64,000 nt of DNA, from assembly GCF_000316195.1 (NCBI RefSeq), contig NZ_JH994111.1, forward strand, positions 1,086,299 through 1,150,298, written 5' to 3'. A program made the translations under genes and the position numbers. This document shows, in pieces, positions 1 to 64,000 of this stretch (its first letter is position 1; every line of letters starts with the position of its first letter). The notes beneath the pieces are model-generated. The model saw only the letters and a list, made by a program, of their open reading frames with translations, did no database searches and had not been told where the DNA came from. The stretch is from Brachyspira hampsonii 30446 (lineage in GTDB: Bacteria > Spirochaetota > Brachyspiria > Brachyspirales > Brachyspiraceae).

Positions 1-1755
1 TGGTTTTGTCATATCAACACCAGCAACTTTTAAATTCTCTATAGGAGTCCTGCTTCCTCCGCTTTTTAAAAATTTTAAATAATTATCTCTGTTTGTATAA
101 TCATTTTTAGCATTGCCCTCAAGCACTCCATTATATAAAGCAACAGCAGCTGACATACCAGTGGCATATTTATAAACATAGAATGAACGATAAAAATGAG
201 GTATTCTAAGTGCCTCTAAATCACTTGTCTCTTCAAATACAGCTTTATCTCCAAAATACTTTTTAAGTAAATCTTTATAAACTGTTCTTATAAGTTCTAA
301 TGTTGTAGGGTTACCCTCTTCAGCTTCTTTATGAATGATATGCTCAAACTCTGCAAACATAGTCTGTCTAAATACTGTAGCAACAAATCCGTTTATATCC
401 TTATTAAGTAAAAATGCCTTAACTTCTTTTTTACTCTCATTTTGCATTAAATAATGAAATAAAAGTTTTTCATTAAAAGTGGATGCAACTTCTGCTTCAA
501 ATATACTGTAATCATGATGCTGAAAAGGATTATTTTTTCTGCTGTAATAACTATGCATACTATGTCCAGCCTCATGTGCCAATGTAAATACAGACTCAAT
601 ACTTTCATCTCTAAAGTTCATTAATATATAAGGCTCTGATGTATAGCATCCTGCAGAGAATGCTCCGCTTGATTTACCTTTATTCTCATATTTATCAACC
701 CATCTTGAATTTAAACCATTCGTAAGAGTAGATACATATTCCTCACCTAATGGAGATAATGCTTTATTTAAAACTTCTATTGCCTCATCAAATGTATGAT
801 GTATTTTAATATCTTTAACAACAGGTGCATATTTATCATACTGTCTGAAATCAGTAATACCTAATTTGCCAGCACAATATTCATAATAGCTATGAACCGC
901 AGGCAAGGCATTATGCACACTTTCAATTAAACTGTCATAAACGCTTACAGGTATATCGTCACCGAATAATTCCATTTCACGAACACTATTGTAGTTTCTT
1001 ATTCTGGCATCAAATATATCCTGTTTGATTTGACTTGCATAAAGTTCTGCCAAAGTATTTTTATGTTTATCATATTCTTTATAAAATTGATTATAACTAT
1101 TTTTTCTTATTTCTCTGTCTTGACTTTCTTGAAAACTTGAGAATGTTGCATGTGTTAATGGTGTTTTTTCTCCATTATGTTCTAATTCACCAAAATCTAA
1201 ATCAGCATCATTTAAAGTATCAAATACATTAGAAGCAGTTGAAGATAATTCACTTTGAAGAGCTAATATTCTCTCTTCTTTTTCTGATAATGTATGAGGC
1301 TTATATTTTAGTATTTTATTTAAATAAATTAAATAATCTTTTAATACTTCATCTTTCAAAAAGTTATTCATCTTTTCATCATCTATACTCATTAATTCAG
1401 GGTCAAAATAACTTAAATTGGCGGAAATCTCTGAAGAGAGTTTTGCAAATCTAGCCATTTTTACATTAGAATCATTATTAGTTAAATCCTCTGTTTGTCT
1501 TAAAAAAGCATAAGAACCTAATTTCTCTAAAGTTATAGAGGCTTTCATTATACTATCCAATATATTTTTTAATTCATTTGCTGAATTAGATAATTTTCCC
1601 CTGAACTTTGAAACATCTTTTGAAAACTCTTCCATTAGCTTAAAATCTTTTTCAAACTCTTCATCAGTTTTGTATAATAAACTCAAATCCCAAGTATCAT
1701 CTATTTTTACATCTTTTCTTTCTATTAAAGCATTTGATTTATTTTCATTACTCAT
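1..1755 (-). CDS. pepF: oligoendopeptidase F (M3 family zinc peptidase), 3' end outside window
   Basis: Cytoplasmic zinc endopeptidase of the M3B (PepF) family, which cuts short peptides. Translating the minus strand from the ATG at 1755 gives about 585 residues with no stop before the window edge; family members are about 600 residues, so only the last few codons are missing. The zinc site HEAGH lies near residue 394 (plus-strand 562-576), inside the context TLAHEAGHSMHSYYS, which is typical of PepF. A good ribosome site (AGGAG) lies about 9 bases before the start. The N-terminal half is the helical region usual for this family. It is divergent from the small gene at 1907 and no operon partner is visible. 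Confidence 0.93.
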   Translation of the reverse strand, partial: MSNENKSNALIERKDVKIDDTWDLSLLYKTDEEFEKDFKLMEEFSKDVSKFRGKLSNSANELKNILDSIMKASITLEKLGSYAFLRQTEDLTNNDSNVKMARFAKLSSEISANLSYFDPELMSIDDEKMNNFLKDEVLKDYLIYLNKILKYKPHTLSEKEERILALQSELSSTASNVFDTLNDADLDFGELEHNGEKTPLTHATFSSFQESQDREIRKNSYNQFYKEYDKHKNTLAELYASQIKQDIFDARIRNYNSVREMELFGDDIPVSVYDSLIESVHNALPAVHSYYEYCAGKLGITDFRQYDKYAPVVKDIKIHHTFDEAIEVLNKALSPLGEEYVSTLTNGLNSRWVDKYENKGKSSGAFSAGCYTSEPYILMNFRDESIESVFTLAHEAGHSMHSYYSRKNNPFQHHDYSIFEAEVASTFNEKLLFHYLMQNESKKEVKAFLLNKDINGFVATVFRQTMFAEFEHIIHKEAEEGNPTTLELIRTVYKDLLKKYFGDKAVFEETSDLEALRIPHFYRSFYVYKYATGMSAAVALYNGVLEGNAKNDYTNRDNYLKFLKSGGSRTPIENLKVAGVDMTKP

Positions 1756-1906
1756 ATTTTATATTCTCTCCTAAATAATATTTTAATTTAAAACATATAC
1801 AATTAAAGTTTGTAAATTATAACATAATATTATATTTTACAAAATACAAAATAATTATATTATAAAAGTATAAAATAATTATTTTGGAAATATTATATTC
1901 TTTTTA

Positions 1907-2206
1907 ATGAAAAAACAACAGCAAATTAAAGAATTAAATAAAATTATAAAAGATAACAAACTCTCTAAATTAAATAATGAATTAAAAAAAATATTGTATA
2001 GCGAGTTGGAAGCAGGAAATAAAATAAGAAAAATATCAGTTGGAGGATTTAATGATAAAGAGCATTTATTTATTTTATTAGATAAGCCTTTTACTTCAAA
2101 AATAGAAATATATAATGTAAAATATACAGAAATTAATGATCCGCATTATTGGAAGTCAGAATATACAGATTTACTAAATAAACAGACTATAGCTTGTTAT
2201 TTTTGA
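1907..2206 (+). CDS. small hypothetical protein (99 aa)
   Basis: Unrecognised 99-residue soluble protein. The N-terminal 35 residues are Lys/Asn-rich and probably helical; the rest looks like alternating beta strands and ends with a motif-like stretch containing NDPHYWK and a terminal CYF. No signal peptide or membrane segment. There is no Shine-Dalgarno sequence; a TATATT box at 1894-1899 ends seven bases before the ATG, so the message may begin at or next to the start codon. It is followed 24 bases later by another small gene that has a strong ribosome site. Real-gene status rests on normal-looking codon use and conservation-like residues, not on a family match. Confidence 0.6.
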   Translation: MKKQQQIKELNKIIKDNKLSKLNNELKKILYSELEAGNKIRKISVGGFNDKEHLFILLDKPFTSKIEIYNVKYTEINDPHYWKSEYTDLLNKQTIACYF

Positions 2207-2230
2207 AAAATTATAATTAAGGAGATAAAA

Positions 2231-2587
2231 ATGGAAAACTTTAATTTAAATGATATAGAACAAATAATGACTTTTTATTTGATATTCAATTTCGTTATAT
2301 TTGCATGTATTATATATATTATAATATCTTTAATTTTTAGACTGATTCCTAAAAAACAAGAAGAAAAAAATAAAGATAATAAGAAAAATAAATCCTTAAA
2401 TAAAAAGAAAAAGAAAGACATTATAGATTTATTTTGGACTGAAGATAAAGAGAGCAAAGGAAGAACTATATTTAAAAGATCTTTTCTTATAGTTCTTATT
2501 ATATTTACATCATATTATGTATTTAATTCTATAATTTTTATAACAGATAATATAGATATAGTGAAAAAAGTTTTAAAAATAGAATAA
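2231..2587 (+). CDS. small two-pass membrane protein
   Basis: Unrecognised 118-residue protein with two hydrophobic segments, roughly residues 14-38 and 82-105, joined by a very basic cytoplasm-type loop (runs of KKNK and NKKKKKD, residues about 41-65). The start is fixed by AAGGAG six bases upstream of the ATG. It lies close behind the gene at 1907 and may be co-transcribed with it. No family is recognised; the topology predicts both ends on the same side of the inner membrane. Confidence 0.6.
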   Translation: MENFNLNDIEQIMTFYLIFNFVIFACIIYIIISLIFRLIPKKQEEKNKDNKKNKSLNKKKKKDIIDLFWTEDKESKGRTIFKRSFLIVLIIFTSYYVFNSIIFITDNIDIVKKVLKIE

Positions 2588-2644
2588 TTTGTGTGCTTTT
2601 TTATCATATTTGTATTATACTTAATAATATATTGAGGTACATAT

Positions 2645-4492
2645 ATGAAAAAAGGATATTTAATAATGGGAATTATATTATCAGCATTACTGACATCATC
2701 ATCATCTTGTAAAGATAATAATAAAATATATCCTGAAGGAGAAGTTAATTTTACTATAGTTCAAACTACAGATATTCATGGTATGATTTTTCCATATAAT
2801 TTTATTACAGATAAAGTAAAAAACACTTCTATGGCTCATGTATCTTATTATGTTAAAAAATTGAGAAATGAAGGAAAAACAGTTTTACTTCTGGATAACG
2901 GTGATTCTCTTCAGGGACAGCCTACAGTTTATTATTATAATTTTGTTGCTACTAATGAAAAACATATATGGTCTGAGGTTTTAAATTATATGAATTATGA
3001 TGCTGTTTGTATAGGCAATCATGATATAGAGGCTGGTCATAATGTTTATGATAAAATAGAAAAAGAATTAAAAGCCCCAATTATAGCAGCTAATTTAATA
3101 AATGAAGAAAATAAAGAACCTTATTTTAAACCGTATCATATTGCAGAGAAAAACGGAGTTAGAATAGCTGTACTTGGTCTTACAGAACCTGCTATAGATA
3201 GACAGCTTCCGAAAGTATTATATGAAGGTTTAGAAGCTGAGGATATGATAGAGGCAGCCAAAAAATGGATAAAAATAATAAAGGATAAAGAAAATCCTGA
3301 TATTATTATAGGTCTCTTTCATTCTGGAGCCAATCATAATGAAGATAAAGAAACTTATAAAAATGAAAATGCAAGCCAATTAGTAGCAGAACAAGTAGAC
3401 GGATTTGATATTATATTAGTAGGGCATGATCATCAAGGCTGGAGCGGACTTGGATATGATGATATAACTAGACAGAAGACAAAAACGGTTAAAAGTCCAA
3501 GCGGAAAAATAGTTCCTATATATGGAGGAGTTAATGCGGCAAGATATATAGTTTCTATTGATGTTTCTATGATTTATGATAAAGATAATAAAACTTGGAA
3601 TATAAAGTTTAATGGTGATTTATTAGATCCTTCTCAGTTTGAAGCAGATAAGGAATTTTTAGAAAAGTTTGCTGATGCAAGGTCTAATATAGAAAAATGG
3701 GTAAGCAGAGATATAGGTAATTTAAATACTAAATTAGTTTCAGATGAGGCTATATTTGGAGACAGTTATTTCTTAAGCCTAATACATCAATTACAGTTTA
3801 CAATAGCTGAAAAAGAACTTGGAGAAAAGGCAGATATATCTTTTGCTGCTCCTTTAAGTAAAGATGCCGTTTTGAATAATGGCATAATAAAAGTAAAAGA
3901 TATGTTTGGTTTATATCCTTATGAGAATTTTTTCTATGTTATGAAATTGACAGGAAAGCAGATTAAAGATATTATGGAATATTCTTATGGAAGATGGTTT
4001 AATACTATGAATGATATTAATGATCATTTAATAGCTTTCAAGAAAGATTCTAATGGGCAATTAATATTTAATAACAGATATAATTCTTATGATACAATAA
4101 CACCTTCATATAACTATGAGAGTGCTGCAGGATTAAATTATACTGTTGATGTAACTAGAGCTAATGGTGATAAAGTTATTATAGAGTCTTTTTCTGATGG
4201 AAGAGATTTTGAATTAGACAAAGAATATAAAGTTGCTATAAACTCTTATAGAGGAAGCGGCGGCGGCGGACATCTTACTCAAGGTGCAGCAATAGATTTA
4301 AAAACATTACAGAATATGGATTTGGTATTAAAATCTACAGATAAAGATTTAAGATATTATATAATAAATTGGTTTGAAGATCAAAATGGAGCTATCACAG
4401 TTGAAAAACTTAATAATTGGAAAGTAATTCCTGAAGATTATGTTCAGGCTGGAAAGAAAAAAGATTATAAACTTTTATACCCTGATAATTAA
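2645..4492 (+). CDS. 5'-nucleotidase / 2',3'-cyclic phosphodiesterase family lipoprotein (UshA-like)
   Basis: Predicted exported lipoprotein that hydrolyses nucleotides outside the cytoplasm, for nucleoside or phosphate salvage. The signal peptide ends in a lipobox with Cys22 (SSSC). Metallophosphoesterase motifs are in order: TTDIHG (41-46), DNGDSLQGQ (about 85), GNHDIE (about 123) and GHDHQGW (about 260). The C-terminal 5'-nucleotidase domain follows, with its glycine-rich substrate loop GSGGGGHL near residue 540. Length 615 fits UshA/YfkN single-unit enzymes. It stands alone: the gap after it is 137 bases, and nadD has no obvious link to it. The exact substrate cannot be read from sequence. 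Confidence 0.9.
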   Translation: MKKGYLIMGIILSALLTSSSSCKDNNKIYPEGEVNFTIVQTTDIHGMIFPYNFITDKVKNTSMAHVSYYVKKLRNEGKTVLLLDNGDSLQGQPTVYYYNFVATNEKHIWSEVLNYMNYDAVCIGNHDIEAGHNVYDKIEKELKAPIIAANLINEENKEPYFKPYHIAEKNGVRIAVLGLTEPAIDRQLPKVLYEGLEAEDMIEAAKKWIKIIKDKENPDIIIGLFHSGANHNEDKETYKNENASQLVAEQVDGFDIILVGHDHQGWSGLGYDDITRQKTKTVKSPSGKIVPIYGGVNAARYIVSIDVSMIYDKDNKTWNIKFNGDLLDPSQFEADKEFLEKFADARSNIEKWVSRDIGNLNTKLVSDEAIFGDSYFLSLIHQLQFTIAEKELGEKADISFAAPLSKDAVLNNGIIKVKDMFGLYPYENFFYVMKLTGKQIKDIMEYSYGRWFNTMNDINDHLIAFKKDSNGQLIFNNRYNSYDTITPSYNYESAAGLNYTVDVTRANGDKVIIESFSDGRDFELDKEYKVAINSYRGSGGGGHLTQGAAIDLKTLQNMDLVLKSTDKDLRYYIINWFEDQNGAITVEKLNNWKVIPEDYVQAGKKKDYKLLYPDN

Positions 4493-4629
4493 TATTAAAT
4501 AAATATTTTAATTTCAATGTATAAATTAAGCCTATTTTGATAATTATTAATCTATCATAAATTATTATTGCAAATTATTAAGCTAAATATTAAAATGTAT
4601 GACAAAATTAAATATAGGTTTTATAAATT

Positions 4630-5211
4630 ATGAGAATAGCTATTCTAGGCGGTACCTTTGATCCTCCACACTTAGGTCATTTAATATTAGCTGATACTGT
4701 TATAACTAACTGCGATTATGATAAAGTAATTTTTATACCGACAAAAATTCCTCCTCATAAAAATATAAGCGGTGAGGCATCAAATGAAGATAGACTTAAT
4801 ATGCTTAAACTTTCAATACTAAATGATGAAAGATTTTTATTAGATGAATATGAGCTTAATAATGAAGGAGTTTCATATACTATAAACACATTGGATTATC
4901 TTTATAAAAATTATGATATTGAAGGAAAAATCGGACTTATAATAGGTGCCGATTTGGTAAAAGATTTTGATAAATGGAGAGAACCTGAAAGAATTGCTGC
5001 TATATCAGATATAACTGTTGTGAATAGGGAAGATGATGAAAATTTATATAAAGCAAATATTGATAAATATAATATTAAAATTATAATGGCACCTCGTATA
5101 GATATATCATCAAGTCTTATCAGAAATAGAATAAAAGAAAAAAAAGGATTCAGGTATTTTGTAACAGAAAAAGTTTATGATTATATAGTATCAAAGAAAT
5201 TGTATTTATAA
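4630..5211 (+). CDS. nadD: nicotinate-nucleotide adenylyltransferase
   Basis: NadD transfers AMP from ATP to nicotinate mononucleotide, giving deamido-NAD, in the common last steps of NAD synthesis. The N-terminus has the nucleotidyltransferase signature GGTFDPPHLGH (residues 7-17), with the HxGH motif; the C-terminal ISSSLIRNRI matches the second conserved ISST.IR motif. Length (193 aa) is normal for NadD. No good ribosome site precedes the ATG. It is followed after 22 bases by a periplasmic binding protein; the pairing probably has no functional meaning. In many bacteria nadD is next to rsfS or obgE, which is not the case here. Confidence 0.95.
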   Translation: MRIAILGGTFDPPHLGHLILADTVITNCDYDKVIFIPTKIPPHKNISGEASNEDRLNMLKLSILNDERFLLDEYELNNEGVSYTINTLDYLYKNYDIEGKIGLIIGADLVKDFDKWREPERIAAISDITVVNREDDENLYKANIDKYNIKIIMAPRIDISSSLIRNRIKEKKGFRYFVTEKVYDYIVSKKLYL

Positions 5212-5233
5212 AATTTAGAAATAGGAAAATAAA

Positions 5234-6133
5234 ATGAAAAAAATAAAGTTAATATTCATAATACTTTTTATTTTTATAAGCAGTCTTTATACTCAGGAAA
5301 TGTATCTTCTTAACGGTCCTACTGGAATAGGGGGATTAAAAATGATGAAAGACTATAAGGCAGTAAATATTCATTTTGTAAATGCTCCTAATAATATGCT
5401 GTCATTAATAGTGAAAGGGGAGGCTGATATAGCGGCAATTCCTGCCAATATGGCAGCTATAATTTTTAACAGACAATTAGATTATAAAGTTATTGCTATA
5501 ATATCAGAAACGCAGCTTTTTATAGTATCAGCAAATGAAAAAATACAGACTATAAATGATATAAAAAATAAAACTGTATACTGCGGTACTAAATTGGCAG
5601 CACCAGATTTGATGCTCCAGTATTTAATATCAAAGGAAAATTTGCCCAAAGTGAATATTAATTATTCTTTAAGTAATCCTGATTTAGCAAAAGCAGTTGC
5701 ATCGAAAAATGCAGATATTGCTATATTACCTGAACCTTTCGTGTCTTCTGCTATGCTTGAAAATAAAGATGTGCATATAGTTGTTGAGATGTCTAAATAT
5801 ATAGAGAATTATCCTGTAGCAGTTCTTATTGCGAAAAATACTTTTATTAATCATAATAGGGTATTAGTTAATGAAGTGCTTAGAGAATATGAAAAATCTA
5901 CTTATCATATATTAAATAATAAAAATGAAGTAGAAACTCTGATAAAGGATTCATCTATGATAATTAATGCTAAAGCTGCAGTTTATGGTATGAATAGAAT
6001 GGGGCTTACTTTCTATAGCGGTGAAAAAATGAAATTTGCTTTGAACAGTTATTATAATTTTTTATATAATTTTGATAAGAAATTAATAGGAAATAGAATA
6101 CCTTCAAATGATTTTTATTATATAGAAAGATGA
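5234..6133 (+). CDS. ABC-transporter solute-binding protein (NMT1/SsuA-ThiY type)
   Basis: Secreted or periplasmic substrate-binding protein, 299 aa. Signal peptide at residues 1-20 (hydrophobic FIILFIFISSLYTQ) without a lipobox cysteine. The segment GEADIAAIPANMAAIIFNR (about 57-75) and the following VIAIISET match the NMT1/OpuAC-like fold that binds thiamine precursors, sulfonates or taurine-like ligands. No permease or ATPase gene is adjacent: the neighbours are nadD upstream and a convergent PTS-like gene downstream, so the transporter partners must be elsewhere. Ligand unknown. Confidence 0.75.
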   Translation: MKKIKLIFIILFIFISSLYTQEMYLLNGPTGIGGLKMMKDYKAVNIHFVNAPNNMLSLIVKGEADIAAIPANMAAIIFNRQLDYKVIAIISETQLFIVSANEKIQTINDIKNKTVYCGTKLAAPDLMLQYLISKENLPKVNINYSLSNPDLAKAVASKNADIAILPEPFVSSAMLENKDVHIVVEMSKYIENYPVAVLIAKNTFINHNRVLVNEVLREYEKSTYHILNNKNEVETLIKDSSMIINAKAAVYGMNRMGLTFYSGEKMKFALNSYYNFLYNFDKKLIGNRIPSNDFYYIER

Positions 6134-6139
6134 TATACT

Positions 6140-6172
6140 GCTGCATAATACAATTATTTTGAATTATGCAGC
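6140..6172. terminator. hairpin between convergent genes
   Basis: Perfect 10-bp inverted repeat GCTGCATAAT / ATTATGCAGC with a 13-base loop, placed between the stops of the solute-binding protein (plus) and the PTS-like gene (minus). The flanks are A/T-rich but lack a clean T-run, so it is a likely bidirectional terminator of modest strength. Confidence 0.6.
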
Positions 6173-6182
6173 AAATTAATAA

Positions 6183-6485
6183 TTATTTATGTTTTAATTC
6201 ATCTAAATATCCGGAAGATTCAAGTTTTTGTTTAAACTCTTCTTCAGATAATATATTTTTTATTCCTATTACTTTAGTACCGTTTTCTTCTGTATGTTTG
6301 AAATCATCAATAAAACTGTTAGGACAGAAAATTAAATCATAATCGCCTGTTTTACAATGATTCATATCACAGTGATCAATTGATAAATTTTCTATTCCTA
6401 ATTTTATCAAAGCCATTTGGGCTTTTTCTTTCATCATCAAACTAGTACCTGTTCCATTTGCACAAACTACCAATACTTTTAACAT
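6183..6485 (-). CDS. PTS lactose/ascorbate-type IIB domain protein, orphan
   Basis: 100-residue protein resembling the UlaB/SgaB or cellobiose IIB phosphocarrier. The N-terminus has the phospho-cysteine loop VVCANGTGTSLMMK, with Cys8 as the candidate phosphoryl acceptor. In PTS systems this cysteine receives phosphate from IIA and passes it to sugar at IIC. No IIA or IIC gene is nearby; instead it lies 9 bases downstream of a flavoprotein gene on the same strand and probably shares its transcript. Its role may be regulatory or part of a split system. The central stretch has extra cysteines and histidines (DHCDMNHC), unusual for IIB. Confidence 0.75.
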   Translation of the reverse strand: MLKVLVVCANGTGTSLMMKEKAQMALIKLGIENLSIDHCDMNHCKTGDYDLIFCPNSFIDDFKHTEENGTKVIGIKNILSEEEFKQKLESSGYLDELKHK

Positions 6486-6494
6486 AATTAACTC

Positions 6495-7466
6495 CTAATT
6501 ATTAGAATTTTTTATTAATTCATGTACATATTTAACTATATCAAATCCTGCATTTAATGCTTTAGCAATAGATCCGCCTGATTTATATAGTATATCCCCA
6601 GCTATAAATAAGTTTTGAACAGAGCTTTCATGGTTTTCATTAACCTTAGGTACGCCAGATTCATCTAATTCTATAGAGCATCTTTTTAAGAAATCTACAG
6701 GAGCAACACCTCCTAATGCATATATTACTCTGTCGTAAGTATCTTCTGTATCATCGGTATAATGTACTAATACTTTTCCTTCTTTATCTTCTATAGATTT
6801 TATATCAATACCAAGTTTTGCTTTTACCTTTCCGCTTGCTATATCTTCTTTAATAGTTTCTAAATTCTTTTCATTTGGTCTTGTAAACTCAGCTTTTCTA
6901 TAGTTGATTGTAACATCATTGTCTTTTCCTAACAAATAAGCGTACTCAACAGCTGAATTTCCGCCTCCTACAACCAAAACTTTTTCATTTTCTTTGCATT
7001 TATAAATATTGAAATTTACTACAGCATTAAGACTAGCCGGTATAGGATAATCAGGTTTATTCGGTCTTCCCATTTTACCAATAGAAACTACAACATATTT
7101 TGATATATATTTTTTATTATCAGAAGTGTTTACTTCTAAATACTCTCCGTTTTGCTGAATAGATTCAACTTCAGTATTAAACATAGCCTCTATATAATTT
7201 CCAAATAGACATTCGCTGAATAAGTCTAATACATCTCCTTTAGTTGCAGTTTCAAATTTTATGTTTCCCTTTAAATCTAAAGCCTCACCCTTATAATCTT
7301 TATCAACTCTTTTATCATCTTTATAAAATTTTCTGATAGTTGTAGAGTGATTATCTCCTTTTTCTATTAAAAGAACTTTTTTTATTTCTAATATAGAAGC
7401 CTCAACAGAAGCAGCAATTCCTCCCGGACCGCCTCCTACTATAATTAAGTCGTATTTATTATCCAT
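6495..7466 (-). CDS. NAD(P)/FAD-dependent oxidoreductase, thioredoxin-reductase-like without CxxC
   Basis: Flavoprotein of the class II pyridine-nucleotide disulfide reductase fold, 323 aa from the chosen start. The FAD motif GGGPGGIAAS is at the N-terminus, a second dinucleotide motif VVGGGNSAVEYAY is mid-protein and the FAD-closing FIAGDI near the C-terminus. The redox CxxC of true thioredoxin reductase is absent, so it resembles the YpdA/TrxR2-like group rather than TrxB. An ATG 33 bases further upstream is in frame, but AAGGAG lies seven bases before the ATG at 7466 and fixes that start. It precedes the IIB-like gene by 9 bases. Electron acceptor unknown. Confidence 0.85.
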   Translation of the reverse strand: MDNKYDLIIVGGGPGGIAASVEASILEIKKVLLIEKGDNHSTTIRKFYKDDKRVDKDYKGEALDLKGNIKFETATKGDVLDLFSECLFGNYIEAMFNTEVESIQQNGEYLEVNTSDNKKYISKYVVVSIGKMGRPNKPDYPIPASLNAVVNFNIYKCKENEKVLVVGGGNSAVEYAYLLGKDNDVTINYRKAEFTRPNEKNLETIKEDIASGKVKAKLGIDIKSIEDKEGKVLVHYTDDTEDTYDRVIYALGGVAPVDFLKRCSIELDESGVPKVNENHESSVQNLFIAGDILYKSGGSIAKALNAGFDIVKYVHELIKNSNN

Positions 7467-7532
7467 AATTGTCTCCTTTTTTAAATATGTAATTAGCATA
7501 CATTTGAAATAGAGCTATTTACAAATATGCAA

Positions 7533-9482
<1,950 letters not shown>

Positions 9483-9597
9483 TTAATATATTATACAATG
9501 AATAGATAAATATTACAAATGAAAATTACAGTGTTTTTATATGAAAGTTAGAATCTTCTAATTGTTTATTTTTACATTTTAAATATGAAATTAATAA

Positions 9598-9626
9598 TTG
9601 ACAAAGATTTCGATATATACTATATT
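9598..9626 (+). promoter_or_regulatory. promoter of the dinG-like gene
   Basis: TTGACA at 9598-9603, 17-base spacer, TATATT at 9621-9626. The expected start of transcription is about 9633, leaving only around five untranslated bases before the ATG at 9638 and no Shine-Dalgarno sequence. Confidence 0.7.
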
Positions 9627-9637
9627 ATTATACTAAT

Positions 9638-12178
9638 ATGAATAATAATTATGCAAAAGAAATAGATAATGTATTTTCCATAGATGCAATTAATTATATG
9701 AGAAAGGCAATAGTAGATGCCTATGGCAATGAAGTATATTTTGGAATAAATTTTAATGCTTATGGAATACTTGACTATATAGAAGTTATGGCAAGGGGAA
9801 ATAAAGACTCTGTACCAGCAATAATATCATTATCATTAGAATTTGATGCTGTAATTCATAATCACCCATCTGGACAGCTCACTCCGTCAAGAGCAGATTT
9901 AGCAATAGCAAGCGAACTTGGAAACAATGCAGGAGTAGGTTTTTATATAGTTAATAATGATGTTGATGATTATTATGAAGTTGTAAAGCCTATAAAAGCA
10001 GAAAATATAAAAACTATAGATGCTCCCGATGCTTTATATATGTTTACAGAAAATGGGCTTTTAAGTCAATTATTAAAAAAGTACGAATACAGACAGGAAC
10101 AGACTGAACTAGTTGAAGCTACTATAGAGGCATTTAATAATAATAAACATTTAATATCGGAAGCTGGTACTGGAATAGGAAAATCTTTTGCATATTTAAT
10201 ACCTGCTTTACTATGGCTAAAAGAAAATAAAACAAGAATAGTTATTTCTACAAACACTATAAATTTACAGGAGCAGATTATTTCAAAGGATATACCTTCT
10301 ATTATAGGGGGAATTGCTCCGAATGTCAAATATGCTTTGGTTAAGGGCAGAAATAATTATGTATGCATAAAAAAAGTAAAAGATGCTTTGAATGATACTG
10401 ATAAACTAGATTTTGAAGAGCAGATAAATTTCTTTGAAGATATAGATCATTGGCTTAATATAACTAAAGACGGTTCTATAACAGATTTAGGATACAAACC
10501 CAAAGGCGAATTATGGGAAATGGTTTGCTGCGATACTGATACCTGCACTCATAGAAAATGCGAATATTTAGAAGACTGCTATTTCTATAAAATGCGTAAG
10601 CAGTTGAATGCAGCTCAATTATTGATAGTTAATCATCATATACTTTGTGCAGATTTATCTTTATACGCTGAAACTGCAGGACGATATAGTCTTCTTCCAA
10701 GATATACAAAAGTGTTAATCGATGAAGCACATAATTTTGAAAACTCCGCTTCAAGTTACTTCGGTGATGAAGGAAGTAAAAACGGAATATTAAAGGCACT
10801 TTTCTATATTTCAAGGATAAAGAAAAATAAAAGACTTGGGGTTATAGAAAGTATTAACAATATGCTCAATGAAAAAAAAGCATTAATTGAAAAGCATGAA
10901 TACGATGAAATACTTGATTTGATAAACAAAGCACATGATTTAACTTCAAGGGTTAGGAATATTGTTGAAGATAAATCAAAAGAGTTTATAAATTACTGTC
11001 ATAAAAATATACAGACTAAAGAGGGACTAGGATATAAATTCAGAATAAGTCCAGAGCTTGTAAGCACTAATCATTGGAAAAATGACGGATTAAAGCCTCT
11101 TAGAGAAATGGTACTTTCAATGACTTCCCTTGTGAATATATGTGATAAATTATATAAAAAGTTTTTTGATATTGCTATTGAAAAAGATTTTGATTATGAA
11201 GAAATTGCTCAAATGTCTAATGCTTATTTGGAGAGGCTTAAAAGACAATTAGTATCGTTAAACTCTGTAATAGATTATAAAAAAGACGAATATATAAGAT
11301 GGGTAGAGACAAGGCTCACAAAAAAAGGAAATCTTATTCTTAATTGGCATTTAACACCTGTAACAGTAGCAAAGAATTTAAATGATTTTCTATATTCAAG
11401 ATTTGATACTGTGGCAATGTACTCAGCTACTTTAACTGTTTCTAAGAGTTTTAATTTCTTTTCAAACAGATTAGGTTTTGATTATATAGAAAAAAATAAA
11501 AAAATAGAAATATATTTAGAATCTCCTTTCAATTATGAAGATAATGCAAGACTCTATATTGCAACTGATATGCCTGATGTGGCTTCTGATACTTTTAATG
11601 ATTTCACCTCAAAGGTATTATTAGATGTATGTAATATCACAGGAGGAAGGGCTTTTATATTATTCACATCTTTTGCCTCTCTTGTAAATGTATATGAAAA
11701 CACTGCTGAAAAATTAAAATCTAAAAATATAAATGCTTTGGCTCAGACTGCTTCTGTACATAGACATACTTTACTTGATATGTTTAAAGCATCTTCCAAT
11801 AATGTACTATACGGAGTAGATTCTTTCTGGGAGGGAGTTGATGTAGCAGGCAAAAATTTAGAAGTAGTTATTATACCAAAACTTCCTTTTGCTGTACCTA
11901 CTGATCCTATAAGCGAAGGAAGATACAGATACATTGAAGAAAATGGAGGAAATGCATTTTTAGATTATGCTTTGCCTTTTGCTGTTATAAAGTTCAAACA
12001 GGGATTCGGACGCCTTATAAGAAGCAAAGATGACAGAGGTGTTGTATTTGTTCTTGATAAAAGACTTTACACAAAAACTTACGGTACTCAATTCATTCAA
12101 TCGCTTCCTAATGCTAAAATTTTAAGAGGAAGTATGAGAGAAATTTTCAATGATATGAATAATTTTTTTGATTATTAA
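9638..12178 (+). CDS. dinG: DinG/XPD-family helicase with N-terminal RadC/JAMM-like domain
   Basis: 846-residue ATP-dependent DNA helicase of the DinG/Rad3 group. Residues about 1-120 form a RadC/JAB-like metalloprotease-fold domain: HNHPSG at 74-79, then TPSRADLA at 82-89, with Glu32 a candidate fourth ligand. The helicase follows: Walker A AGTGIGKS (176-183), Cys243, Cys303, Cys308 and Cys314 as likely 4Fe-4S ligands, VNHHIL, DEAH (362-365), and C-terminal motifs SFWEGVD and QGFGRLIR. Such helicases unwind 5'-tailed, R-loop or repair-intermediate DNA. The start has no ribosome site but sits directly behind a strong promoter. Whether the JAMM domain is catalytic cannot be told. Confidence 0.9.
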   Translation: MNNNYAKEIDNVFSIDAINYMRKAIVDAYGNEVYFGINFNAYGILDYIEVMARGNKDSVPAIISLSLEFDAVIHNHPSGQLTPSRADLAIASELGNNAGVGFYIVNNDVDDYYEVVKPIKAENIKTIDAPDALYMFTENGLLSQLLKKYEYRQEQTELVEATIEAFNNNKHLISEAGTGIGKSFAYLIPALLWLKENKTRIVISTNTINLQEQIISKDIPSIIGGIAPNVKYALVKGRNNYVCIKKVKDALNDTDKLDFEEQINFFEDIDHWLNITKDGSITDLGYKPKGELWEMVCCDTDTCTHRKCEYLEDCYFYKMRKQLNAAQLLIVNHHILCADLSLYAETAGRYSLLPRYTKVLIDEAHNFENSASSYFGDEGSKNGILKALFYISRIKKNKRLGVIESINNMLNEKKALIEKHEYDEILDLINKAHDLTSRVRNIVEDKSKEFINYCHKNIQTKEGLGYKFRISPELVSTNHWKNDGLKPLREMVLSMTSLVNICDKLYKKFFDIAIEKDFDYEEIAQMSNAYLERLKRQLVSLNSVIDYKKDEYIRWVETRLTKKGNLILNWHLTPVTVAKNLNDFLYSRFDTVAMYSATLTVSKSFNFFSNRLGFDYIEKNKKIEIYLESPFNYEDNARLYIATDMPDVASDTFNDFTSKVLLDVCNITGGRAFILFTSFASLVNVYENTAEKLKSKNINALAQTASVHRHTLLDMFKASSNNVLYGVDSFWEGVDVAGKNLEVVIIPKLPFAVPTDPISEGRYRYIEENGGNAFLDYALPFAVIKFKQGFGRLIRSKDDRGVVFVLDKRLYTKTYGTQFIQSLPNAKILRGSMREIFNDMNNFFDY

Positions 12179-12294
12179 ATTTTCACATATTATCTATATT
12201 CAATAATGTCAAGCATATAAATACTTTACAATTTATAATTATAGATTATAATCAATTGTCAATTATTAATAAAAAATAATAAAGGTTATGAAAA

Positions 12295-13491
12295 ATGTCT
12301 GAAAATAAGTTAATGAATTTAAGCAGTAAAAAAATAATATATTTCATATTAGTATTTATATTAATGATAATTTCTTCTATTCCTGCTAATGTATATATAT
12401 TATTATCTGATACTACATACGATGCTGAAAAATTAATTTACAATATGATTTTTAATGGTTTTTATTTTCAACTTTTTTATTTTTTCTGCTATTCATTTTT
12501 ATTTAGTATAAACAGTAATTTTGAAAATGTTAATAAAAGAACAATACTAATAACATTTTTATCATTTCTACTCTTACTTTTGCTTGGTATATTTACTTCA
12601 GCTCCTTTAAAAGATTCAATACCTGATATGCTTGATTTTTTTATGTCTAATATAATGATTAATAAAAGTATATTATCTTATATAATGTTTTTTATTATAA
12701 TACTTTTAGCTGATAACAATTTTAAAAATAATACATCTAATAGTTTTACTAAGATAGGAGATATAATTGTATTTTCTACAATAGCAGGAATTATTGCATT
12801 TGTATTTTGGGTATTCATTGTTTTTTTATATGATAAATTTACTTTTAGAGCTTATATAGTAAATGATTTAGAACCGTTAATAGAAAAACTTATTTTTATG
12901 TCTATTGTATTTGTTTTCTCTCTAATACCTTTTATATTTTTCTTTGTGCAAAATAGATTTAAAACTGTTTTATCAATATATATTTCAAGAGGGTTATTAT
13001 TTTTATATTCATTTTTAATATTCGCTTTATTTTTTGCATTACTATATGAACCAATAAGACCTTTTTACAATACAAAATCTTTTATAATTTATAATGCATT
13101 ATTAATTTTATCTGTTTTTACTTTATACTTTGTAAGAGCTGACTATAAAGCTGGAATAATAACAAAATCAATGTATATAATATTTCCTATACTAGCATTT
13201 TTATTTAATATATTAGTGTTAAGTACTAGCATATACAGAGTGATTATTTCGGAAAATAAAATAAATGAAATTTCTATAACAGTTCTTAATATAATAATAG
13301 CTGTTAATTTAGTATATATAACAATACAAAATATAAAATCAATAATAAAAATATTAAAAAACAATATTAATATAAATGAGGCAGTGATTGGAAATAATAA
13401 AATATACAGCTTTATTTATGTTTATGGTATTTACTCTTTTATTTTTTCTTTTATAGCTCCTATTGTAATGGTATTTTTTAAAGATAAATAA
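12295..13491 (+). CDS. multi-pass membrane protein of unknown function
   Basis: 398 residues, dominated by about ten to eleven hydrophobic segments, starting near residue 12 and ending with one at the C-terminus (FIFSFIAPIVMVFF). Loops are short and Asn/Lys-rich. No recognised transporter or enzyme motif, and no charged residues typical of a transport pathway stand out. It is followed after 31 bases by the ankyrin gene on the same strand. AAAGG lies about 8 bases before the ATG. Nothing in the sequence points to a substrate. Confidence 0.75.
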   Translation: MSENKLMNLSSKKIIYFILVFILMIISSIPANVYILLSDTTYDAEKLIYNMIFNGFYFQLFYFFCYSFLFSINSNFENVNKRTILITFLSFLLLLLLGIFTSAPLKDSIPDMLDFFMSNIMINKSILSYIMFFIIILLADNNFKNNTSNSFTKIGDIIVFSTIAGIIAFVFWVFIVFLYDKFTFRAYIVNDLEPLIEKLIFMSIVFVFSLIPFIFFFVQNRFKTVLSIYISRGLLFLYSFLIFALFFALLYEPIRPFYNTKSFIIYNALLILSVFTLYFVRADYKAGIITKSMYIIFPILAFLFNILVLSTSIYRVIISENKINEISITVLNIIIAVNLVYITIQNIKSIIKILKNNININEAVIGNNKIYSFIYVYGIYSFIFSFIAPIVMVFFKDK

Positions 13492-13522
13492 AAGTTTAAT
13501 AATTTAAAGAGGTTTATGAATT

Positions 13523-14605
13523 ATGAAAAAGTTAATATTTATTTTATTTTTATTTAGTCTGTATTTATACAGTCAAACGGATAATAAAACTAAAGCTTAT
13601 GAAAGATTAAGAGAATATGTGAATGAAGGTAATGTTAAAGAAGCTGAGAATATTCTTAAGAAATATAATGTCAATATTAATGATCTTGATTATGAAGATT
13701 TTACATTATTATCACATGCAGTTATGGATAATAATATAGAAATGGCTAAGCTTCTTTTGAAATATAAAGCAGATGTTAATACTGTAGTAAATGATGGAGA
13801 TACTGCATTGATACTTGCAGTTGATAATAATAATATGGAAATGGTAAAACTACTTTTAAGTTATGGGGCTGATATTGATTATCAAGGCTTTAGAGGAAGA
13901 ACAGCATTATTTTGTGCTTTAGAGTATAATAGAAAAGAAAATATTGAAATGGTAAAACTATTAATAAAAAATAAAGCAGATGTTAATATATCTTATGACG
14001 GAGATAATGAAAATGAAGAAACACCTTTAATGTATGCTGCTATGAAAGGCTATAAAGAAACGGTAAAAATTTTGATTGCAAATAAAGCTGATATAAATAA
14101 AAGAAATAGCAATAATGTAAATGCTTTGATTTATGCTTATATGTTTGGACATGATGATATAGCAGATATTTTACTTAAAAATGGTTCTGATTCTTTGAAT
14201 AAAAGTTTAAAAGTTTGTGATCTTAATCAATCAACTTTACTTAGCGGTAATGTTCCATTGATAAATACGGTAGTGTATTCTACCAATGAAGTTTTTTTAC
14301 AAAAGCTGATTGATAGTGGTGCAGATGTAAATTATCAAAATGATGATACCGCATTGACAGAAGCAGCTTATTATAATAATATTAATGCTGTAAGAGTGCT
14401 TCTTAAAAATAATGCCGATGTTAATGTTCAAAATAATGGCAAGACTGCATTAATGTGGGCTTGTCGTAGCGGAAATTTAGAAATGACAAAAATGCTTTTA
14501 GAGGCTGGTGCTGATAAAAATATAAAAAATGGTAATTATGATGCATTGTATTATGCCATAGAATACGGAAAAAATGAAGAGATAATAAAACTCCTTACAA
14601 AATAA
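13523..14605 (+). CDS. secreted ankyrin-repeat protein
   Basis: 360-residue protein with a short signal peptide (KKLIFILFLFSLYLYSQ) followed by about nine ankyrin repeats. Repeat hallmarks recur: MAKLLLKYKADVN, MVKLLLSYGADID, TALILAVDNNN, ETPLMYAAMKGY and TALMWACRSGN. Ankyrin stacks bind other proteins; an exported one in a gut spirochaete probably acts in the periplasm or outside the cell, but no partner is visible. No enzymatic domain is attached. It lies 31 bases behind the membrane-protein gene and 41 bases before the Rpn-like gene, which has its own promoter in that gap. Confidence 0.88.
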   Translation: MKKLIFILFLFSLYLYSQTDNKTKAYERLREYVNEGNVKEAENILKKYNVNINDLDYEDFTLLSHAVMDNNIEMAKLLLKYKADVNTVVNDGDTALILAVDNNNMEMVKLLLSYGADIDYQGFRGRTALFCALEYNRKENIEMVKLLIKNKADVNISYDGDNENEETPLMYAAMKGYKETVKILIANKADINKRNSNNVNALIYAYMFGHDDIADILLKNGSDSLNKSLKVCDLNQSTLLSGNVPLINTVVYSTNEVFLQKLIDSGADVNYQNDDTALTEAAYYNNINAVRVLLKNNADVNVQNNGKTALMWACRSGNLEMTKMLLEAGADKNIKNGNYDALYYAIEYGKNEEIIKLLTK

Positions 14606-14611
14606 AAAATA

Positions 14612-14640
14612 TTTACTTTTGTTTTATTTTTTGTTATAAT
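14612..14640 (+). promoter_or_regulatory. promoter of the Rpn-like nuclease gene
   Basis: TTTACT (14612-14617), 17-base spacer, TATAAT (14635-14640). Only six bases separate the -10 box from the ATG at 14647, so the predicted transcript starts at or within a base of the initiation codon. Confidence 0.7.
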
Positions 14641-14646
14641 CTGTTT

Positions 14647-15531
14647 ATGAGAAATATAAATAGAATGAATGACTACTTTGTCCGTTATCTTTTAGGCTCT
14701 GTAGGTAATGAAGACATACTTGAAAATATAGTTAATTGTGTACTTAGAGATTCAGGTTTTGAAGAAGTTTATAATTTAGAAATAATAAATCCTCATAATT
14801 TACCTGAAAATATTAATCTTAAAGAGTCTGTTTTAGATGTTAAAGCAATTACTAAAGATAATAAAAAAATTATTATAGAAATACAGCTTTCTGGAAATAT
14901 TGATTTTGTAAAGAGAATATACTATTATATATCAAAAAATATAGTAAGCGAACTTAATGAAAATGAATCTTATGATATTATTAGCCAGGTTATAAGTATT
15001 AATTTTGTGAATTTTAATATGGACTTTTACGATGAAGGTAAAGCTCATAGATGTTTTAAGCTCATAGATACTCAAAATCATAATGTATCATTGGATATTA
15101 TTCAAATGCATATTATAGAAATACCAAGATTTATAAAAATATTACATAATTCAAATACAGATGATATTAAGAAAAATAAAATATTATCTTGGATAGAGTT
15201 TTTTACAGTTAAAGATTTAGAAGAAGTAAAAGATAAATTAAAGGAGGTTAATGGTATTATGCCTAAAGTAATAGATAAATATGAAAGATTTATATCAAGT
15301 AAAGAAGAAATGGAAGTTTATAATGCTAGAGATGCTTTTTTATACGGGCAGACTTTAATGCTTAAAAGAGAAAGAGAAGAAGGTATAAAAGAAGGTATAG
15401 AGAAAGGTATAGAGAAAGGTATAAGAGAAAATCAAATATTGACAGCTAAAAATATGAAAAATAAAAATATGGATATTAATCTTATTAGCGAATTAACAGG
15501 CTTGAGTATAGAAGAAGTAGAAAAATTATAA
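14647..15531 (+). CDS. Rpn-family PD-(D/E)xK nuclease (recombination-promoting nuclease / putative transposase)
   Basis: 294-residue member of the Rpn/YhgA-like group. The N-terminal opening NDYFVRYLLGS and the nuclease core ESVLDVKA...KIIIEIQL (about 57-85) give the D-(E/Q)xK-type catalytic set. Family members are DNA endonucleases linked to RecA-independent recombination and to phage defence. Near the C-terminus, four 12-base units at 15382-15429 encode GIKEGIEKGIEKGIRE-type four-residue repeats; repeats of this kind in rpn genes are known to vary in copy number. Predicted leaderless message. The sister families are multicopy in Brachyspira. Not a transposon: no terminal repeats were seen around it. 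Confidence 0.85.
   Translation: MRNINRMNDYFVRYLLGSVGNEDILENIVNCVLRDSGFEEVYNLEIINPHNLPENINLKESVLDVKAITKDNKKIIIEIQLSGNIDFVKRIYYYISKNIVSELNENESYDIISQVISINFVNFNMDFYDEGKAHRCFKLIDTQNHNVSLDIIQMHIIEIPRFIKILHNSNTDDIKKNKILSWIEFFTVKDLEEVKDKLKEVNGIMPKVIDKYERFISSKEEMEVYNARDAFLYGQTLMLKREREEGIKEGIEKGIEKGIRENQILTAKNMKNKNMDINLISELTGLSIEEVEKL
15382..15429 (+). repeat. four 12-bp tandem repeats inside the Rpn-like gene
   Basis: Units GGTATAAAAGAA, GGTATAGAGAAA, GGTATAGAGAAA and GGTATAAGAGAA. The length is a multiple of three, so copy-number changes keep the frame and alter a charged helical linker before the last 35 residues. Confidence 0.9.
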
Positions 15532-15541
15532 TTAATAGAAA

Positions 15542-16348
15542 TTATATGTCTTTATAATTTATGAATTTAGTCCAATCTATCAAATCATAATTTTTATATA
15601 CTCTTTTTATTTCATCTCTCACTTGCATTAAAGCAAAGCCTAATAAATTTTCTCCTTTCCAACAAAATGGATTTTCTATATTTTCATCATCGTATTTCAT
15701 TTTTATTCCCCATACTTTATCATAAGGACTTGCCTCAGCTAATACTTTGTTTTTTGTGCTTAATAAGAAATTCCTTAATTCAGTATTTTGTGAGAACTTA
15801 TAATAATTGCCTATAAATACTATTTTATATTTCATTTTATCCCACACTTCATCATCAAAATTTTTAACTTTTCTTCCAAGTTCTTTTATAGCTTTAGGCT
15901 GATTGGTATTCAAAATTTCATTCGCTGTGTCTTTATCATCAAATAATAATGCCTTATTGTACATCATATATTTTTCCATGCAGTTAAATGTCAAATCATT
16001 CTCTATAAAATCTTTAATATACCACTGACTTAATGATGATTTATTAATTTCTTTTTTATCATTAGTATGTCCGTAAAAGAATAGAAATTCAATCTTCTTA
16101 CCAGAATTAAAATCTTTTTGAAGTTTTAATAAAGAATATTTTTGATTTAATTCTATATTATTACAATATAATGTTTTATAATCATTAATCGGTTTTATGT
16201 CATAAAAACCTTTAAATATTATAGGCTCTTCAAAAAGTTTTTTATATTCTTCTTTATCATCATTTGAAAGTTTATTAAAATAATTGCTGAACACTTTATT
16301 ATAAGAACTTCTATTTACAAACCATATAGGAGGAATTATCTTTATCAT
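15542..16348 (-). CDS. NADAR-domain protein (YbiA / DUF1768 family) with N-terminal extension
   Basis: 268 residues. The C-terminal ~175 residues match the NADAR fold: SQWY, the helix with CMEKYMMYNKALLF, KELGRKVKNFDDEVWD, then the active-site block AEASPYDKVWGIKM and the closing NLLGFALMQVRDEI. NADAR enzymes hydrolyse N-glycosidic bonds, either of riboflavin intermediates or of ADP-ribosylated guanine in nucleic acid, the latter in DarT1-NADAR toxin-antitoxin pairs. The first ~90 residues are an unrecognised extension. No DarT-like gene is adjacent; the nearest neighbours are an Rpn-like nuclease (convergent) and a CapA-like lipoprotein upstream. AGGA lies about 9 bases before the ATG. Confidence 0.87.
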   Translation of the reverse strand: MIKIIPPIWFVNRSSYNKVFSNYFNKLSNDDKEEYKKLFEEPIIFKGFYDIKPINDYKTLYCNNIELNQKYSLLKLQKDFNSGKKIEFLFFYGHTNDKKEINKSSLSQWYIKDFIENDLTFNCMEKYMMYNKALLFDDKDTANEILNTNQPKAIKELGRKVKNFDDEVWDKMKYKIVFIGNYYKFSQNTELRNFLLSTKNKVLAEASPYDKVWGIKMKYDDENIENPFCWKGENLLGFALMQVRDEIKRVYKNYDLIDWTKFINYKDI

Positions 16349-16376
16349 AAAAATCCTCTTAAGACATTTATAAATA

Positions 16377-17546
16377 TTAATTATGTGCTAAACTATTGTT
16401 AGATATAATACTTATGTTGGTTATATTGTAAGCAAACATAGTTTTTACTTTATCATTTGTAAGAGGAGAGTAAAAATTATGTATAAGCTCATAACCTTTT
16501 TTTATGGCATTAGTATCATAAGTGCTGTATACATAATTGCTTGCCAAAGCAGGCATATTAATATTAGGGTCTTCTTTTATAGGCTTCATTATTACCTCAA
16601 ATCCATTTTGCTTAAAGAAAGCATAATAAGTTGGTACATAAGAAAAATTAATCTCTTTATTTTCATTGATTTTTAATGATACAACTGTACCTATATCTAG
16701 ATGAGGATATCTTCCTTTATGATTTGCAATGAAATTACCCAATGAATATATTATTATTCCGCTATGATTAGTTCCTTCATAAATTTCTACAGGTCTTGGA
16801 ACATGAGGATGATGACCTACTATTATGTCAACTCCATTTTCTATTAAAGCTCTTGCAGTTTCAATTGTTTTTTCTTCAGGATATGTTGTGTATTCTAATC
16901 CGAAATGAAGAGATATTATTTTTATTTCATTGTTTGTAGCAAGTGCTAAATCAGATTTTACTTTTTCTAGCAAATCTTCCTGTTTTGGAAAGAAATTCAT
17001 AAAATAGAAATGTCCATTTTTATTTGTTTTATGACTTAATCCGTTATCAAGCATAGTATATGCCGATATGAATAAAGGTATATTATTAATATTTGTTATA
17101 ATAGGGCTTATACTAGGAGAATTAGTAGAGCCTCCTAAAGTTAGTTTATTGTTTCTGTGAAGTTCTGCTACAGTTTCAGCCTCTGCCTGTGCTCCTTGAT
17201 CATAAGCATGATTATTTGCTATTGAAAAAGTATTAAAATAATTAAAAAAATATTTTAAATAATCTAGTGAGCCATTAAATTCTGGATAAGGCATAGGAGG
17301 TTTATTTGTATTTACAACAAATTCTAAATTAGCAAATACAATGTCCCCTTGAAAATAATCTTTTAAATCTATTAAAACATCATTGCTTTCAAAAGCATTT
17401 ACAATAGTAGGGTGCGTCATTATATCGCCTGTAAATACTAATTTAATACTTTTAGGAGGTTCTGGATTTTTTTCTTTTTCCTCTTTATTATCAGCACATG
17501 AAGATAGTAATATTAAAAATAAAGCAAAGATTATTTTTTTTATCAT
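16377..17546 (-). CDS. CapA family lipoprotein (poly-gamma-glutamate capsule / metallophosphatase-like)
   Basis: 389-residue lipoprotein: signal peptide ending in LSSC with Cys17, a Pro/Glu/Lys-rich spacer, then a PGA_cap metallophosphoesterase-like domain. Diagnostic motifs are FTGDIMTHP (38-46), FANLEFVV, SIANNHAYDQG, ISLHFGLEY, DIIVGHHPHVPRPVE and IIYSLGNFIAN. CapA in Bacillus helps build or export poly-gamma-glutamate, but CapA-domain lipoproteins in other bacteria lack capBC partners, as here, and their role is unsettled. It is in a minus-strand run with the CNNM-like protein, amidase and cheX, 38 bases behind the CNNM gene. Confidence 0.88.
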   Translation of the reverse strand: MIKKIIFALFLILLSSCADNKEEKEKNPEPPKSIKLVFTGDIMTHPTIVNAFESNDVLIDLKDYFQGDIVFANLEFVVNTNKPPMPYPEFNGSLDYLKYFFNYFNTFSIANNHAYDQGAQAEAETVAELHRNNKLTLGGSTNSPSISPIITNINNIPLFISAYTMLDNGLSHKTNKNGHFYFMNFFPKQEDLLEKVKSDLALATNNEIKIISLHFGLEYTTYPEEKTIETARALIENGVDIIVGHHPHVPRPVEIYEGTNHSGIIIYSLGNFIANHKGRYPHLDIGTVVSLKINENKEINFSYVPTYYAFFKQNGFEVIMKPIKEDPNINMPALASNYVYSTYDTNAIKKGYELIHNFYSPLTNDKVKTMFAYNITNISIISNNSLAHN

Positions 17547-17584
17547 AATTATTTTCCTAGTTAGTAATTATTTTTATAATTATC

Positions 17585-18973
17585 TTATTCATTTAAAATT
17601 TCTAAATCATTTTTTTCTAAATCAGATGTTTCTTGTGTATCAGTATTTTCATTTTCATTTGTTCTTGTATATTTTAGAGGGGTGAATTCCATTTCAACTA
17701 TTCTTCTGTCTTCAACTTTCATTATTCTCACCCTGTATCCTTTAAGTATGAAACGCTCATTAATTTCAGGAATATGATCCAACATATCAATTACATATCC
17801 TGCTATAGTTTGATATTCTTCATGCTCTAATTGCAGTTTTAAAGTTTTATTAACATCTTCTATAGGAGCATTTCCATTTATTATAATTCTTTTACCTTTA
17901 AATCTTATTACATCAGCTTCTTTTTTATCGCTTTCGTCTTCTATATCTCCCATTATTTCTTCTATTATATCTTCCATAGTAACAAGTCCTGCAGTTCCGC
18001 CGTATTCATCAATAGTAATTACCATCTGAAGTTTTTTCTTTTGCATATCATTAAATAAGCTGCTTATAGTCTTAGTTTCAGGTACAAAATATGGAAGCAT
18101 TATATAATCAATGGCTTTCTTTTTTATTTTATTTAATTTTCCGCCTCCTTTAACATATTCTTTAAATAAAGCTCTAGTATGAAAAATTCCTATTATATGA
18201 TCAACAGTTTCCTCATAAACAGGAAATCTTGAAAGCCCTGTTTCTACAGTAAGTTTTATTATTTCATTTACATCAGTTTCAGCTTCAATACATACCATAT
18301 CAACTCTTGGAGTCATTATTTCTTCTACAGTTTTATTTCTGAAATCTATTACACCTGTAAGCATTTCATGAGTATATTCCTTAATTATTCCTTCTTTATG
18401 CCCCAAATGTATTATAGTTGTTATGTCGTCCATACTTGATAATGCACTTCTTTTTTCAGCATCTCTTAATCTTTTAGGTACAAAATAATTCATTATAAAA
18501 GTAGTTATTTTATCCATTAAAAAAGTTATAGGCTTGAATATAAAATGACAGAACTTCATAAAGTATAGAAGATAAGGCATCATTTTTTCAGCATTAACTC
18601 TCATAATCACTTTAGGAAGTATTTCTCCAAATATTATAATTAGTATTGTTATTGTAGCAGTAGATATTGTAACCATTAAATTAGTAGATATATTAGGCAG
18701 AATATCTGCTAGTCTCACAGCAAATACGGTTATGATTGAACTTGCTGAAATATTTACTATGTTGTTGCCGACTAATAGGGTAGGTATCATAGAGCTTGAT
18801 TTTTCCCAATACTTTTTATCTTCTTCCTTTATTTTTTTCTCTCTTACTAAACGCATCAAAGTAACATCATCAATAGAAGTATATGCAGTTTCGCTGCCTG
18901 AAAATAAAGCAGAGAGCATAATCAAAATAATAATGATAAATATTTCAAATAAATAAACTAATAGTATTTCCAT
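17585..18973 (-). CDS. CNNM/CorC-type membrane protein (hemolysin C family; DUF21-CBS pair-CorC_HlyC)
   Basis: 462 residues. N-terminal DUF21 transmembrane domain of about four segments with the SGSETAYTS motif near residue 25, a CBS pair (MTPRVDM, GLSRFPVYEE, then MVITIDEYGGTAGLVTMEDIIEEIMGDIEDE) and a C-terminal CorC_HlyC domain. Relatives include Mg2+/Co2+ efflux proteins and proteins historically called TlyC or hemolysin C in Brachyspira; transport is the better-supported role for the DUF21-containing version. It follows the amidase gene by 24 bases and precedes CapA by 38, suggesting one transcript. Confidence 0.92.
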   Translation of the reverse strand: MEILLVYLFEIFIIIILIMLSALFSGSETAYTSIDDVTLMRLVREKKIKEEDKKYWEKSSSMIPTLLVGNNIVNISASSIITVFAVRLADILPNISTNLMVTISTATITILIIIFGEILPKVIMRVNAEKMMPYLLYFMKFCHFIFKPITFLMDKITTFIMNYFVPKRLRDAEKRSALSSMDDITTIIHLGHKEGIIKEYTHEMLTGVIDFRNKTVEEIMTPRVDMVCIEAETDVNEIIKLTVETGLSRFPVYEETVDHIIGIFHTRALFKEYVKGGGKLNKIKKKAIDYIMLPYFVPETKTISSLFNDMQKKKLQMVITIDEYGGTAGLVTMEDIIEEIMGDIEDESDKKEADVIRFKGKRIIINGNAPIEDVNKTLKLQLEHEEYQTIAGYVIDMLDHIPEINERFILKGYRVRIMKVEDRRIVEMEFTPLKYTRTNENENTDTQETSDLEKNDLEILNE

Positions 18974-18997
18974 AAATAATAAACCTTATATTTTTAT

Positions 18998-19672
18998 TTA
19001 AATTCTTTTTCTTAATTCTTTCATAAAATTAGTACCAGGATCTCTTTTTCCCGGATTTATGTATTTTGTATTTAATTCTTTATATAGAGAATAATGAGGG
19101 AGAGTTTTATCTTTATATTCATAATGTGCTATTATATATTTTATACTTTTATATTTGCTTTTTATATATTTTATCAATTTTACATTAGCTTCCAATTGTT
19201 CTTTTGTCAATTTATCGGCATAACCTATATTTTCTATGCTTATAGAAGTATAATTAAATCCTACAGTATGCCTTGCTATATATTCAATAGGAGTATTTTC
19301 GTATATAGTACCATCAAAATCAACTAAGAAATGAGTTCCTACATTTACTTCGCCTCCTGCTTCTATATCGGGTCTCCCTATTAAAGTATCACTTTTAAAT
19401 ATATTTACGGCTATACTTAGATTGGGAGTTTCTGTAGAATGTACGACTATTATTTGAGGATTATCTAAATATATTAGTTTACTGCCATAATGAGTTTCTG
19501 TATATTCAGATAATAATTTTAATCTGAGAGCATTCGGAGTGATTTTATATTTATCATTTATATCCGGCTTTATTACTATATCATTAGTATGTACAATATT
19601 GTTGCTTACAGTATTACTGCATGATGATAATAATAAAGATATTATAAATATATATATGATATTTTTTATCAT
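18998..19672 (-). CDS. N-acetylmuramoyl-L-alanine amidase lipoprotein (Amidase_2)
   Basis: 224-residue lipoprotein with lipobox LSSC (Cys18). The amidase_2/PGRP-like zinc fold is shown by IIVVHSTETPNL, GTHFLVDFDGTIYEN, YIARHTVGFNYTSISIENIG and IIAHYEYKDK, supplying the expected His ligands and catalytic Glu/Lys positions. It cleaves the bond between N-acetylmuramic acid and the stem peptide, so it acts in the periplasm in cell-wall turnover or recycling. It begins 9 bases after cheX and no clear ribosome site is visible, which suggests translational coupling. Confidence 0.88.
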   Translation of the reverse strand: MIKNIIYIFIISLLLSSCSNTVSNNIVHTNDIVIKPDINDKYKITPNALRLKLLSEYTETHYGSKLIYLDNPQIIVVHSTETPNLSIAVNIFKSDTLIGRPDIEAGGEVNVGTHFLVDFDGTIYENTPIEYIARHTVGFNYTSISIENIGYADKLTKEQLEANVKLIKYIKSKYKSIKYIIAHYEYKDKTLPHYSLYKELNTKYINPGKRDPGTNFMKELRKRI

Positions 19673-19681
19673 TTAATATTA

Positions 19682-20182
19682 TTATGCATCCATAGCAATA
19701 TTAACACTTACAAATCCTAGAGAAGATTGGAAAGGAATAATTATAGTTTGCAAATTTTTAGGTATAATTTGTATTTCTTTTCCAAAGTAAAGTATAGGAG
19801 GAGTGATATCGCAACTAATACCTTCTTCAGCTAATTTAGTAATTGCAAGACCGCTTATAGTATTTCCCATTTCATTGATAACGCTTCTCATCATATCTTC
19901 AAATTCATCTTCAGAGTCGTATTCACCTCTTTTTTTATCTGTAAGATTTTCAGTAAGAAGCTGAGAGAAATTTTCAGGAAATTCATAAAGCACCTGTCCA
20001 TTAACATCGCCAACAATTCCTATAGCAACACCATATCCGGAGAATAGCTTACGACCTTGTCCTTTAACTAAAGTACCTTTTTCCATAGTAAGACCAGCCA
20101 TCTCTTTAAATATTGATACTAAAGATACAATAAATGGATTAATGAATCTAACGTCCATAAATTTTATAGGTGTTGTAGCCAT
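19682..20182 (-). CDS. cheX: chemotaxis phosphatase CheX
   Basis: 166 residues matching CheX/CheC-type phosphatases that dephosphorylate CheY-P. The catalytic helix carries the ExxN motif in VINEMGNTISG (about 108-118). The opening FINPFIVSLVSIFKEMAG and the strands with GYGVAIGIVGDVNGQVLYEF are typical of CheX. In spirochaetes CheX is the main CheY-P phosphatase. In Borrelia and Treponema it sits in a cheA-cheW-cheX-cheY operon; here it leads a minus-strand group with cell-wall and membrane genes instead. AAAGGAAA precedes the ATG. Confidence 0.93.
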   Translation of the reverse strand: MATTPIKFMDVRFINPFIVSLVSIFKEMAGLTMEKGTLVKGQGRKLFSGYGVAIGIVGDVNGQVLYEFPENFSQLLTENLTDKKRGEYDSEDEFEDMMRSVINEMGNTISGLAITKLAEEGISCDITPPILYFGKEIQIIPKNLQTIIIPFQSSLGFVSVNIAMDA

Positions 20183-20467
20183 GTATATTTCCTTTTAAAT
20201 TTTATTTTTATATTTTAATTATAACATAATTGATTATTATTTCAATTAAAAAATAAATCTAATTGAAATTATAGTATTAAAAGAGAAATTGTCAAATTTA
20301 AAAAATAAAAAAATTATTTATTTCTTTGTATAGTGTATATTAATTTTATAAATTAAATACCGTAAATATTTATAGTAGATAAATAAAAACTATTTATATA
20401 TTTGTTAAATTTAACTTGATATTTAACTTAAATGATATAAAATAATAGCATCAAATAGGGGTTTAAT

Positions 20468-23400
20468 ATGTCATTTGTTCATTTGCATGTACATACACAA
20501 TATTCAATACTTGATGGGGCAGCCCGTATTAAGTCATTATATTCTAAAAAGGATAAAACTAAGAGACTTATACCGGGGTTAATAGATAGGGCTAAAGAAT
20601 TAGGTATGCCAGCAATAGCCATGACTGATCATGGAAACATGTTCGGTGCTATGGAATTTTTCTCTGAAGCTAAGGATAAAGGGATTATTCCTATTATAGG
20701 CTGCGAAGTATATGTTGCTCCTAAAACAAGATTTGATAAAAAACTAGAAAACTCTGAAGAAAAAAGTGCCATGCATTTGATTCTTCTTGCTAAAGATAAA
20801 GAAGGATATAATAATCTATGTAAATTAGTAACATTCGGATATACTGAAGGTTTTTATTATAGACCGAGAGTAGACCATGAATTAATAGAAAAATATAATA
20901 AGGGATTAATTTGTTTATCAGCCTGCATGGGAGGAGAAATACCTATTGCAATAAGAAAAAAAGATTATAAGCAGGCTTCAAAATTAGCTGAATATTATAA
21001 ATCTATTTTTGGAAATGATTTTTATATAGAACTTCAAGATCATAATATGCCGGAAGAAAAGTCTTTAAATAGTGCATTATACCAATTAGCTAAACATCAT
21101 AATATAGAATTGGTAGTTACAAATGATGTGCATTATGTATCAAAAGAAGATGCTAAAGCTCATGAAATACTTTTAGCGATACAGACTAAAGCTACTTTAG
21201 ATTCGCCAAGAAGATATAAATTTCCAAGCAATGAATTTCATCTAAAGACAGAAGAAGAGATGATGAAGTCATTTGCAAAACTTCCTAAAGCATTTGAAAA
21301 CACTGTAAAAATAGCAGAGCAATGCAAAGATTTAAATATAATGACTAAAACTTATTATATGCCTAATTATGAGCTTCCTAATGGAGAGACAGAAACTACA
21401 GCATTAAGGAAGATGTGTATAGAAGGTCTTAATAAGCATTATAATAATAATATTCCAAAAGAAGCTATGGAAAGACTTGATATGGAATTGGGTGTCATAG
21501 CTAAGATGGGATTTGAAGGATATTTTCTTGTAGTTCAGGACTTTATTAACTATGCAAGAAATCATGATGTGGCTGTAGGTCCGGGTAGGGGAAGTGCGGC
21601 TGGTTCAATAGTTGCATTTGCTACAGGAATTACTAAAGTTAATCCTCTTGATTATAATTTGCTTTTTGAAAGATTTTTAAATCCGGAAAGAAAAAGCATG
21701 CCCGATATAGATGTTGACTTTCAAGATGATAAAAGAGAAGTTGTAATAGATTATGTAACAAATAAATATGGTAAGGATAATGTATCTCAAATAGCTACTT
21801 TCGGAGCTTTGGGAGGACGATCTGTTATAAGAGATGTTTGCCGTGTTATGAATATAGATTTAGCTACTGCAGACAGACTTGCTAAAAGTATACCTGATGA
21901 TATTAAAAGGGTTGTAGATATATATGATCACCCTGATTGTGCTGCTTTGGTTAAAGAAATAGAAAGCAGCAGAGAATTAAAAAATATGTATGAAATATCT
22001 ACAAGGCTTGACGGATTAGTTAGAAATGTAGGTTTGCATGCGGCTGGAGTTATTATATCTTCGCATCCTATAATGGATTTAGCACCGGTTTATCAGGATT
22101 CTAAAACAGGTACTAGAGCTTGCCAATATGAAATGACTTATGTTGAAAGTGCGGGTCTTATAAAAATGGACTTTTTGGGTATTAAAAACTTGAGACTCAT
22201 AAAAGATGCTGTAAAAGATATAAAAGAAAGATATGGTGTTGAAATAGATATAGATAAACTTCCTTTAGATGATGAAGCTGTTTATGAAATATTTAGGAAA
22301 GCTGATACAGGCGGTATTTTCCAATTTGAAAGTGCTGGTATGCGTCAGATGCTTATAAATATCAGACCTACAGGATTTGATGACTTAGTATCAAGTGTAG
22401 CATTATTTCGTCCGGGACCTTTAAACTCTGGAATGGATAAAGATTATGCTGACAGAAAAAATAAAAGAAAAGAAATAGTATACAAGCACCCAGATTTAGA
22501 GCCTATACTTAAAGAGAGTCAGGGAGTATTAATATATCAAGAGCAGATTATGGCTATAAGCCGAGTTATAGGCGGATTTACTGCTGCTGAAGCTGATGAT
22601 TTAAGAAAGGCTATGGGTAAAAAGATCGTAGAGAAAATGAACTCTATGGAAGAGAAATTCATTAAGGGTGGACTTGAAAGAGGTTATGATAAAGAGTTAT
22701 TAACTTATTTATTTGATACTATGAAAGGTTTTGCTGAATACGGTTTCAATAAATCGCATTCTGTTTGCTATGCTTTAATTGCATATCAGGAAGCATATAT
22801 TAAAGCTCATTATCCTATGGAATATTATGTTGCACTTCTTAATACGGTTATAGCTGATACTGATAAAATATCTTTATATCTTAATGAAATTAAACAGAAA
22901 AACATAGAAATAGTTACAGCCAGCGTTTTTGAAAGCGATGCTTTATTTTCTCAGAAAGATGGTAAAATAGTTTATGCTTTACATGCCGTTAAAGGTGTAG
23001 GACTTCATGCTGCTTTAGCTATTCAAGAGGAAAGAGATAAAAACGGACAATTCAAAAATTTAGAAGATTTTGTGAAAAGAGTTGATGTTCATTTGGTCAA
23101 TAGAAAAGTTTATGAAACATTAATTAAATGCGGTGCTTTTTCAGGATTCGGACATACTGAAAGTGCATTGCTCTCCTCTCTTGATGCAATACTCGCTCAT
23201 GCTTCTAATTATCAGAAAGAAACTTTATCAGGTCAGACTATGCTTTTTGATTCTATGTCTGAAGATGACAGCGGAAGTGCTTCTTTGGTGATAGAAAAAC
23301 AAGTAGAATATGCTTCTAATATTTTAATGGAAAATGAAAGAGAAGTTTTAGGGTTTTCATTGAGATATCATCCTTTTGCAAGATATGTTTCTCAAATTGA

Positions 23401-24178
23401 TTATAAATATTTCCATAATACTTTGGATATTGATAATCTTAAAGATAAAGATGAGTTTTTACTTCCTTGTGTTGTTATGTCAGCTATTGAAACAACTACA
23501 AAGAAAAACACTCCTATGATTACATTAAAGGTTATGGATATATTTACTGAATATGTATTTTATATTACAGCCAATGCTCAGATAGAAAAATTTAGAGATA
23601 TACTAGAAGAACAAACAGGAATATTAATAAAAGGACGAAGAGATAAAAATAGATTCTCAGAAAAAATATATAATAATATAGTTGATATAAAATTATTAGA
23701 TTCTTTCTTAAAAGATAAAAATCTTAAACTTAAAGAAGTAAAAAGAGATAATATAAAAAGAGAAGCATCTTCAGAAATGAAATCTGAAAATAAGAGAGTT
23801 TCTGTAAATAAAAATGATGCTCCATTTAAAAATACTTCTAATAAAGAAAATGATATTAAAAGATCTGATAATGTTGTTTCTAATGAGGCATTTACAAGCA
23901 GACCTAATAATAGCATTGGAGTAAAACATAATAACAGCGGTAAGAAGCAATTAGCATTATATATGAATAAAAATATATTTGATGATATGGATTTATTATG
24001 TCTTCAAAATGCTATATCTTCAAATCCGGGAGACTATACTATATTCTTGAAATTGAAATCTGAAAGCGGTATGGAAGTATTTAAAATAGGGGAGAATTAT
24101 AAAGTTGATCCTAATCCTAGATTTTTAAATGAAGCTAAAAGTGCATTGAGATCATTAATAGAAATTGAATATGCTTAA
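20468..24178 (+). CDS. dnaE: DNA polymerase III subunit alpha
   Basis: Replicative polymerase catalytic subunit, 1236 aa. PHP domain starts at HLHVHTQYS (5-13), with MTDHGNM and further His/Asp residues retained. The C-family polymerase core has GPGRGSAAGS, the catalytic pair PDIDVDFQDD (about 412-421) and the third acid in KMDFLGIKNL (about 563). A helix-hairpin-helix region, an OB-fold (about 990-1075), a poorly conserved Lys/Asn/Ser-rich linker (about 1100-1170) and a short C-terminal domain follow. Ribosome site AGGGG precedes the ATG. Upstream, TTGATA and TAAAAT at promoter spacing are plausible. It faces clpB across a shared terminator. Confidence 0.98.
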   Translation: MSFVHLHVHTQYSILDGAARIKSLYSKKDKTKRLIPGLIDRAKELGMPAIAMTDHGNMFGAMEFFSEAKDKGIIPIIGCEVYVAPKTRFDKKLENSEEKSAMHLILLAKDKEGYNNLCKLVTFGYTEGFYYRPRVDHELIEKYNKGLICLSACMGGEIPIAIRKKDYKQASKLAEYYKSIFGNDFYIELQDHNMPEEKSLNSALYQLAKHHNIELVVTNDVHYVSKEDAKAHEILLAIQTKATLDSPRRYKFPSNEFHLKTEEEMMKSFAKLPKAFENTVKIAEQCKDLNIMTKTYYMPNYELPNGETETTALRKMCIEGLNKHYNNNIPKEAMERLDMELGVIAKMGFEGYFLVVQDFINYARNHDVAVGPGRGSAAGSIVAFATGITKVNPLDYNLLFERFLNPERKSMPDIDVDFQDDKREVVIDYVTNKYGKDNVSQIATFGALGGRSVIRDVCRVMNIDLATADRLAKSIPDDIKRVVDIYDHPDCAALVKEIESSRELKNMYEISTRLDGLVRNVGLHAAGVIISSHPIMDLAPVYQDSKTGTRACQYEMTYVESAGLIKMDFLGIKNLRLIKDAVKDIKERYGVEIDIDKLPLDDEAVYEIFRKADTGGIFQFESAGMRQMLINIRPTGFDDLVSSVALFRPGPLNSGMDKDYADRKNKRKEIVYKHPDLEPILKESQGVLIYQEQIMAISRVIGGFTAAEADDLRKAMGKKIVEKMNSMEEKFIKGGLERGYDKELLTYLFDTMKGFAEYGFNKSHSVCYALIAYQEAYIKAHYPMEYYVALLNTVIADTDKISLYLNEIKQKNIEIVTASVFESDALFSQKDGKIVYALHAVKGVGLHAALAIQEERDKNGQFKNLEDFVKRVDVHLVNRKVYETLIKCGAFSGFGHTESALLSSLDAILAHASNYQKETLSGQTMLFDSMSEDDSGSASLVIEKQVEYASNILMENEREVLGFSLRYHPFARYVSQIDYKYFHNTLDIDNLKDKDEFLLPCVVMSAIETTTKKNTPMITLKVMDIFTEYVFYITANAQIEKFRDILEEQTGILIKGRRDKNRFSEKIYNNIVDIKLLDSFLKDKNLKLKEVKRDNIKREASSEMKSENKRVSVNKNDAPFKNTSNKENDIKRSDNVVSNEAFTSRPNNSIGVKHNNSGKKQLALYMNKNIFDDMDLLCLQNAISSNPGDYTIFLKLKSESGMEVFKIGENYKVDPNPRFLNEAKSALRSLIEIEYA

Positions 24179-24214
24179 GTAATTAATTTATATGTTTAAG
24201 TATAAAAATAAAAA

Positions 24215-24240
24215 GGCTTGCTTCAAATTAAAAGCAAGCC
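24215..24240. terminator. bidirectional terminator between dnaE and clpB
   Basis: Nine-base perfect stem GGCTTGCTT / AAGCAAGCC with an eight-base loop. On the minus strand it is followed by TTTTTATTTTTAT, making a strong terminator for clpB; the plus-strand tail (ATTTATTTA) is weaker. Confidence 0.85.
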
Positions 24241-24276
24241 ATTTATTTATGATTATGAAATTAAATATGTAAAATG

Positions 24277-26856
24277 TTATTTTTCAAATACTAAACTGTC
24301 TCCTGATTTTTTTACTTTTATGGTATCTCCTTCTAAATATTTACCAGCCAGCATTTCTTTTGCTAGAGGATTTTCTATGTAGTTTTGTATAGCTCTTTTT
24401 AATGGTCTTGCTCCGAATTGAGGATCATAACCAATATCAGCAATATAATCTATAGCTTCATCGCTTACATCCAAACTTATTCTTCTATCTTTAAGTCTGT
24501 TAGCAACTCTATTTATTTGATTTTTTACTATCTCAGCAATGTATTTTTTGTCAAGTCTAGTAAATGTTATTATCTCATCTATTCTGTTTAAGAACTCCGG
24601 TCTAAATGACATTTTTAAGAGTTCCTGAATCTTTTCTTTTATGTCATTAGTATTATCAGCTTCAAGAATCAAATCAGAACCCAAATTACTAGTCATTATT
24701 ATAATAGTATTTTTAAAATCTACTATTCTTCCCTGTCCGTCTGTAAGTCTTCCGTCATCTAATACCTGAAGAAGTACATTAAATACATCTGGGTGAGCTT
24801 TTTCTATCTCATCGAAGAGTATAACAGAATAAGGTCTTCTTCTTACGGCCTCTGTTAATTGTCCGCCTTCATCATAGCCAACATATCCCGGAGGAGCTCC
24901 TATAAGTCTGGTAACGGAGAATTTCTCCATATACTCACTCATATCTATTCTTGTCAAAGCATGTTCATCACTAAACAAGAAGTCGGCAAGAGTTTTAGCA
25001 AGCTCAGTTTTACCAACCCCAGTAGGTCCTATAAATAAGAAACTTCCAAGAGGTTTATTTTCATCAGAAAGTCCAGCTCTATTTCTTCTAATAGCATCAG
25101 CAACAGAAGTTATAGCCTCATCTTGTCCCACAACTCTCTTATGTAATACTTCCTCAAGCTGTAAGTATTTTTGTTTTTCGCTTGCAAGCATTTTACTTAC
25201 AGGTATTCCAGTCCATACGGATATAACTCTAGCTATATCATCTTCAGAAATCTCTTCTCTTAATAATCTTTTTTTATCTGAGTTTTTAGCATCTTCCATT
25301 GCTTTAGAAGCCTCATCAAGTTTTTTCTGAAGTTCTGGAATTTTACCGTATTTTATTTCGGCAGCTTTTGCTAGATTTCCCTCTCTTGTATACTGAGTTT
25401 CTTTTATATTAAGCTCTTCAAGTTCTTCTTTTAATTTTCTAGTTTCTTCAATTCTTCCTTTTTCATTATCCCATTGAAGTTTCATAGCATTGCGTTCTTC
25501 AGAAAGCTCGGATAATTCTTTTTCAAGTTTTTCTAATCTTTCTTTAGAAGCAGGATCATTTTCTTTTGAAAGAGCCTGTTTTTCTATATTAAGCTGTAAT
25601 ATTTTTCTTTCCAATTTATCAAGTTCAGTAGGCTGACTGTCTATTTCTATTTTTAATTGGCTTGCAGCTTCATCTACCAAGTCAATAGCTTTGTCTGGTA
25701 AGAATCTATTAGTTATATATCTGTTTGACAATACAGCAGCAGCAACTAAAGCATCATCTTTTATTCTTACACCATGATGAACTTCGTATTTATCTTTTAA
25801 GCCTCTAAGTATTGAAATAGTATCTTCAACAGTAGGCTCTTTACAGTAAACCTGCTGGAATCTTCTTTCAAGTGCCTTATCTTTTTCTATATATTTTCTG
25901 TATTCATCTAAAGTAGTAGCACCTATTGCTCTTAATTCGCCTCTTGCCAATGCAGGTTTTAATAAATTAGAAGCGTCCATTGCTCCTTCAGTGGCACCTG
26001 CTCCTACTAAAGTATGAAGCTCATCTATAAATAATATTATGTTACCTTCTGATTTTTCTATTTCAGTAATAACAGCTTTTAATCTCTCTTCAAACTCTCC
26101 TCTGAATTTAGCACCAGCTACTAATGCTCCCAAATCCAAAGCTAATAATCTTTTATCTTTAAGTCCTTCAGGTACATCTTGAGAAACTATTCTTCTTGCA
26201 AGTCCTTCAACAATAGCTGTTTTACCAACACCCGGCTCTCCTATGAGTACAGGATTATTCTTTGTTCTTCTTGATAATACCTGCATAACTCTTCTTATTT
26301 CTTCATCTCTTCCTATAACAGGGTCTATTTTTCCTTCTTTTGCTAATGCTGTTAAATCACGGCAGTATTTATCAAGAGACTGCATTTTTGCTTCTGGGTC
26401 TTGGCTATTAACTCTTTGACCGTTTCTTAATACTTTTAATGCACTCAAAACTTCTTTTTTAGATATTCCATTTTTTCTTAGCATGTCTCCTGCTTTATTA
26501 TCAGCTTCAGCAAGTGCTAAGAATATATGCTCTGTAGATACATATTGATCTTTTAGGGCATTCGCTTCTTTTTCTGCTTTTGCTAGAATTTTACCTGCAT
26601 TAGTAGATAAATGTAATTGAACATTTTCTCCTGTTACTTTTACATTTTCATCAACTAGTTTTTGAGTTTTATCTATTAATGTATTTATAGGAACACCTAT
26701 TCTCTCTACTAAAGGCTGAATAAGTCCGTCTTCTTGTTTTAATAATGCTAGAAGTAAGTGTTCGCTTTTTATTTCATTATGATCTTCGCCGTTAGCTATA
26801 TTTGCAGCTTCATTTATAGCTTCTTGGGCTTTTATTGTATATTTATTATAATCCAT
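24277..26856 (-). CDS. clpB: ATP-dependent disaggregase ClpB
   Basis: 859-residue Hsp100 chaperone that, with DnaK, resolubilises aggregated protein. Clp_N repeats occupy about 1-150; AAA1 has GEPGVGKTA (about 206) and the acidic [12 protein letters not shown]; the coiled-coil middle domain spans about 400-530; AAA2 has GPTGVGKTE (about 609) and LFDEIEKAH; the C-terminal D2-small domain ends normally. The presence of the full middle domain separates it from ClpA and ClpC. The start codon lacks an adjacent Shine-Dalgarno sequence; AAGGAG lies about 35 bases upstream with a hairpin between. No CIRCE element is present. Confidence 0.97.
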
Positions 26857-27174
26857 ATTCTAATTAATAGACGGCTTTTTATACCGCCTCACTCCTTTAT
26901 AAATTAATTATTTAATTTTTGATTAAATAATTTTGTTTCAGCATTTGATTACTGAACACTATTATATATGCAAAAAATATGCCAAATAAATACTTAAAAA
27001 TGTTTTATTTTTGTACAATTATATTATATTAAAAATAACATCTTATAGAGCTATATATTATGATTGTATTATTTTTATATATCAAAATATGGTTTATGTA
27101 TAAAAATAATACTGTAAATATATATTCTGTATTGATATAGAATTAAAATTAATTATTTTTATACTAATTAACTT
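26857..27174. other. gene-free stretch: clpB upstream region
   Basis: 318 bases, strongly AT-rich. Reading the minus strand towards clpB, there is a 9-bp inverted repeat (26906-26914 with 26924-26932, AATTATTTA / TAAATAATT), then AAGGAG (26892-26897), then a 6-bp hairpin (26869-26874 with 26884-26889, one G-U pair), then the ATG. The part from about 26940 to 27174 shows no gene or clear structure. Confidence 0.6.
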
Positions 27175-28914
27175 TTAATTAATTTCAAAAGTATAATGTG
27201 TAAAAGCCTTATCCGGTTTAAAATATTCATTGCTTTTATCTTTAATTATTTTAATCATATCTGCCATAGCTTTATAATATAGAAAGTAATAACAATTATT
27301 TTTATACTCTGATATTGGTCCGGTTTCAAGCAAGCTATAATATTGCTTAGATAAATTTAATGCCTCTTCATATTGAGTGTTCAATTTAAACTCTCTGTCA
27401 TAATCCACCAAACGAACTAATTTTCCATTAAAAGTAAATAAAGCTGCACCGCCGCTTTCCCAAGCTGTAGACGAAGTTATTTGATTATTAGGCACTATTG
27501 TAATCCAATCGGATTCTTTAGCATTATCAGGGTGAACAGATGACATTTGAATTTGATAAATACCAGAATTTCTTATATGTTCTTCTGTTATAGTAAAATT
27601 AGTTTCAAATCTTTCTGCTGTTTCCATAATTTCTTTTACAGGTGGTATTGGGTATGTGGTATTAAAAGTTCTGTAATATATACCGTTAAGTTCTGTAAAT
27701 TCAGGTTCAAAAGGAGTACCGTCATCTGCTGCTTTATATGTAATCAAAGGGTTTTCTTTGAGGAAATATGCAATATCTTGGGCATTTTTTAAAGGTGCCG
27801 AACTCATTTCCCTTTCCCAATTAATACCGTCTTTTGTTCCCCATATTCCATCCCAAGGGTCTGGAGAATAAGAGGCTTCTGAGCTATGATACCAATATCC
27901 GTCAGAAGCATTGTATACATATTTAGATGTACTTCCTCCTGATACATACATTTTATAATAATCATAACGAAAATAATTAATACGATATCTTCTTCCCCAA
28001 GGCGTTTCATTAGTTACCCAATTTTTAGGATCTGATGAATCTTTTCCTAAATCTAATGTATAATAATACTTAGAATCTAAATAAAGATCTTCATTAGACG
28101 GAGGAATAAAACCGTCTTTATAATAATCATATATTGTAGGCTGTATAAATAATAAAAATTTACCTTCAAAATATAATAGTACCAAGTCACTATTGGCTGT
28201 ACCTATTCTTCCCTGAAAATTAGGATTATCAAAATTTAATTTTGGCATATTATATACTTTTTTATGAGTATCAGGAGAGTCAGCCCAATTTATTAAATCT
28301 GAAGTGGCTTTGCCCTTTACATTAAGATAAATTTCTGATATATATCTAAAATTATTTACTGGATTCTTTACATTTTTATATTCATATTTTTTTTGAAGAG
28401 TTTCAATTATCATTCCATAAGTTCCTGCTGTAGGAATTGTTACTCTATTTGGCTCCATTATTACTTTTTTTGAATTAAGATTAGTCCAGTACTCTTTTTT
28501 TTCCAAATCTTCAGATAATGAAAGTCCGTATACTTTTGTTATAGTTTTTCCATTATTATCTATTTTTAATATTGCTCCTTTACCTGTAGGGCTTAGTCTT
28601 TTAGTATTCGGATCATATTGGTATTCATTAGTAGCAAGTATATGCCATTCATTATTAAATTTAAATCTTCTGCTGTAGCCCCCAAATACTGTTCCATTTT
28701 GTACTATTTCAGGGGTTACTGTTATATATTTTTCTTCTATTTTATCAGGAGGTATCGACAATGCTGGGCTTGGTATTGGATATTGGGGTATTTGTCCGTT
28801 ATTTGGAAATTCGGTTGGCGGAGGTATTATTGACGGACTTAACAAATTAACTTTTTTACATGAAGAAATAAAAAATAAAACTGATAATAATATAATATAA
28901 AATGTTTTTTTCAA
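27175..28914 (-). CDS. large lipoprotein of unknown function
   Basis: 579-residue lipoprotein: signal peptide ending in ISSC (Cys19), a Pro-rich spacer (about 25-60), then a domain rich in Tyr, Trp, Asn and Asp with recurrent strand-turn patterns (KFNNEWHIL, YFEGKFLLFIQP, DGIWGTKDGINWERE) that suggest a beta-propeller or sialidase-like fold. The start codon is TTG at 28914, with AAGGA about 11 bases upstream; no in-frame ATG precedes the lipobox. No close family is recognised. It probably sits on the cell surface or in the periplasm. No operon partner. Confidence 0.75.
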   Translation of the reverse strand: MKKTFYIILLSVLFFISSCKKVNLLSPSIIPPPTEFPNNGQIPQYPIPSPALSIPPDKIEEKYITVTPEIVQNGTVFGGYSRRFKFNNEWHILATNEYQYDPNTKRLSPTGKGAILKIDNNGKTITKVYGLSLSEDLEKKEYWTNLNSKKVIMEPNRVTIPTAGTYGMIIETLQKKYEYKNVKNPVNNFRYISEIYLNVKGKATSDLINWADSPDTHKKVYNMPKLNFDNPNFQGRIGTANSDLVLLYFEGKFLLFIQPTIYDYYKDGFIPPSNEDLYLDSKYYYTLDLGKDSSDPKNWVTNETPWGRRYRINYFRYDYYKMYVSGGSTSKYVYNASDGYWYHSSEASYSPDPWDGIWGTKDGINWEREMSSAPLKNAQDIAYFLKENPLITYKAADDGTPFEPEFTELNGIYYRTFNTTYPIPPVKEIMETAERFETNFTITEEHIRNSGIYQIQMSSVHPDNAKESDWITIVPNNQITSSTAWESGGAALFTFNGKLVRLVDYDREFKLNTQYEEALNLSKQYYSLLETGPISEYKNNCYYFLYYKAMADMIKIIKDKSNEYFKPDKAFTHYTFEIN

Positions 28915-29018
28915 AATAAAAATCCTTAATATAAATATATAACAATAGATAGTTAAATATTCATATTAATATTTTACAATATAAATAATATATTTCAATA
29001 AAAAATATTAGCATTATG

Positions 29019-29453
29019 AATATTAGAGTTGTTTAAAAATTTCTTTACAGACAATTTTAAGATCTTTTTATTTTATTTTAAATATATAATATATCTGTTG
29101 CAATTTTGTACGTATATATAGTGATGTTATTATATAATAAATTTAAAAATAATATTTATAGTTTTAATAATTGGGGCTTTGCCCCAACCCCCACTTCTTT
29201 TGGTGACCCAAAGAAGCAAAAGGACTGCATATTTATATCTTATTTATATAATATTATATTACATTTAAAACAAAAAATACTCTATATAAATTACTGTAAA
29301 TAAAATTATAAATAAGTCTATATATTACATAACACTTTATTTATTAAAAAGGTTATAATTTTATGCATTAAGGTATTAATCAAAAAAACATCATTTTATA
29401 ATTAAAAATAATCAAAAAAATTATAGTTATAGTTTTTAAACAAGTCTAATATT
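29019..29453. mobile_element. MITE-like element with terminal inverted repeats (copy E1)
   Basis: A 21-base left end (29019-29039) and right end (29433-29453) are inverted repeats with one mismatch, sharing the core TTGTTTAAAAA. Between them the DNA is AT-rich except for a GC-rich core at 29171-29228, which holds a 7-bp hairpin TTGGGGC-TTT-GCCCCAA, the stretch CCCCCACTTCTTTTGG and AAGAAGCAAAAGGACTGC. The core is the reverse complement of motifs in the element at 35860. No transposase gene is inside. No clear target-site duplication was found. Confidence 0.65.
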
Positions 29454-29613
29454 AATTTTTATATTAAATAATATGAATTTTACTATACCAAAAAAATAGC
29501 ATTTATGATATAATATTTTACTAATTACTATTAAAGATAATATTTTTTTGTAGTAATAAAATTAAATAATATATGCTTGTATTTTTTTATTAATAAAATT
29601 TTAGGAGTTTATT

Positions 29614-31017
29614 ATGGATACCGTGTCATCTATAGTAGCAAAAGTTAACAGTTTTTTATGGGATTATTTATTAATAATTTTATTATGCGGAAGCGGAATT
29701 TATTTCACTATAAGATTTAAATTCGTGCAGATTTTAAAATTTAAAGACGGCTGGGATAGAACATTCGGAAGTCTTTCTTTAGCTGGAAAAGCTGCTGATA
29801 AAGAGGGAATGAGTTCTTTTCAGTCTCTTGCTACGGCAATTGCAGCTCAGGTTGGTACAGGTAATTTGGCTGGTGCCGCTACAGCTTTAATATCAGGAGG
29901 ACCAGGTGCTATATTTTGGATGTGGGTATCAGCTTTTTTGGGAATGGCTACTATATTTGTAGAGGCTTCTTTAGGTCAGAAATATAAAACTACAACTGAT
30001 GACGGTCATATTATAGGAGGACCTGCATATTATATACAGGCTGCTTATAAAGGAGTTTTCGGAAAGTTTTTATCTATTTTATTTGCTATATTTATAATAC
30101 TAGCTTTGGGCTTTATGGGAAACATGGTGCAGTCTAACTCTATAAGCGGAGCTTTTGTTAATGCTTTTCCTCAAATTAAGCCTATATATGTAGGTATATT
30201 TTGTGCATTAATAGCAGCATTTATATTTATAGGAGGACTTAGAAGAATAGCATCATTTGCAGAAAAGATAGTACCTATAATGGCTTTATTTTATATAATA
30301 GGTTCTTTAATAATAATTATGATGAATATAAAAAATCTTCCTAGCTCTATAGCATTAATATTTACAGCTGCTTTTAATCCTCAGGCAGTTATAGGTGGCG
30401 GATTAGGAATAGGTGTTCAGCAGGCTATGCGTTTTGGTGTAGCTAGAGGATTATTTTCTAATGAGGCTGGTATGGGTTCTACGCCTCATGCTCATGCTTT
30501 AGCTAAAGTTAGACATCCATGCGAACAAGGTGTTGTTGCTATGATAGGTGTATTCTTCGACACTTTTATCGTTGTAACTTTAACTGCTTTGGTTATACTT
30601 ACTTCAAATATTTTACAAACTCAAATATATCCTTTAACATCTGCAGCTGATATACCAGAAATTTTAAAAGGGGTAGGTTTGCCTCAGGAAGCATTCAGAT
30701 TGGGATTCGGTTATTTTGGTGTTATATTTGTTGCTGTATGTTTATTTTTCTTTGCATTTACTACTATAATAGGCTGGTATTTTTTTGGGGAGCAGAATAT
30801 AAAATATTTATTTGGAGTAAAAGCTAAAAAGGTGTATGCCGTATTAGTTGTTGGATTTGTACTTTTAGGTTCTGCATTAAAAGTTGATTTGGTATGGTCA
30901 TTAGCAGATACTTTTAATGGGCTTATGGTTATACCAAACCTTTTAGGACTTTTGGCTTTAGGTGGTGTTGTTTCTTCATTATTTAAAGATTACAATAACA
31001 TTATGAAGAAAAAATAA
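29614..31017 (+). CDS. alanine/glycine:cation symporter (AGCS family)
   Basis: 467-residue inner-membrane sodium-coupled amino-acid carrier. AGCS signatures are present: AAQVGTGNLAGAATALISGG (about 87-106), FWMWVSAFLGMATIFVEASL, and GLFSNEAGMGSTPHAHA (about 286-302). About ten to eleven hydrophobic segments fit the family, and length is typical. The start has AGGAG about 8 bases upstream. The ~100-base leader contains a 7-bp inverted repeat (ATTACTA / TAGTAAT) but no recognised riboswitch. It stands alone and ends in a strong terminator. Substrate is probably alanine or glycine. Confidence 0.93.
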   Translation: MDTVSSIVAKVNSFLWDYLLIILLCGSGIYFTIRFKFVQILKFKDGWDRTFGSLSLAGKAADKEGMSSFQSLATAIAAQVGTGNLAGAATALISGGPGAIFWMWVSAFLGMATIFVEASLGQKYKTTTDDGHIIGGPAYYIQAAYKGVFGKFLSILFAIFIILALGFMGNMVQSNSISGAFVNAFPQIKPIYVGIFCALIAAFIFIGGLRRIASFAEKIVPIMALFYIIGSLIIIMMNIKNLPSSIALIFTAAFNPQAVIGGGLGIGVQQAMRFGVARGLFSNEAGMGSTPHAHALAKVRHPCEQGVVAMIGVFFDTFIVVTLTALVILTSNILQTQIYPLTSAADIPEILKGVGLPQEAFRLGFGYFGVIFVAVCLFFFAFTTIIGWYFFGEQNIKYLFGVKAKKVYAVLVVGFVLLGSALKVDLVWSLADTFNGLMVIPNLLGLLALGGVVSSLFKDYNNIMKKK

Positions 31018-31123
31018 TAATTTTAAGATACTAGAAAGCTAAATATAAAAATTGTGAGCGTATAGCAAATTTATTTTCTATATATTTTAGCGGATAATTT
31101 TTATTAGCAATAATAAGAAAAAT

Positions 31124-31157
31124 AAAAGGGCTTATATGAAAATATATAAGTCCTTTT
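31124..31157. terminator. terminator between the AGCS gene and msrB
   Basis: 14-bp stem with one G-U pair, AAAAGGGCTTATAT / ATATAAGTCCTTTT, six-base loop. T-rich tails on both strands make it work in both directions between convergent genes. Confidence 0.85.
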
Positions 31158-31173
31158 TATTTAAAATTAATAA

Positions 31174-31536
31174 TTATTTTTTGGGTTTGAATATCAATGA
31201 AATAGAATTCACGCAATGTCTTGTATTTTTTTCTGTAAGATGTTCTCCTGTAAATACATGACCTAAATGTCCGCCGCAATTATTGCATGTTATTTCTATT
31301 CTATATCCGTCTGCATCTAATGTTCTTCTAACAGCACCTTCTATTTCATCATCGAAGCTAGGCCAGCCGCAATGAGATTTGAATTTATCTTCAGAGCGGT
31401 ATAATTCTGCACCGCATTGTTTGCAGCAATAAATACCTTCCTCAAAAAAGTCATTGTACTCACCTGTGAAGGGGTATTCTGTTCCTTTAAAAATTATTAC
31501 ATTTCTTTCTTCTTCATTTAATTCTCTTTTCTCCAT
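31174..31536 (-). CDS. msrB: peptide-methionine (R)-S-oxide reductase
   Basis: MsrB repairs oxidised methionine (R form) in proteins, using thioredoxin. All landmarks are present in 120 aa: zinc ligands CKQCGAELY and CNNCGGHLGHVF, the substrate loop HCGWPSFDD and the catalytic cysteine in RHCVNS. No fused MsrA. AAGGAG precedes the ATG. It is followed upstream on the same strand by an acetyltransferase gene 35 bases away, which may be in the same transcript. An oxidative-stress repair role fits an anaerobe exposed to mucosal oxygen. Confidence 0.96.
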   Translation of the reverse strand: MEKRELNEEERNVIIFKGTEYPFTGEYNDFFEEGIYCCKQCGAELYRSEDKFKSHCGWPSFDDEIEGAVRRTLDADGYRIEITCNNCGGHLGHVFTGEHLTEKNTRHCVNSISLIFKPKK

Positions 31537-31571
31537 TATACTATCTCCTTATATATTATATGTATTATTAT

Positions 31572-32144
31572 TTATTTGTAATTTTCTATAAATGAAATTA
31601 TTTTTTCTTCATTTATTTCTTTTATTGGTATTATATCTTTGGGATTATCATAATCAAAAATAAGTTCTTTTTCAAAGATACTTACACTATGCCATTTGCC
31701 ATTTTTATATCCTATATTGTTATAATTTCCTATCAGATTAAAACCTAATGAATAATGTAGTTTATCACTTTTTGTATTTGGCACTGTAACCTTTGAATAA
31801 ATATTTTTTATTCCCTGATATTTAAGAATTTCAATAATGATAGAGCATAATTTTTTACCTATTCCTCTGCTGATATTATTTTTATCTAAATATATAGATA
31901 GTTCACAGCTCCAATTATATGCTTCTCTTTCAAGAAATTTATTTGCATAACAATATCCGATTATTTTTTTACTGTCATCTTCGCATACTAAATAAGGATA
32001 TTTTTCTATAATATTTTCTATACGATTTTTAAACTCTTCTAAAGTTGGAAGTTTATATTCAAATGTTATGTTTGTATCAATATACTGAGAATATATTGAA
32101 AGAATTTGAGAGGCATCTTCAATATTTGCTAATCTTATTTTCAT
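31572..32144 (-). CDS. GNAT acetyltransferase (phosphinothricin-acetyltransferase-like)
   Basis: 190 residues of the GNAT fold. The N-terminus IRLANIEDASQILSIYSQYI and the acetyl-CoA loop RGIGKKLCSIIIE (about 96-108), followed by NIYSKVTVPNTKSDKLHYSLGF, match the Pat/YncA branch that acetylates small amines such as methionine sulfone or phosphinothricin. A link with the adjacent methionine sulfoxide reductase is tempting, since YncA-type enzymes accept oxidised methionine analogues, but this is inference. It has a short C-terminal extension of ~20 residues. Confidence 0.85.
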   Translation of the reverse strand: MKIRLANIEDASQILSIYSQYIDTNITFEYKLPTLEEFKNRIENIIEKYPYLVCEDDSKKIIGYCYANKFLEREAYNWSCELSIYLDKNNISRGIGKKLCSIIIEILKYQGIKNIYSKVTVPNTKSDKLHYSLGFNLIGNYNNIGYKNGKWHSVSIFEKELIFDYDNPKDIIPIKEINEEKIISFIENYK

Positions 32145-32313
32145 ATATTAATTCAAGAGCTCCTATACATATATTTTTCTTAATATTATTTTGATTGTAT
32201 AAAAATAATATTATAAAACAAATTATAAGTCAATTTTGAAATTAATAAAAAGCTGATGTAAAAATAAATAAGTAAAATTGAACTTATATAAAAATATTAT
32301 TTAATTTATTTGC

Positions 32314-32342
32314 TTGATATAAAAAAGATTAATATTTATAAT
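32314..32342 (+). promoter_or_regulatory. promoter of deoD
   Basis: TTGATA (32314-32319), 17-base spacer, TATAAT (32337-32342). Transcription should begin near 32349, giving a 25-base leader that contains AAAGGAG. Confidence 0.75.
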
Positions 32343-32374
32343 AATACAAAAATAAAATAAAGGAGTAAAACACT

Positions 32375-33073
32375 ATGGCCACACCTCATATAGCTGCCAA
32401 TAAAGGCGATATTGCTGAAACTATACTTTTACCTGGAGATCCTCTAAGAGCAAAATTTATAGCTGAAAATTTTTTAGAGAATGTTGTTCAGTATAATTCT
32501 ATAAGAAATATGTTTGGTTTTACAGGAACTTATAAAGGAAAAAAAGTTTCAGTTCAAGGTACAGGTATGGGAATGCCTTCCTGCAGTATATATTCTTATG
32601 AGCTTATTCATTTTTACGGCTGTAAGAATTTGATTCGTATTGGTACGGCAGGTGCTTTATCTGATAAACTTCATATAGGTGATTTGGTTATAGGAATGGG
32701 AGCATGCACTGATTCTAATTATGCTTCTCAGTATAAACTTCCTGGAACTTTTGCTCCTATAGCTAGTTATGAGCTTTTAAAGAATGCTGTAAAAAAAGCT
32801 GATGATATGAAAATTAATTATCATGTAGGCAATATAGTTTCATCTGATGTGTTTTACGGAGCTAATAATGCAACACCGAAATGGGCTAAAATGGGAGTAT
32901 TGGCTGTTGAAATGGAGGCTGCTGCTTTATATATGAATGCTGCTTATGCTGGAGTTAATGCTCTTTGTATGGTTACTATTTCTGATTCTCTTGTTACAGG
33001 TGAGGCTACAACTGCTGAACAGAGAGAGAAAACTTTTACAAATATGATGGAAGTTGCCTTATCTTTAGCATAA
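32375..33073 (+). CDS. deoD: purine-nucleoside phosphorylase (DeoD type)
   Basis: Hexameric-type PNP that splits purine (deoxy)nucleosides with phosphate for salvage. Matches DeoD through the whole 232 residues: TPHIAANKGDIAETILLPGDPLRAKFIA at the N-terminus, the phosphate-site RIGTAGAL, GMGACTDS, SSDVFY, and the purine-binding VEMEAAALYMNA with catalytic Asp in TISDSLVTGE. The ribosome site AAAGGAG is 9 bases before the ATG. Single-gene transcript bounded by its own promoter and terminator. It could work downstream of the 5'-nucleotidase lipoprotein encoded at 2645. Confidence 0.97.
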   Translation: MATPHIAANKGDIAETILLPGDPLRAKFIAENFLENVVQYNSIRNMFGFTGTYKGKKVSVQGTGMGMPSCSIYSYELIHFYGCKNLIRIGTAGALSDKLHIGDLVIGMGACTDSNYASQYKLPGTFAPIASYELLKNAVKKADDMKINYHVGNIVSSDVFYGANNATPKWAKMGVLAVEMEAAALYMNAAYAGVNALCMVTISDSLVTGEATTAEQREKTFTNMMEVALSLA

Positions 33074-33081
33074 TATTAAAT

Positions 33082-33111
33082 AAAAGCATCTGTATTTTTG
33101 CAGATGCTTTT
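33082..33111 (+). terminator. terminator of deoD
   Basis: 11-bp perfect stem AAAAGCATCTG / CAGATGCTTTT with an eight-base loop, followed by ATTTATT, directly after the deoD stop codon. Confidence 0.88.
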
Positions 33112-33140
33112 ATTTATTAAAAGTAAAAAATTATAAATAC

Positions 33141-33168
33141 TTGACTTTTTATATTTTTTGTATATAAT
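33141..33168 (+). promoter_or_regulatory. strong promoter upstream of the DAHP synthase leader
   Basis: TTGACT (33141-33146), 16-base spacer, TATAAT (33163-33168). Transcription is expected near 33175, two bases or so before the ATG of the aromatic leader peptide and about 455 bases before the DAHP synthase start. Confidence 0.8.
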
Positions 33169-33176
33169 TTATTACT

Positions 33177-33248
33177 ATGAATGGTAATTTATTTTCAATT
33201 AATTTCAAAAGCATTTACGCTTATTACTTCTTCTATTATGGCGTTTAA
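33177..33248 (+). CDS. candidate Tyr/Phe leader peptide (23 aa) of an attenuator
   Basis: A 23-codon frame starts at the predicted transcription start. Its last ten codons read Y-A-Y-Y-F-F-Y-Y-G-V, so seven of eight consecutive codons are Tyr or Phe, and several use C-ending codons that are rare in this genome. The TAA lies inside a GC-rich hairpin (33239-33243 with 33251-33255, TGGCG / CGCCA), followed by ATTTTTC. Downstream is DAHP synthase, the first enzyme of aromatic amino-acid synthesis. This is the classic layout of translational attenuation. There is no ribosome site, so initiation would be leaderless. Chance runs of Tyr/Phe in AT-rich DNA are the alternative. Confidence 0.55.
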   Translation: MNGNLFSINFKSIYAYYFFYYGV

Positions 33249-33270
33249 GGCGCCAGAGTATCTATTTTTC
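33239..33270 (+). promoter_or_regulatory. candidate attenuator hairpin 1
   Basis: Stem TGGCG (33239-33243) / CGCCA (33251-33255), loop TTTAAGG, then a T-rich tract at 33261-33270. It overlaps the stop codon of the Tyr/Phe leader. An alternative pairing is possible between ACGC in the leader (around 33217-33220) and GCGT at 33241-33244, which would disrupt the stem. The T-tract is not immediate, so terminator strength is uncertain. Confidence 0.45.
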
Positions 33271-33368
33271 TAATCAAAACAAATTTATATATTTAAACTT
33301 TTATTAATACTTAATTTTTATATTTAAGTTCATCAATTTTTAACTATTTTATTTAAGGAGAATATATT

Positions 33369-33497
33369 ATGATAGTGGTAATGAAACCAAATGCAAAAGA
33401 AGAACATATTAATAATATTGTAGAAAGACTTAAAGAGGCAGGTCTCGGCATAAATAAAAGTATAGGAGTAGACTACACTGTAATAGGAATGGTCTGA
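33369..33497 (+). pseudogene. truncated duplicate of the DAHP synthase 5' end (42 codons)
   Basis: The frame is nearly identical to the first 42 residues of the DAHP synthase 262 bases downstream (both begin MIVVMKPNAKEEHINNI), and the ~55 bases before both starts are almost the same, including AAGGAG. At codon 43 it has TGA where the full gene has GGG; alignment continues for three more codons (DTS) and then stops. It has a good ribosome site and could be translated, but the product would be only part of the N-terminal regulatory domain. It may instead act as a long leader frame for the hairpin at 33519-33577. Confidence 0.85.
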
Positions 33498-33518
33498 GAT
33501 ACTTCTATTATTGCTAAT

Positions 33519-33577
33519 AAAAATTGCTCGTTTTAAGGCTCTGGTATTCTGACGAATACCAGACACTCGCAATTTTT
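33519..33577 (+). promoter_or_regulatory. candidate attenuator hairpin 2 (nested stems)
   Basis: An outer perfect 9-bp stem AAAAATTGC (33519-33527) / GCAATTTTT (33569-33577) encloses a perfect 10-bp stem TCTGGTATTC (33540-33549) / GAATACCAGA (33554-33563) with loop TGAC. It lies 22 bases after the stop of the truncated duplicate and 54 bases before the DAHP synthase start. Parts align with hairpin 1 (CGTTTTAAGGC, CAGA), so it is the duplicated partner. Confidence 0.65.
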
Positions 33578-33630
33578 ATATTTAAGTTCATCAATTTTTA
33601 ATTAACTATTTTATTTAAGGAGAATATATT

Positions 33631-34674
33631 ATGATAGTGGTAATGAAACCGAATGCTAAAGAAGAACATATTAATAATATTATAGAAAGACTTCAAAGTG
33701 CAGGTCTTGGTATTAATAAGAGTGTAGGAGTTGACTACACTGTAATAGGTATGGTTGGGGACACTTCAAAGATAGACAGAGATTTAATTTCATCTTTGCC
33801 AGGAGTATCTAAAGTATTAAAAGTGCAGGAGCCATTTAAAAGAGCAAACAGAGCGTTCAAAAAAGAAGACACTGTAGTTGATGTAAGCGGTGTAAAAATA
33901 GGGGAGGGAAAGCCTACAATTATTGCAGGACCTTGTTCTGTTGAAAGTGAAGAGCAGGTTATTAATATAGCTAAAAGTGTAAAGGCTTCTGGTGCTTCTA
34001 TACTTAGAGGAGGAGCATTCAAACCTAGAACTTCGCCTTATGCATTTCAGGGTTTAGCTTTAGACGGACTTAAAATATTAAAACTTGCAAGAGAAGAGGT
34101 TGGAATACCTATTGTAAGTGAGATTGTATCTATAAGGCATTTAGAAGATTTTGATAATACAGTGGACATGATTCAGATTGGGGCAAGAAACATGCAGAAC
34201 TTTGAACTTTTAAAAGAAGTAGGAAAATTAAAAAAGCCTATACTTTTAAAAAGAGGTTTATCAAGCACTATAGAAGAATGGCTTATGAGTGCCGAATATA
34301 TACTCAATCAAGGCAATGAAAATGTTGTGTTATGTGAGAGAGGCATAAGGACATTTGAAACTTATACTAGAAATACATTTGATGTAAGTGCGATACCTGC
34401 AATAAAACGTTTAAGTCATTTGCCTGTTATAGGAGATCCTTCGCATGCAAGCGGTAAATCATGGATGGCGCTTCCTCTAACATTAGCGGCTATTTCTGCA
34501 GGTGCTGATGGTATGATAATAGAAGTGCATAATGATCCAGAGCATGCTTTATGTGATGGTGCACAGTCTATAAAGCCTGATGTGTTTGCTGATATTATGG
34601 AATCTGTTAATATGATATCTGATACGGTTCAAAAAATAAAAGAAAAACATAACGGCAAAATTTATACTAAATAA
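33631..34674 (+). CDS. aroF: 3-deoxy-7-phosphoheptulonate (DAHP) synthase, type I-beta with N-terminal regulatory domain
   Basis: Condenses phosphoenolpyruvate with erythrose 4-phosphate, the first step of the shikimate pathway. 347 aa. Residues about 1-70 form the ferredoxin-like (ACT-like) domain that in Thermotoga-type enzymes binds Phe or Tyr for feedback control. The catalytic barrel follows with GPCSVESEEQ (about 95), RGGAFKPRTSPYAFQG, QIGARNMQN, KPILLKRG, VIGDPSHASGK and the metal-binding DGMIIEVH. Ribosome site AAGGAG. The leader contains a Tyr/Phe-rich frame, a stub duplicate and two hairpins, so transcription is probably attenuated. No other aro gene is adjacent. Confidence 0.96.
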   Translation: MIVVMKPNAKEEHINNIIERLQSAGLGINKSVGVDYTVIGMVGDTSKIDRDLISSLPGVSKVLKVQEPFKRANRAFKKEDTVVDVSGVKIGEGKPTIIAGPCSVESEEQVINIAKSVKASGASILRGGAFKPRTSPYAFQGLALDGLKILKLAREEVGIPIVSEIVSIRHLEDFDNTVDMIQIGARNMQNFELLKEVGKLKKPILLKRGLSSTIEEWLMSAEYILNQGNENVVLCERGIRTFETYTRNTFDVSAIPAIKRLSHLPVIGDPSHASGKSWMALPLTLAAISAGADGMIIEVHNDPEHALCDGAQSIKPDVFADIMESVNMISDTVQKIKEKHNGKIYTK

Positions 34675-34705
34675 TTATTTTATATAAATTATTATTATAT
34701 TTTTT

Positions 34706-34739
34706 AAGAGATGAATGGATTTTATTCTGTTCATCTTTT
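34706..34739 (+). terminator. terminator of DAHP synthase
   Basis: 10-bp stem AAGAGATGAA / TTCATCTTTT with one G-U pair and a 14-base loop, running into a T-tract. Confidence 0.75.
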
Positions 34740-34814
34740 TTATTGCATAATATTTTATATTGATTTTTATAAACAATATTATAAAATCTTTCAAATTAAA
34801 ATTTAGGAGACATT

Positions 34815-35816
34815 ATGATAGCAGCACAAATTGACAAATATTCAAAAGATATTGATATAAAGATTAGAGATATACAAATACCAGAAATCACCGATGATGA
34901 AGTATTGGTTAATATAAAGGCAGCTGCAGTAAACCCACTTGAAATATTAATACTAACAGGCAGTGTAAGACTTATACAGGATTATAAAATGCCTCTTACA
35001 CTAGGAAATGAATTTGCCGGTGTGGTTGAAAAGATAGGTAAAAATGTAAAAGATTTTAATGTAGGCGATAAAGTTTATACTCGTATGCCCATATCAAAAA
35101 TAGGTGCTTTTGCTAATTATGCGGCAGTTGATAGTAAGTTTTTATCATCTATGCCTAATAATTGCGATTTTATTGAAGCAGCAGCAATACCTCTTACAGC
35201 ACTTACAGCTTATCAGGCACTCAAAGAAGAATTAGAGGCTAAATCTGGAGAAACTGTATTAATAACAGGAGGATCTGGAAGTTTCGGAGAGATGGCAGTT
35301 CCTATTTTTAAATATTTCGGGCTTAATGTTATTGTTTCTGGTAATGAGAGGTCAAAAGAGCATTTTATAAGTTTGGGTGCTGATAAATATATTGATTATC
35401 GTAAAGAAAATTATTGGGAGTTAGTTTCGGAAGCTGATTATGTTATAGATACACTTGGTGCAAAAGAGTTTGATAAAGAGTTATCAGTATTAAAGAAAGG
35501 TGGTCGTATTTTAAGTTTAAGAACAAGTCCTAATAAAAAATTTGCTGAAGTGAATCAGTTTCCTTTCTTAAAAAGAACTTTATTTTCTTTGGCAGGCTCT
35601 AAGTACGATAAAAAAGCTATGAAAGAAGGAAAAGAGTATAGATTTATGTTTGTAAGAGCTGACGGAGCACAGCTTAAAGAAATTACAAAAATAGTAGAAG
35701 ATAAAAATATAAAGCCTAAAATATTTTCTAAAGTATTTAGTCTTGAAAACACAGAGGAAGCTATTAAAACTATGTCTAAAGGCGGTATAGAAGGTAAGAT
35801 AATCATATCTATGTGA
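34815..35816 (+). CDS. NADP-dependent medium-chain reductase (quinone oxidoreductase-like)
   Basis: 333-residue MDR-superfamily enzyme. GroES-like N-terminal domain with VNPLEILILTG and LGNEFAGVVEKIGKNVKDFNVGDKVYTR (about 62-89), then the Rossmann motif GETVLITGGSGSFGEMAVPI (about 143-162), and C-terminal GGIEGKIII. It lacks the zinc-binding Cys/His sets, so it fits zinc-independent quinone oxidoreductases or alkenal reductases rather than alcohol dehydrogenases. AGGAG precedes the ATG. It follows DAHP synthase after a terminator and is likely a separate unit. Substrate unknown. Confidence 0.88.
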   Translation: MIAAQIDKYSKDIDIKIRDIQIPEITDDEVLVNIKAAAVNPLEILILTGSVRLIQDYKMPLTLGNEFAGVVEKIGKNVKDFNVGDKVYTRMPISKIGAFANYAAVDSKFLSSMPNNCDFIEAAAIPLTALTAYQALKEELEAKSGETVLITGGSGSFGEMAVPIFKYFGLNVIVSGNERSKEHFISLGADKYIDYRKENYWELVSEADYVIDTLGAKEFDKELSVLKKGGRILSLRTSPNKKFAEVNQFPFLKRTLFSLAGSKYDKKAMKEGKEYRFMFVRADGAQLKEITKIVEDKNIKPKIFSKVFSLENTEEAIKTMSKGGIEGKIIISM

Positions 35817-35859
35817 TTATTTTTTTATAAAAAATTAAATAACTTGCTGCAGTATAATA

Positions 35860-36208
35860 GACTTGTTTCAAAAGTACTTGACAAATAATTTTATAAGTTT
35901 GTTGTTTTATGCTAAATTATATAATATTAATTATTAAATAAATCATATGTTTTACATGTTGTATGATTTATCATTTTAATATATAAATATGCAGTCTTTC
36001 GCCGAAGGCGTACTTCGTATGCTTCTCGCCTGCCGAAGGCACGCACAGCGAGGCGTACTTCGTATGTGCCACACCGAAGGCGGACAGTGTCACAAAAGAA
36101 GTGGGGTTTGGCACGACTGTGTGCTTCGCAGCAAAGCCCCAACCATAATTAAAAAAATATTAAATTAAAAAAGTATAAATATTAAGAAATTAAGTTTTGA
36201 AACAAGTC
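35860..36208. mobile_element. MITE-like element with perfect 14-bp terminal inverted repeats (copy E2)
   Basis: Ends GACTTGTTTCAAAA (35860-35873) and TTTTGAAACAAGTC (36195-36208) are perfect inverted repeats. The inside is AT-rich until a GC-rich core at about 35991-36144. The core has a 16-base direct repeat AGGCGTACTTCGTATG (36006-36021 and 36051-36066), several short hairpins such as GCGTAC-TTC-GTATGC, and the shared motifs ATATGCAGTC, AAAAGAAGTGGGG and GCAAAGCCCCAA found reversed in the element at 29019. No transposase. The minus-strand reading frame across it is not a credible gene. Confidence 0.7.
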
Positions 36209-36309
36209 CAATTTAAGAAAACTATATAAAATTATATTGTAAAGCAAGTTTTCAAATAACCGATAATTTTAGCGAATAATTTTATTTACAGCAAGGAGGC
36301 GTTAAAATT

Positions 36310-37461
36310 ATGGGAGTCAAAAAGTATTTCTTTTTATTGCTAGTATTATTGGCAATGAATAGTATATATGCATTTGCAAATCAAAATATTATCAGAGTAC
36401 AATTAACAGATGTAAAAGCTCCATATACTATTAATATCAAAGGTCCTTATAAAGCGTACAATTACAAATATGAAAGCGAAATAATATCAGCTTTAACTAA
36501 TGAAACTGTAATGGTTGTAGAAAACAGATTAGGTTTAAAAGTTAATGAAGTGGGTGTTTATAAAGAGGGTATAGTATTTGAAACACAGGACGGATTTACT
36601 TTAAATGGAAAAGAATATTATGGTTCTTTAATGTTTATTCCATATAATGATACCATGATAGTGGTTAATGAGCTTAATATTGAAGACTATGTTAAAGGGG
36701 TTTTACCTCATGAGATGTCTCCAGATTGGCCTATGGAAGCATTAAAAGCTCAGGCAGTTGCAGCCCGTACTTATGCAATGTATCATATATTAAAAAATGC
36801 TAATAAACTTCCTTTTGATGTTGATAATACTACAAAATTTCAGGTTTATAATGGCAAAGAAAAAATGAATTGGTCTGTTGAACAGGCTGTTGACAGAACA
36901 AGATATGAAATCGCTGTTTACAAAGGCAAAGTTATAGCTACATACTTCAGTGCTTTATGCGGCGGACATACTGACAGTGCAGAAAATGTATTCGGTGTTG
37001 CTGTGCCTTATTTGGAAGGTGTTTCTTGTCCTTACTGCAATGCTCAGATTAAACCTTGGACTAATGCACTAAGCTATAATGAACTTAATAATGATTTAGC
37101 TAATTATTCTGTACATGCAAGCGAAAAATCTTCTATTGGTATTAGCACTGACCCTAAGTCTGGAAAGGCTACTAATATAAAAATAGATGACAGCGATATT
37201 ACTTCAAGAGATTTCAGAAGCACACTTTCTCCTAAACTAGTGCCATCACTTAATTTTACTATTAAAAAAGTGGATAATGGTATAATAATTACTGGTAAAG
37301 GAAGCGGACATGGAGTAGGTATGTGTCAATGGGGTGCTTATGGTATGGCTCAGGTAAAAAAAGACTACAAAGAAATTTTGAAGTTCTACTATAATGGCAT
37401 TGATATTGTTGATTATAATAGAGTTAATAAAGAGTTTGAACCTGATGTTTGGGGAAAATAA
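36310..37461 (+). CDS. SpoIID/LytB-domain exported protein
   Basis: 383 residues with a signal peptide (LLLVLLAMNSIYAFA, cleaved near residue 23). The SpoIID domain has NIEDYVKGVLPHEMSPDWPMEALKAQAVAARTYAMYHI (about 125-162, with the catalytic-type Glu in HEMS), YFSALCGGHTDSAENVFG and the C-terminal GHGVGMCQWGAYGMA. SpoIID-like proteins are lytic transglycosylases that act on peptide-free glycan strands; in non-sporulating bacteria they work in wall remodelling or division. AAGGAGG lies about 8 bases before the ATG. It is one of several peptidoglycan enzymes in the window and has its own terminator. Confidence 0.92.
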   Translation: MGVKKYFFLLLVLLAMNSIYAFANQNIIRVQLTDVKAPYTINIKGPYKAYNYKYESEIISALTNETVMVVENRLGLKVNEVGVYKEGIVFETQDGFTLNGKEYYGSLMFIPYNDTMIVVNELNIEDYVKGVLPHEMSPDWPMEALKAQAVAARTYAMYHILKNANKLPFDVDNTTKFQVYNGKEKMNWSVEQAVDRTRYEIAVYKGKVIATYFSALCGGHTDSAENVFGVAVPYLEGVSCPYCNAQIKPWTNALSYNELNNDLANYSVHASEKSSIGISTDPKSGKATNIKIDDSDITSRDFRSTLSPKLVPSLNFTIKKVDNGIIITGKGSGHGVGMCQWGAYGMAQVKKDYKEILKFYYNGIDIVDYNRVNKEFEPDVWGK

Positions 37462-37482
37462 AATTTATAACTAGATAAAATT

Positions 37483-37518
37483 AAAGGCTTGTATTAATCA
37501 ATTTTAATGCAAGCCTTT
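37483..37518 (+). terminator. terminator of the SpoIID-like gene
   Basis: 13-bp stem AAAGGCTTGTATT / AATGCAAGCCTTT with one G-U pair and a ten-base loop, followed by a T-run. Confidence 0.9.
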
Positions 37519-37559
37519 TTTTGTTATTATACTGATGCACTTTATATAGAATTATAAAC

Positions 37560-37810
37560 ATTTTTGCCTCACACACCACAGGCGGACTTCGTCAAAGTTG
37601 AAAAAAATGTAATTACTAGAACTTTATATTTTAGATACATGTATTAAATATATGATAATACATAAATTTATGCTAAAAATGCAGTTCTTCGCGACTGCGG
37701 GCTGTGCCTGGTTCTTTTATACCAATAAAAGAACTGTGGTGCTGCGTAGCACACAGCGTGGTGGGCAAAGCCCTGCAAATATTTAAAATTTGAAAAATTA
37801 GTTTTGATAA
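37560..37810. repeat. degenerate GC-rich intergenic repeat element (copy E3)
   Basis: The GC-rich core at 37681-37776 is related to the cores at 29171 and 35991 (ATGCAGTTCTTCGCG, then GGGCAAAGCCCTGC). It holds three hairpins in a row: GCAGT / ACTGC, the perfect 10-bp GTTCTTTTAT (37711-37720) / ATAAAAGAAC (37725-37734) with loop ACCA, and GTGCT / AGCAC (37739-37752). A fragment ACACACCACAGGCGGACTTC near 37570 may belong to it. The right flank has TAGTTTTGATAAACTA, a possible decayed end; no matching left end was found. Confidence 0.5.
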
Positions 37811-37851
37811 ACTATATTTGTTTAGGTATATACTAATTTTTATATATAAAA

Positions 37852-39222
37852 TTATTTCTTTACCAAATTATATAATAAATTAACTTCTTTAATTTTTGTA
37901 GAATAAGGCGGATATTTTGTTTTTAGTTCAAAACCATATCCTTTAGTTAAAACGGTAGTTTCTTTTGAAAAACATTTAAAGCTATAATATCCATGATAAT
38001 TACCCATTCCGCTGTTTCCAACTCCTCCAAATGGGGCATTAGAATTTAGTATATGACTTATGGTATCATTAACAGAGCAGCCTCCGTAACTTATTTTCTC
38101 TATAAAGTAATAATTAAAATCAATATCTTCTGAGAATATATACATAGCAAGAGGATTAGGACATACTTTTTCTATTATATCTCTGGCTTCTTCTTTTGTT
38201 TTATAATAAAGTATTGGGAAAATGCTGCCGAATATTTCATCTTTTATAATATTAGTTTCTAAATCTTTAGGTTCTACTAATGTTATAGAAATAGATAAAT
38301 TATTATCATCATATTCACCGCCGTAAATAATTTTTCCGTCATTTAAATATGATTTTAATCTTTTATAGTGATTTTCATTTATTATTCTATGGAGCTTTTT
38401 TTCTTCATTAAATAGTTTTATTTCTTCATTAAATGCTTTTAAAAATATTTCTTTTAAATCTTCTCTTATGAGTATATAATCTGGAGATACACAAGTTTGA
38501 CCAGAGTTTATAAACTTTCCCCATATAATTCTTTTTATAGCCTTATTAAAATTATTTCCTTTTATATCATCAATTATAACAGGGGATTTTCCTCCAAGCT
38601 CTAATGTTACAGGTGTGAGAAACTCTGAAGCATTTGACATAATAATCTTTCCAACTCTTGGAGAGCCTGTAAAAAATATTTTATCATATTCTATTTTACT
38701 TACATTTTCCGGAGGTATACTTTTATCTACAACGGCAATATATTCTTCATCAAATGTATCTTTTATAGAATTATATATTACATCATATACAGTAGGAGTT
38801 AATTGAGAAGGTGCTATTATAGCGGTATTGCCGGCTCCTATTGCACCTACAAGCGGAAGAAAAGTTAATTGTATAGGGTAGTTCCAAGGCGATATTATTA
38901 ATGATACTCCAAATGGTTTATTTATTATAGTGGTTTTTGAATCTATAGTTACCATATTTCTTTTTGCTTTTTTGTTATGCATCCATTTTTTAAGATTTTT
39001 TATGAATGTTTTAATCTCTTCCATTACAAAAAATAATTCTGTACCTATAGCTTCAAATTCTGACTTCTGCATATCTTTATACAGAGCATCTATAAAATTT
39101 CTTTCATACTTTATAAGCATTGATTGTAATTTTTTTAATTGTTCTATTCTAAAATCGTATGATAATGTTTTTGAACTTTTGAAAAATTGTTTTTGTTTAT
39201 CTCTTAATTCTGTTAAATTCAT
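37852..39222 (-). CDS. aldehyde dehydrogenase (class 3-like)
   Basis: 456-residue NAD(P)-dependent aldehyde dehydrogenase. Motifs are in order: ISPWNYPIQLTFLPLVGAIGAGN (about 110-132), FTGSPRVGKIIM, the general-base VTLELGGKSPVIID, and the catalytic cysteine in GQTCVSPDY. The short length and lack of an N-terminal extension match class 3/fatty-aldehyde-type enzymes, as does the C-terminal hydrophobic and basic tail. AAGGAGGG precedes the ATG. It is alone on its strand. It probably oxidises medium or long aliphatic aldehydes; the physiological substrate is not shown. Confidence 0.93.
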   Translation of the reverse strand: MNLTELRDKQKQFFKSSKTLSYDFRIEQLKKLQSMLIKYERNFIDALYKDMQKSEFEAIGTELFFVMEEIKTFIKNLKKWMHNKKAKRNMVTIDSKTTIINKPFGVSLIISPWNYPIQLTFLPLVGAIGAGNTAIIAPSQLTPTVYDVIYNSIKDTFDEEYIAVVDKSIPPENVSKIEYDKIFFTGSPRVGKIIMSNASEFLTPVTLELGGKSPVIIDDIKGNNFNKAIKRIIWGKFINSGQTCVSPDYILIREDLKEIFLKAFNEEIKLFNEEKKLHRIINENHYKRLKSYLNDGKIIYGGEYDDNNLSISITLVEPKDLETNIIKDEIFGSIFPILYYKTKEEARDIIEKVCPNPLAMYIFSEDIDFNYYFIEKISYGGCSVNDTISHILNSNAPFGGVGNSGMGNYHGYYSFKCFSKETTVLTKGYGFELKTKYPPYSTKIKEVNLLYNLVKK

Positions 39223-39400
39223 TTTCCCTCCTTTTTGTTTAAATATATAAAAAATAATAAGAAAATTATTTACTTTTTATAAAAATTTTAATTAAATATA
39301 TAATCATCATAGTAAGTCAAAATGTAAAATTGGTTTGCAAAAAATGAAAAAAATAATAAAATAATAATTACTATATAAAAACTATTTTTGATGAGGTTCA

Positions 39401-41656
39401 ATGAAAAATAAAATTCTATTTAATAAAAGATTTATACTGCTTATTATTTCTTTTTCTCTTATTATTGTTGTTGTCGCTTCTATTTTAACTGCACAGGATA
39501 TTTCATTAAAGAAAAAAATCACTTCAAAGAATAAAATAAATTATGGTACTGCATTAGAATTATATAATAGAGAAAAATATTTAGAAGCATATAATCAATT
39601 TACAAATATAATAAACAGAGATGAAGATTCAATTATTAAAGATTATATTATATATTACGGAGCTAAAAGTGCTTTAAATACAAATATGTATGATGAGGCA
39701 ATAGATTTATATTCATTGCTTATGAAAGAATATACAAATTCTCCATTATATCCTTATGCAGAGCAGTATAAGGCATTGGCTGAGTTTTACAAAGATGATT
39801 ATCCTATAAGTAATTTTTTTAATAGTAGGAAACAAAAGTGGATTAAGGAATTCGTAGGTATTAGAGCTTTAAGAAATACTGATGATACCAATAAAGCTAA
39901 GATGATAGCTTATGAACTTATAACTAAATTAACAAACACTGAAGCTATTATTTATTATAACAATAATTACGAAGATGAAATATTATTATTCGATGATAAT
40001 TTAAAATATAAATCTGCTTTAGTGCTGTATGATGCCGGCTTTAGAAAATCTGCATTAAAACTTTTCCAATATTTATATTCTAATAATTACAATAAGGGAA
40101 ACTCAACTTATTATATGGCTAGAATAAATGAAGCAGAAGGAAACAGGCAAGAAGCATCTAAATTGTATGATGAATATTTATCTAATGCCAATAATAAAAC
40201 ATATAGAAAAATGGGGCTTTATTATTCTGCAGGTAATTATTCTAAATTGACAAATAATAGCAAATCAATGGAATTGTATAACACTTTTTTGAAAGAATAT
40301 CCTAAAGATGATTATGTTCCAAGAATATATAATAATTTTGTTAATACAAGTTTAAATAAAAATAATTTAGTTCAGGCAAAGGTTTATTTAACTAATGTTA
40401 TGAATAAATTTCCAAATAGCTGGCAGACAGAATTAGCATTAAAATCATATTTAAGAAAAGCATTCAAATTAAAAAATAAAACTGAAACCTATTTTGCTGC
40501 TTCAGCATTAGAGAAAAGGTATACGAAATTCCGACATGATTTTCCATTATCTTGGAATATGTGGACGGCTGAAGAGTTTAGAGATACTGAAAAAAGAGAT
40601 GAATATTTAATGAAAACACTTCTTACAAGTAAAAATCATTATTTTATAAAAGGTGCTTTGAGCTTAGCCAATGATGAAATGATTAAAAATGTTGAAATTA
40701 GTAATACTTATTATTTTGATGAAGCTGAAAAATATTATGCTGATTCAAATTATACTAAATCTATGGAAATGCTTGATAAGATTCAGTTTTTAAATTATAT
40801 ATCTACGGGAAAAGAAGATGAGTTTATGAAATCAGCTAGAGATATGGCTAAAAATATTCTTATGCAAAATGAATTTGTAAAAGAATTATATTCTAATAAA
40901 AGTGATTATGATCTATTTAATGAATTATCATTGCAAACTACTAATGAAGCTGATAGGTCTATATTATTATATTATTATGGTGATTATGATAATGCATATA
41001 CAGAATATGATAAAATATTTAAGAAAGCAGAAGAAGTAACTTATCCGTTATTTTATTTCGCTGAAAAAATTTTTAAAGATTCAGGCAATACCAAGAGGCT
41101 TATGCAAATATCAGTTAATATAGGAAAATATTTTAATTATCCTTATTCTTACAACACTGATTTACTTCCAGATGAATTTAGAAAGATGGTTTATCCAAGA
41201 TATTTTGATGAATATGTTTTACCAGAGGCAAAATATTATAAAATAGATCCATTATTTGTATATTCTATAATGCGGGAGGAAAGTACATTTGATCCTAAGG
41301 CTAAATCTTGGGTTGGGGCTACAGGTCTTATGCAGTTAATGCCGGCAACAGCTGAAGAGGGAAATAGAAATCCTAGATACAGATACGATCCTTTAGATTT
41401 AACAGATCCGAAGCAAAATATTAATATAGGTATTGGACATTTAAGCTGGCTATTTAAAAACGAAAATGCAAGCAACTATATAATAGTAGCTGCAAGTTAT
41501 AATGCAGGTTCAGGACGAGGAAGAAGATGGAAAGCAGAGTATGGTACTAATAATATGTATCGTACAGGAAGATTTATTGATATTGAAGAAACTGAATATT
41601 ATGTGGAACGTGTTATCAATAGTTATGAACATTATAGTAAATATTATAAAGATTAA
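39401..41656 (+). CDS. soluble-type lytic transglycosylase with TPR-like superhelix, copy 1
   Basis: 751 residues. N-terminal signal anchor (about 8-30), a long alpha-helical TPR-like region (about 45-590; YLEAYNQFTNI, YYGAKSALNTNMYDEAIDLYSLL, repeats of A/Y-rich helices), then an SLT domain: FVYSIMREESTFDPKAKS with catalytic Glu, GATGLMQLMPATA, and AASYNAGSGRGRRW. It cleaves glycan strands to 1,6-anhydro-muropeptides in the periplasm. The architecture is that of Slt70. The start has GAGG about 6 bases upstream. A paralogue of the same length follows after 111 bases. Confidence 0.93.
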   Translation: MKNKILFNKRFILLIISFSLIIVVVASILTAQDISLKKKITSKNKINYGTALELYNREKYLEAYNQFTNIINRDEDSIIKDYIIYYGAKSALNTNMYDEAIDLYSLLMKEYTNSPLYPYAEQYKALAEFYKDDYPISNFFNSRKQKWIKEFVGIRALRNTDDTNKAKMIAYELITKLTNTEAIIYYNNNYEDEILLFDDNLKYKSALVLYDAGFRKSALKLFQYLYSNNYNKGNSTYYMARINEAEGNRQEASKLYDEYLSNANNKTYRKMGLYYSAGNYSKLTNNSKSMELYNTFLKEYPKDDYVPRIYNNFVNTSLNKNNLVQAKVYLTNVMNKFPNSWQTELALKSYLRKAFKLKNKTETYFAASALEKRYTKFRHDFPLSWNMWTAEEFRDTEKRDEYLMKTLLTSKNHYFIKGALSLANDEMIKNVEISNTYYFDEAEKYYADSNYTKSMEMLDKIQFLNYISTGKEDEFMKSARDMAKNILMQNEFVKELYSNKSDYDLFNELSLQTTNEADRSILLYYYGDYDNAYTEYDKIFKKAEEVTYPLFYFAEKIFKDSGNTKRLMQISVNIGKYFNYPYSYNTDLLPDEFRKMVYPRYFDEYVLPEAKYYKIDPLFVYSIMREESTFDPKAKSWVGATGLMQLMPATAEEGNRNPRYRYDPLDLTDPKQNINIGIGHLSWLFKNENASNYIIVAASYNAGSGRGRRWKAEYGTNNMYRTGRFIDIEETEYYVERVINSYEHYSKYYKD

Positions 41657-41767
41657 AGTATAAATGTATTAAAAATGTAATGAAAATGTAAAATTTATTT
41701 GCAAAAAATTAAAAAAGTAATACAATAACAATTACTATATAAAAAACTATTTTTAGGCTGCTATTAA

Positions 41768-44026
41768 ATGAAAAAAAACATTTTCAGAATCTTTAATAAA
41801 AGAATTTTAATATTTACATTTTGTTTTGAAATTATTGTTATTATTATGACATCTATATTAGGTGCTCAGGATATATCATTAGAAAAGAATATTATATCTA
41901 AAAGTAAAATAAATTACGGCACAGCATTGGAGCTTCATAAGAGAGAAAAATATTTAGAAGCATATAATCAATTTACAAATATAATGAATACAGAAGATGA
42001 TATGATTATAAGGGATTATGTTATATATTACGGAGCTAAGAGTGCTTTTCTTACTAATATGTATAATGAGGCAATAGATTTATATTCATTATTAATGAAA
42101 GAATATCCCCGTTCATCATTATATCCTTATGCTGAGCAGTATAAAGCACTTTCCGAGTTTTACAGAGATGATTATCCTGTAAGTAATTTTTTTAATGGAA
42201 AGACTCAAAAATGGATTAAGGAGTTTGTAGGAATAAGAGCTTTAAGAAGTACAGATGATACTAATAAAGCTAGAATGATAGCTTATGAGCTTTTAAGCAG
42301 ATTCGGATTAAGCGAAGCAGCTATATATTATAATAATAATTTCTCTGAGGATATTTCTTCTTTTGCTAATGCTTTAAAATTTAAAACAGCAGCTATACTT
42401 TATGAAGCAGGATACAGAAAAGCATCTTTAAATTATTTTAAGGATTTATATGATAATAACTCTTATAAAGCAAGTTCTACATACTACATGGCTAGAATTA
42501 AACAGCTATCTGGAAATAGAAGAGATGCTGCTGCCTTATTTGATGAATATTTATCAAATGCTAATAATAAAACTCATAGAAGATTAGGACTTTATTACTC
42601 GGCTGATAATTATAATAAATTGAAAGATTATGATAAATCATTTAAGCTTTATAATACTTTTTTGAAAGAGTATCCTAGAGATGATTATGTTCCTAGAATA
42701 TATAATAATTTTGTAAATTTGAGCCTTAATAGAAATAATCTTGTTCAGGCAAAGACTTATCTTACAAATGTAATGAAAATATTTCCTAAAAGCTGGCAGA
42801 CGGAATTAGCCTTAAAATCATATTTAAGAAAGGCGTTTAAATTAAAAAATAAGACAGAAACATATTTTGCTACTAAGGCTTTGGAGGCAAGGTATCCTAA
42901 TTTTAGGCATGATTTTGCTTTATCTTGGAATATGTGGGCTGCTGAAGAATTTGGAGATAATGATATAAGAGATAAATATTTGATGCAGAGTCTTTTAACT
43001 AGTAAAAGTCATTATTTTGTTAAAGGAGCTTTGAGTCTTGCTGATAGTGAGATGGTAGCTAATGTTGAGCTTAGTAATACTTATTATTTTAATGAGGCTA
43101 AAAAATATTATTCAGATTCTAATTTTACTAAATCTATGCAGATGCTTAATAAGATACAATTTTTAAATTATATTTCTACAGGCAAAGAAGATGAACTTAC
43201 TAAAGAGGCTAGGGCAATGGCTAAAAATATTCTTATGCGAAATAGATTTGTAAAGGATTTATATGCCAATAGAAGCGAGAAAGATTTATTTAATGAATTA
43301 TCACTTCAGACTAGAAGAGAAGTTAACAAATCAATAATATTGTATTATTACGGTGATTATGACAATGCATATACTGAGTTCGATAAGATATTTAAAAAGA
43401 CACAGGTAACATATCCTTTATATTATTTTGCAGAGAAAATATTTATAAGTTCAGAAAATACAAAAAGGCTTATGCAGATATCAGCAAATATAGGCAAATA
43501 TTTTGGATATCCATATTCAGACAATACAGACTTGCTTCCAGATGAGCTTAGAAGAAAAGTGTATCCTAGATATTTTGATGAGTATGTAGTACCAGAGGCT
43601 AAATATTATAAGATAGAGCCTGCATTTGTATATGGTATAATGAGAGAGGAGAGTTTGTTTGATCCTAAGGCTAGATCTTGGGTTGGAGCTATGGGACTTA
43701 TGCAGCTTATGCCTTCAACTGCTGCAGCTGAAAATAAAAAGGCTAGATATAGATATAATCCTTTAGATTTAACGGATCCTAAACAAAATATTAATTTGGG
43801 AATCTCTCATTTGGGTTGGTTATTTAGCAGTCAAAAGGCAAGCAATTATATATTAGTAGCGGCAAGCTATAATGCAGGTTCAGGACGCGGAAGAAGATGG
43901 AAAGCAGAGTATGGTACTAATAATATGTATCGTACAGGAAGATTTATTGATATTGAAGAGACTGAATATTATGTAGAGAGAGTTATTAAAAGCTACGAAT
44001 ATTATAGTAAGTATTATAAGGATTGA
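41768..44026 (+). CDS. soluble-type lytic transglycosylase with TPR-like superhelix, copy 2
   Basis: 752-residue paralogue of the upstream gene, alignable end to end with near-constant length. It has the same signal anchor, the TPR-like superhelix and an SLT domain with FVYGIMREESLFDPKARS (catalytic Glu) and GAMGLMQLMPSTA. The C-terminal ~45 codons are almost identical at DNA level to copy 1 (around 41500-41590 and 43870-43960), suggesting recent gene conversion. The promoter-proximal bases are also duplicated (ATTACTATATAAAAA before both starts). The split may allow separate control. Confidence 0.92.
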   Translation: MKKNIFRIFNKRILIFTFCFEIIVIIMTSILGAQDISLEKNIISKSKINYGTALELHKREKYLEAYNQFTNIMNTEDDMIIRDYVIYYGAKSAFLTNMYNEAIDLYSLLMKEYPRSSLYPYAEQYKALSEFYRDDYPVSNFFNGKTQKWIKEFVGIRALRSTDDTNKARMIAYELLSRFGLSEAAIYYNNNFSEDISSFANALKFKTAAILYEAGYRKASLNYFKDLYDNNSYKASSTYYMARIKQLSGNRRDAAALFDEYLSNANNKTHRRLGLYYSADNYNKLKDYDKSFKLYNTFLKEYPRDDYVPRIYNNFVNLSLNRNNLVQAKTYLTNVMKIFPKSWQTELALKSYLRKAFKLKNKTETYFATKALEARYPNFRHDFALSWNMWAAEEFGDNDIRDKYLMQSLLTSKSHYFVKGALSLADSEMVANVELSNTYYFNEAKKYYSDSNFTKSMQMLNKIQFLNYISTGKEDELTKEARAMAKNILMRNRFVKDLYANRSEKDLFNELSLQTRREVNKSIILYYYGDYDNAYTEFDKIFKKTQVTYPLYYFAEKIFISSENTKRLMQISANIGKYFGYPYSDNTDLLPDELRRKVYPRYFDEYVVPEAKYYKIEPAFVYGIMREESLFDPKARSWVGAMGLMQLMPSTAAAENKKARYRYNPLDLTDPKQNINLGISHLGWLFSSQKASNYILVAASYNAGSGRGRRWKAEYGTNNMYRTGRFIDIEETEYYVERVIKSYEYYSKYYKD

Positions 44027-44040
44027 TATTAATATATTAG

Positions 44041-44225
44041 AATTGTTTCAAAAGTATTTGAGAAAATTATTTTAAAAATAATTAAATTTTTAAAATTAAG
44101 ATTCAGTGTTTTATATATTTGGTATTTGTCATTTTAATATATAAATATCCGTCTATTTCACCTGTCAGACTTTTTTTCAATGATTGTTCGTTTCGCAATC
44201 ATAAATAAAATTAGTTTGAGATAAG
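44041..44225. repeat. decayed copy of the MITE-like family (copy E4)
   Basis: Begins with TTGTTTCAAAAGTATTTGA, which matches the left end of the element at 35860 (TTGTTTCAAAAGTACTTGA), and later has TCATTTTAATATATAAATAT followed by CCGTC, matching the approach to the GC-rich core of that element. The core has decayed to a short hairpin-like stretch (GATTGTTCGTTTCGCAATC) and the right end is unclear. Confidence 0.5.
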
Positions 44226-44229
44226 TATA

Positions 44230-44679
44230 TTAATAAATCATATAATGAAAATGTACTCCGTTTTCTTCTTGAATATCATTATATAGTTCTATAAATCCTA
44301 GTTTTTTATAAAATTTATATGCATAATGACTTGATTTTACAGTGTACTTATCTGAATTTAAAATGTTTTTTGCCTCATTAAATAAACTGCTTGCTATACC
44401 TAATTTAAAATATCTGTCATCTACAAAAAAAAGAGAAATATGATCAAAATCAGTTATTTCAAGCATTCCAACTATTATATCATATTCATTTTTAGCAATA
44501 AGCATCAAAGAGCCTTGCATAAAAAATCTTAATTTCATATTATTAGCTGATATAAAAGTTAATACATTATTAATCCCTTCATCTGTATCTAAATTAGAAT
44601 TGTATTTCAAATATATATTTTTGGCGAGAGTAGAAATATCTTCAATATTTTCAACTCCCGCTTTTTCTATTTTAAACAT
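44230..44679 (-). CDS. GNAT-family acetyltransferase
   Basis: 149 residues with a GNAT fold: EKAGVENIEDISTLAKNIYLKY at the N-terminus, the strand IIVGMLEITDFDHISLFFVDDRYFKLGIASSLFNEA with the acetyl-CoA loop, and a C-terminal SSHYAYKFYKKLGF. The loop is atypical (RYFKLGIAS rather than R/QxxGxG/A), but spacing is right. It is downstream, by 26 bases, of a thioredoxin-like gene on the same strand. Substrate unknown. Confidence 0.78.
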   Translation of the reverse strand: MFKIEKAGVENIEDISTLAKNIYLKYNSNLDTDEGINNVLTFISANNMKLRFFMQGSLMLIAKNEYDIIVGMLEITDFDHISLFFVDDRYFKLGIASSLFNEAKNILNSDKYTVKSSHYAYKFYKKLGFIELYNDIQEENGVHFHYMIY

Positions 44680-44705
44680 TTTTATTTTTAAATATTTTTT
44701 ATTTA

Positions 44706-45065
44706 TTATTCAAATGCTTTTATTAATCTTTGGAAAGGAAGATGATTAGTATCTTTAACAAATGAGCCGTTTTTATAATATCTCAAGTATGGTATTAAAT
44801 CATTATTCCATACATTCTCTTTAAAATTCATGAAAGGTTCATATAGAGGACTTTCATTATACATACAAATATAAACTGTAATATCTATAGGTGATTTCTC
44901 TTCATTTGCTTTTAATTCTCTTTCTAAGCCTTTCCAATCTCCGCACCAATCCTGAGTGAATATAGCCAAAACATTTTCTGAAGATTTTTTTATATCATCA
45001 CTTACTTCTTTAGTATCCATTATATGCTGCATTTCTTTATCACTAATGGTTTTAAAAGTTAACAT
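44706..45065 (-). CDS. thioredoxin-fold protein with a single-cysteine active site
   Basis: 119 residues. The segment VLAIFTQDWCGDWKGLERELK (about 32-52) sits where thioredoxins have WCGPC; here the second cysteine is replaced by Trp (WCGDW). The cis-Pro region appears as LIPYLRYYKNGSFV. With only one active-site Cys it cannot do classical dithiol exchange; it may bind glutathione-like thiols, work as a monothiol protein or be a sensor. AAGGAG precedes the ATG. It is upstream of an acetyltransferase gene and probably co-transcribed. Confidence 0.75.
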   Translation of the reverse strand: MLTFKTISDKEMQHIMDTKEVSDDIKKSSENVLAIFTQDWCGDWKGLERELKANEEKSPIDITVYICMYNESPLYEPFMNFKENVWNNDLIPYLRYYKNGSFVKDTNHLPFQRLIKAFE

Positions 45066-45172
45066 TATTTACTCCTTAAAATTTTTTATTTAATGCAGTA
45101 ATAATACAGTAAAATATATTTTTAATCAAGAAAATATTTATTATTACGATATTAACTTTGGGGGAGTATATT

Positions 45173-45913
45173 ATGAAAAAAGTTTTTATTTTTATTATTA
45201 TTTTTAATATGATTAATTTTTCTTTATTTGCAGGCGATTTTTTAGATAATCAGAAAAGATACAGCAGAGTAAGAACAGCAATAAAAGAAAAAGATGAAAT
45301 TATAAAAAACACATTAAAAAATAATAATATAGAATTAAAAAATCTTAATGTATTAATAACAGCATACAAGCAGGAAGACATATTAGAGATATATGCAAAA
45401 AATAAATCCGACGCATCGTATAAAAAAATAGCCTCATACAATATAGCAGCAAAATCCGGCATACTAGGTCCTAAGAGAATGGAAGGAGATTTGCAGGTTC
45501 CAGAGGGTTTTTATTATATAGACAGATTTAATCCTGCAAGCAGCTACTATCTTTCTTTGGGTATTAATTATCCTAATGAATCTGATAAAAAGAAAAGTAA
45601 TGCCTTAAGATTAGGAGGGGATATATTTATTCATGGAGCTGAGGTTACAATAGGATGCATGCCCATGACTGATGATAAAATAAAAGAAATATATTTATAT
45701 GCTTTATATGCTAAAGATAATGGACAAAATAAAATACCTGTTTATATTTTTCCATTTAAAATGACAGAGAGAAATTTTGATTATTATAAAAAATATTATG
45801 ATGAATCTTTAATAAACTTTTGGTCAAATTTAAAAAAAGGATATGATATATTCCAAAAAACTAAAAAAGAATTAAATATTAAAATAGATTCTAAGGGAAA
45901 CTATGTATTTTAA
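45173..45913 (+). CDS. L,D-transpeptidase, YafK/LdtF-like
   Basis: About 246 residues with a signal peptide (VFIFIIIFNMINFSLFAG). The YkuD-type catalytic motif is the short YafK variant: FIHGAEVTIGCMPMTDD, with catalytic His and Cys close together. In enterobacteria YafK-type enzymes detach Braun lipoprotein from peptidoglycan; others make 3-3 cross-links. A TTG fifteen bases upstream is in frame, but GGGGGAG lies directly before the ATG at 45173 and fixes that start. Few cell-wall L,D-transpeptidases have been studied in spirochaetes, so the target here is open. Confidence 0.88.
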   Translation: MKKVFIFIIIFNMINFSLFAGDFLDNQKRYSRVRTAIKEKDEIIKNTLKNNNIELKNLNVLITAYKQEDILEIYAKNKSDASYKKIASYNIAAKSGILGPKRMEGDLQVPEGFYYIDRFNPASSYYLSLGINYPNESDKKKSNALRLGGDIFIHGAEVTIGCMPMTDDKIKEIYLYALYAKDNGQNKIPVYIFPFKMTERNFDYYKKYYDESLINFWSNLKKGYDIFQKTKKELNIKIDSKGNYVF

Positions 45914-45976
45914 ATTCTTGCAATTTTTCTATAAAAATATTACTATTATAACAATATAATAATTGGGTAATAGTTA

Positions 45977-46957
45977 ATGATTCAAATGAATAAAAATACT
46001 TCTTTTGTAGATGCATATAATTTCTGGTCATATTTACTGATTGCTATTGTATTTTTTAACTATTTATTTTTCAGATCTTTAATAATTGATAATAATTCTT
46101 TTATATATTTAATTACATTTATTTTAGATTATATTGTATTAATATCTTTTTTTCTTCTAGTATTTTATAAATTTTACAACTGCATATTTAATTCAGAACC
46201 TTTTTTGGCTGTATTTGGTATATTGTTTATAATATCAGGTACTCTAAGACTTTATGCTATAGAAATTAATATTTATAATTATATAGAGTTATTATATTTT
46301 ATATCAATATTCATTCTCACAATTAAAATTTTTCATTCTATAATAAAATCAAATAATATAATGGAATTAGATAGAGGAATATATGTTTTTATGCTTATTT
46401 CTTTAGCATCATCTAATATTAATTATATTTTAATATCATCAAATAAAATAATAGATACTGATATTTTTCATTATATATCTACTTTTATATCATCATATAT
46501 GAGTAAATTATCATCTTTTTCATTTTTAATATTAATGATAGCTTATATACTTTTTTTTATGAAAAAAGTTGTTATGAAAAATATTAATAAATCATTCTTT
46601 TTTATTATAATGATGGTAATATTATCAATAATAGCAATATTAGTATTTGGTAATTATTTCTTTTTGATTGTAGTGTCATTTTTTGGTGCTTTAGGTATTG
46701 TTATGTATTTACCTTTTACTGTTTATCTTGTAGTAATTATAATGTTTTTAATGACTTTATTTACATCTTTTATGAGTTCTTTGGTATCAAGATATTATTG
46801 TCCTAAATTGATAGTATTTACTTTATTTATGCTTGCTGGACTTGATATGAGCAATTTTGCATTGAGGTTAATATCTGTATTTGCTATTATGGAGATGCTT
46901 GCGGTATGTAATTCAAAAAAAGACGATGAAGAATATTTGACAAATAATACTCTATAA
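45977..46957 (+). CDS. multi-pass membrane protein of unknown function
   Basis: 326 residues with about eight or nine hydrophobic segments beginning near residue 14, and a short acidic cytoplasm-type tail (SKKDDEEYL). No family motif recognised. Asn-, Ile- and Phe-rich composition like the membrane protein at 12295, but no alignment is evident by eye. It precedes tsaE by 43 bases on the same strand and could lead the tsaE-lipoprotein-mnmE transcript. No strong ribosome site is visible. Confidence 0.7.
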   Translation: MIQMNKNTSFVDAYNFWSYLLIAIVFFNYLFFRSLIIDNNSFIYLITFILDYIVLISFFLLVFYKFYNCIFNSEPFLAVFGILFIISGTLRLYAIEINIYNYIELLYFISIFILTIKIFHSIIKSNNIMELDRGIYVFMLISLASSNINYILISSNKIIDTDIFHYISTFISSYMSKLSSFSFLILMIAYILFFMKKVVMKNINKSFFFIIMMVILSIIAILVFGNYFFLIVVSFFGALGIVMYLPFTVYLVVIIMFLMTLFTSFMSSLVSRYYCPKLIVFTLFMLAGLDMSNFALRLISVFAIMEMLAVCNSKKDDEEYLTNNTL

Positions 46958-47000
46958 TATATTATTTTTTATTATTATTTTATAATTTAAACTGTTGAAT

Positions 47001-47450
47001 ATGAAAAAAGAAATTATTAAAGAAGAGAAAAATATAAGTCTTGAAGGTATAGAAAAAATTGCTGAATTTTTTAAAAATATCTTAAAAGATGGTGATATTG
47101 TTATAATGGAGGGAAATCTAGGATTTGGAAAGACTACATTTGTAAGAGTATTATCCAGATTTCTTGAAAGCACAGATATTGTTAGCAGTCCGTCATTTAC
47201 TTTGATAAATGAGTATGATATAATTTTAAATGGTGAAGAAAGTATTTTAAGACATGTTGATTTATACAGGCTTGAAAAAGAAGAGGAGCTTGACGATATA
47301 GGATTCAAGGACAAAATTAGAGAGAATGGAGTTACCATGATAGAATGGGGCGGAAAATTTAGAGATTATTTTGAAGCTCCGTATTACTTATTTGAAATAG
47401 AAATGCAAGAAGAAAATAACAGGTTATATAGGATTAGTTTAATTTCATGA
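47001..47450 (+). CDS. tsaE: tRNA threonylcarbamoyladenosine biosynthesis ATPase TsaE
   Basis: P-loop protein of the TsaB-TsaD-TsaE complex that adds the t6A modification at position 37 of ANN-decoding tRNAs. 149 residues. Walker A GNLGFGKTT (38-46; the family norm is GDLGAGKTT), then SSPSFTLINEY and the HVDLYRL motif, and VTMIEWG near the C-terminus, all diagnostic. An in-frame TTG lies two codons upstream; the ATG at 47001 is preferred by codon type, as neither has a good ribosome site. Its stop overlaps the next gene by four bases (ATGA). Confidence 0.95.
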   Translation: MKKEIIKEEKNISLEGIEKIAEFFKNILKDGDIVIMEGNLGFGKTTFVRVLSRFLESTDIVSSPSFTLINEYDIILNGEESILRHVDLYRLEKEEELDDIGFKDKIRENGVTMIEWGGKFRDYFEAPYYLFEIEMQEENNRLYRISLIS

Positions 47451-48478
47451 AAAAATTATTTGTATTATTTATAATGATATTTACCTTATTAATATCATGT
47501 TCTAAGGAAATAGATAAAAATACTATAATAAATGCTATGAGCAGTATTTCATCTGTCAATGTTGTTATTGGAAATACCATAGATTATGAGGTTCGAATAC
47601 TTTCTAAAAATAATATAGAATATAATTTTGAAGATTTATCATTTGATGATAGAGATAATAAATGCAGAATTATATCTGTTGAAAATAAAACTAGAGATGA
47701 TGGAGAATATAAAGAAAGAATCATAAAATATAAATTAGGCTTTTATGATGTAGGGCAATTTGTTATATATCCTTTTAAGATTTCATATAATTATAATAAT
47801 GAATATAGAGAACTTAATGGAGAAGACATAACCATATTGGTTCATCCTTTTTCTGACGGAGAGACTTTGCCTCCTATGAAAGGTACTATTGGTATACCTA
47901 TGCCTTCGTATGTATGGATATTTGCTGCGATTATAGTTTTTGCTGTTATTGGAATAATAATACTTATTTTTGCTGTAGTAAAATATATAGAAAGAAAATT
48001 CAATGAGAAAATAAATATAAAAGAAGATACAGAAGCATTGAATGCCTTGAAACTCATAGACTGCAATACTTATTATAATGAAAATAAATATGCAGAGTAT
48101 TATTTTGAATTGACATTTATATTTAAAAGGTATCTTACAAAAAGATTCAGATTTAATATAGAAGATATGACTACCAGCGAAATAAATCAATTATTTAAAG
48201 AAAATGTATTTAATGAAAGCGAATATATAATAAAAATGTTTGAAGAGTCCGATTATGTAAAATTTGCCAAACAGATTCCTGAACTTAAAATAATGCATAA
48301 GGATTATGATTTTTGTGTTGATTATATAATAAAAAACGGCAATTTATATACTGCATTAAAATTAGAAGAAAAAGAAAATAAGAAGATAAGAAAAGAAGAA
48401 AAGAAAAAATTAAGAAAAGAGTTAAAAGAGCAGAAAAAACTTCAAAAGAAAATGGCTCATCTTCAGGAAAACAGTTAA
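47447..48478 (+). CDS. lipoprotein with one transmembrane helix, BatD/DUF4381-like C-terminus
   Basis: 343 residues. Signal peptide with lipobox ISCS (Cys18), an extracytoplasmic beta-rich domain (about 25-150), one transmembrane helix (WIFAAIIVFAVIGIIILIFAVVKYI, about 155-179), then a cytoplasmic helical part with YYFELTFIFKRYLTKRFRFN and TTSEIN, as in DUF4381/BatD-type proteins of the aerotolerance loci, and a very basic coiled tail (EEKKKLRKELKEQKKLQ). A lipid-modified Cys together with a transmembrane helix is unusual. Start overlaps tsaE by four bases and mnmE follows after 9, so it is translationally coupled in one operon. Confidence 0.75.
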   Translation: MKKLFVLFIMIFTLLISCSKEIDKNTIINAMSSISSVNVVIGNTIDYEVRILSKNNIEYNFEDLSFDDRDNKCRIISVENKTRDDGEYKERIIKYKLGFYDVGQFVIYPFKISYNYNNEYRELNGEDITILVHPFSDGETLPPMKGTIGIPMPSYVWIFAAIIVFAVIGIIILIFAVVKYIERKFNEKINIKEDTEALNALKLIDCNTYYNENKYAEYYFELTFIFKRYLTKRFRFNIEDMTTSEINQLFKENVFNESEYIIKMFEESDYVKFAKQIPELKIMHKDYDFCVDYIIKNGNLYTALKLEEKENKKIRKEEKKKLRKELKEQKKLQKKMAHLQENS

Positions 48479-48487
48479 GAGTAAAAT

Positions 48488-49882
48488 ATGAATGAATATG
48501 ATATAAAAGATACTATAGCGGCATTATCAACCCCATATTCAAAAAGTGCATTAGCTATAATAAGAATGTCAGGAAGCATGGCATTAGAAATAGCATCAAA
48601 AATATGTTTTTATGCTAATAATGAAAATAAGAATATAAATAATTTTGAACATAGAAAAAGTTATTATGCTTTAATAAAAGATGAAAACAATATTCCCATA
48701 GATGAGGTTATAGTATTATCTTCTTTATCTCCTAATACTTTCACATCTGAAGATACAATAGAATTTATATCTCATGGCAGTATTGTAGTAATAGATTCTA
48801 TTATGAATGTATTGATGAGAAATGGAGCAAGGGCAGCTAATAGGGGAGAGTTTACATACAGAGCTTATATCAATGGAAGAATAGGTATAAGCGAGGCTGA
48901 GGCTATACATGATTTAATAGATTCTAATAATAAACTTATGGCTGAGGCTAGCATATACAAAATGAGAGGCAGACTTACAAGAGAAATTGATAAACTTAGA
49001 GAAAATATAAAGAATTCTCTTATGCTTGTTTACGGAGAATTGGATTTCCCTGAAGATGATACTGAAAGTTTTTCTTATGATAAGCTAATAGAAAATTTTG
49101 AGATTATAAAAAAAGATATAGAAAATATTTTATCTAATTCTAAAAAAGTTGAAAATCTTATTAATGGTATAAAGGTTGCTATATTGGGCAGAGTTAATGC
49201 TGGTAAAAGCAGTATATTTAATATGATATTAGATAGAGAAAGAGCTATTGTATCAAATATAGCAGGTACTACAAGAGATTTTTTAAGTGAAAATATTTAC
49301 ATTGAGAATATACCTTTTTATTTAATGGATACTGCAGGGTTTCATAAAAATGCTGATAATGATATTGAACTTGAAGGAATTGAAAGGGCAAAAAAATGTG
49401 CTTATGAATCTGATATTATACTTGCTGTGTTTGACGGAAGCGATATAGCAAATGAAGATGATATTAATTTAATAGACTTCTTAAAAACATTGGAAAATAA
49501 AAATATTATATATATACTTAATAAAAGCGATGAAAATAAAAAGTTTAATAAAGAAATAGAATCAAATAATATCATCAATATAAGTGCAAAAACAAAATCT
49601 GGAAAAGATGAATTGATATCAGCCTTAAAAAATTATGTTTCTGAATCTGATATGGAAATTTTTAATAAGGAAACTTATGTGAATAATAGAGAAAGGGGGT
49701 ATTTAGAAAATGGACTCAAACAGATTAAGGTATGTATAGAAAAATCAAAATTATCTTTTTCATTAGATGAAGTTGCTGAAGAGATGAATATATTAAATAA
49801 TATACTTGGAAATGTTAGCGGAAAAGTTGATGCTGAAGAAGTAATTAATGAAATATTTGCTAATTTCTGTATAGGTAAATAA
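48488..49882 (+). CDS. mnmE: tRNA uridine-5-carboxymethylaminomethyl modification GTPase MnmE
   Basis: MnmE with MnmG modifies U34 of tRNAs reading split codon boxes. 464 aa. The N-terminal formyl-THF-binding domain opens with DTIAALSTPYSKSALAIIRMSG; the G domain, inserted in the helical domain, has GRVNAGKSS (about 233), AGTTRD, DTAGFH and NKSD; the C-terminus ends in the conserved FCIGK with its cysteine. It is 9 bases behind the lipoprotein gene and forms an operon with tsaE, another tRNA-modification gene, which makes functional sense. In other genomes mnmE is next to rnpA/yidC instead. Confidence 0.97.
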   Translation: MNEYDIKDTIAALSTPYSKSALAIIRMSGSMALEIASKICFYANNENKNINNFEHRKSYYALIKDENNIPIDEVIVLSSLSPNTFTSEDTIEFISHGSIVVIDSIMNVLMRNGARAANRGEFTYRAYINGRIGISEAEAIHDLIDSNNKLMAEASIYKMRGRLTREIDKLRENIKNSLMLVYGELDFPEDDTESFSYDKLIENFEIIKKDIENILSNSKKVENLINGIKVAILGRVNAGKSSIFNMILDRERAIVSNIAGTTRDFLSENIYIENIPFYLMDTAGFHKNADNDIELEGIERAKKCAYESDIILAVFDGSDIANEDDINLIDFLKTLENKNIIYILNKSDENKKFNKEIESNNIINISAKTKSGKDELISALKNYVSESDMEIFNKETYVNNRERGYLENGLKQIKVCIEKSKLSFSLDEVAEEMNILNNILGNVSGKVDAEEVINEIFANFCIGK

Positions 49883-50017
49883 GTAAATAATAAGTTCATA
49901 GCATTTAATATCAATTAAAATGCTGCATACAAAAAAATAATAATATATTATTTAATCTAATTTAAATTTTTTGTTATCATATTGATTTTAATTTAAATAT
50001 ATTTTTTATCTATTCTG

Positions 50018-50034
50018 CCAACCCACCCACCCCC
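50018..50034 (-). repeat. G-rich tract with quadruplex potential
   Basis: On the minus strand the run reads GGGGGTGGGTGGGTTGG, an extreme departure from the local AT-rich DNA, lying between the convergent mnmE and the 632-residue protein gene. Runs of 5, 3, 3 and 2 G could form a quadruplex with one two-tetrad arm or by shifting within the five-G run. Confidence 0.6.
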
Positions 50035-50067
50035 TAATTTAGAACGGTATGCCTTTAGAGATAAGAA

Positions 50068-51966
50068 TTATATTATATAATCATCAGCTATTTTTCTAAG
50101 TCTTTTGTTTCCAAGTACATGGAAATGTCTTAACTTTCTTAAAGTTTCACTTGAAAAAGTAGTAAGAGGAACATAAACTACTTCAACAGAATTCTTTTTA
50201 GCAAATTCTTTTAATATATTTGAAGGAGGAGTAGGAGCAACATAACCTAAATATTTGTCTACAGAATATATGATTGCAGTGTATAAAAGTAAGTCAGCAT
50301 AATTTCTAACTATCCCTTCTTTTTTTAACTGAGGATATATTCTCCAAACATCATGCGGAGCCTGAGGCGGCATTAAAGAAGCATAACCTCCGAAATAGCA
50401 TTTTGATATTCCTGGACCAACTAAAGTGTTTCCCGGTTCTGTAGAATAAAGTATTAAATCACTATCATCATGTGCTTCGCTGTACCAAACTATATTCCAA
50501 TCATAATCCTCATCATGCTCATCATCAAATATTACAACCATATGTCCAATATTTCCTTTGATTTTTGGAATTTCTTTGACATATATTTCATTTTTATAAT
50601 AGTTCCTTATAGTTTCACGCATATCAATACCATCTTTGATGCTTACCGTGAAAGGTTCTATTTTTGCTTTATCCTCTGTAAGCATATTCCTTATTTTATC
50701 CCTAAGTATATTCATATGCTTTTCCATTAGTATATCTTCAGGTACATGTGAGAGAAGGTTTGTTCTTTTATTCCAAACATCTTCCCATTCTCCTTCATAT
50801 TTTTCACTAGGACGCGTTGTAACATTAACTTTCTTAAAAGATGTTTTCCATACATTATCATATTTATGAAGTTTTATTTTTTTGTCTTTTAGCATGCCTT
50901 CCATACCATTAGTGCTTGGATCTCTATTTAATTTTATAGTAGGGTAGTTCTCATCTTCTTCAGTGTAATGCGGATAATATTCCATACCTTCCATAACTTC
51001 TAGGGCATAATCATTATTTATCATGCATTTTGCTGCTGTAAGCATATCTATATAATCCGGTATGATATAATTATCAAGGAGACATAAGTTTCTTAAATAC
51101 TTCATCATGTTTTTTTGCTGTAGTAATGAGATTGGAAGTTTATATCTCATCTTCGCTTCTTTGAATATTGTTTCTATAATATTAATTTTATCAAAGTTTT
51201 CTAGCTCTCCGTTTCTATATAGTTCATACATATAAGTTGTGAATGGGAATTCCCCAAGCATTTTATTTAATGATTCTTTATGTACATTATATATTTTAGG
51301 CTCTGAATATATATATTCTTCATCATCTTCTGAAAATTTTTTATTTATTATTTCTTCTTTTGCTTTGCTGTCTAATTTTTCATTATCTAATTTTTGCAAT
51401 ATAGATACGATATTTTCCCAATGCGACATTCCTATAACAAGAAGTATTTTATTATATTTTTTAGATAGTTCATGAATGTTTTTAGCCATGAATATTTCTC
51501 TCTCTTCATCTGCTTCATCCTTATGAAATATATAATTGTTTTTTACTTCAGTATAGAATTTTTCAAGTCCTATATTTTTCATAACATAATCATCAGGCAT
51601 AAGATAATGAGAATTCGAGTTTATTGAAGTAATATCTTTATCTATAGGAAAGAACGGTATTTCTTCATCAATAGCAAGACGAACAGCCTCTATTATAGAG
51701 TCAGACGGATCTATTGGTATATAAACGGCTTCATTTTCAATTTCTCTTATTATAAGACTTACAAAAGGAAGTCTGCTTACAGCCTCTCTTAATGAATCTG
51801 CAAAATTAGCAGGGTGTTCTATTGCTACAATGTCCGGTTTAAATTTTTCAAAAGCCTCCCTTACAGCCAAAGCAAAATAAACCCTCGAATGTATAGAAGG
51901 TATTGCAAGTATATTTTTATATCTTAGAACCTTAGAATCTATATTCTCTATTAATTTTTTATCCAT
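50068..51966 (-). CDS. large cytoplasmic protein, TraB-like N-terminus, unknown C-terminus
   Basis: 632 residues, no signal peptide or membrane segment. The first ~210 residues resemble the TraB/PrgY fold: NILAIPSIHSRVYFALAVRE, FKPDIVAIEHPANF, and KILLVIGMSHWENIV. The C-terminal ~400 residues are unrecognised; they include a charged middle region, a strand-rich section (GHMVVIFDDEHDEDYDWNIV, GGYASLMPPQAPHDVWR) and end in a conserved-looking basic block (RKLRHFHVLGNKRLRKIADDYI). It starts 12 bases after the class A penicillin-binding protein gene on the same strand, so the two are almost surely co-transcribed. Function not assignable. Confidence 0.75.
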   Translation of the reverse strand: MDKKLIENIDSKVLRYKNILAIPSIHSRVYFALAVREAFEKFKPDIVAIEHPANFADSLREAVSRLPFVSLIIREIENEAVYIPIDPSDSIIEAVRLAIDEEIPFFPIDKDITSINSNSHYLMPDDYVMKNIGLEKFYTEVKNNYIFHKDEADEEREIFMAKNIHELSKKYNKILLVIGMSHWENIVSILQKLDNEKLDSKAKEEIINKKFSEDDEEYIYSEPKIYNVHKESLNKMLGEFPFTTYMYELYRNGELENFDKINIIETIFKEAKMRYKLPISLLQQKNMMKYLRNLCLLDNYIIPDYIDMLTAAKCMINNDYALEVMEGMEYYPHYTEEDENYPTIKLNRDPSTNGMEGMLKDKKIKLHKYDNVWKTSFKKVNVTTRPSEKYEGEWEDVWNKRTNLLSHVPEDILMEKHMNILRDKIRNMLTEDKAKIEPFTVSIKDGIDMRETIRNYYKNEIYVKEIPKIKGNIGHMVVIFDDEHDEDYDWNIVWYSEAHDDSDLILYSTEPGNTLVGPGISKCYFGGYASLMPPQAPHDVWRIYPQLKKEGIVRNYADLLLYTAIIYSVDKYLGYVAPTPPSNILKEFAKKNSVEVVYVPLTTFSSETLRKLRHFHVLGNKRLRKIADDYII

Positions 51967-51978
51967 TCATAAACCTTT

Positions 51979-54381
51979 TTAATAATTAAGGAATGAATCT
52001 ATTATATTGTCAAGTTCATTAGAATCTTCCAAATAATGAGAACATACATTACAAGTTTCAGTAGGTACTTTATCTTTTACAAATAAATCTGTTTGGAAAC
52101 TGTAGCATGAAGGACCCGGAAGTTTACCGCTTATAGCACAAACCTGCATACTTATAACATTTTCAGGCTTTGTATACCAAGTAGGCTTAACCTCTTTTAA
52201 TGCCTCAACCATATATTTACCCCATATAGGAGCAGCAACTCTTCCTCCAACCTGATTATTTCCTAAAGAATATTTAAATGAGTCGAATCCAATCCATATA
52301 CCTGTAGCAAGTTCAGGAGTATATCCTACAAACCAAGCATCTTTCCAATCATTGGAAGTACCTGTTTTTCCTGCCCCTCTTCTTGTAAATTTAGCTTCGT
52401 ACATAGCACTTGTAGCAGTACCGCCTCTTAATACCCCCATTAATATGTCGCTTATTATATACGCAACTTCTTTGCTTACAACCTGCTTAGGTCCTCCGCT
52501 CAATGTTACCTCTTTTTTAAGTTCTTCTTCAAAATTATCCATAACTATTCCGTATCTGTCAGTAACATATCTTATAAGTATAGGATTAACTTCTTTACCT
52601 TCATTAGCAAACTCAGCAAAACCTGTTGTAAGTTCTAAAGGAGTAAATAGTCCTGTACCAAGCCCTAATGTTAAATCATGATTAAACATTCTTTTAGATT
52701 TATCAGAATCAGGCTCAGCTTTAAATATAGGTTCTACATATCTTATAGCATTTGTAATTCCTACATAGTTAAGTACATTAACAGTAGCTATATTTAATGA
52801 TGCCGCTAATGCATATCTTAAACTTACATCTCCTTTGAAATTTCCTGAATAGTTTTTAGGTATCCAAACTTCTCCATCTTCACCTTCTTCAGGTACAAAA
52901 CCTATAGGAGCATCGCTTACAATAGTAGAAGGACTGTAATTAGTAACATCCATTGAAGCAGCATATACAAAAGGTTTAAAAGCACTTCCAGCCTGTCTTC
53001 TTGCCTGAGTAGCCCTATTAAATTGGTTTCTTGCCGTAAATCCTGAACCTCCAACCATTGAAACAATATATCCGTTTCTAGGATCTATTGAAACCAAAGC
53101 TCCTTCAATCTGTCTTGAAAGTTCTGCCTCATCAGCTTTCATTACTTCCATAGTTATATCATTAACTTCTTCCATTCCAAATATATCAGATATTAATGCC
53201 AAAGGTAAAGTGCTATACTTATTTAAAGTATCTCTCACGGCAATATTAAATTTATTATAAGCTGTATTTTCAGGAAGATTAAATAATACAGAAATCATTT
53301 TCATTTTGTTTATGGTTTCACTATTATAAAGATTAATTATATCCATAGAGCCGCCTTCATATTTATTGTTATACTCTGTAAGAGCCTCTGTCAATAATTT
53401 CTGAGCAGCTTCCTGTTTTTCTATATCTATAGTAGTGTATATTTTTAGTCCGTCTTCTTTTAATGCTTTTTCTCCGTATTTATCTACTAATTGTCTTCTA
53501 ACATATTCAGTAACATAAGGCGCTCTGTCTATTGAGGCACTATATGCAGTTGATCCTCTTCTTCCGATTTTTCCTGTATAAGATTCCCAAAATTCTTTAT
53601 GTGCTTTATTAGCTTCATCTCTAGTTATAAATTTTAAATCAGCCATTCTGTTAAGAACAACTTTATGTCTTGCTATTGATATATTTGGATTATTAATAGG
53701 AGAGTATGCATTAGGAGCAGGCGGAAGTGTAGCAAGCATTGCACATTCTGCTAAATCTAAATTTTGTACATCTTTATTAAAATAAAATCTGCTTGCTGCC
53801 TGAACTCCGTATACCGAGTGTCCGAAATAGATTTGATTGAAGTATAAAGTTACTATTTCCTCTTTAGTAAGTCTTTTTTCTATTTGGAAAGTAACCCATA
53901 TCTCTTTCAATTTTCTTGTTATGGTTCTTTCTGTAGATTTTAATACTATGTTTCTAGCAACCTGCTGAGTTAATGTACTTGCACCTCTTGCTCTTTTTCC
54001 GGTTAATATGTTTCCTATTGTACCTCTGAATATTCCTATAATATCTATTCCAAAATGGGACATAAAATTATTATCTTCCATAGATATTATTGCTTCTATT
54101 AATTGAGGAGGTAAATCTTTATATTCAACTAATGATCTTTGTTCTGTAAAAAATTCAGATATTACTTCGCCTTTTATATCATATATTTTTGTTGGTATTG
54201 TAGGTTTGTATAATTCCACAGCTTGTACATCAGGCTGCATGACTATATCAGCAACTAAAAAAGAAAATATTATAGTTATTACTGAAAATATTAATATCAA
54301 TGATACTATATAAAATTTTTTGAACTGCTCTATATTAATGCTGTTATATTTGTCTGATATTTTTTTTAATAGTTTTTTCAA
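51979..54381 (-). CDS. class A penicillin-binding protein (bifunctional PBP1A-type)
   Basis: 800-residue peptidoglycan synthase. One membrane anchor (about 23-47), the GT51 glycosyltransferase with EDNNFMSHFGID and RGASTLTQQVARN (about 105-150), a linker, and the transpeptidase domain with SAFK (catalytic Ser, in the context RRQAGSAFKPF), SLN and KTGTSNDWKDAW. The C-terminal tail has four cysteines (about 755-790; QVCAISGKLPGPSC and ETCNVC), as in other PBP1A relatives. Start codon is TTG with AGGA about 8 bases upstream; no in-frame ATG fits. It heads an operon with the 632-residue protein. Confidence 0.95.
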   Translation of the reverse strand: MKKLLKKISDKYNSINIEQFKKFYIVSLILIFSVITIIFSFLVADIVMQPDVQAVELYKPTIPTKIYDIKGEVISEFFTEQRSLVEYKDLPPQLIEAIISMEDNNFMSHFGIDIIGIFRGTIGNILTGKRARGASTLTQQVARNIVLKSTERTITRKLKEIWVTFQIEKRLTKEEIVTLYFNQIYFGHSVYGVQAASRFYFNKDVQNLDLAECAMLATLPPAPNAYSPINNPNISIARHKVVLNRMADLKFITRDEANKAHKEFWESYTGKIGRRGSTAYSASIDRAPYVTEYVRRQLVDKYGEKALKEDGLKIYTTIDIEKQEAAQKLLTEALTEYNNKYEGGSMDIINLYNSETINKMKMISVLFNLPENTAYNKFNIAVRDTLNKYSTLPLALISDIFGMEEVNDITMEVMKADEAELSRQIEGALVSIDPRNGYIVSMVGGSGFTARNQFNRATQARRQAGSAFKPFVYAASMDVTNYSPSTIVSDAPIGFVPEEGEDGEVWIPKNYSGNFKGDVSLRYALAASLNIATVNVLNYVGITNAIRYVEPIFKAEPDSDKSKRMFNHDLTLGLGTGLFTPLELTTGFAEFANEGKEVNPILIRYVTDRYGIVMDNFEEELKKEVTLSGGPKQVVSKEVAYIISDILMGVLRGGTATSAMYEAKFTRRGAGKTGTSNDWKDAWFVGYTPELATGIWIGFDSFKYSLGNNQVGGRVAAPIWGKYMVEALKEVKPTWYTKPENVISMQVCAISGKLPGPSCYSFQTDLFVKDKVPTETCNVCSHYLEDSNELDNIIDSFLNY

Positions 54382-54471
54382 TGTACTTATCCTATATATA
54401 TGTTTATAATATTATACAAACAATTATTCAATTAATCAACATATTTTTTTACTATATTTTTCATAAAAAAA

Positions 54472-54500
54472 CACTCTATGAAATTTGACTTCATAGAGTG
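54472..54500 (-). terminator. terminator ahead of the PBP gene, serving the decayed gene
   Basis: Perfect 11-bp stem CACTCTATGAA / TTCATAGAGTG with a seven-base loop. On the minus strand it is followed by a run of seven T, so it ends minus-strand transcripts coming from the right (the pseudogene) before the PBP gene. Confidence 0.88.
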
Positions 54501-54603
54501 AAAGTAATGGGTTTGTATATATATATCTTAAGAGCGCAACAAATGACGTTTGTAGCTATACTATATATAACATAATAGAAAACAAACAGTAAAATATATT
54601 TAA

Positions 54604-54890
54604 TTTAGCAAGTTAAAAAGTAATATATCATAATCAGCTTTCATATCATTTTCAGTACCAGACATTAAAGTTGATATTTCATTTTTAGATATTGTTATTT
54701 TTCCGTATTTTATTTCAAACTGTATATCATAATTATTTACTGACGATTTTTATACAAATGAATTATTGGTTTTATATAAAGTGATTTCTGTACATTCGAA
54801 GATATTTAATAATTTGATTTTTTTCAACATATTCATTAGTATCAAAACATATATTAATAATAGTCTCTTTTTCATTTCTTTATACCTTAA
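54604..54890 (-). pseudogene. decayed small gene with frameshift and in-frame stop
   Basis: Minus-strand translation gives protein-like segments in two frames. The upstream part reads NEKETIINICFDTNEYVEKN then IIKYL; the downstream part reads FECTEITLYKTNNSFV, then a TAA, then KSSVNNYDIQFEIKYGKITI and SKNEISTLMSG, ending NLLN and a stop near 54604. One frameshift around 54795 and one stop (TAA, where TAT or TAC for Tyr would read through) rejoin them. A terminator for this strand follows at 54472. The likely original was a small strand-rich protein of roughly 90-100 residues; family unknown. Confidence 0.5.
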
Positions 54891-54944
54891 CTAATTTTAT
54901 TTATTTAAGATATATTTCATAAAAAATTATTATATACTTAAAAT

Positions 54945-55091
54945 AAAACAATGGGCTTATGATTAGGAAAACCATAAGCCCATCAATAATAGTGTTAGGA
55001 GTCTGATAATAATGAATAATTGCTTTGTTTATTAAAATAATAACTTATTTTTTCTCCTTTAGTAAAATAAGTTCACAATAAAAATACATAT
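54945..55091 (-). ncRNA. candidate small RNA or orphan leader RNA
   Basis: Minus-strand unit with promoter TTTACT (complement of 55122-55127), 18-base spacer and TATAAT (complement of 55098-55103), and an end hairpin with a perfect 11-bp stem (54951-54961 with 54973-54983, CATAAGCCCAT arms) followed by TGTTTTATTTT. The ~147-base transcript contains AAAGGAG in the loop of a perfect 10-bp stem AACTTATTTT / AAAATAAGTT (55042-55073). No ATG frame follows that ribosome site (an ATA-started 17-codon frame does). It may be a regulatory RNA or the remnant of a leader. Confidence 0.45.
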
Positions 55092-55097
55092 ATAACT

Positions 55098-55127
55098 ATT
55101 ATAACCAAATATAATGTTTTTAGTAAA
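55098..55127 (-). promoter_or_regulatory. minus-strand promoter of the candidate small RNA
   Basis: Complement reads TTTACT-18 bases-TATAAT, with the -35 at 55127-55122 and the -10 at 55103-55098. Confidence 0.5.
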
Positions 55128-55288
55128 ATTAATAATATTTTAATTATAAAAAAATATATTTTTACAATTTTTGTATATATATTAAAAATAATATAAAATT
55201 CTAAAAATTCAATTGAAAAATAAGAAAAAATAAGTTATCATATTATAGTTTACATAATAAAATCCGATAACTAATATTGCAGGTGTTC

Positions 55289-55789
55289 ATGTGTAATATA
55301 AGAGAAGCACATATAGAAGATGCTGAAAAAGTTATAAATTATATTGTAAAAGTGTCTGAAGAAACAAATTTTATGATGTCTGATTCTAATGAAAGAGAAT
55401 TGGATGTTAAAAAAGAGGAGGAGTTTTTACAAAATATACAAAAAAGCATAACAACTAAGATGTTTTTATGCGAGATGGATTGTGAAATTATCGGAATATG
55501 TAATTTGAGAGGCATTGATAGAAAAAGAGTAAAGCATAGAGTAAATTTAGGTATAAGCGTATTAAAAAAGTATTGGGGTAATGGAATAGCTAAAAGACTT
55601 ATTAATTATGCTTTAGATTATGCTAAAGAAAATTCTATGAAAAAGATAGAATTAACAGTTAGAACTGATAATGAAAGGGCTTTAAAACTGTATAAATCGC
55701 TTGGTTTTTTTATAGAAGGTAGGATAAAGAGTTTTTTTTGTATTGATAATGTTTATTATGACTGTTATATAATGGGGTTATTTATTTAG
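55289..55789 (+). CDS. GNAT-family acetyltransferase (RimI/SpeG-like)
   Basis: About 166 residues. GNAT fold with NIREAHIEDAEKVINYIVKV at the N-terminus, the acetyl-CoA loop KKYWGNGIAKRLINYALDYA (about 94-113) and the C-terminal KIELTVRTDNERALKLYKSLGF followed by EGRIKSFF, typical of the YhhY/RimL-like group acting on amino groups of small molecules or proteins. An in-frame TTG lies four codons upstream; the ATG at 55289 has AGGTG six bases before it. It stands between the small-RNA region and the flagellar operon. Substrate unknown. Confidence 0.85.
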   Translation: MCNIREAHIEDAEKVINYIVKVSEETNFMMSDSNERELDVKKEEEFLQNIQKSITTKMFLCEMDCEIIGICNLRGIDRKRVKHRVNLGISVLKKYWGNGIAKRLINYALDYAKENSMKKIELTVRTDNERALKLYKSLGFFIEGRIKSFFCIDNVYYDCYIMGLFI

Positions 55790-55877
55790 TTCTATACTGT
55801 ATAAAAAAATTTGTATAGTGTATTGATACTGTAAATATTGTATGATTGATAAAATTTATTATAATGGGTTGTAAATT

Positions 55878-55919
55878 AGTTAACATAATACTTGACTATT
55901 TTATAATAATATGTTAACT
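55878..55919. promoter_or_regulatory. promoter of the flagellar export operon inside a 10-bp palindrome
   Basis: TTAACA (55880-55885), 16-base spacer, TATAAT (55902-55907), upstream of fliP. Perfect inverted repeat AGTTAACATA (55878-55887) / TATGTTAACT (55910-55919) brackets it: the left arm covers the -35 box and the right arm the expected transcription start. This is the layout of a repressor operator. A second -35-like TTGACT lies at 55892. Confidence 0.6.
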
Positions 55920-55994
55920 TTATTGAAGCCGTAAATATTATCGTTTTTAGAAGAAAAAAAATTAGAAAAAATTTGTAAAATTGGAGTTCTTAAT

Positions 55995-56783
55995 ATGCGA
56001 AAGTTACTAATGGTATTTTTGGTATTATGTTTACTTATACCGGCAGCAGCTTACGCTCAAGATAATACCCAAATACCAATACCAACAATAGGATTAAATG
56101 TTACCCAAGCTCAGACACCTCAGCAGGTTAGCTTGGGACTTCAAATATTATTTCTTTTGACAATATTGTCATTATCTCCATCTATAATAATAATGACAAC
56201 AAGTTTTATAAGAGTTTCAATAGTATTAAGTTTTGTTCAAAGAGCATTGTCTTTACAAGAGACGCCGCCTAGAGCATTAATAATGGGGCTTTCACTATTT
56301 CTCACATTTTTTATAATGATGCCAACATTGACACAGGTAAACAATGAGGCACTTCAGCCGTATTTAAATGGTACTATAGGTGTTAATGAATTATACAGCA
56401 GAGGCATACAGCCTATAAGAATGTTTATGTTTAACTCTTTACGCGGTGAGAATGGTATGAAGAGTTTAGATTTGTTCTTAAGTATCAGTAATACTAATAT
56501 AAGACTTAGAGAGATTCAGACAGTTGATGATTTAAATAGAATTCCTACTATAGTCGTCATACCGGCATTTATCATTAATGAGCTTACAATAGCATTCAAA
56601 ATGGGAATATATTTATTTATACCATTTATAGTTATAGATTTGGTAGTTGCTTCCATACTTATGGCAATGGGTATGATAATGCTTCCGCCTATTATGATAT
56701 CTTTACCGCTTAAAATAGTTTTATTTGTTGCGGTAGACGGATGGAAGCTTTTGATACTTCAGATAGTACAGAGTTTTCAATAA
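55995..56783 (+). CDS. fliP: flagellar export apparatus protein FliP
   Basis: Core channel subunit of the flagellar type III export gate (FliP5-FliQ4-FliR1). 262 aa with a cleavable signal peptide (LVLCLLIPAAAYAQ), as in other FliP proteins. Signature segments: LSLSPSIIIMTTSFIRVSIVLSFVQ, a long periplasmic loop, FIINELTIAFKMGIYLFIPF and the C-terminal LPPIMISLPLKIVLFVAVDGW. GGAG lies about 8 bases before the ATG. It is the first gene of the transcript; fliO, which commonly precedes it, is not present. Confidence 0.97.
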   Translation: MRKLLMVFLVLCLLIPAAAYAQDNTQIPIPTIGLNVTQAQTPQQVSLGLQILFLLTILSLSPSIIIMTTSFIRVSIVLSFVQRALSLQETPPRALIMGLSLFLTFFIMMPTLTQVNNEALQPYLNGTIGVNELYSRGIQPIRMFMFNSLRGENGMKSLDLFLSISNTNIRLREIQTVDDLNRIPTIVVIPAFIINELTIAFKMGIYLFIPFIVIDLVVASILMAMGMIMLPPIMISLPLKIVLFVAVDGWKLLILQIVQSFQ

Positions 56784-56836
56784 AAATAGAAATATATTTG
56801 GCACTTTATATAGTTAATAAATTTTAAGGAAATTTT

Positions 56837-57106
56837 ATGAGTGATACTTCGATTATTGTTTTGGTTCAGGAAACTTTATGGGTATTTATGCTGCTTTCTG
56901 CTCCTGTTTTGGGGGTATCAATTATTGTAGGTTTGATAATTTCAATACTTCAGGCTACTACAAGTATTCAGGAACAGACTTTAACATTTGTTCCTAAGAT
57001 GATAGCTATGTTAGCAGTAATATATATTCTAGCTTCTTGGATGCTTAATTATACTAGTGCTTTTACTGTTAGATTATTCAGCATACTTCCTAGTATAGCT
57101 AGATAA
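56837..57106 (+). CDS. fliQ: flagellar export apparatus protein FliQ
   Basis: 89-residue two-helix export gate subunit. Helix 1 LWVFMLLSAPVLGVSIIVGLIISILQA and the conserved TTSIQEQTLTFVPK loop are diagnostic; helix 2 is MIAMLAVIYILASWML. AAGGA precedes the ATG. It follows fliP by 53 bases and precedes fliR by 39 in the export operon. Confidence 0.96.
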   Translation: MSDTSIIVLVQETLWVFMLLSAPVLGVSIIVGLIISILQATTSIQEQTLTFVPKMIAMLAVIYILASWMLNYTSAFTVRLFSILPSIAR

Positions 57107-57145
57107 TCAATATTTATAATAGGTTAGGGATAATAGGAATAAAAA

Positions 57146-57949
57146 ATGGATAATTTTGTGAATTTTTTTCAGATTTACCTGCTCATTATGGTAAGATTTG
57201 CTGCCATACTCATGGTAGCTCCATTATTTTCTTCTAATGTTATTCCTAATAGTATAAAAATGGCTTTGGCTTTTATTGCTACAGCAGCCATATTTCCATT
57301 AGTTGCTAATATTAATGTTCAGGCAGCTCCTACTTTTGTTGAATATTTTTTAACATTGGTAAATGAGGCTTTGATAGGAATATTGATAGGATTTTTAATG
57401 GCAATTATATTTGCTGCGTATCAAGTTATGGCAAATTTCTTTGAAATACAGATGGGATTTGGTATATCAGAAACTGTTGATCCTATATCTCAGGTTACAT
57501 TACCTGTATTAGGTCAATTACAGTCATTAGTTGTTATTTTGTTATTTATAGCCATAGACGGTCCTAGCTGGGTTATTAGAACTTTATTTTACAGTTTTAA
57601 AGCTATGCCTGTATTGAGTGATGCTTCAAAGGCAGTATTTACTTCATCATTTAATGGTGTTATAGATAGAATGATATATTATATGAGTTCTTTATTTTCT
57701 ATTGCTCTTTCTTTATCTTTGCCTATAATGCTCACTTTATTTTTATTATCATTAAGTTTGGGACTATTAGCTAAGGCAGCACCTCAGATGAATATTTTAA
57801 TGCTTGGTTTTCCTATGCAGATAGCTGTAGGTATAGCTGCTTATTATATTTTGATACCTGTACTAGTTTCTAATTTTATGAAGGTATTGGAAACTACTAT
57901 AGCAGATGTTAATAATATAATAACTTTCTTATCTGGAGGAACGGTATGA
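57146..57949 (+). CDS. fliR: flagellar export apparatus protein FliR
   Basis: 267-residue polytopic gate subunit with six hydrophobic segments. FliR features: FFQIYLLIMVRFAAILMVAPLFSSNVIPN at the N-terminus, EALIGILIGFLMAIIFAAYQV, the FGISETVDPISQ loop and the PQMNILMLGFPMQIAVGI segment. Its last codons overlap flhB by four bases (ATGA), so the two are translationally coupled; fusions of fliR and flhB are known elsewhere. Confidence 0.96.
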   Translation: MDNFVNFFQIYLLIMVRFAAILMVAPLFSSNVIPNSIKMALAFIATAAIFPLVANINVQAAPTFVEYFLTLVNEALIGILIGFLMAIIFAAYQVMANFFEIQMGFGISETVDPISQVTLPVLGQLQSLVVILLFIAIDGPSWVIRTLFYSFKAMPVLSDASKAVFTSSFNGVIDRMIYYMSSLFSIALSLSLPIMLTLFLLSLSLGLLAKAAPQMNILMLGFPMQIAVGIAAYYILIPVLVSNFMKVLETTIADVNNIITFLSGGTV

Positions 57950-59148
57950 TTAAAAAAATACTTTCTTCTATATTTGAATTGTTTATTATATTCAAAGCTA
58001 AGTTATACAGAAAATACTTGCATCTTACAGGCAGAGGATATGTATTAACATTATTTGCTTCTCCTGAAGATGAGGGCAGAACTGAGCTTCCTACAGAAAG
58101 AAAGAAAAGAAAAGCCAGAGAGGAAGAAGGACGCGTAGTTAACTCAGCAGAAATAAATCAGACTCTTGTTTTAGCGGTTTCAATAGCCGTAATAGCTCTT
58201 TTAACTACATATTTTACTCATACAGTTGTACAGTTCTTCATTAGTATAATGAATAAGATTTCTAATGCTGATGCTTCAATAAATAATGCAGCATATACAG
58301 ATATGCTTCTAGAAATATTTGTTCTTATAGCAAAAACTGCTGGTATAATCATGGCTGTTGCTTTGGTAGTTGGTGTTGGTGTTAATTTAGCTCAGACTCA
58401 GTTCTTATTCACTACAAAAAAATTAAAGCCTAATTTTAAAAGAATAGCACCTACTTGGTCAAACTTTAAAGAAAGAGTATTTATATCATCTCAGAACTTA
58501 ATGAACTTGGCAAAAATACTTTTTAAAATGATAGTAATATCATTTCTTACCTTTACTACTATATATGGAAAACGTTCTGAATTATTCAATATGGTAAGTA
58601 TGGGGTTGAGTCAGTCTATGAATTTATTTTTCTTTATAGTTTTAGAAATGCTGGCTAAAGTAATTATATTTATGATAATAGTTTCTGCTTTCGACTATTT
58701 TTTCCAAAAAAGACAGTATATTAATAGTTTGAAAATGACAAAGCATGAGATGAAAGAAGAGTTTAAAGAGATGGAAGGGGATCCTTTGGTAAAAAGTCAG
58801 CTTCAGGAGATGGCTAGAAAGATTGTAAGCAGAACAATGCTTAAATCGGTACCTGAAGCAGATGTAGTTATTACAAACCCTACTCACTTTGCGGTTGCTT
58901 TGAAATATGAAAATGGCGACTATGCCCCTATAGTAACAGCTAAGGGAGCTGATCATATAGCTTTAAGAATAAAAGAAATAGCTAAGGAAAATGATGTACA
59001 AATAGTAGAGAATAAACCTTTAGCCCGTGAGTTATACTATAATGTTGAGCTAGGACAGTATATACCTGAGAAACTATTTCATGTTGTATCTAGAATACTT
59101 GGCGAGGTATATAGAATACGAAATGAAAAAATGGCAAGGGCTATATAG
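57946..59148 (+). CDS. flhB: flagellar export switch protein FlhB
   Basis: 400 residues. An N-terminal extension of ~45 residues with a hydrophobic/basic stretch precedes the usual start motif DEGRTELPTERKKRKAREEGR-like (here with one extra Glu). Four membrane segments, then the cytoplasmic domain with the self-cleaving VVITNPTHFAVALKY, which switches export from rod/hook to filament substrates after cutting at N-PTH. The extension is longer than the few residues found in enteric FlhB. Start overlaps fliR by four bases and flhA follows after 12. Confidence 0.96.
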   Translation: MIKKILSSIFELFIIFKAKLYRKYLHLTGRGYVLTLFASPEDEGRTELPTERKKRKAREEEGRVVNSAEINQTLVLAVSIAVIALLTTYFTHTVVQFFISIMNKISNADASINNAAYTDMLLEIFVLIAKTAGIIMAVALVVGVGVNLAQTQFLFTTKKLKPNFKRIAPTWSNFKERVFISSQNLMNLAKILFKMIVISFLTFTTIYGKRSELFNMVSMGLSQSMNLFFFIVLEMLAKVIIFMIIVSAFDYFFQKRQYINSLKMTKHEMKEEFKEMEGDPLVKSQLQEMARKIVSRTMLKSVPEADVVITNPTHFAVALKYENGDYAPIVTAKGADHIALRIKEIAKENDVQIVENKPLARELYYNVELGQYIPEKLFHVVSRILGEVYRIRNEKMARAI

Positions 59149-59160
59149 GAGGAATAAAAA

Positions 59161-61281
59161 GTGGCAACAATGAATGGTGCTAAATCAATTTTAGATAATA
59201 TAAAACTGCCTTCAAATTTAAGCAGACATAGTGATATAATGTTTGCTGTGGGTGCGGTTATGGTAATTATGATGCTTATCATACCTTTACCATCTATAAT
59301 ATTGGATTTCTTGCTTATAATAAATATCATAGTATCATTATTGATATTGCTTATGGTTCTTAGTATAAGAAGTGCTAATGATTTCAGTGTATTTCCTTCT
59401 GTACTTCTTGTTATGACGGCATTCAGACTTGCTTTAAATGTATCTACAACTAGGGCAATTCTTACTGAAGGAGCTAACTTTAACGGTAAGGTGATAACCT
59501 CATTTGCTGACTTCGTAGTTGGAGGAAATATAGTTGTAGGTGTTGTAATATTTATCATTCTTATAATAGTGCAGTTTGTTGTAATCACTAAAGGTGCTAC
59601 AAGGGTATCAGAAGTAGCAGCTAGATTTGCATTAGATAGTATGCCTTCAAAGATGATGGCGGTTGAAAGCGAACTTCAGGCTGGAGCTATCACAGATAAA
59701 GAGGCAGAGGAAAAGAGAAAAAAGATTAGAGGCGAAAGTGATTTCTACGGTACTATGGACGGTGCTTCAAAGTTTGTACAGGGAGATGTTATAGCCGGTA
59801 TTATAATCACAGTTATAAATATAGTAGGTGGACTTATCATAGGAATGACAATGAGAGGAGAGCCTTTCGCTCAGGCAGTTGATGCTTATACTCGTTTTAC
59901 TGTTGGTGATGGTTTAGTAAGTCAGATACCATCTTTCTTTATGAGTTTTGCTACAGGTTTATTGGTAACTAGAAGCAGCAGCGAAGATAATTTGTCTACT
60001 CAGATTGCAGTTCAGGTTTTTGCTAAGCCTAAAAACTTATTTATTGGTGCTGGTTTTGCATTCTTCTTAATGCTTTTACCGGGATTCCCAAAAATTGCAT
60101 TATTTGTAATAGCTTTGGCTTTATTCTTAGCCGGATATGCTTTGAAAAAAGAACAGCAGGAGCTTGGACTTAATGAGGACGGTACAAAAACAGATGCAGG
60201 TGAACAGGTACATCAAGGACCTTTAGATGTTACTCCTTTCTTAAAAGTGGAAAAGATAGAGCTTTCAGTTGGTGCTTCTCTTATACCTTTGGCATTGGAA
60301 TCAGAGGGAGGAGATTTAATCAATAGAATAAGTCAGATTCGCAGAGAGCTTGCTTTAGAGGTTGGGCTTGTTGTTCCTCCTGTTCGTATTGTTGATAACA
60401 GCGTAATAGAACCTGATGAATATACAGTAAGTATAAATGGTACTGAAATGGCTAAGGGGTTCGTTCGTCCTAATATGCTTTTGGCTTTGAATGCTAATTC
60501 TCCAGACGGACCTTCTCCTGACTGTGAGAAAGTAAGAGAGCCTGCATTCGGACTTCCTGCATATTGGATTAAAGTTGATGAAAAAGATATGGCTGAGAAA
60601 AAAGGCTTTATGTTGTTTCAGCCTACTTCTGTTATTGCTACACATTTCAGTGAAACTATTAAAAGAAATGCTAGTCTTCTTATCGGTCGTGAAGAGGTGC
60701 AGAATATGCTTGATCTTATTAAAGATGACCACAAGGCTCTTGTATCTGAAGTGCTTGCAGCTAAACCTCATAATGAAAGCCCTCTCGGATATATACAGAA
60801 AGTTCTTCAGAATCTTCTTCAGGAGGAAGTGCCTATCAGAAACAGTGTTGCTATATTAGAGGGTGTTGCTGATGCTATAGCTATTATGGGAAGCGAACAG
60901 GCTACTGAACTTGTAAGAAGCAGACTTGCATCTCAAATATCTCAGATGGTTGCAGATCAAGACAGAAATATTAGAGTTATTACTTTAAGTCAGCAGCTTC
61001 AAAATAATATAGCTCAGAATCTTGCTAATACAGGTAATTTACAAGGTTCACAGATGATAGCTATGAGTTTTGAAAGTATGCAGAACTTAATTAAGAATAT
61101 AAAAGATGCTGTTAAACTTGTAAGCGATTCGGGGGTTGATGATATAGTATTTTTGACTTCTCCTATAATAAGAAGACCGCTTTATCAGTTTATAGCTAAA
61201 AATATTGGTAAGTATAAGGTTATAGCAACTACTGAAATAGCTCAGGGTTATAATGTACAAGGTATTGCCAGCATAAAATAA
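59161..61281 (+). CDS. flhA: flagellar export protein FlhA
   Basis: Export-gate protein with the nonameric cytoplasmic ring that docks chaperone-substrate complexes. 706 aa; starts with GTG at 59161, set by AGGAGG nine bases upstream that overlaps the flhB stop. Eight membrane segments occupy about 25-330 with the FHIPEP signature FSVFPSVLLVMTAFRLALNV and STTRAIL; the ring domain holds PAYWIKV, HFSETIKRN and the C-terminal SPIIRRPLYQFI. In the operon order fliP-fliQ-fliR-flhB-flhA, as in other spirochaetes. Confidence 0.97.
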   Translation: MATMNGAKSILDNIKLPSNLSRHSDIMFAVGAVMVIMMLIIPLPSIILDFLLIINIIVSLLILLMVLSIRSANDFSVFPSVLLVMTAFRLALNVSTTRAILTEGANFNGKVITSFADFVVGGNIVVGVVIFIILIIVQFVVITKGATRVSEVAARFALDSMPSKMMAVESELQAGAITDKEAEEKRKKIRGESDFYGTMDGASKFVQGDVIAGIIITVINIVGGLIIGMTMRGEPFAQAVDAYTRFTVGDGLVSQIPSFFMSFATGLLVTRSSSEDNLSTQIAVQVFAKPKNLFIGAGFAFFLMLLPGFPKIALFVIALALFLAGYALKKEQQELGLNEDGTKTDAGEQVHQGPLDVTPFLKVEKIELSVGASLIPLALESEGGDLINRISQIRRELALEVGLVVPPVRIVDNSVIEPDEYTVSINGTEMAKGFVRPNMLLALNANSPDGPSPDCEKVREPAFGLPAYWIKVDEKDMAEKKGFMLFQPTSVIATHFSETIKRNASLLIGREEVQNMLDLIKDDHKALVSEVLAAKPHNESPLGYIQKVLQNLLQEEVPIRNSVAILEGVADAIAIMGSEQATELVRSRLASQISQMVADQDRNIRVITLSQQLQNNIAQNLANTGNLQGSQMIAMSFESMQNLIKNIKDAVKLVSDSGVDDIVFLTSPIIRRPLYQFIAKNIGKYKVIATTEIAQGYNVQGIASIK

Positions 61282-61336
61282 GGCCTAATTGGGCAATTTA
61301 AGATATAAATAATAACATATTACTTGGAGTTATAGT

Positions 61337-61510
61337 ATGAAAACTATTAAAATTTTTGGAAAAAACAGAGAAGAAATTGAAAAACAAGCTAGAGACAAAT
61401 ACGGTGAAAGCTATTTTATAATCAGCGTTAGAGAGAGCAAAAGAAAAAACATATTTGGTATGATTAAAAAAGAGTTTGAAGTTTCTATCGGCATACTAGA
61501 ACAATATTAA
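61337..61510 (+). CDS. small FlhF-N/Jag-N-like protein (57 aa)
   Basis: 57 codons, ATG at 61337 with GGAG eight bases upstream. The sequence begins MKTIKIFGKNREEIEKQARD and continues with KYGESYFIISVRE, IFGMIKKEFEVSIGI. This pattern (beta strand, G-K-x-x-E-E-I/A helix, YG-x-x-xxII strand, then a GxxGxx-K-x-E-x-E-V hairpin) matches the N-terminal domain of FlhF and the Jag-N domain. No GTPase follows. It lies between flhA and a second such protein, within the flagellar operon, so it is probably expressed with them. Function unknown. Confidence 0.75.
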   Translation: MKTIKIFGKNREEIEKQARDKYGESYFIISVRESKRKNIFGMIKKEFEVSIGILEQY

Positions 61511-61551
61511 AAAAAAGATTAAGAGATATAAATATTTATTAGGAGTATTAT

Positions 61552-61806
61552 ATGGCTGAAATATGTTCTATAAAATGTAAGAATAAAACTGATGCTATTA
61601 TCGATGCTGAATATGGCAGGAATTTTACTATGCTATACAACAAAGATATAAAAGCCGGCGGTTTTTTAGGTGTTATAATGAAAAGAGAACATGAACTTAG
61701 AAGAATGCTTTGCAATGGTAATGTTATAGAAGTATTACTATGCAATGATAATAAACCGCATACTCTAATGGATAATACCCTGAAATGTATAAAAAAATAT
61801 AAGTGA
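61552..61806 (+). CDS. second free FlhF N-domain paralogue (84 aa)
   Basis: 84 residues. Residues 1-55 align with the first 57 of FlhF: KNKTDAIIDAEYGRNFTMLY versus KNKNDAFAKARVEYGGNFVI, and KAGGFLG...EHELRRML versus KVGGFLG...EHELRIML. The helix is shorter by two residues and several positions have diverged; the last ~28 residues are unrelated and Cys/Lys/Asn-rich. AGGAG precedes the ATG. It is either a working small protein or a decaying duplicate of the flhF 5' end; an intact frame and ribosome site favour the former or a recent origin. Confidence 0.7.
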   Translation: MAEICSIKCKNKTDAIIDAEYGRNFTMLYNKDIKAGGFLGVIMKREHELRRMLCNGNVIEVLLCNDNKPHTLMDNTLKCIKKYK

Positions 61807-61833
61807 TAGAATGATGATTATAGGAGTTACAAA

Positions 61834-63807
61834 ATGGTAGATATACGAACTATTAGAGGTAAGAATAAAAATGATGCATTTGCCAAAGCTAGAGTAGAAT
61901 ATGGCGGCAACTTTGTTATTTTAACTAGTAAAGATGTAAAAGTCGGCGGTTTTTTAGGACTTGGAACTAAAACAGAGCATGAGCTTAGAATAATGCTTAA
62001 TAATTCTATTTATGATAGAAAAAATAATACTATAAATGAAGATAAAGATTCTTATTTAGAAGATGAAGATGATATGTATAGAAGCAAGCTGTTAAGCGAT
62101 AGAATAGAAATGAAAAAGCATTCATCTGAAACTATAGATGCAAGCGAAATGGCAGACAGAATAGTTTCTATAACTAAAGCATTAAAAGAAAAGAGTGCAA
62201 ATAGAAATAATCATTCTTCTAATAATAATTCCGCTCGTTCTTCTATTCAGGAAAATTCATATACTGCAGAAAATGAAAATATTCCTGAAGAATTATTAAA
62301 TGATGATAGCAATAATAATACTTCAAAGGTTGTTGAAGAAAAGGCAGAAGATAATAGTAATAGTATAAGAGAAAAAAATGCTGATAATTTTATTCCATTA
62401 CCTAATTTTACTAATAATCAGTATTCTAATTTTCAAGGTTCTACATTTGCTAATATGAGAAATCCTATGCTTTCAGATTATTCTAATAATAATAGTTTTT
62501 CTCCTATTAATAATTACAGCAATTTTACTAATAATAATGATAATAGCTTTATGAATAACTTTAATAATAATAATGCTATGAATAATCATGCCAATATATA
62601 TAATACTAATAATAGCCAGAATAATATTAATAACTCTGTAGATGATAATGTTAAAAAATTGGTTCAGGAACAGATAAGAGATATCATAAAAGAATATTTA
62701 GAAACTAATATTCCTAATATAAATTTAAATAAAAATAATTCTAATAATTCTAATGCTTATGAGGAGTTAAAACATCAAAATAAAACTTCTTATTCTATTT
62801 CCTCTGAGGAAGATGAAATAAAAAATGCAATAGAAGAAATAAAAGAAAATAGAAGAGAACTAAGAGGAATAAGAGAACATAAAGAACTTAACAGTAATGA
62901 AGAAAATAATTTAAAAGAAAATAAAAATACTGTCAGAGATTATTTTAATGATGATATAAAAGAATCAAATTATGATGATGAAGAAAATGATATTGAAAGT
63001 AACTCTAATACAAGTATCGCTGACGGAATGGAAGAGAGCTTTAATTATTTAAGAGACAGAGAGTTTCCGGAAGAGATATTATTAGAGCTGAGAGAATATT
63101 TACTTACATCAAGTAATGCAAGATTTTTTCAATCTAAAGATGTTATCAGAGAAGAGGTAGAAAAATATTTTGCTGAAAGATTAATACTTGCCAATGGTAT
63201 AGAAGTTGGAGCTAAGAAAAAAATCATAGTCTTTGTAGGACCTACCGGTGTAGGAAAAACTACTACAATACCTAAAATAGCAGCTCAGTATATGAAATCC
63301 GGTAAAAAAGTTTCTTTTGTAACTATAGATAATTATAGAATAGCAGCAGTAGATCAGCTTCAAAGATATGCCAGCATAATGAAAGTACCGTTTACAAGTG
63401 CCAGCACTCCTGAAGCTTTGAGAGCAGAGATAAGAAAGATGGATAGTTCTTCATTATTATTTATAGATACTATGGGAAGATCCCCTAAAGGAGCTGAAGA
63501 TATAGTTGCTATGTCAAAATATTTTACCACTGTTGGAAGATTTGATATGGATATTCAGCTTGTTATGAGTGCAACAGCAAAATATAAAGATGCTTTAAAG
63601 ATTTTGAACGGATTTAAACCTACAAATTATAAGGGTGTAATACTTACAAAAGTTGATGAAACAGATTATTTAGCTTCTTCAATTTGTGCTATTACTAAAA
63701 AGAAATTACCTATTACTTATATAACTCATGGACAGGGTGTTCCTAAGGACATATCTACAGCTAAAAAATATGGTTATAAAATAATAGAAGGTCTATTTGG
63801 ACATTAA
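61834..63807 (+). CDS. flhF: flagellar GTPase FlhF with long Asn-rich linker
   Basis: 657-residue SRP-type GTPase that places flagella at the cell poles. N-domain (1-57) with GKNKNDAF and GGFLGLGTKTEHELRI, a long low-complexity region (about 95-420) rich in Asn, Ser and Glu, then the NG domain: [21 protein letters not shown] (Walker A about 468-477), TIDNYRIAAVDQLQ, DTMGRSPKG (about 543) and TKVDETDY. Typical FlhF proteins are 370-480 residues, so the excess is the linker. AGGAG precedes the ATG. Placed between the small paralogues and flhG, its regulator. Confidence 0.95.
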   Translation: MVDIRTIRGKNKNDAFAKARVEYGGNFVILTSKDVKVGGFLGLGTKTEHELRIMLNNSIYDRKNNTINEDKDSYLEDEDDMYRSKLLSDRIEMKKHSSETIDASEMADRIVSITKALKEKSANRNNHSSNNNSARSSIQENSYTAENENIPEELLNDDSNNNTSKVVEEKAEDNSNSIREKNADNFIPLPNFTNNQYSNFQGSTFANMRNPMLSDYSNNNSFSPINNYSNFTNNNDNSFMNNFNNNNAMNNHANIYNTNNSQNNINNSVDDNVKKLVQEQIRDIIKEYLETNIPNINLNKNNSNNSNAYEELKHQNKTSYSISSEEDEIKNAIEEIKENRRELRGIREHKELNSNEENNLKENKNTVRDYFNDDIKESNYDDEENDIESNSNTSIADGMEESFNYLRDREFPEEILLELREYLLTSSNARFFQSKDVIREEVEKYFAERLILANGIEVGAKKKIIVFVGPTGVGKTTTIPKIAAQYMKSGKKVSFVTIDNYRIAAVDQLQRYASIMKVPFTSASTPEALRAEIRKMDSSSLLFIDTMGRSPKGAEDIVAMSKYFTTVGRFDMDIQLVMSATAKYKDALKILNGFKPTNYKGVILTKVDETDYLASSICAITKKKLPITYITHGQGVPKDISTAKKYGYKIIEGLFGH

Positions 63808-63841
63808 AAATAAAAAATAATTAGGAAATTTATAATATATT

Positions 63842-64000
63842 ATGAAAGATCAAGCCGATGAATTAAGAAAAATGATGAGCGTAAAAGATAAACGCCCCCA
63901 GCGTATAATAAGTATAGCCAGCGGTAAGGGCGGTGTAGGTAAAACTAATATAGCAATTAATTTATCCATAGCATTGCAGCAGCTTGGGCAGAATGTGCTT
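63842..64000 (+). CDS. flhG: MinD-like ATPase FlhG (FleN/YlxH), 5' part only
   Basis: The first 53 residues are in the window. A short N-terminal segment DQADELRKMM carries the DQAxxLR motif that FlhG uses to activate FlhF, followed by the deviant Walker A SGKGGVGKT (27-35). FlhG counts flagella by stimulating FlhF GTPase activity. It starts 34 bases after flhF. The gene runs off the window end. Confidence 0.95.
   Translation, partial: MKDQADELRKMMSVKDKRPQRIISIASGKGGVGKTNIAINLSIALQQLGQNVL

Follow-up and report, generated by a model that had tools for sequence, protein, structure and literature searches.

A conserved, predicted leaderless Tyr/Phe leader peptide ahead of aroF in Brachyspira and its putative terminator-independent control of a DAHP synthase gene

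The aroF locus of Brachyspira hampsonii 30446

The window, i.e., the whole 64,000-nt stretch of the B. hampsonii 30446 genome that was analysed here, contains a gene for a DAHP synthase of type I-beta (aroF-like), which catalyses the first step in the synthesis of aromatic amino acids, together with a promoter, a short reading frame and two hairpins upstream of it (Table 1). The encoded protein is 92-99% identical to its orthologues in the genus, with 99% identity to the one of B. innocens. Both the promoter and the 23-codon frame with seven Tyr/Phe codons out of eight near its end, as described in an earlier note on this DNA, were found in place. The ATG at 33177 lies 8 nt past the -10 hexamer, and Tyr or Phe is encoded by 7/8 codons over leader codons 14-21, a density not reached by any ATG-initiated ORF when the intergenic region 33074-33360 was dinucleotide-shuffled 1000 times. 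The pattern TTGAC-N-TATAAT-N8-ATG was found at three sites only, two of which are aroF leaders. An Rfam scan of the window returned no match at the gathering score, T-box riboswitch included.

Table 1. Features of the aroF upstream region (positions are those of the window)
Feature	Position	Strand	Basis or remark
Promoter, TTGACT-16 nt-TATAAT	33141..33168	+	TTGACT 33141-33146, TATAAT 33163-33168; read from sequence
Leader peptide ORF, 23 codons, MNGNLFSINFKSIYAYYFFYYGV-stop	33177..33248	+	predicted leaderless; stop TAA 33246-33248
Hairpin H1 (AAGC/GCUU), start of control region	33209..33222	+	RNAalifold
Control codons 14-21, Tyr Ala Tyr Tyr Phe Phe Tyr Tyr	33216..33239	+	codon table, 15 orthologues
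Hairpin H2, stop codon in loop; 5' arm formed by last Tyr codons and Gly-Val	33234..33260	+	RNAalifold, folding
G-free, C-containing 69-nt tract	33259..33327	+	composition; candidate Rho-loading region
U-rich tail UCUAUUUUU 3' of H2	33261..33269	+	conserved with paralogue 1; weak or shifted with paralogue 2
Truncated aroF 5' copy (42 codons, TGA stop)	33369..33497	+	direct repeat; decayed tandem-duplication remnant
Dispersed palindromic repeat between remnant and aroF	33503..33580	+	similar copies in most Brachyspira genomes
DAHP synthase, type I-beta (aroF-like, paralogue 1)	33631..34674	+	above TIGR01361 cut-off

The leader had been placed ahead of the first gene of aromatic synthesis, and this order stands, but a decayed aroF copy and a palindromic repeat that had been missed intervene before the intact gene. 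A direct repeat of 166 nt (33340-33505 and 33602-33767) is 89% identical between its copies. The tandem duplication of the aroF 5' region spans 33313-33613 and 33340-33767, the first copy being truncated and stop-bearing. The same insertion is present in different states of decay in two further genomes (G023 and G016, leaders L003 and L004). Because the remnant and the palindromic repeat lie between leader and aroF, the distance from the leader stop to aroF is 382 nt here vs 97-174 nt in species without the insertion. The palindromic repeat itself forms a weak hairpin (terminator score -13), and aroF transcripts must either cross it or start elsewhere. It belongs to a family with many diverged members: most Brachyspira genomes have similar copies, roughly 72-83% identical over the element and some of them in tandem, at some 10-37 sites. 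By eye, no obvious leaders were seen before pheA and hisD in the B. hampsonii genome.

Conservation of the leader and its division between paralogues

The hairpin pattern GGCGTTTAARRCGCC has one or two matches per genome in 22 of the 26 Brachyspira genomes (reversed control, 0), and the loci examined adjoin DAHP synthase genes on their 5' side. A total of 37 distinct leaders from Brachyspira and one sister genus were read, and further leaders were found in two more sister genera of the same family (L050, L051). Promoter hexamers and their spacing are kept 5' of nearly all 37 leaders; the distance from the -10 hexamer to the ATG is 7-8 nt in every one, and none of them has a Shine-Dalgarno (SD) sequence or other ribosome-binding site ahead of the leader ATG. 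Given this constant distance, the transcript is predicted to start on the AUG or no more than about 3 nt away from it, which supports the leaderless initiation suggested earlier for the B. hampsonii frame, the 5' end being a predicted one. A search for a published transcription start-site map of Brachyspira found none.

As a rule, the genomes of these gut bacteria encode two paralogous DAHP synthases, 87-89% identical to each other. The leader of paralogue 1 ends in YAYYFFYYGV, with five Tyr and two Phe, and the amino acids of this control region are kept in 13 to 15 of the 15 sequences, which, being orthologues, are non-independent samples. Synonymous swaps (TAC/TAT and TTC/TTT) occur within these control codons, and the N-terminal leader codons drift more than the control region. 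Overall, the frame, its control codons, the promoter spacing and the stop-codon hairpin are preserved both within the genus and in the sister genera. Ahead of paralogue 2, the leader ends in FCFxFFFSFFGV, mostly Phe, and varies in length. B. pilosicoli has a mixed run (FLAYYFKSFYYFGV) before paralogue 2, and the sister-genus leaders have mixed Tyr/Phe runs as well. The C-terminal Gly-Val-stop is invariant among leaders.

These data also bear on whether the frame may be a chance product of an AT-rich region, where Tyr and Phe codons are common, or a decayed gene, as a decaying duplication lies nearby in the window. This reading has next to no probability and is already refuted by conservation: the leader is kept in the 15 paralogue 1 sequences and a second set stands ahead of paralogue 2, and the shuffles described above did not yield such a codon run. 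It is most likely, and well supported by codon content and conservation, that the Tyr/Phe leader senses the charging of Tyr-tRNA and Phe-tRNA, and it very probably serves as a starvation gauge ahead of the first enzyme of aromatic synthesis.

In the tree, the two Brachyspira paralogues group together in a single clade to which the sister genera do not belong, with weakly resolved inner Brachyspira branches. The simplest reading would be that a mixed ancestral leader split into a Tyr-rich and a Phe-rich leader after gene duplication, and such a split would make a clear case of regulatory subfunctionalisation. E. coli has Tyr- and Phe-controlled DAHP synthases, a parallel to the split between the Brachyspira leaders. 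In the B. pilosicoli group (L017, L018, L019, L040), paralogue 1 lacks a leader, lost in B. pilosicoli, and its surrounding genes are different.

Hairpins H1 and H2

RNAalifold, run on the 15 ungapped paralogue 1 leaders, found H1 and H2 unaided. H1 is intact in 15/15 of these leaders, with one pair varying from C-G to U-A and U-G. The stop-codon hairpin proposed earlier proved to be real: across the 15 orthologues, about 98% of the cells of H2 are paired, vs 37-52% when the partners are slid, and its folding energy is about -9 to -10 kcal/mol. The covariation score was equalled by 1 of 500 shuffles, and compensatory changes are present in both hairpins. In the sister genera, GGUGU/ACACC replaces GGCGU/ACGCC and the stop codon is UAG or UAA; leader L003 has UGA. 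The pairing probability of the 5' arm of H2 is about 1 with downstream sequence and 0.00 with upstream sequence.

Base-pairing in H2 uses the Gly and Val codons, which explains the invariant C-terminal Gly-Val. This bears on a further alternative, namely that the leader is a nascent-chain arrest peptide sensing free Tyr/Phe or a drug instead of tRNA charging. The invariant Gly-Val-stop would suit such a peptide, but it is already accounted for by H2, the residues of the run swap freely between Tyr and Phe, and their length varies in paralogue 2; an arrest peptide is thus very improbable.

Absence of a classical terminator and antiterminator

Terminators were assessed with a score of the d'Aubenton-Carafa type; on this score the deoD terminator just upstream reaches +16. 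H2 together with the U-rich tail scores -26 to -61 in the paralogue 1 leaders, -8 to -18 in B. pilosicoli and below zero in all but one (+2) of the paralogue 2 leaders, and on these scores the idea of H2 as a standard terminator was rejected. No other positive-scoring hairpin with a U tract was found between leader and aroF in 38/38 sequences, and the same program found no intrinsic terminator after three sister-genus leaders. An AU-rich terminator seen by eye downstream in L006 scores -30 and is not common to other leaders. As a candidate antiterminator, the pairing of codons 14-15 (ACGCU) with the H2 arm GGCGU is convincing in the window but was rejected, since L002 and L016 disrupt it and the paralogue 2 leaders lack it.

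The region had been likened to the pheA/trp-type layout, and this part of the claim is not supported, as H2 scores poorly and both a separate terminator and an antiterminator pairing partner are absent. For the same reasons, the proposal that a stall lets transcription reach aroF is unsupported as far as a classical switch is concerned. What stands of the attenuator claim is a conserved Tyr/Phe-coded leader whose codon content follows the paralogue; what does not is the classical pheA/trp layout.

The G-free tract and a putative Rho-dependent mechanism

Directly past H2, the transcript enters a rut-like tract that has C but is nearly or fully free of G, roughly 60 nt long across the leaders and 69 nt in the window (Table 1). 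Among the leaders, 84% have a tract with at most one G in 60 and 82% a G-free tract of at least 55 nt, vs none of 40 controls in either case, the controls being 40 de-duplicated Brachyspira 5' regions. Although these leaders, as orthologues, are non-independent, the tract persists with both paralogues and in B. pilosicoli despite diverged sequence; sister-genus leader L052 has no long G-free tract. A rho gene is present in the genome (646 bits). A high C:G ratio in RNA without structure is the hallmark of a rut site, and uORFs controlling Rho termination have a precedent in, e.g., toiL (PMC12121999).

The preferred reading, which stands at about an even chance, is that a leaderless leader peptide sensing tRNA charge gates aroF by premature, most likely Rho-dependent, termination. 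Translation would initiate on a leaderless transcript, directly at its 5' AUG. When Tyr/Phe is ample, the ribosome would read to the stop codon and depart, upon which H2 would close and the G-free tract would be left naked; RNA polymerase would then be terminated ahead of aroF, most likely via Rho as the presumed agent. With scarce Tyr/Phe, the ribosome would be held on the codon run beside the stop codon and would screen the start of the tract, and more transcripts would be expected to reach aroF, both the stalling and the direction of the response being predicted ones. Several points count against Rho gating. The tract lies mostly downstream of the stalled ribosome, for which full screening from Rho is not obvious; the long G-free tract is missing in L052, and the ilvB leaders are followed by a less G-poor one; the orthologues are non-independent; and the conserved U-rich tail of H2 in paralogue 1 fits a weak intrinsic terminator.

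The last of these points leads to the main rival to Rho gating, a masking of H2. Here, H2 and its U-rich tail would act as a single-hairpin attenuator, in which a stalled ribosome covers the 5' arm of a weak intrinsic terminator and lets polymerase pass. H2 can be extended to 11-12 pairs, with the final control codons making up the lower part; paralogue 1 leaders retain the tail UCUAUUUUU, directly 3' of which conservation drops; and B. pilosicoli leaders carry UCUUUUUUU tails. Set against this are the terminator scores, below zero in every paralogue 1 leader and almost every paralogue 2 leader, the lack of a U tract in sister-genus L050, and the footprint geometry of ribosome and polymerase, which could give the response the wrong sign. 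A non-starved ribosome close behind the polymerase also covers H2 while the polymerase is in the U-rich tail, so masking of H2 would not easily raise aroF expression upon starvation. Taken together, this mechanism is considered unlikely.

Improbable to a greater degree is a control of translation or mRNA stability, either through pairing of the free leader with the ribosome-binding site of aroF or through shielding of the mRNA 5' end by a stalled ribosome. uORFs of such a type are known (toiL, PMC12121999), the predicted pairing of the aroF SD is 0.75 on average, one third of it with control codons, and masking the control codons lifts SD accessibility from 0.24 to 0.39. Yet leader and aroF are anywhere between 97 and 393 nt apart, and translational control is made less likely by the codon choice of the aroF leader, which is not tuned to pairing with the aroF SD (mean z -0.27 vs synonymous controls; -1.74 for the ilvB leader). 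On this measure, anti-SD control of aroF through a selected pairing found no support.

A second leader without a terminator ahead of ilvB

An SD-led frame ending ...LNILLSILVNIL(L)-stop, with a run of Ile/Leu/Val codons, is conserved ahead of ilvB in 24 Brachyspira genomes (L212 at G000:C4:484535 and the same place in L217-L239). No positive-scoring terminator follows this leader in 24/24 genomes, and the tract after it is G-poor but less extreme than that of aroF, with 1.5 G per 60. Its codon choice is tuned to pair with the SD, as reflected in the z value given above. The ilvB leader also contains a conserved ATTCTCCT, which is perfectly complementary to the leader's own SD and nearly so to the ilvB SD. 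As a second, unrelated case, the ilvB leader supports the view that terminator-less amino-acid leaders are a genus-wide habit in Brachyspira.

Tyr/Phe leaders in other spirochaetes and relation to known systems

Upstream regions of DAHP synthase genes sampled from about 200 spirochaete genomes contain short Tyr/Phe-rich frames in many families, e.g., MKNITYAYYYYYYSHKSCRVLAK, MQRLFAARYFFYFYYFSFRW... and MNFIGYYYYLKFIT. Upstream ORFs beginning MTKIESRPDKKKMWEYNFF in several spirochaetes look like the ends of prephenate dehydratase-type genes and were not counted. Fifteen leaders outside the Brachyspiraceae were examined (L024, L128, L139, L149, L150, L152, L155, L157, L161, L166, L177, L124, L114, L027, L125), and all 15 are followed by a positive-scoring, strong terminator that sits 23-58 nt past the stop; in 9/15, an antiterminator partner beating shuffles (p <=0.05) precedes it. 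Seven (L139, L150, L152, L155, L157, L166, L177) have a TTGACA and an ATG 6-9 nt past the -10 (p <=0.03 vs shuffles), so about half of the 15 show leaderless-type spacing, and some other-family leaders carry an SD.

Since Tyr/Phe leaders occur in many families and leaderless-type spacing in these seven, attenuation by Tyr/Phe leaders, in many cases leaderless ones, seems to be common among spirochaetes, judging by the sequences compared. The view of the leader as a Brachyspira oddity is thereby not borne out: elsewhere among the spirochaetes such leaders have the classical layout, with a strong terminator and often an antiterminator, and Brachyspira has neither. It looks as if the Brachyspiraceae version has lost, or may never have had, the terminator. 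A wider proposal, put forward more tentatively than Rho gating of aroF itself, is that at both the aroF and ilvB leaders of Brachyspiraceae a codon-specific stall on a uORF (leaderless in the case of aroF) directly gates Rho, so that tRNA-charge attenuation may have been rebuilt on Rho in place of a terminator hairpin, while related spirochaetes kept the classical switch.

Like the trp, pheA and pheST attenuators, the Brachyspira leader is a short ORF with codons for the amino acid product before the cognate biosynthetic gene, with control codons in one hairpin arm and the stop codon in the loop; it differs in having no terminator, antiterminator or ribosome-binding site. With tnaC of E. coli and toiL (PMC12121999) it shares a short ORF that ends beside an unstructured tract with C>G and no intrinsic terminator at the control point. 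TnaC stalls via its peptide and free Trp, whereas the Brachyspira leader has a codon run for two amino acids and its Rho dependence is putative. Leader-peptide attenuation is known, as are leaderless leader peptides in mycobacteria, where poly-cysteine uORFs, as outlined in PMC9031893 (citing Canestrari et al. 2020), are leaderless short ORFs with a run of control codons that regulate downstream biosynthesis genes. Compared with that outline, Brachyspira differs in amino acid, phylum and the conserved stop-codon hairpin, and in that the start of aroF, which has a ribosome-binding site to itself, lies about 100-390 nt further downstream.

The open literature searched yielded no published Tyr/Phe leaders in spirochaetes, and no published amino-acid leader that keeps control codons and a stop-codon hairpin without a terminator was found. 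The leaders would thus represent a widespread level of regulation of aromatic amino acids in spirochaetes that apparently has not been described before. They offer a natural before-and-after comparison, as one and the same sensor is followed by a terminator in most spirochaete families but not in Brachyspiraceae, by which it becomes directly testable what the stalled ribosome acts on. Outside the spirochaetes, a T-box-like GGTGGTAACGCGG stretch was seen by eye before the DAHP synthase gene of Sinanaerobacter, a clostridial relative (L056), i.e., a tRNA sensor of another kind at the equivalent position.
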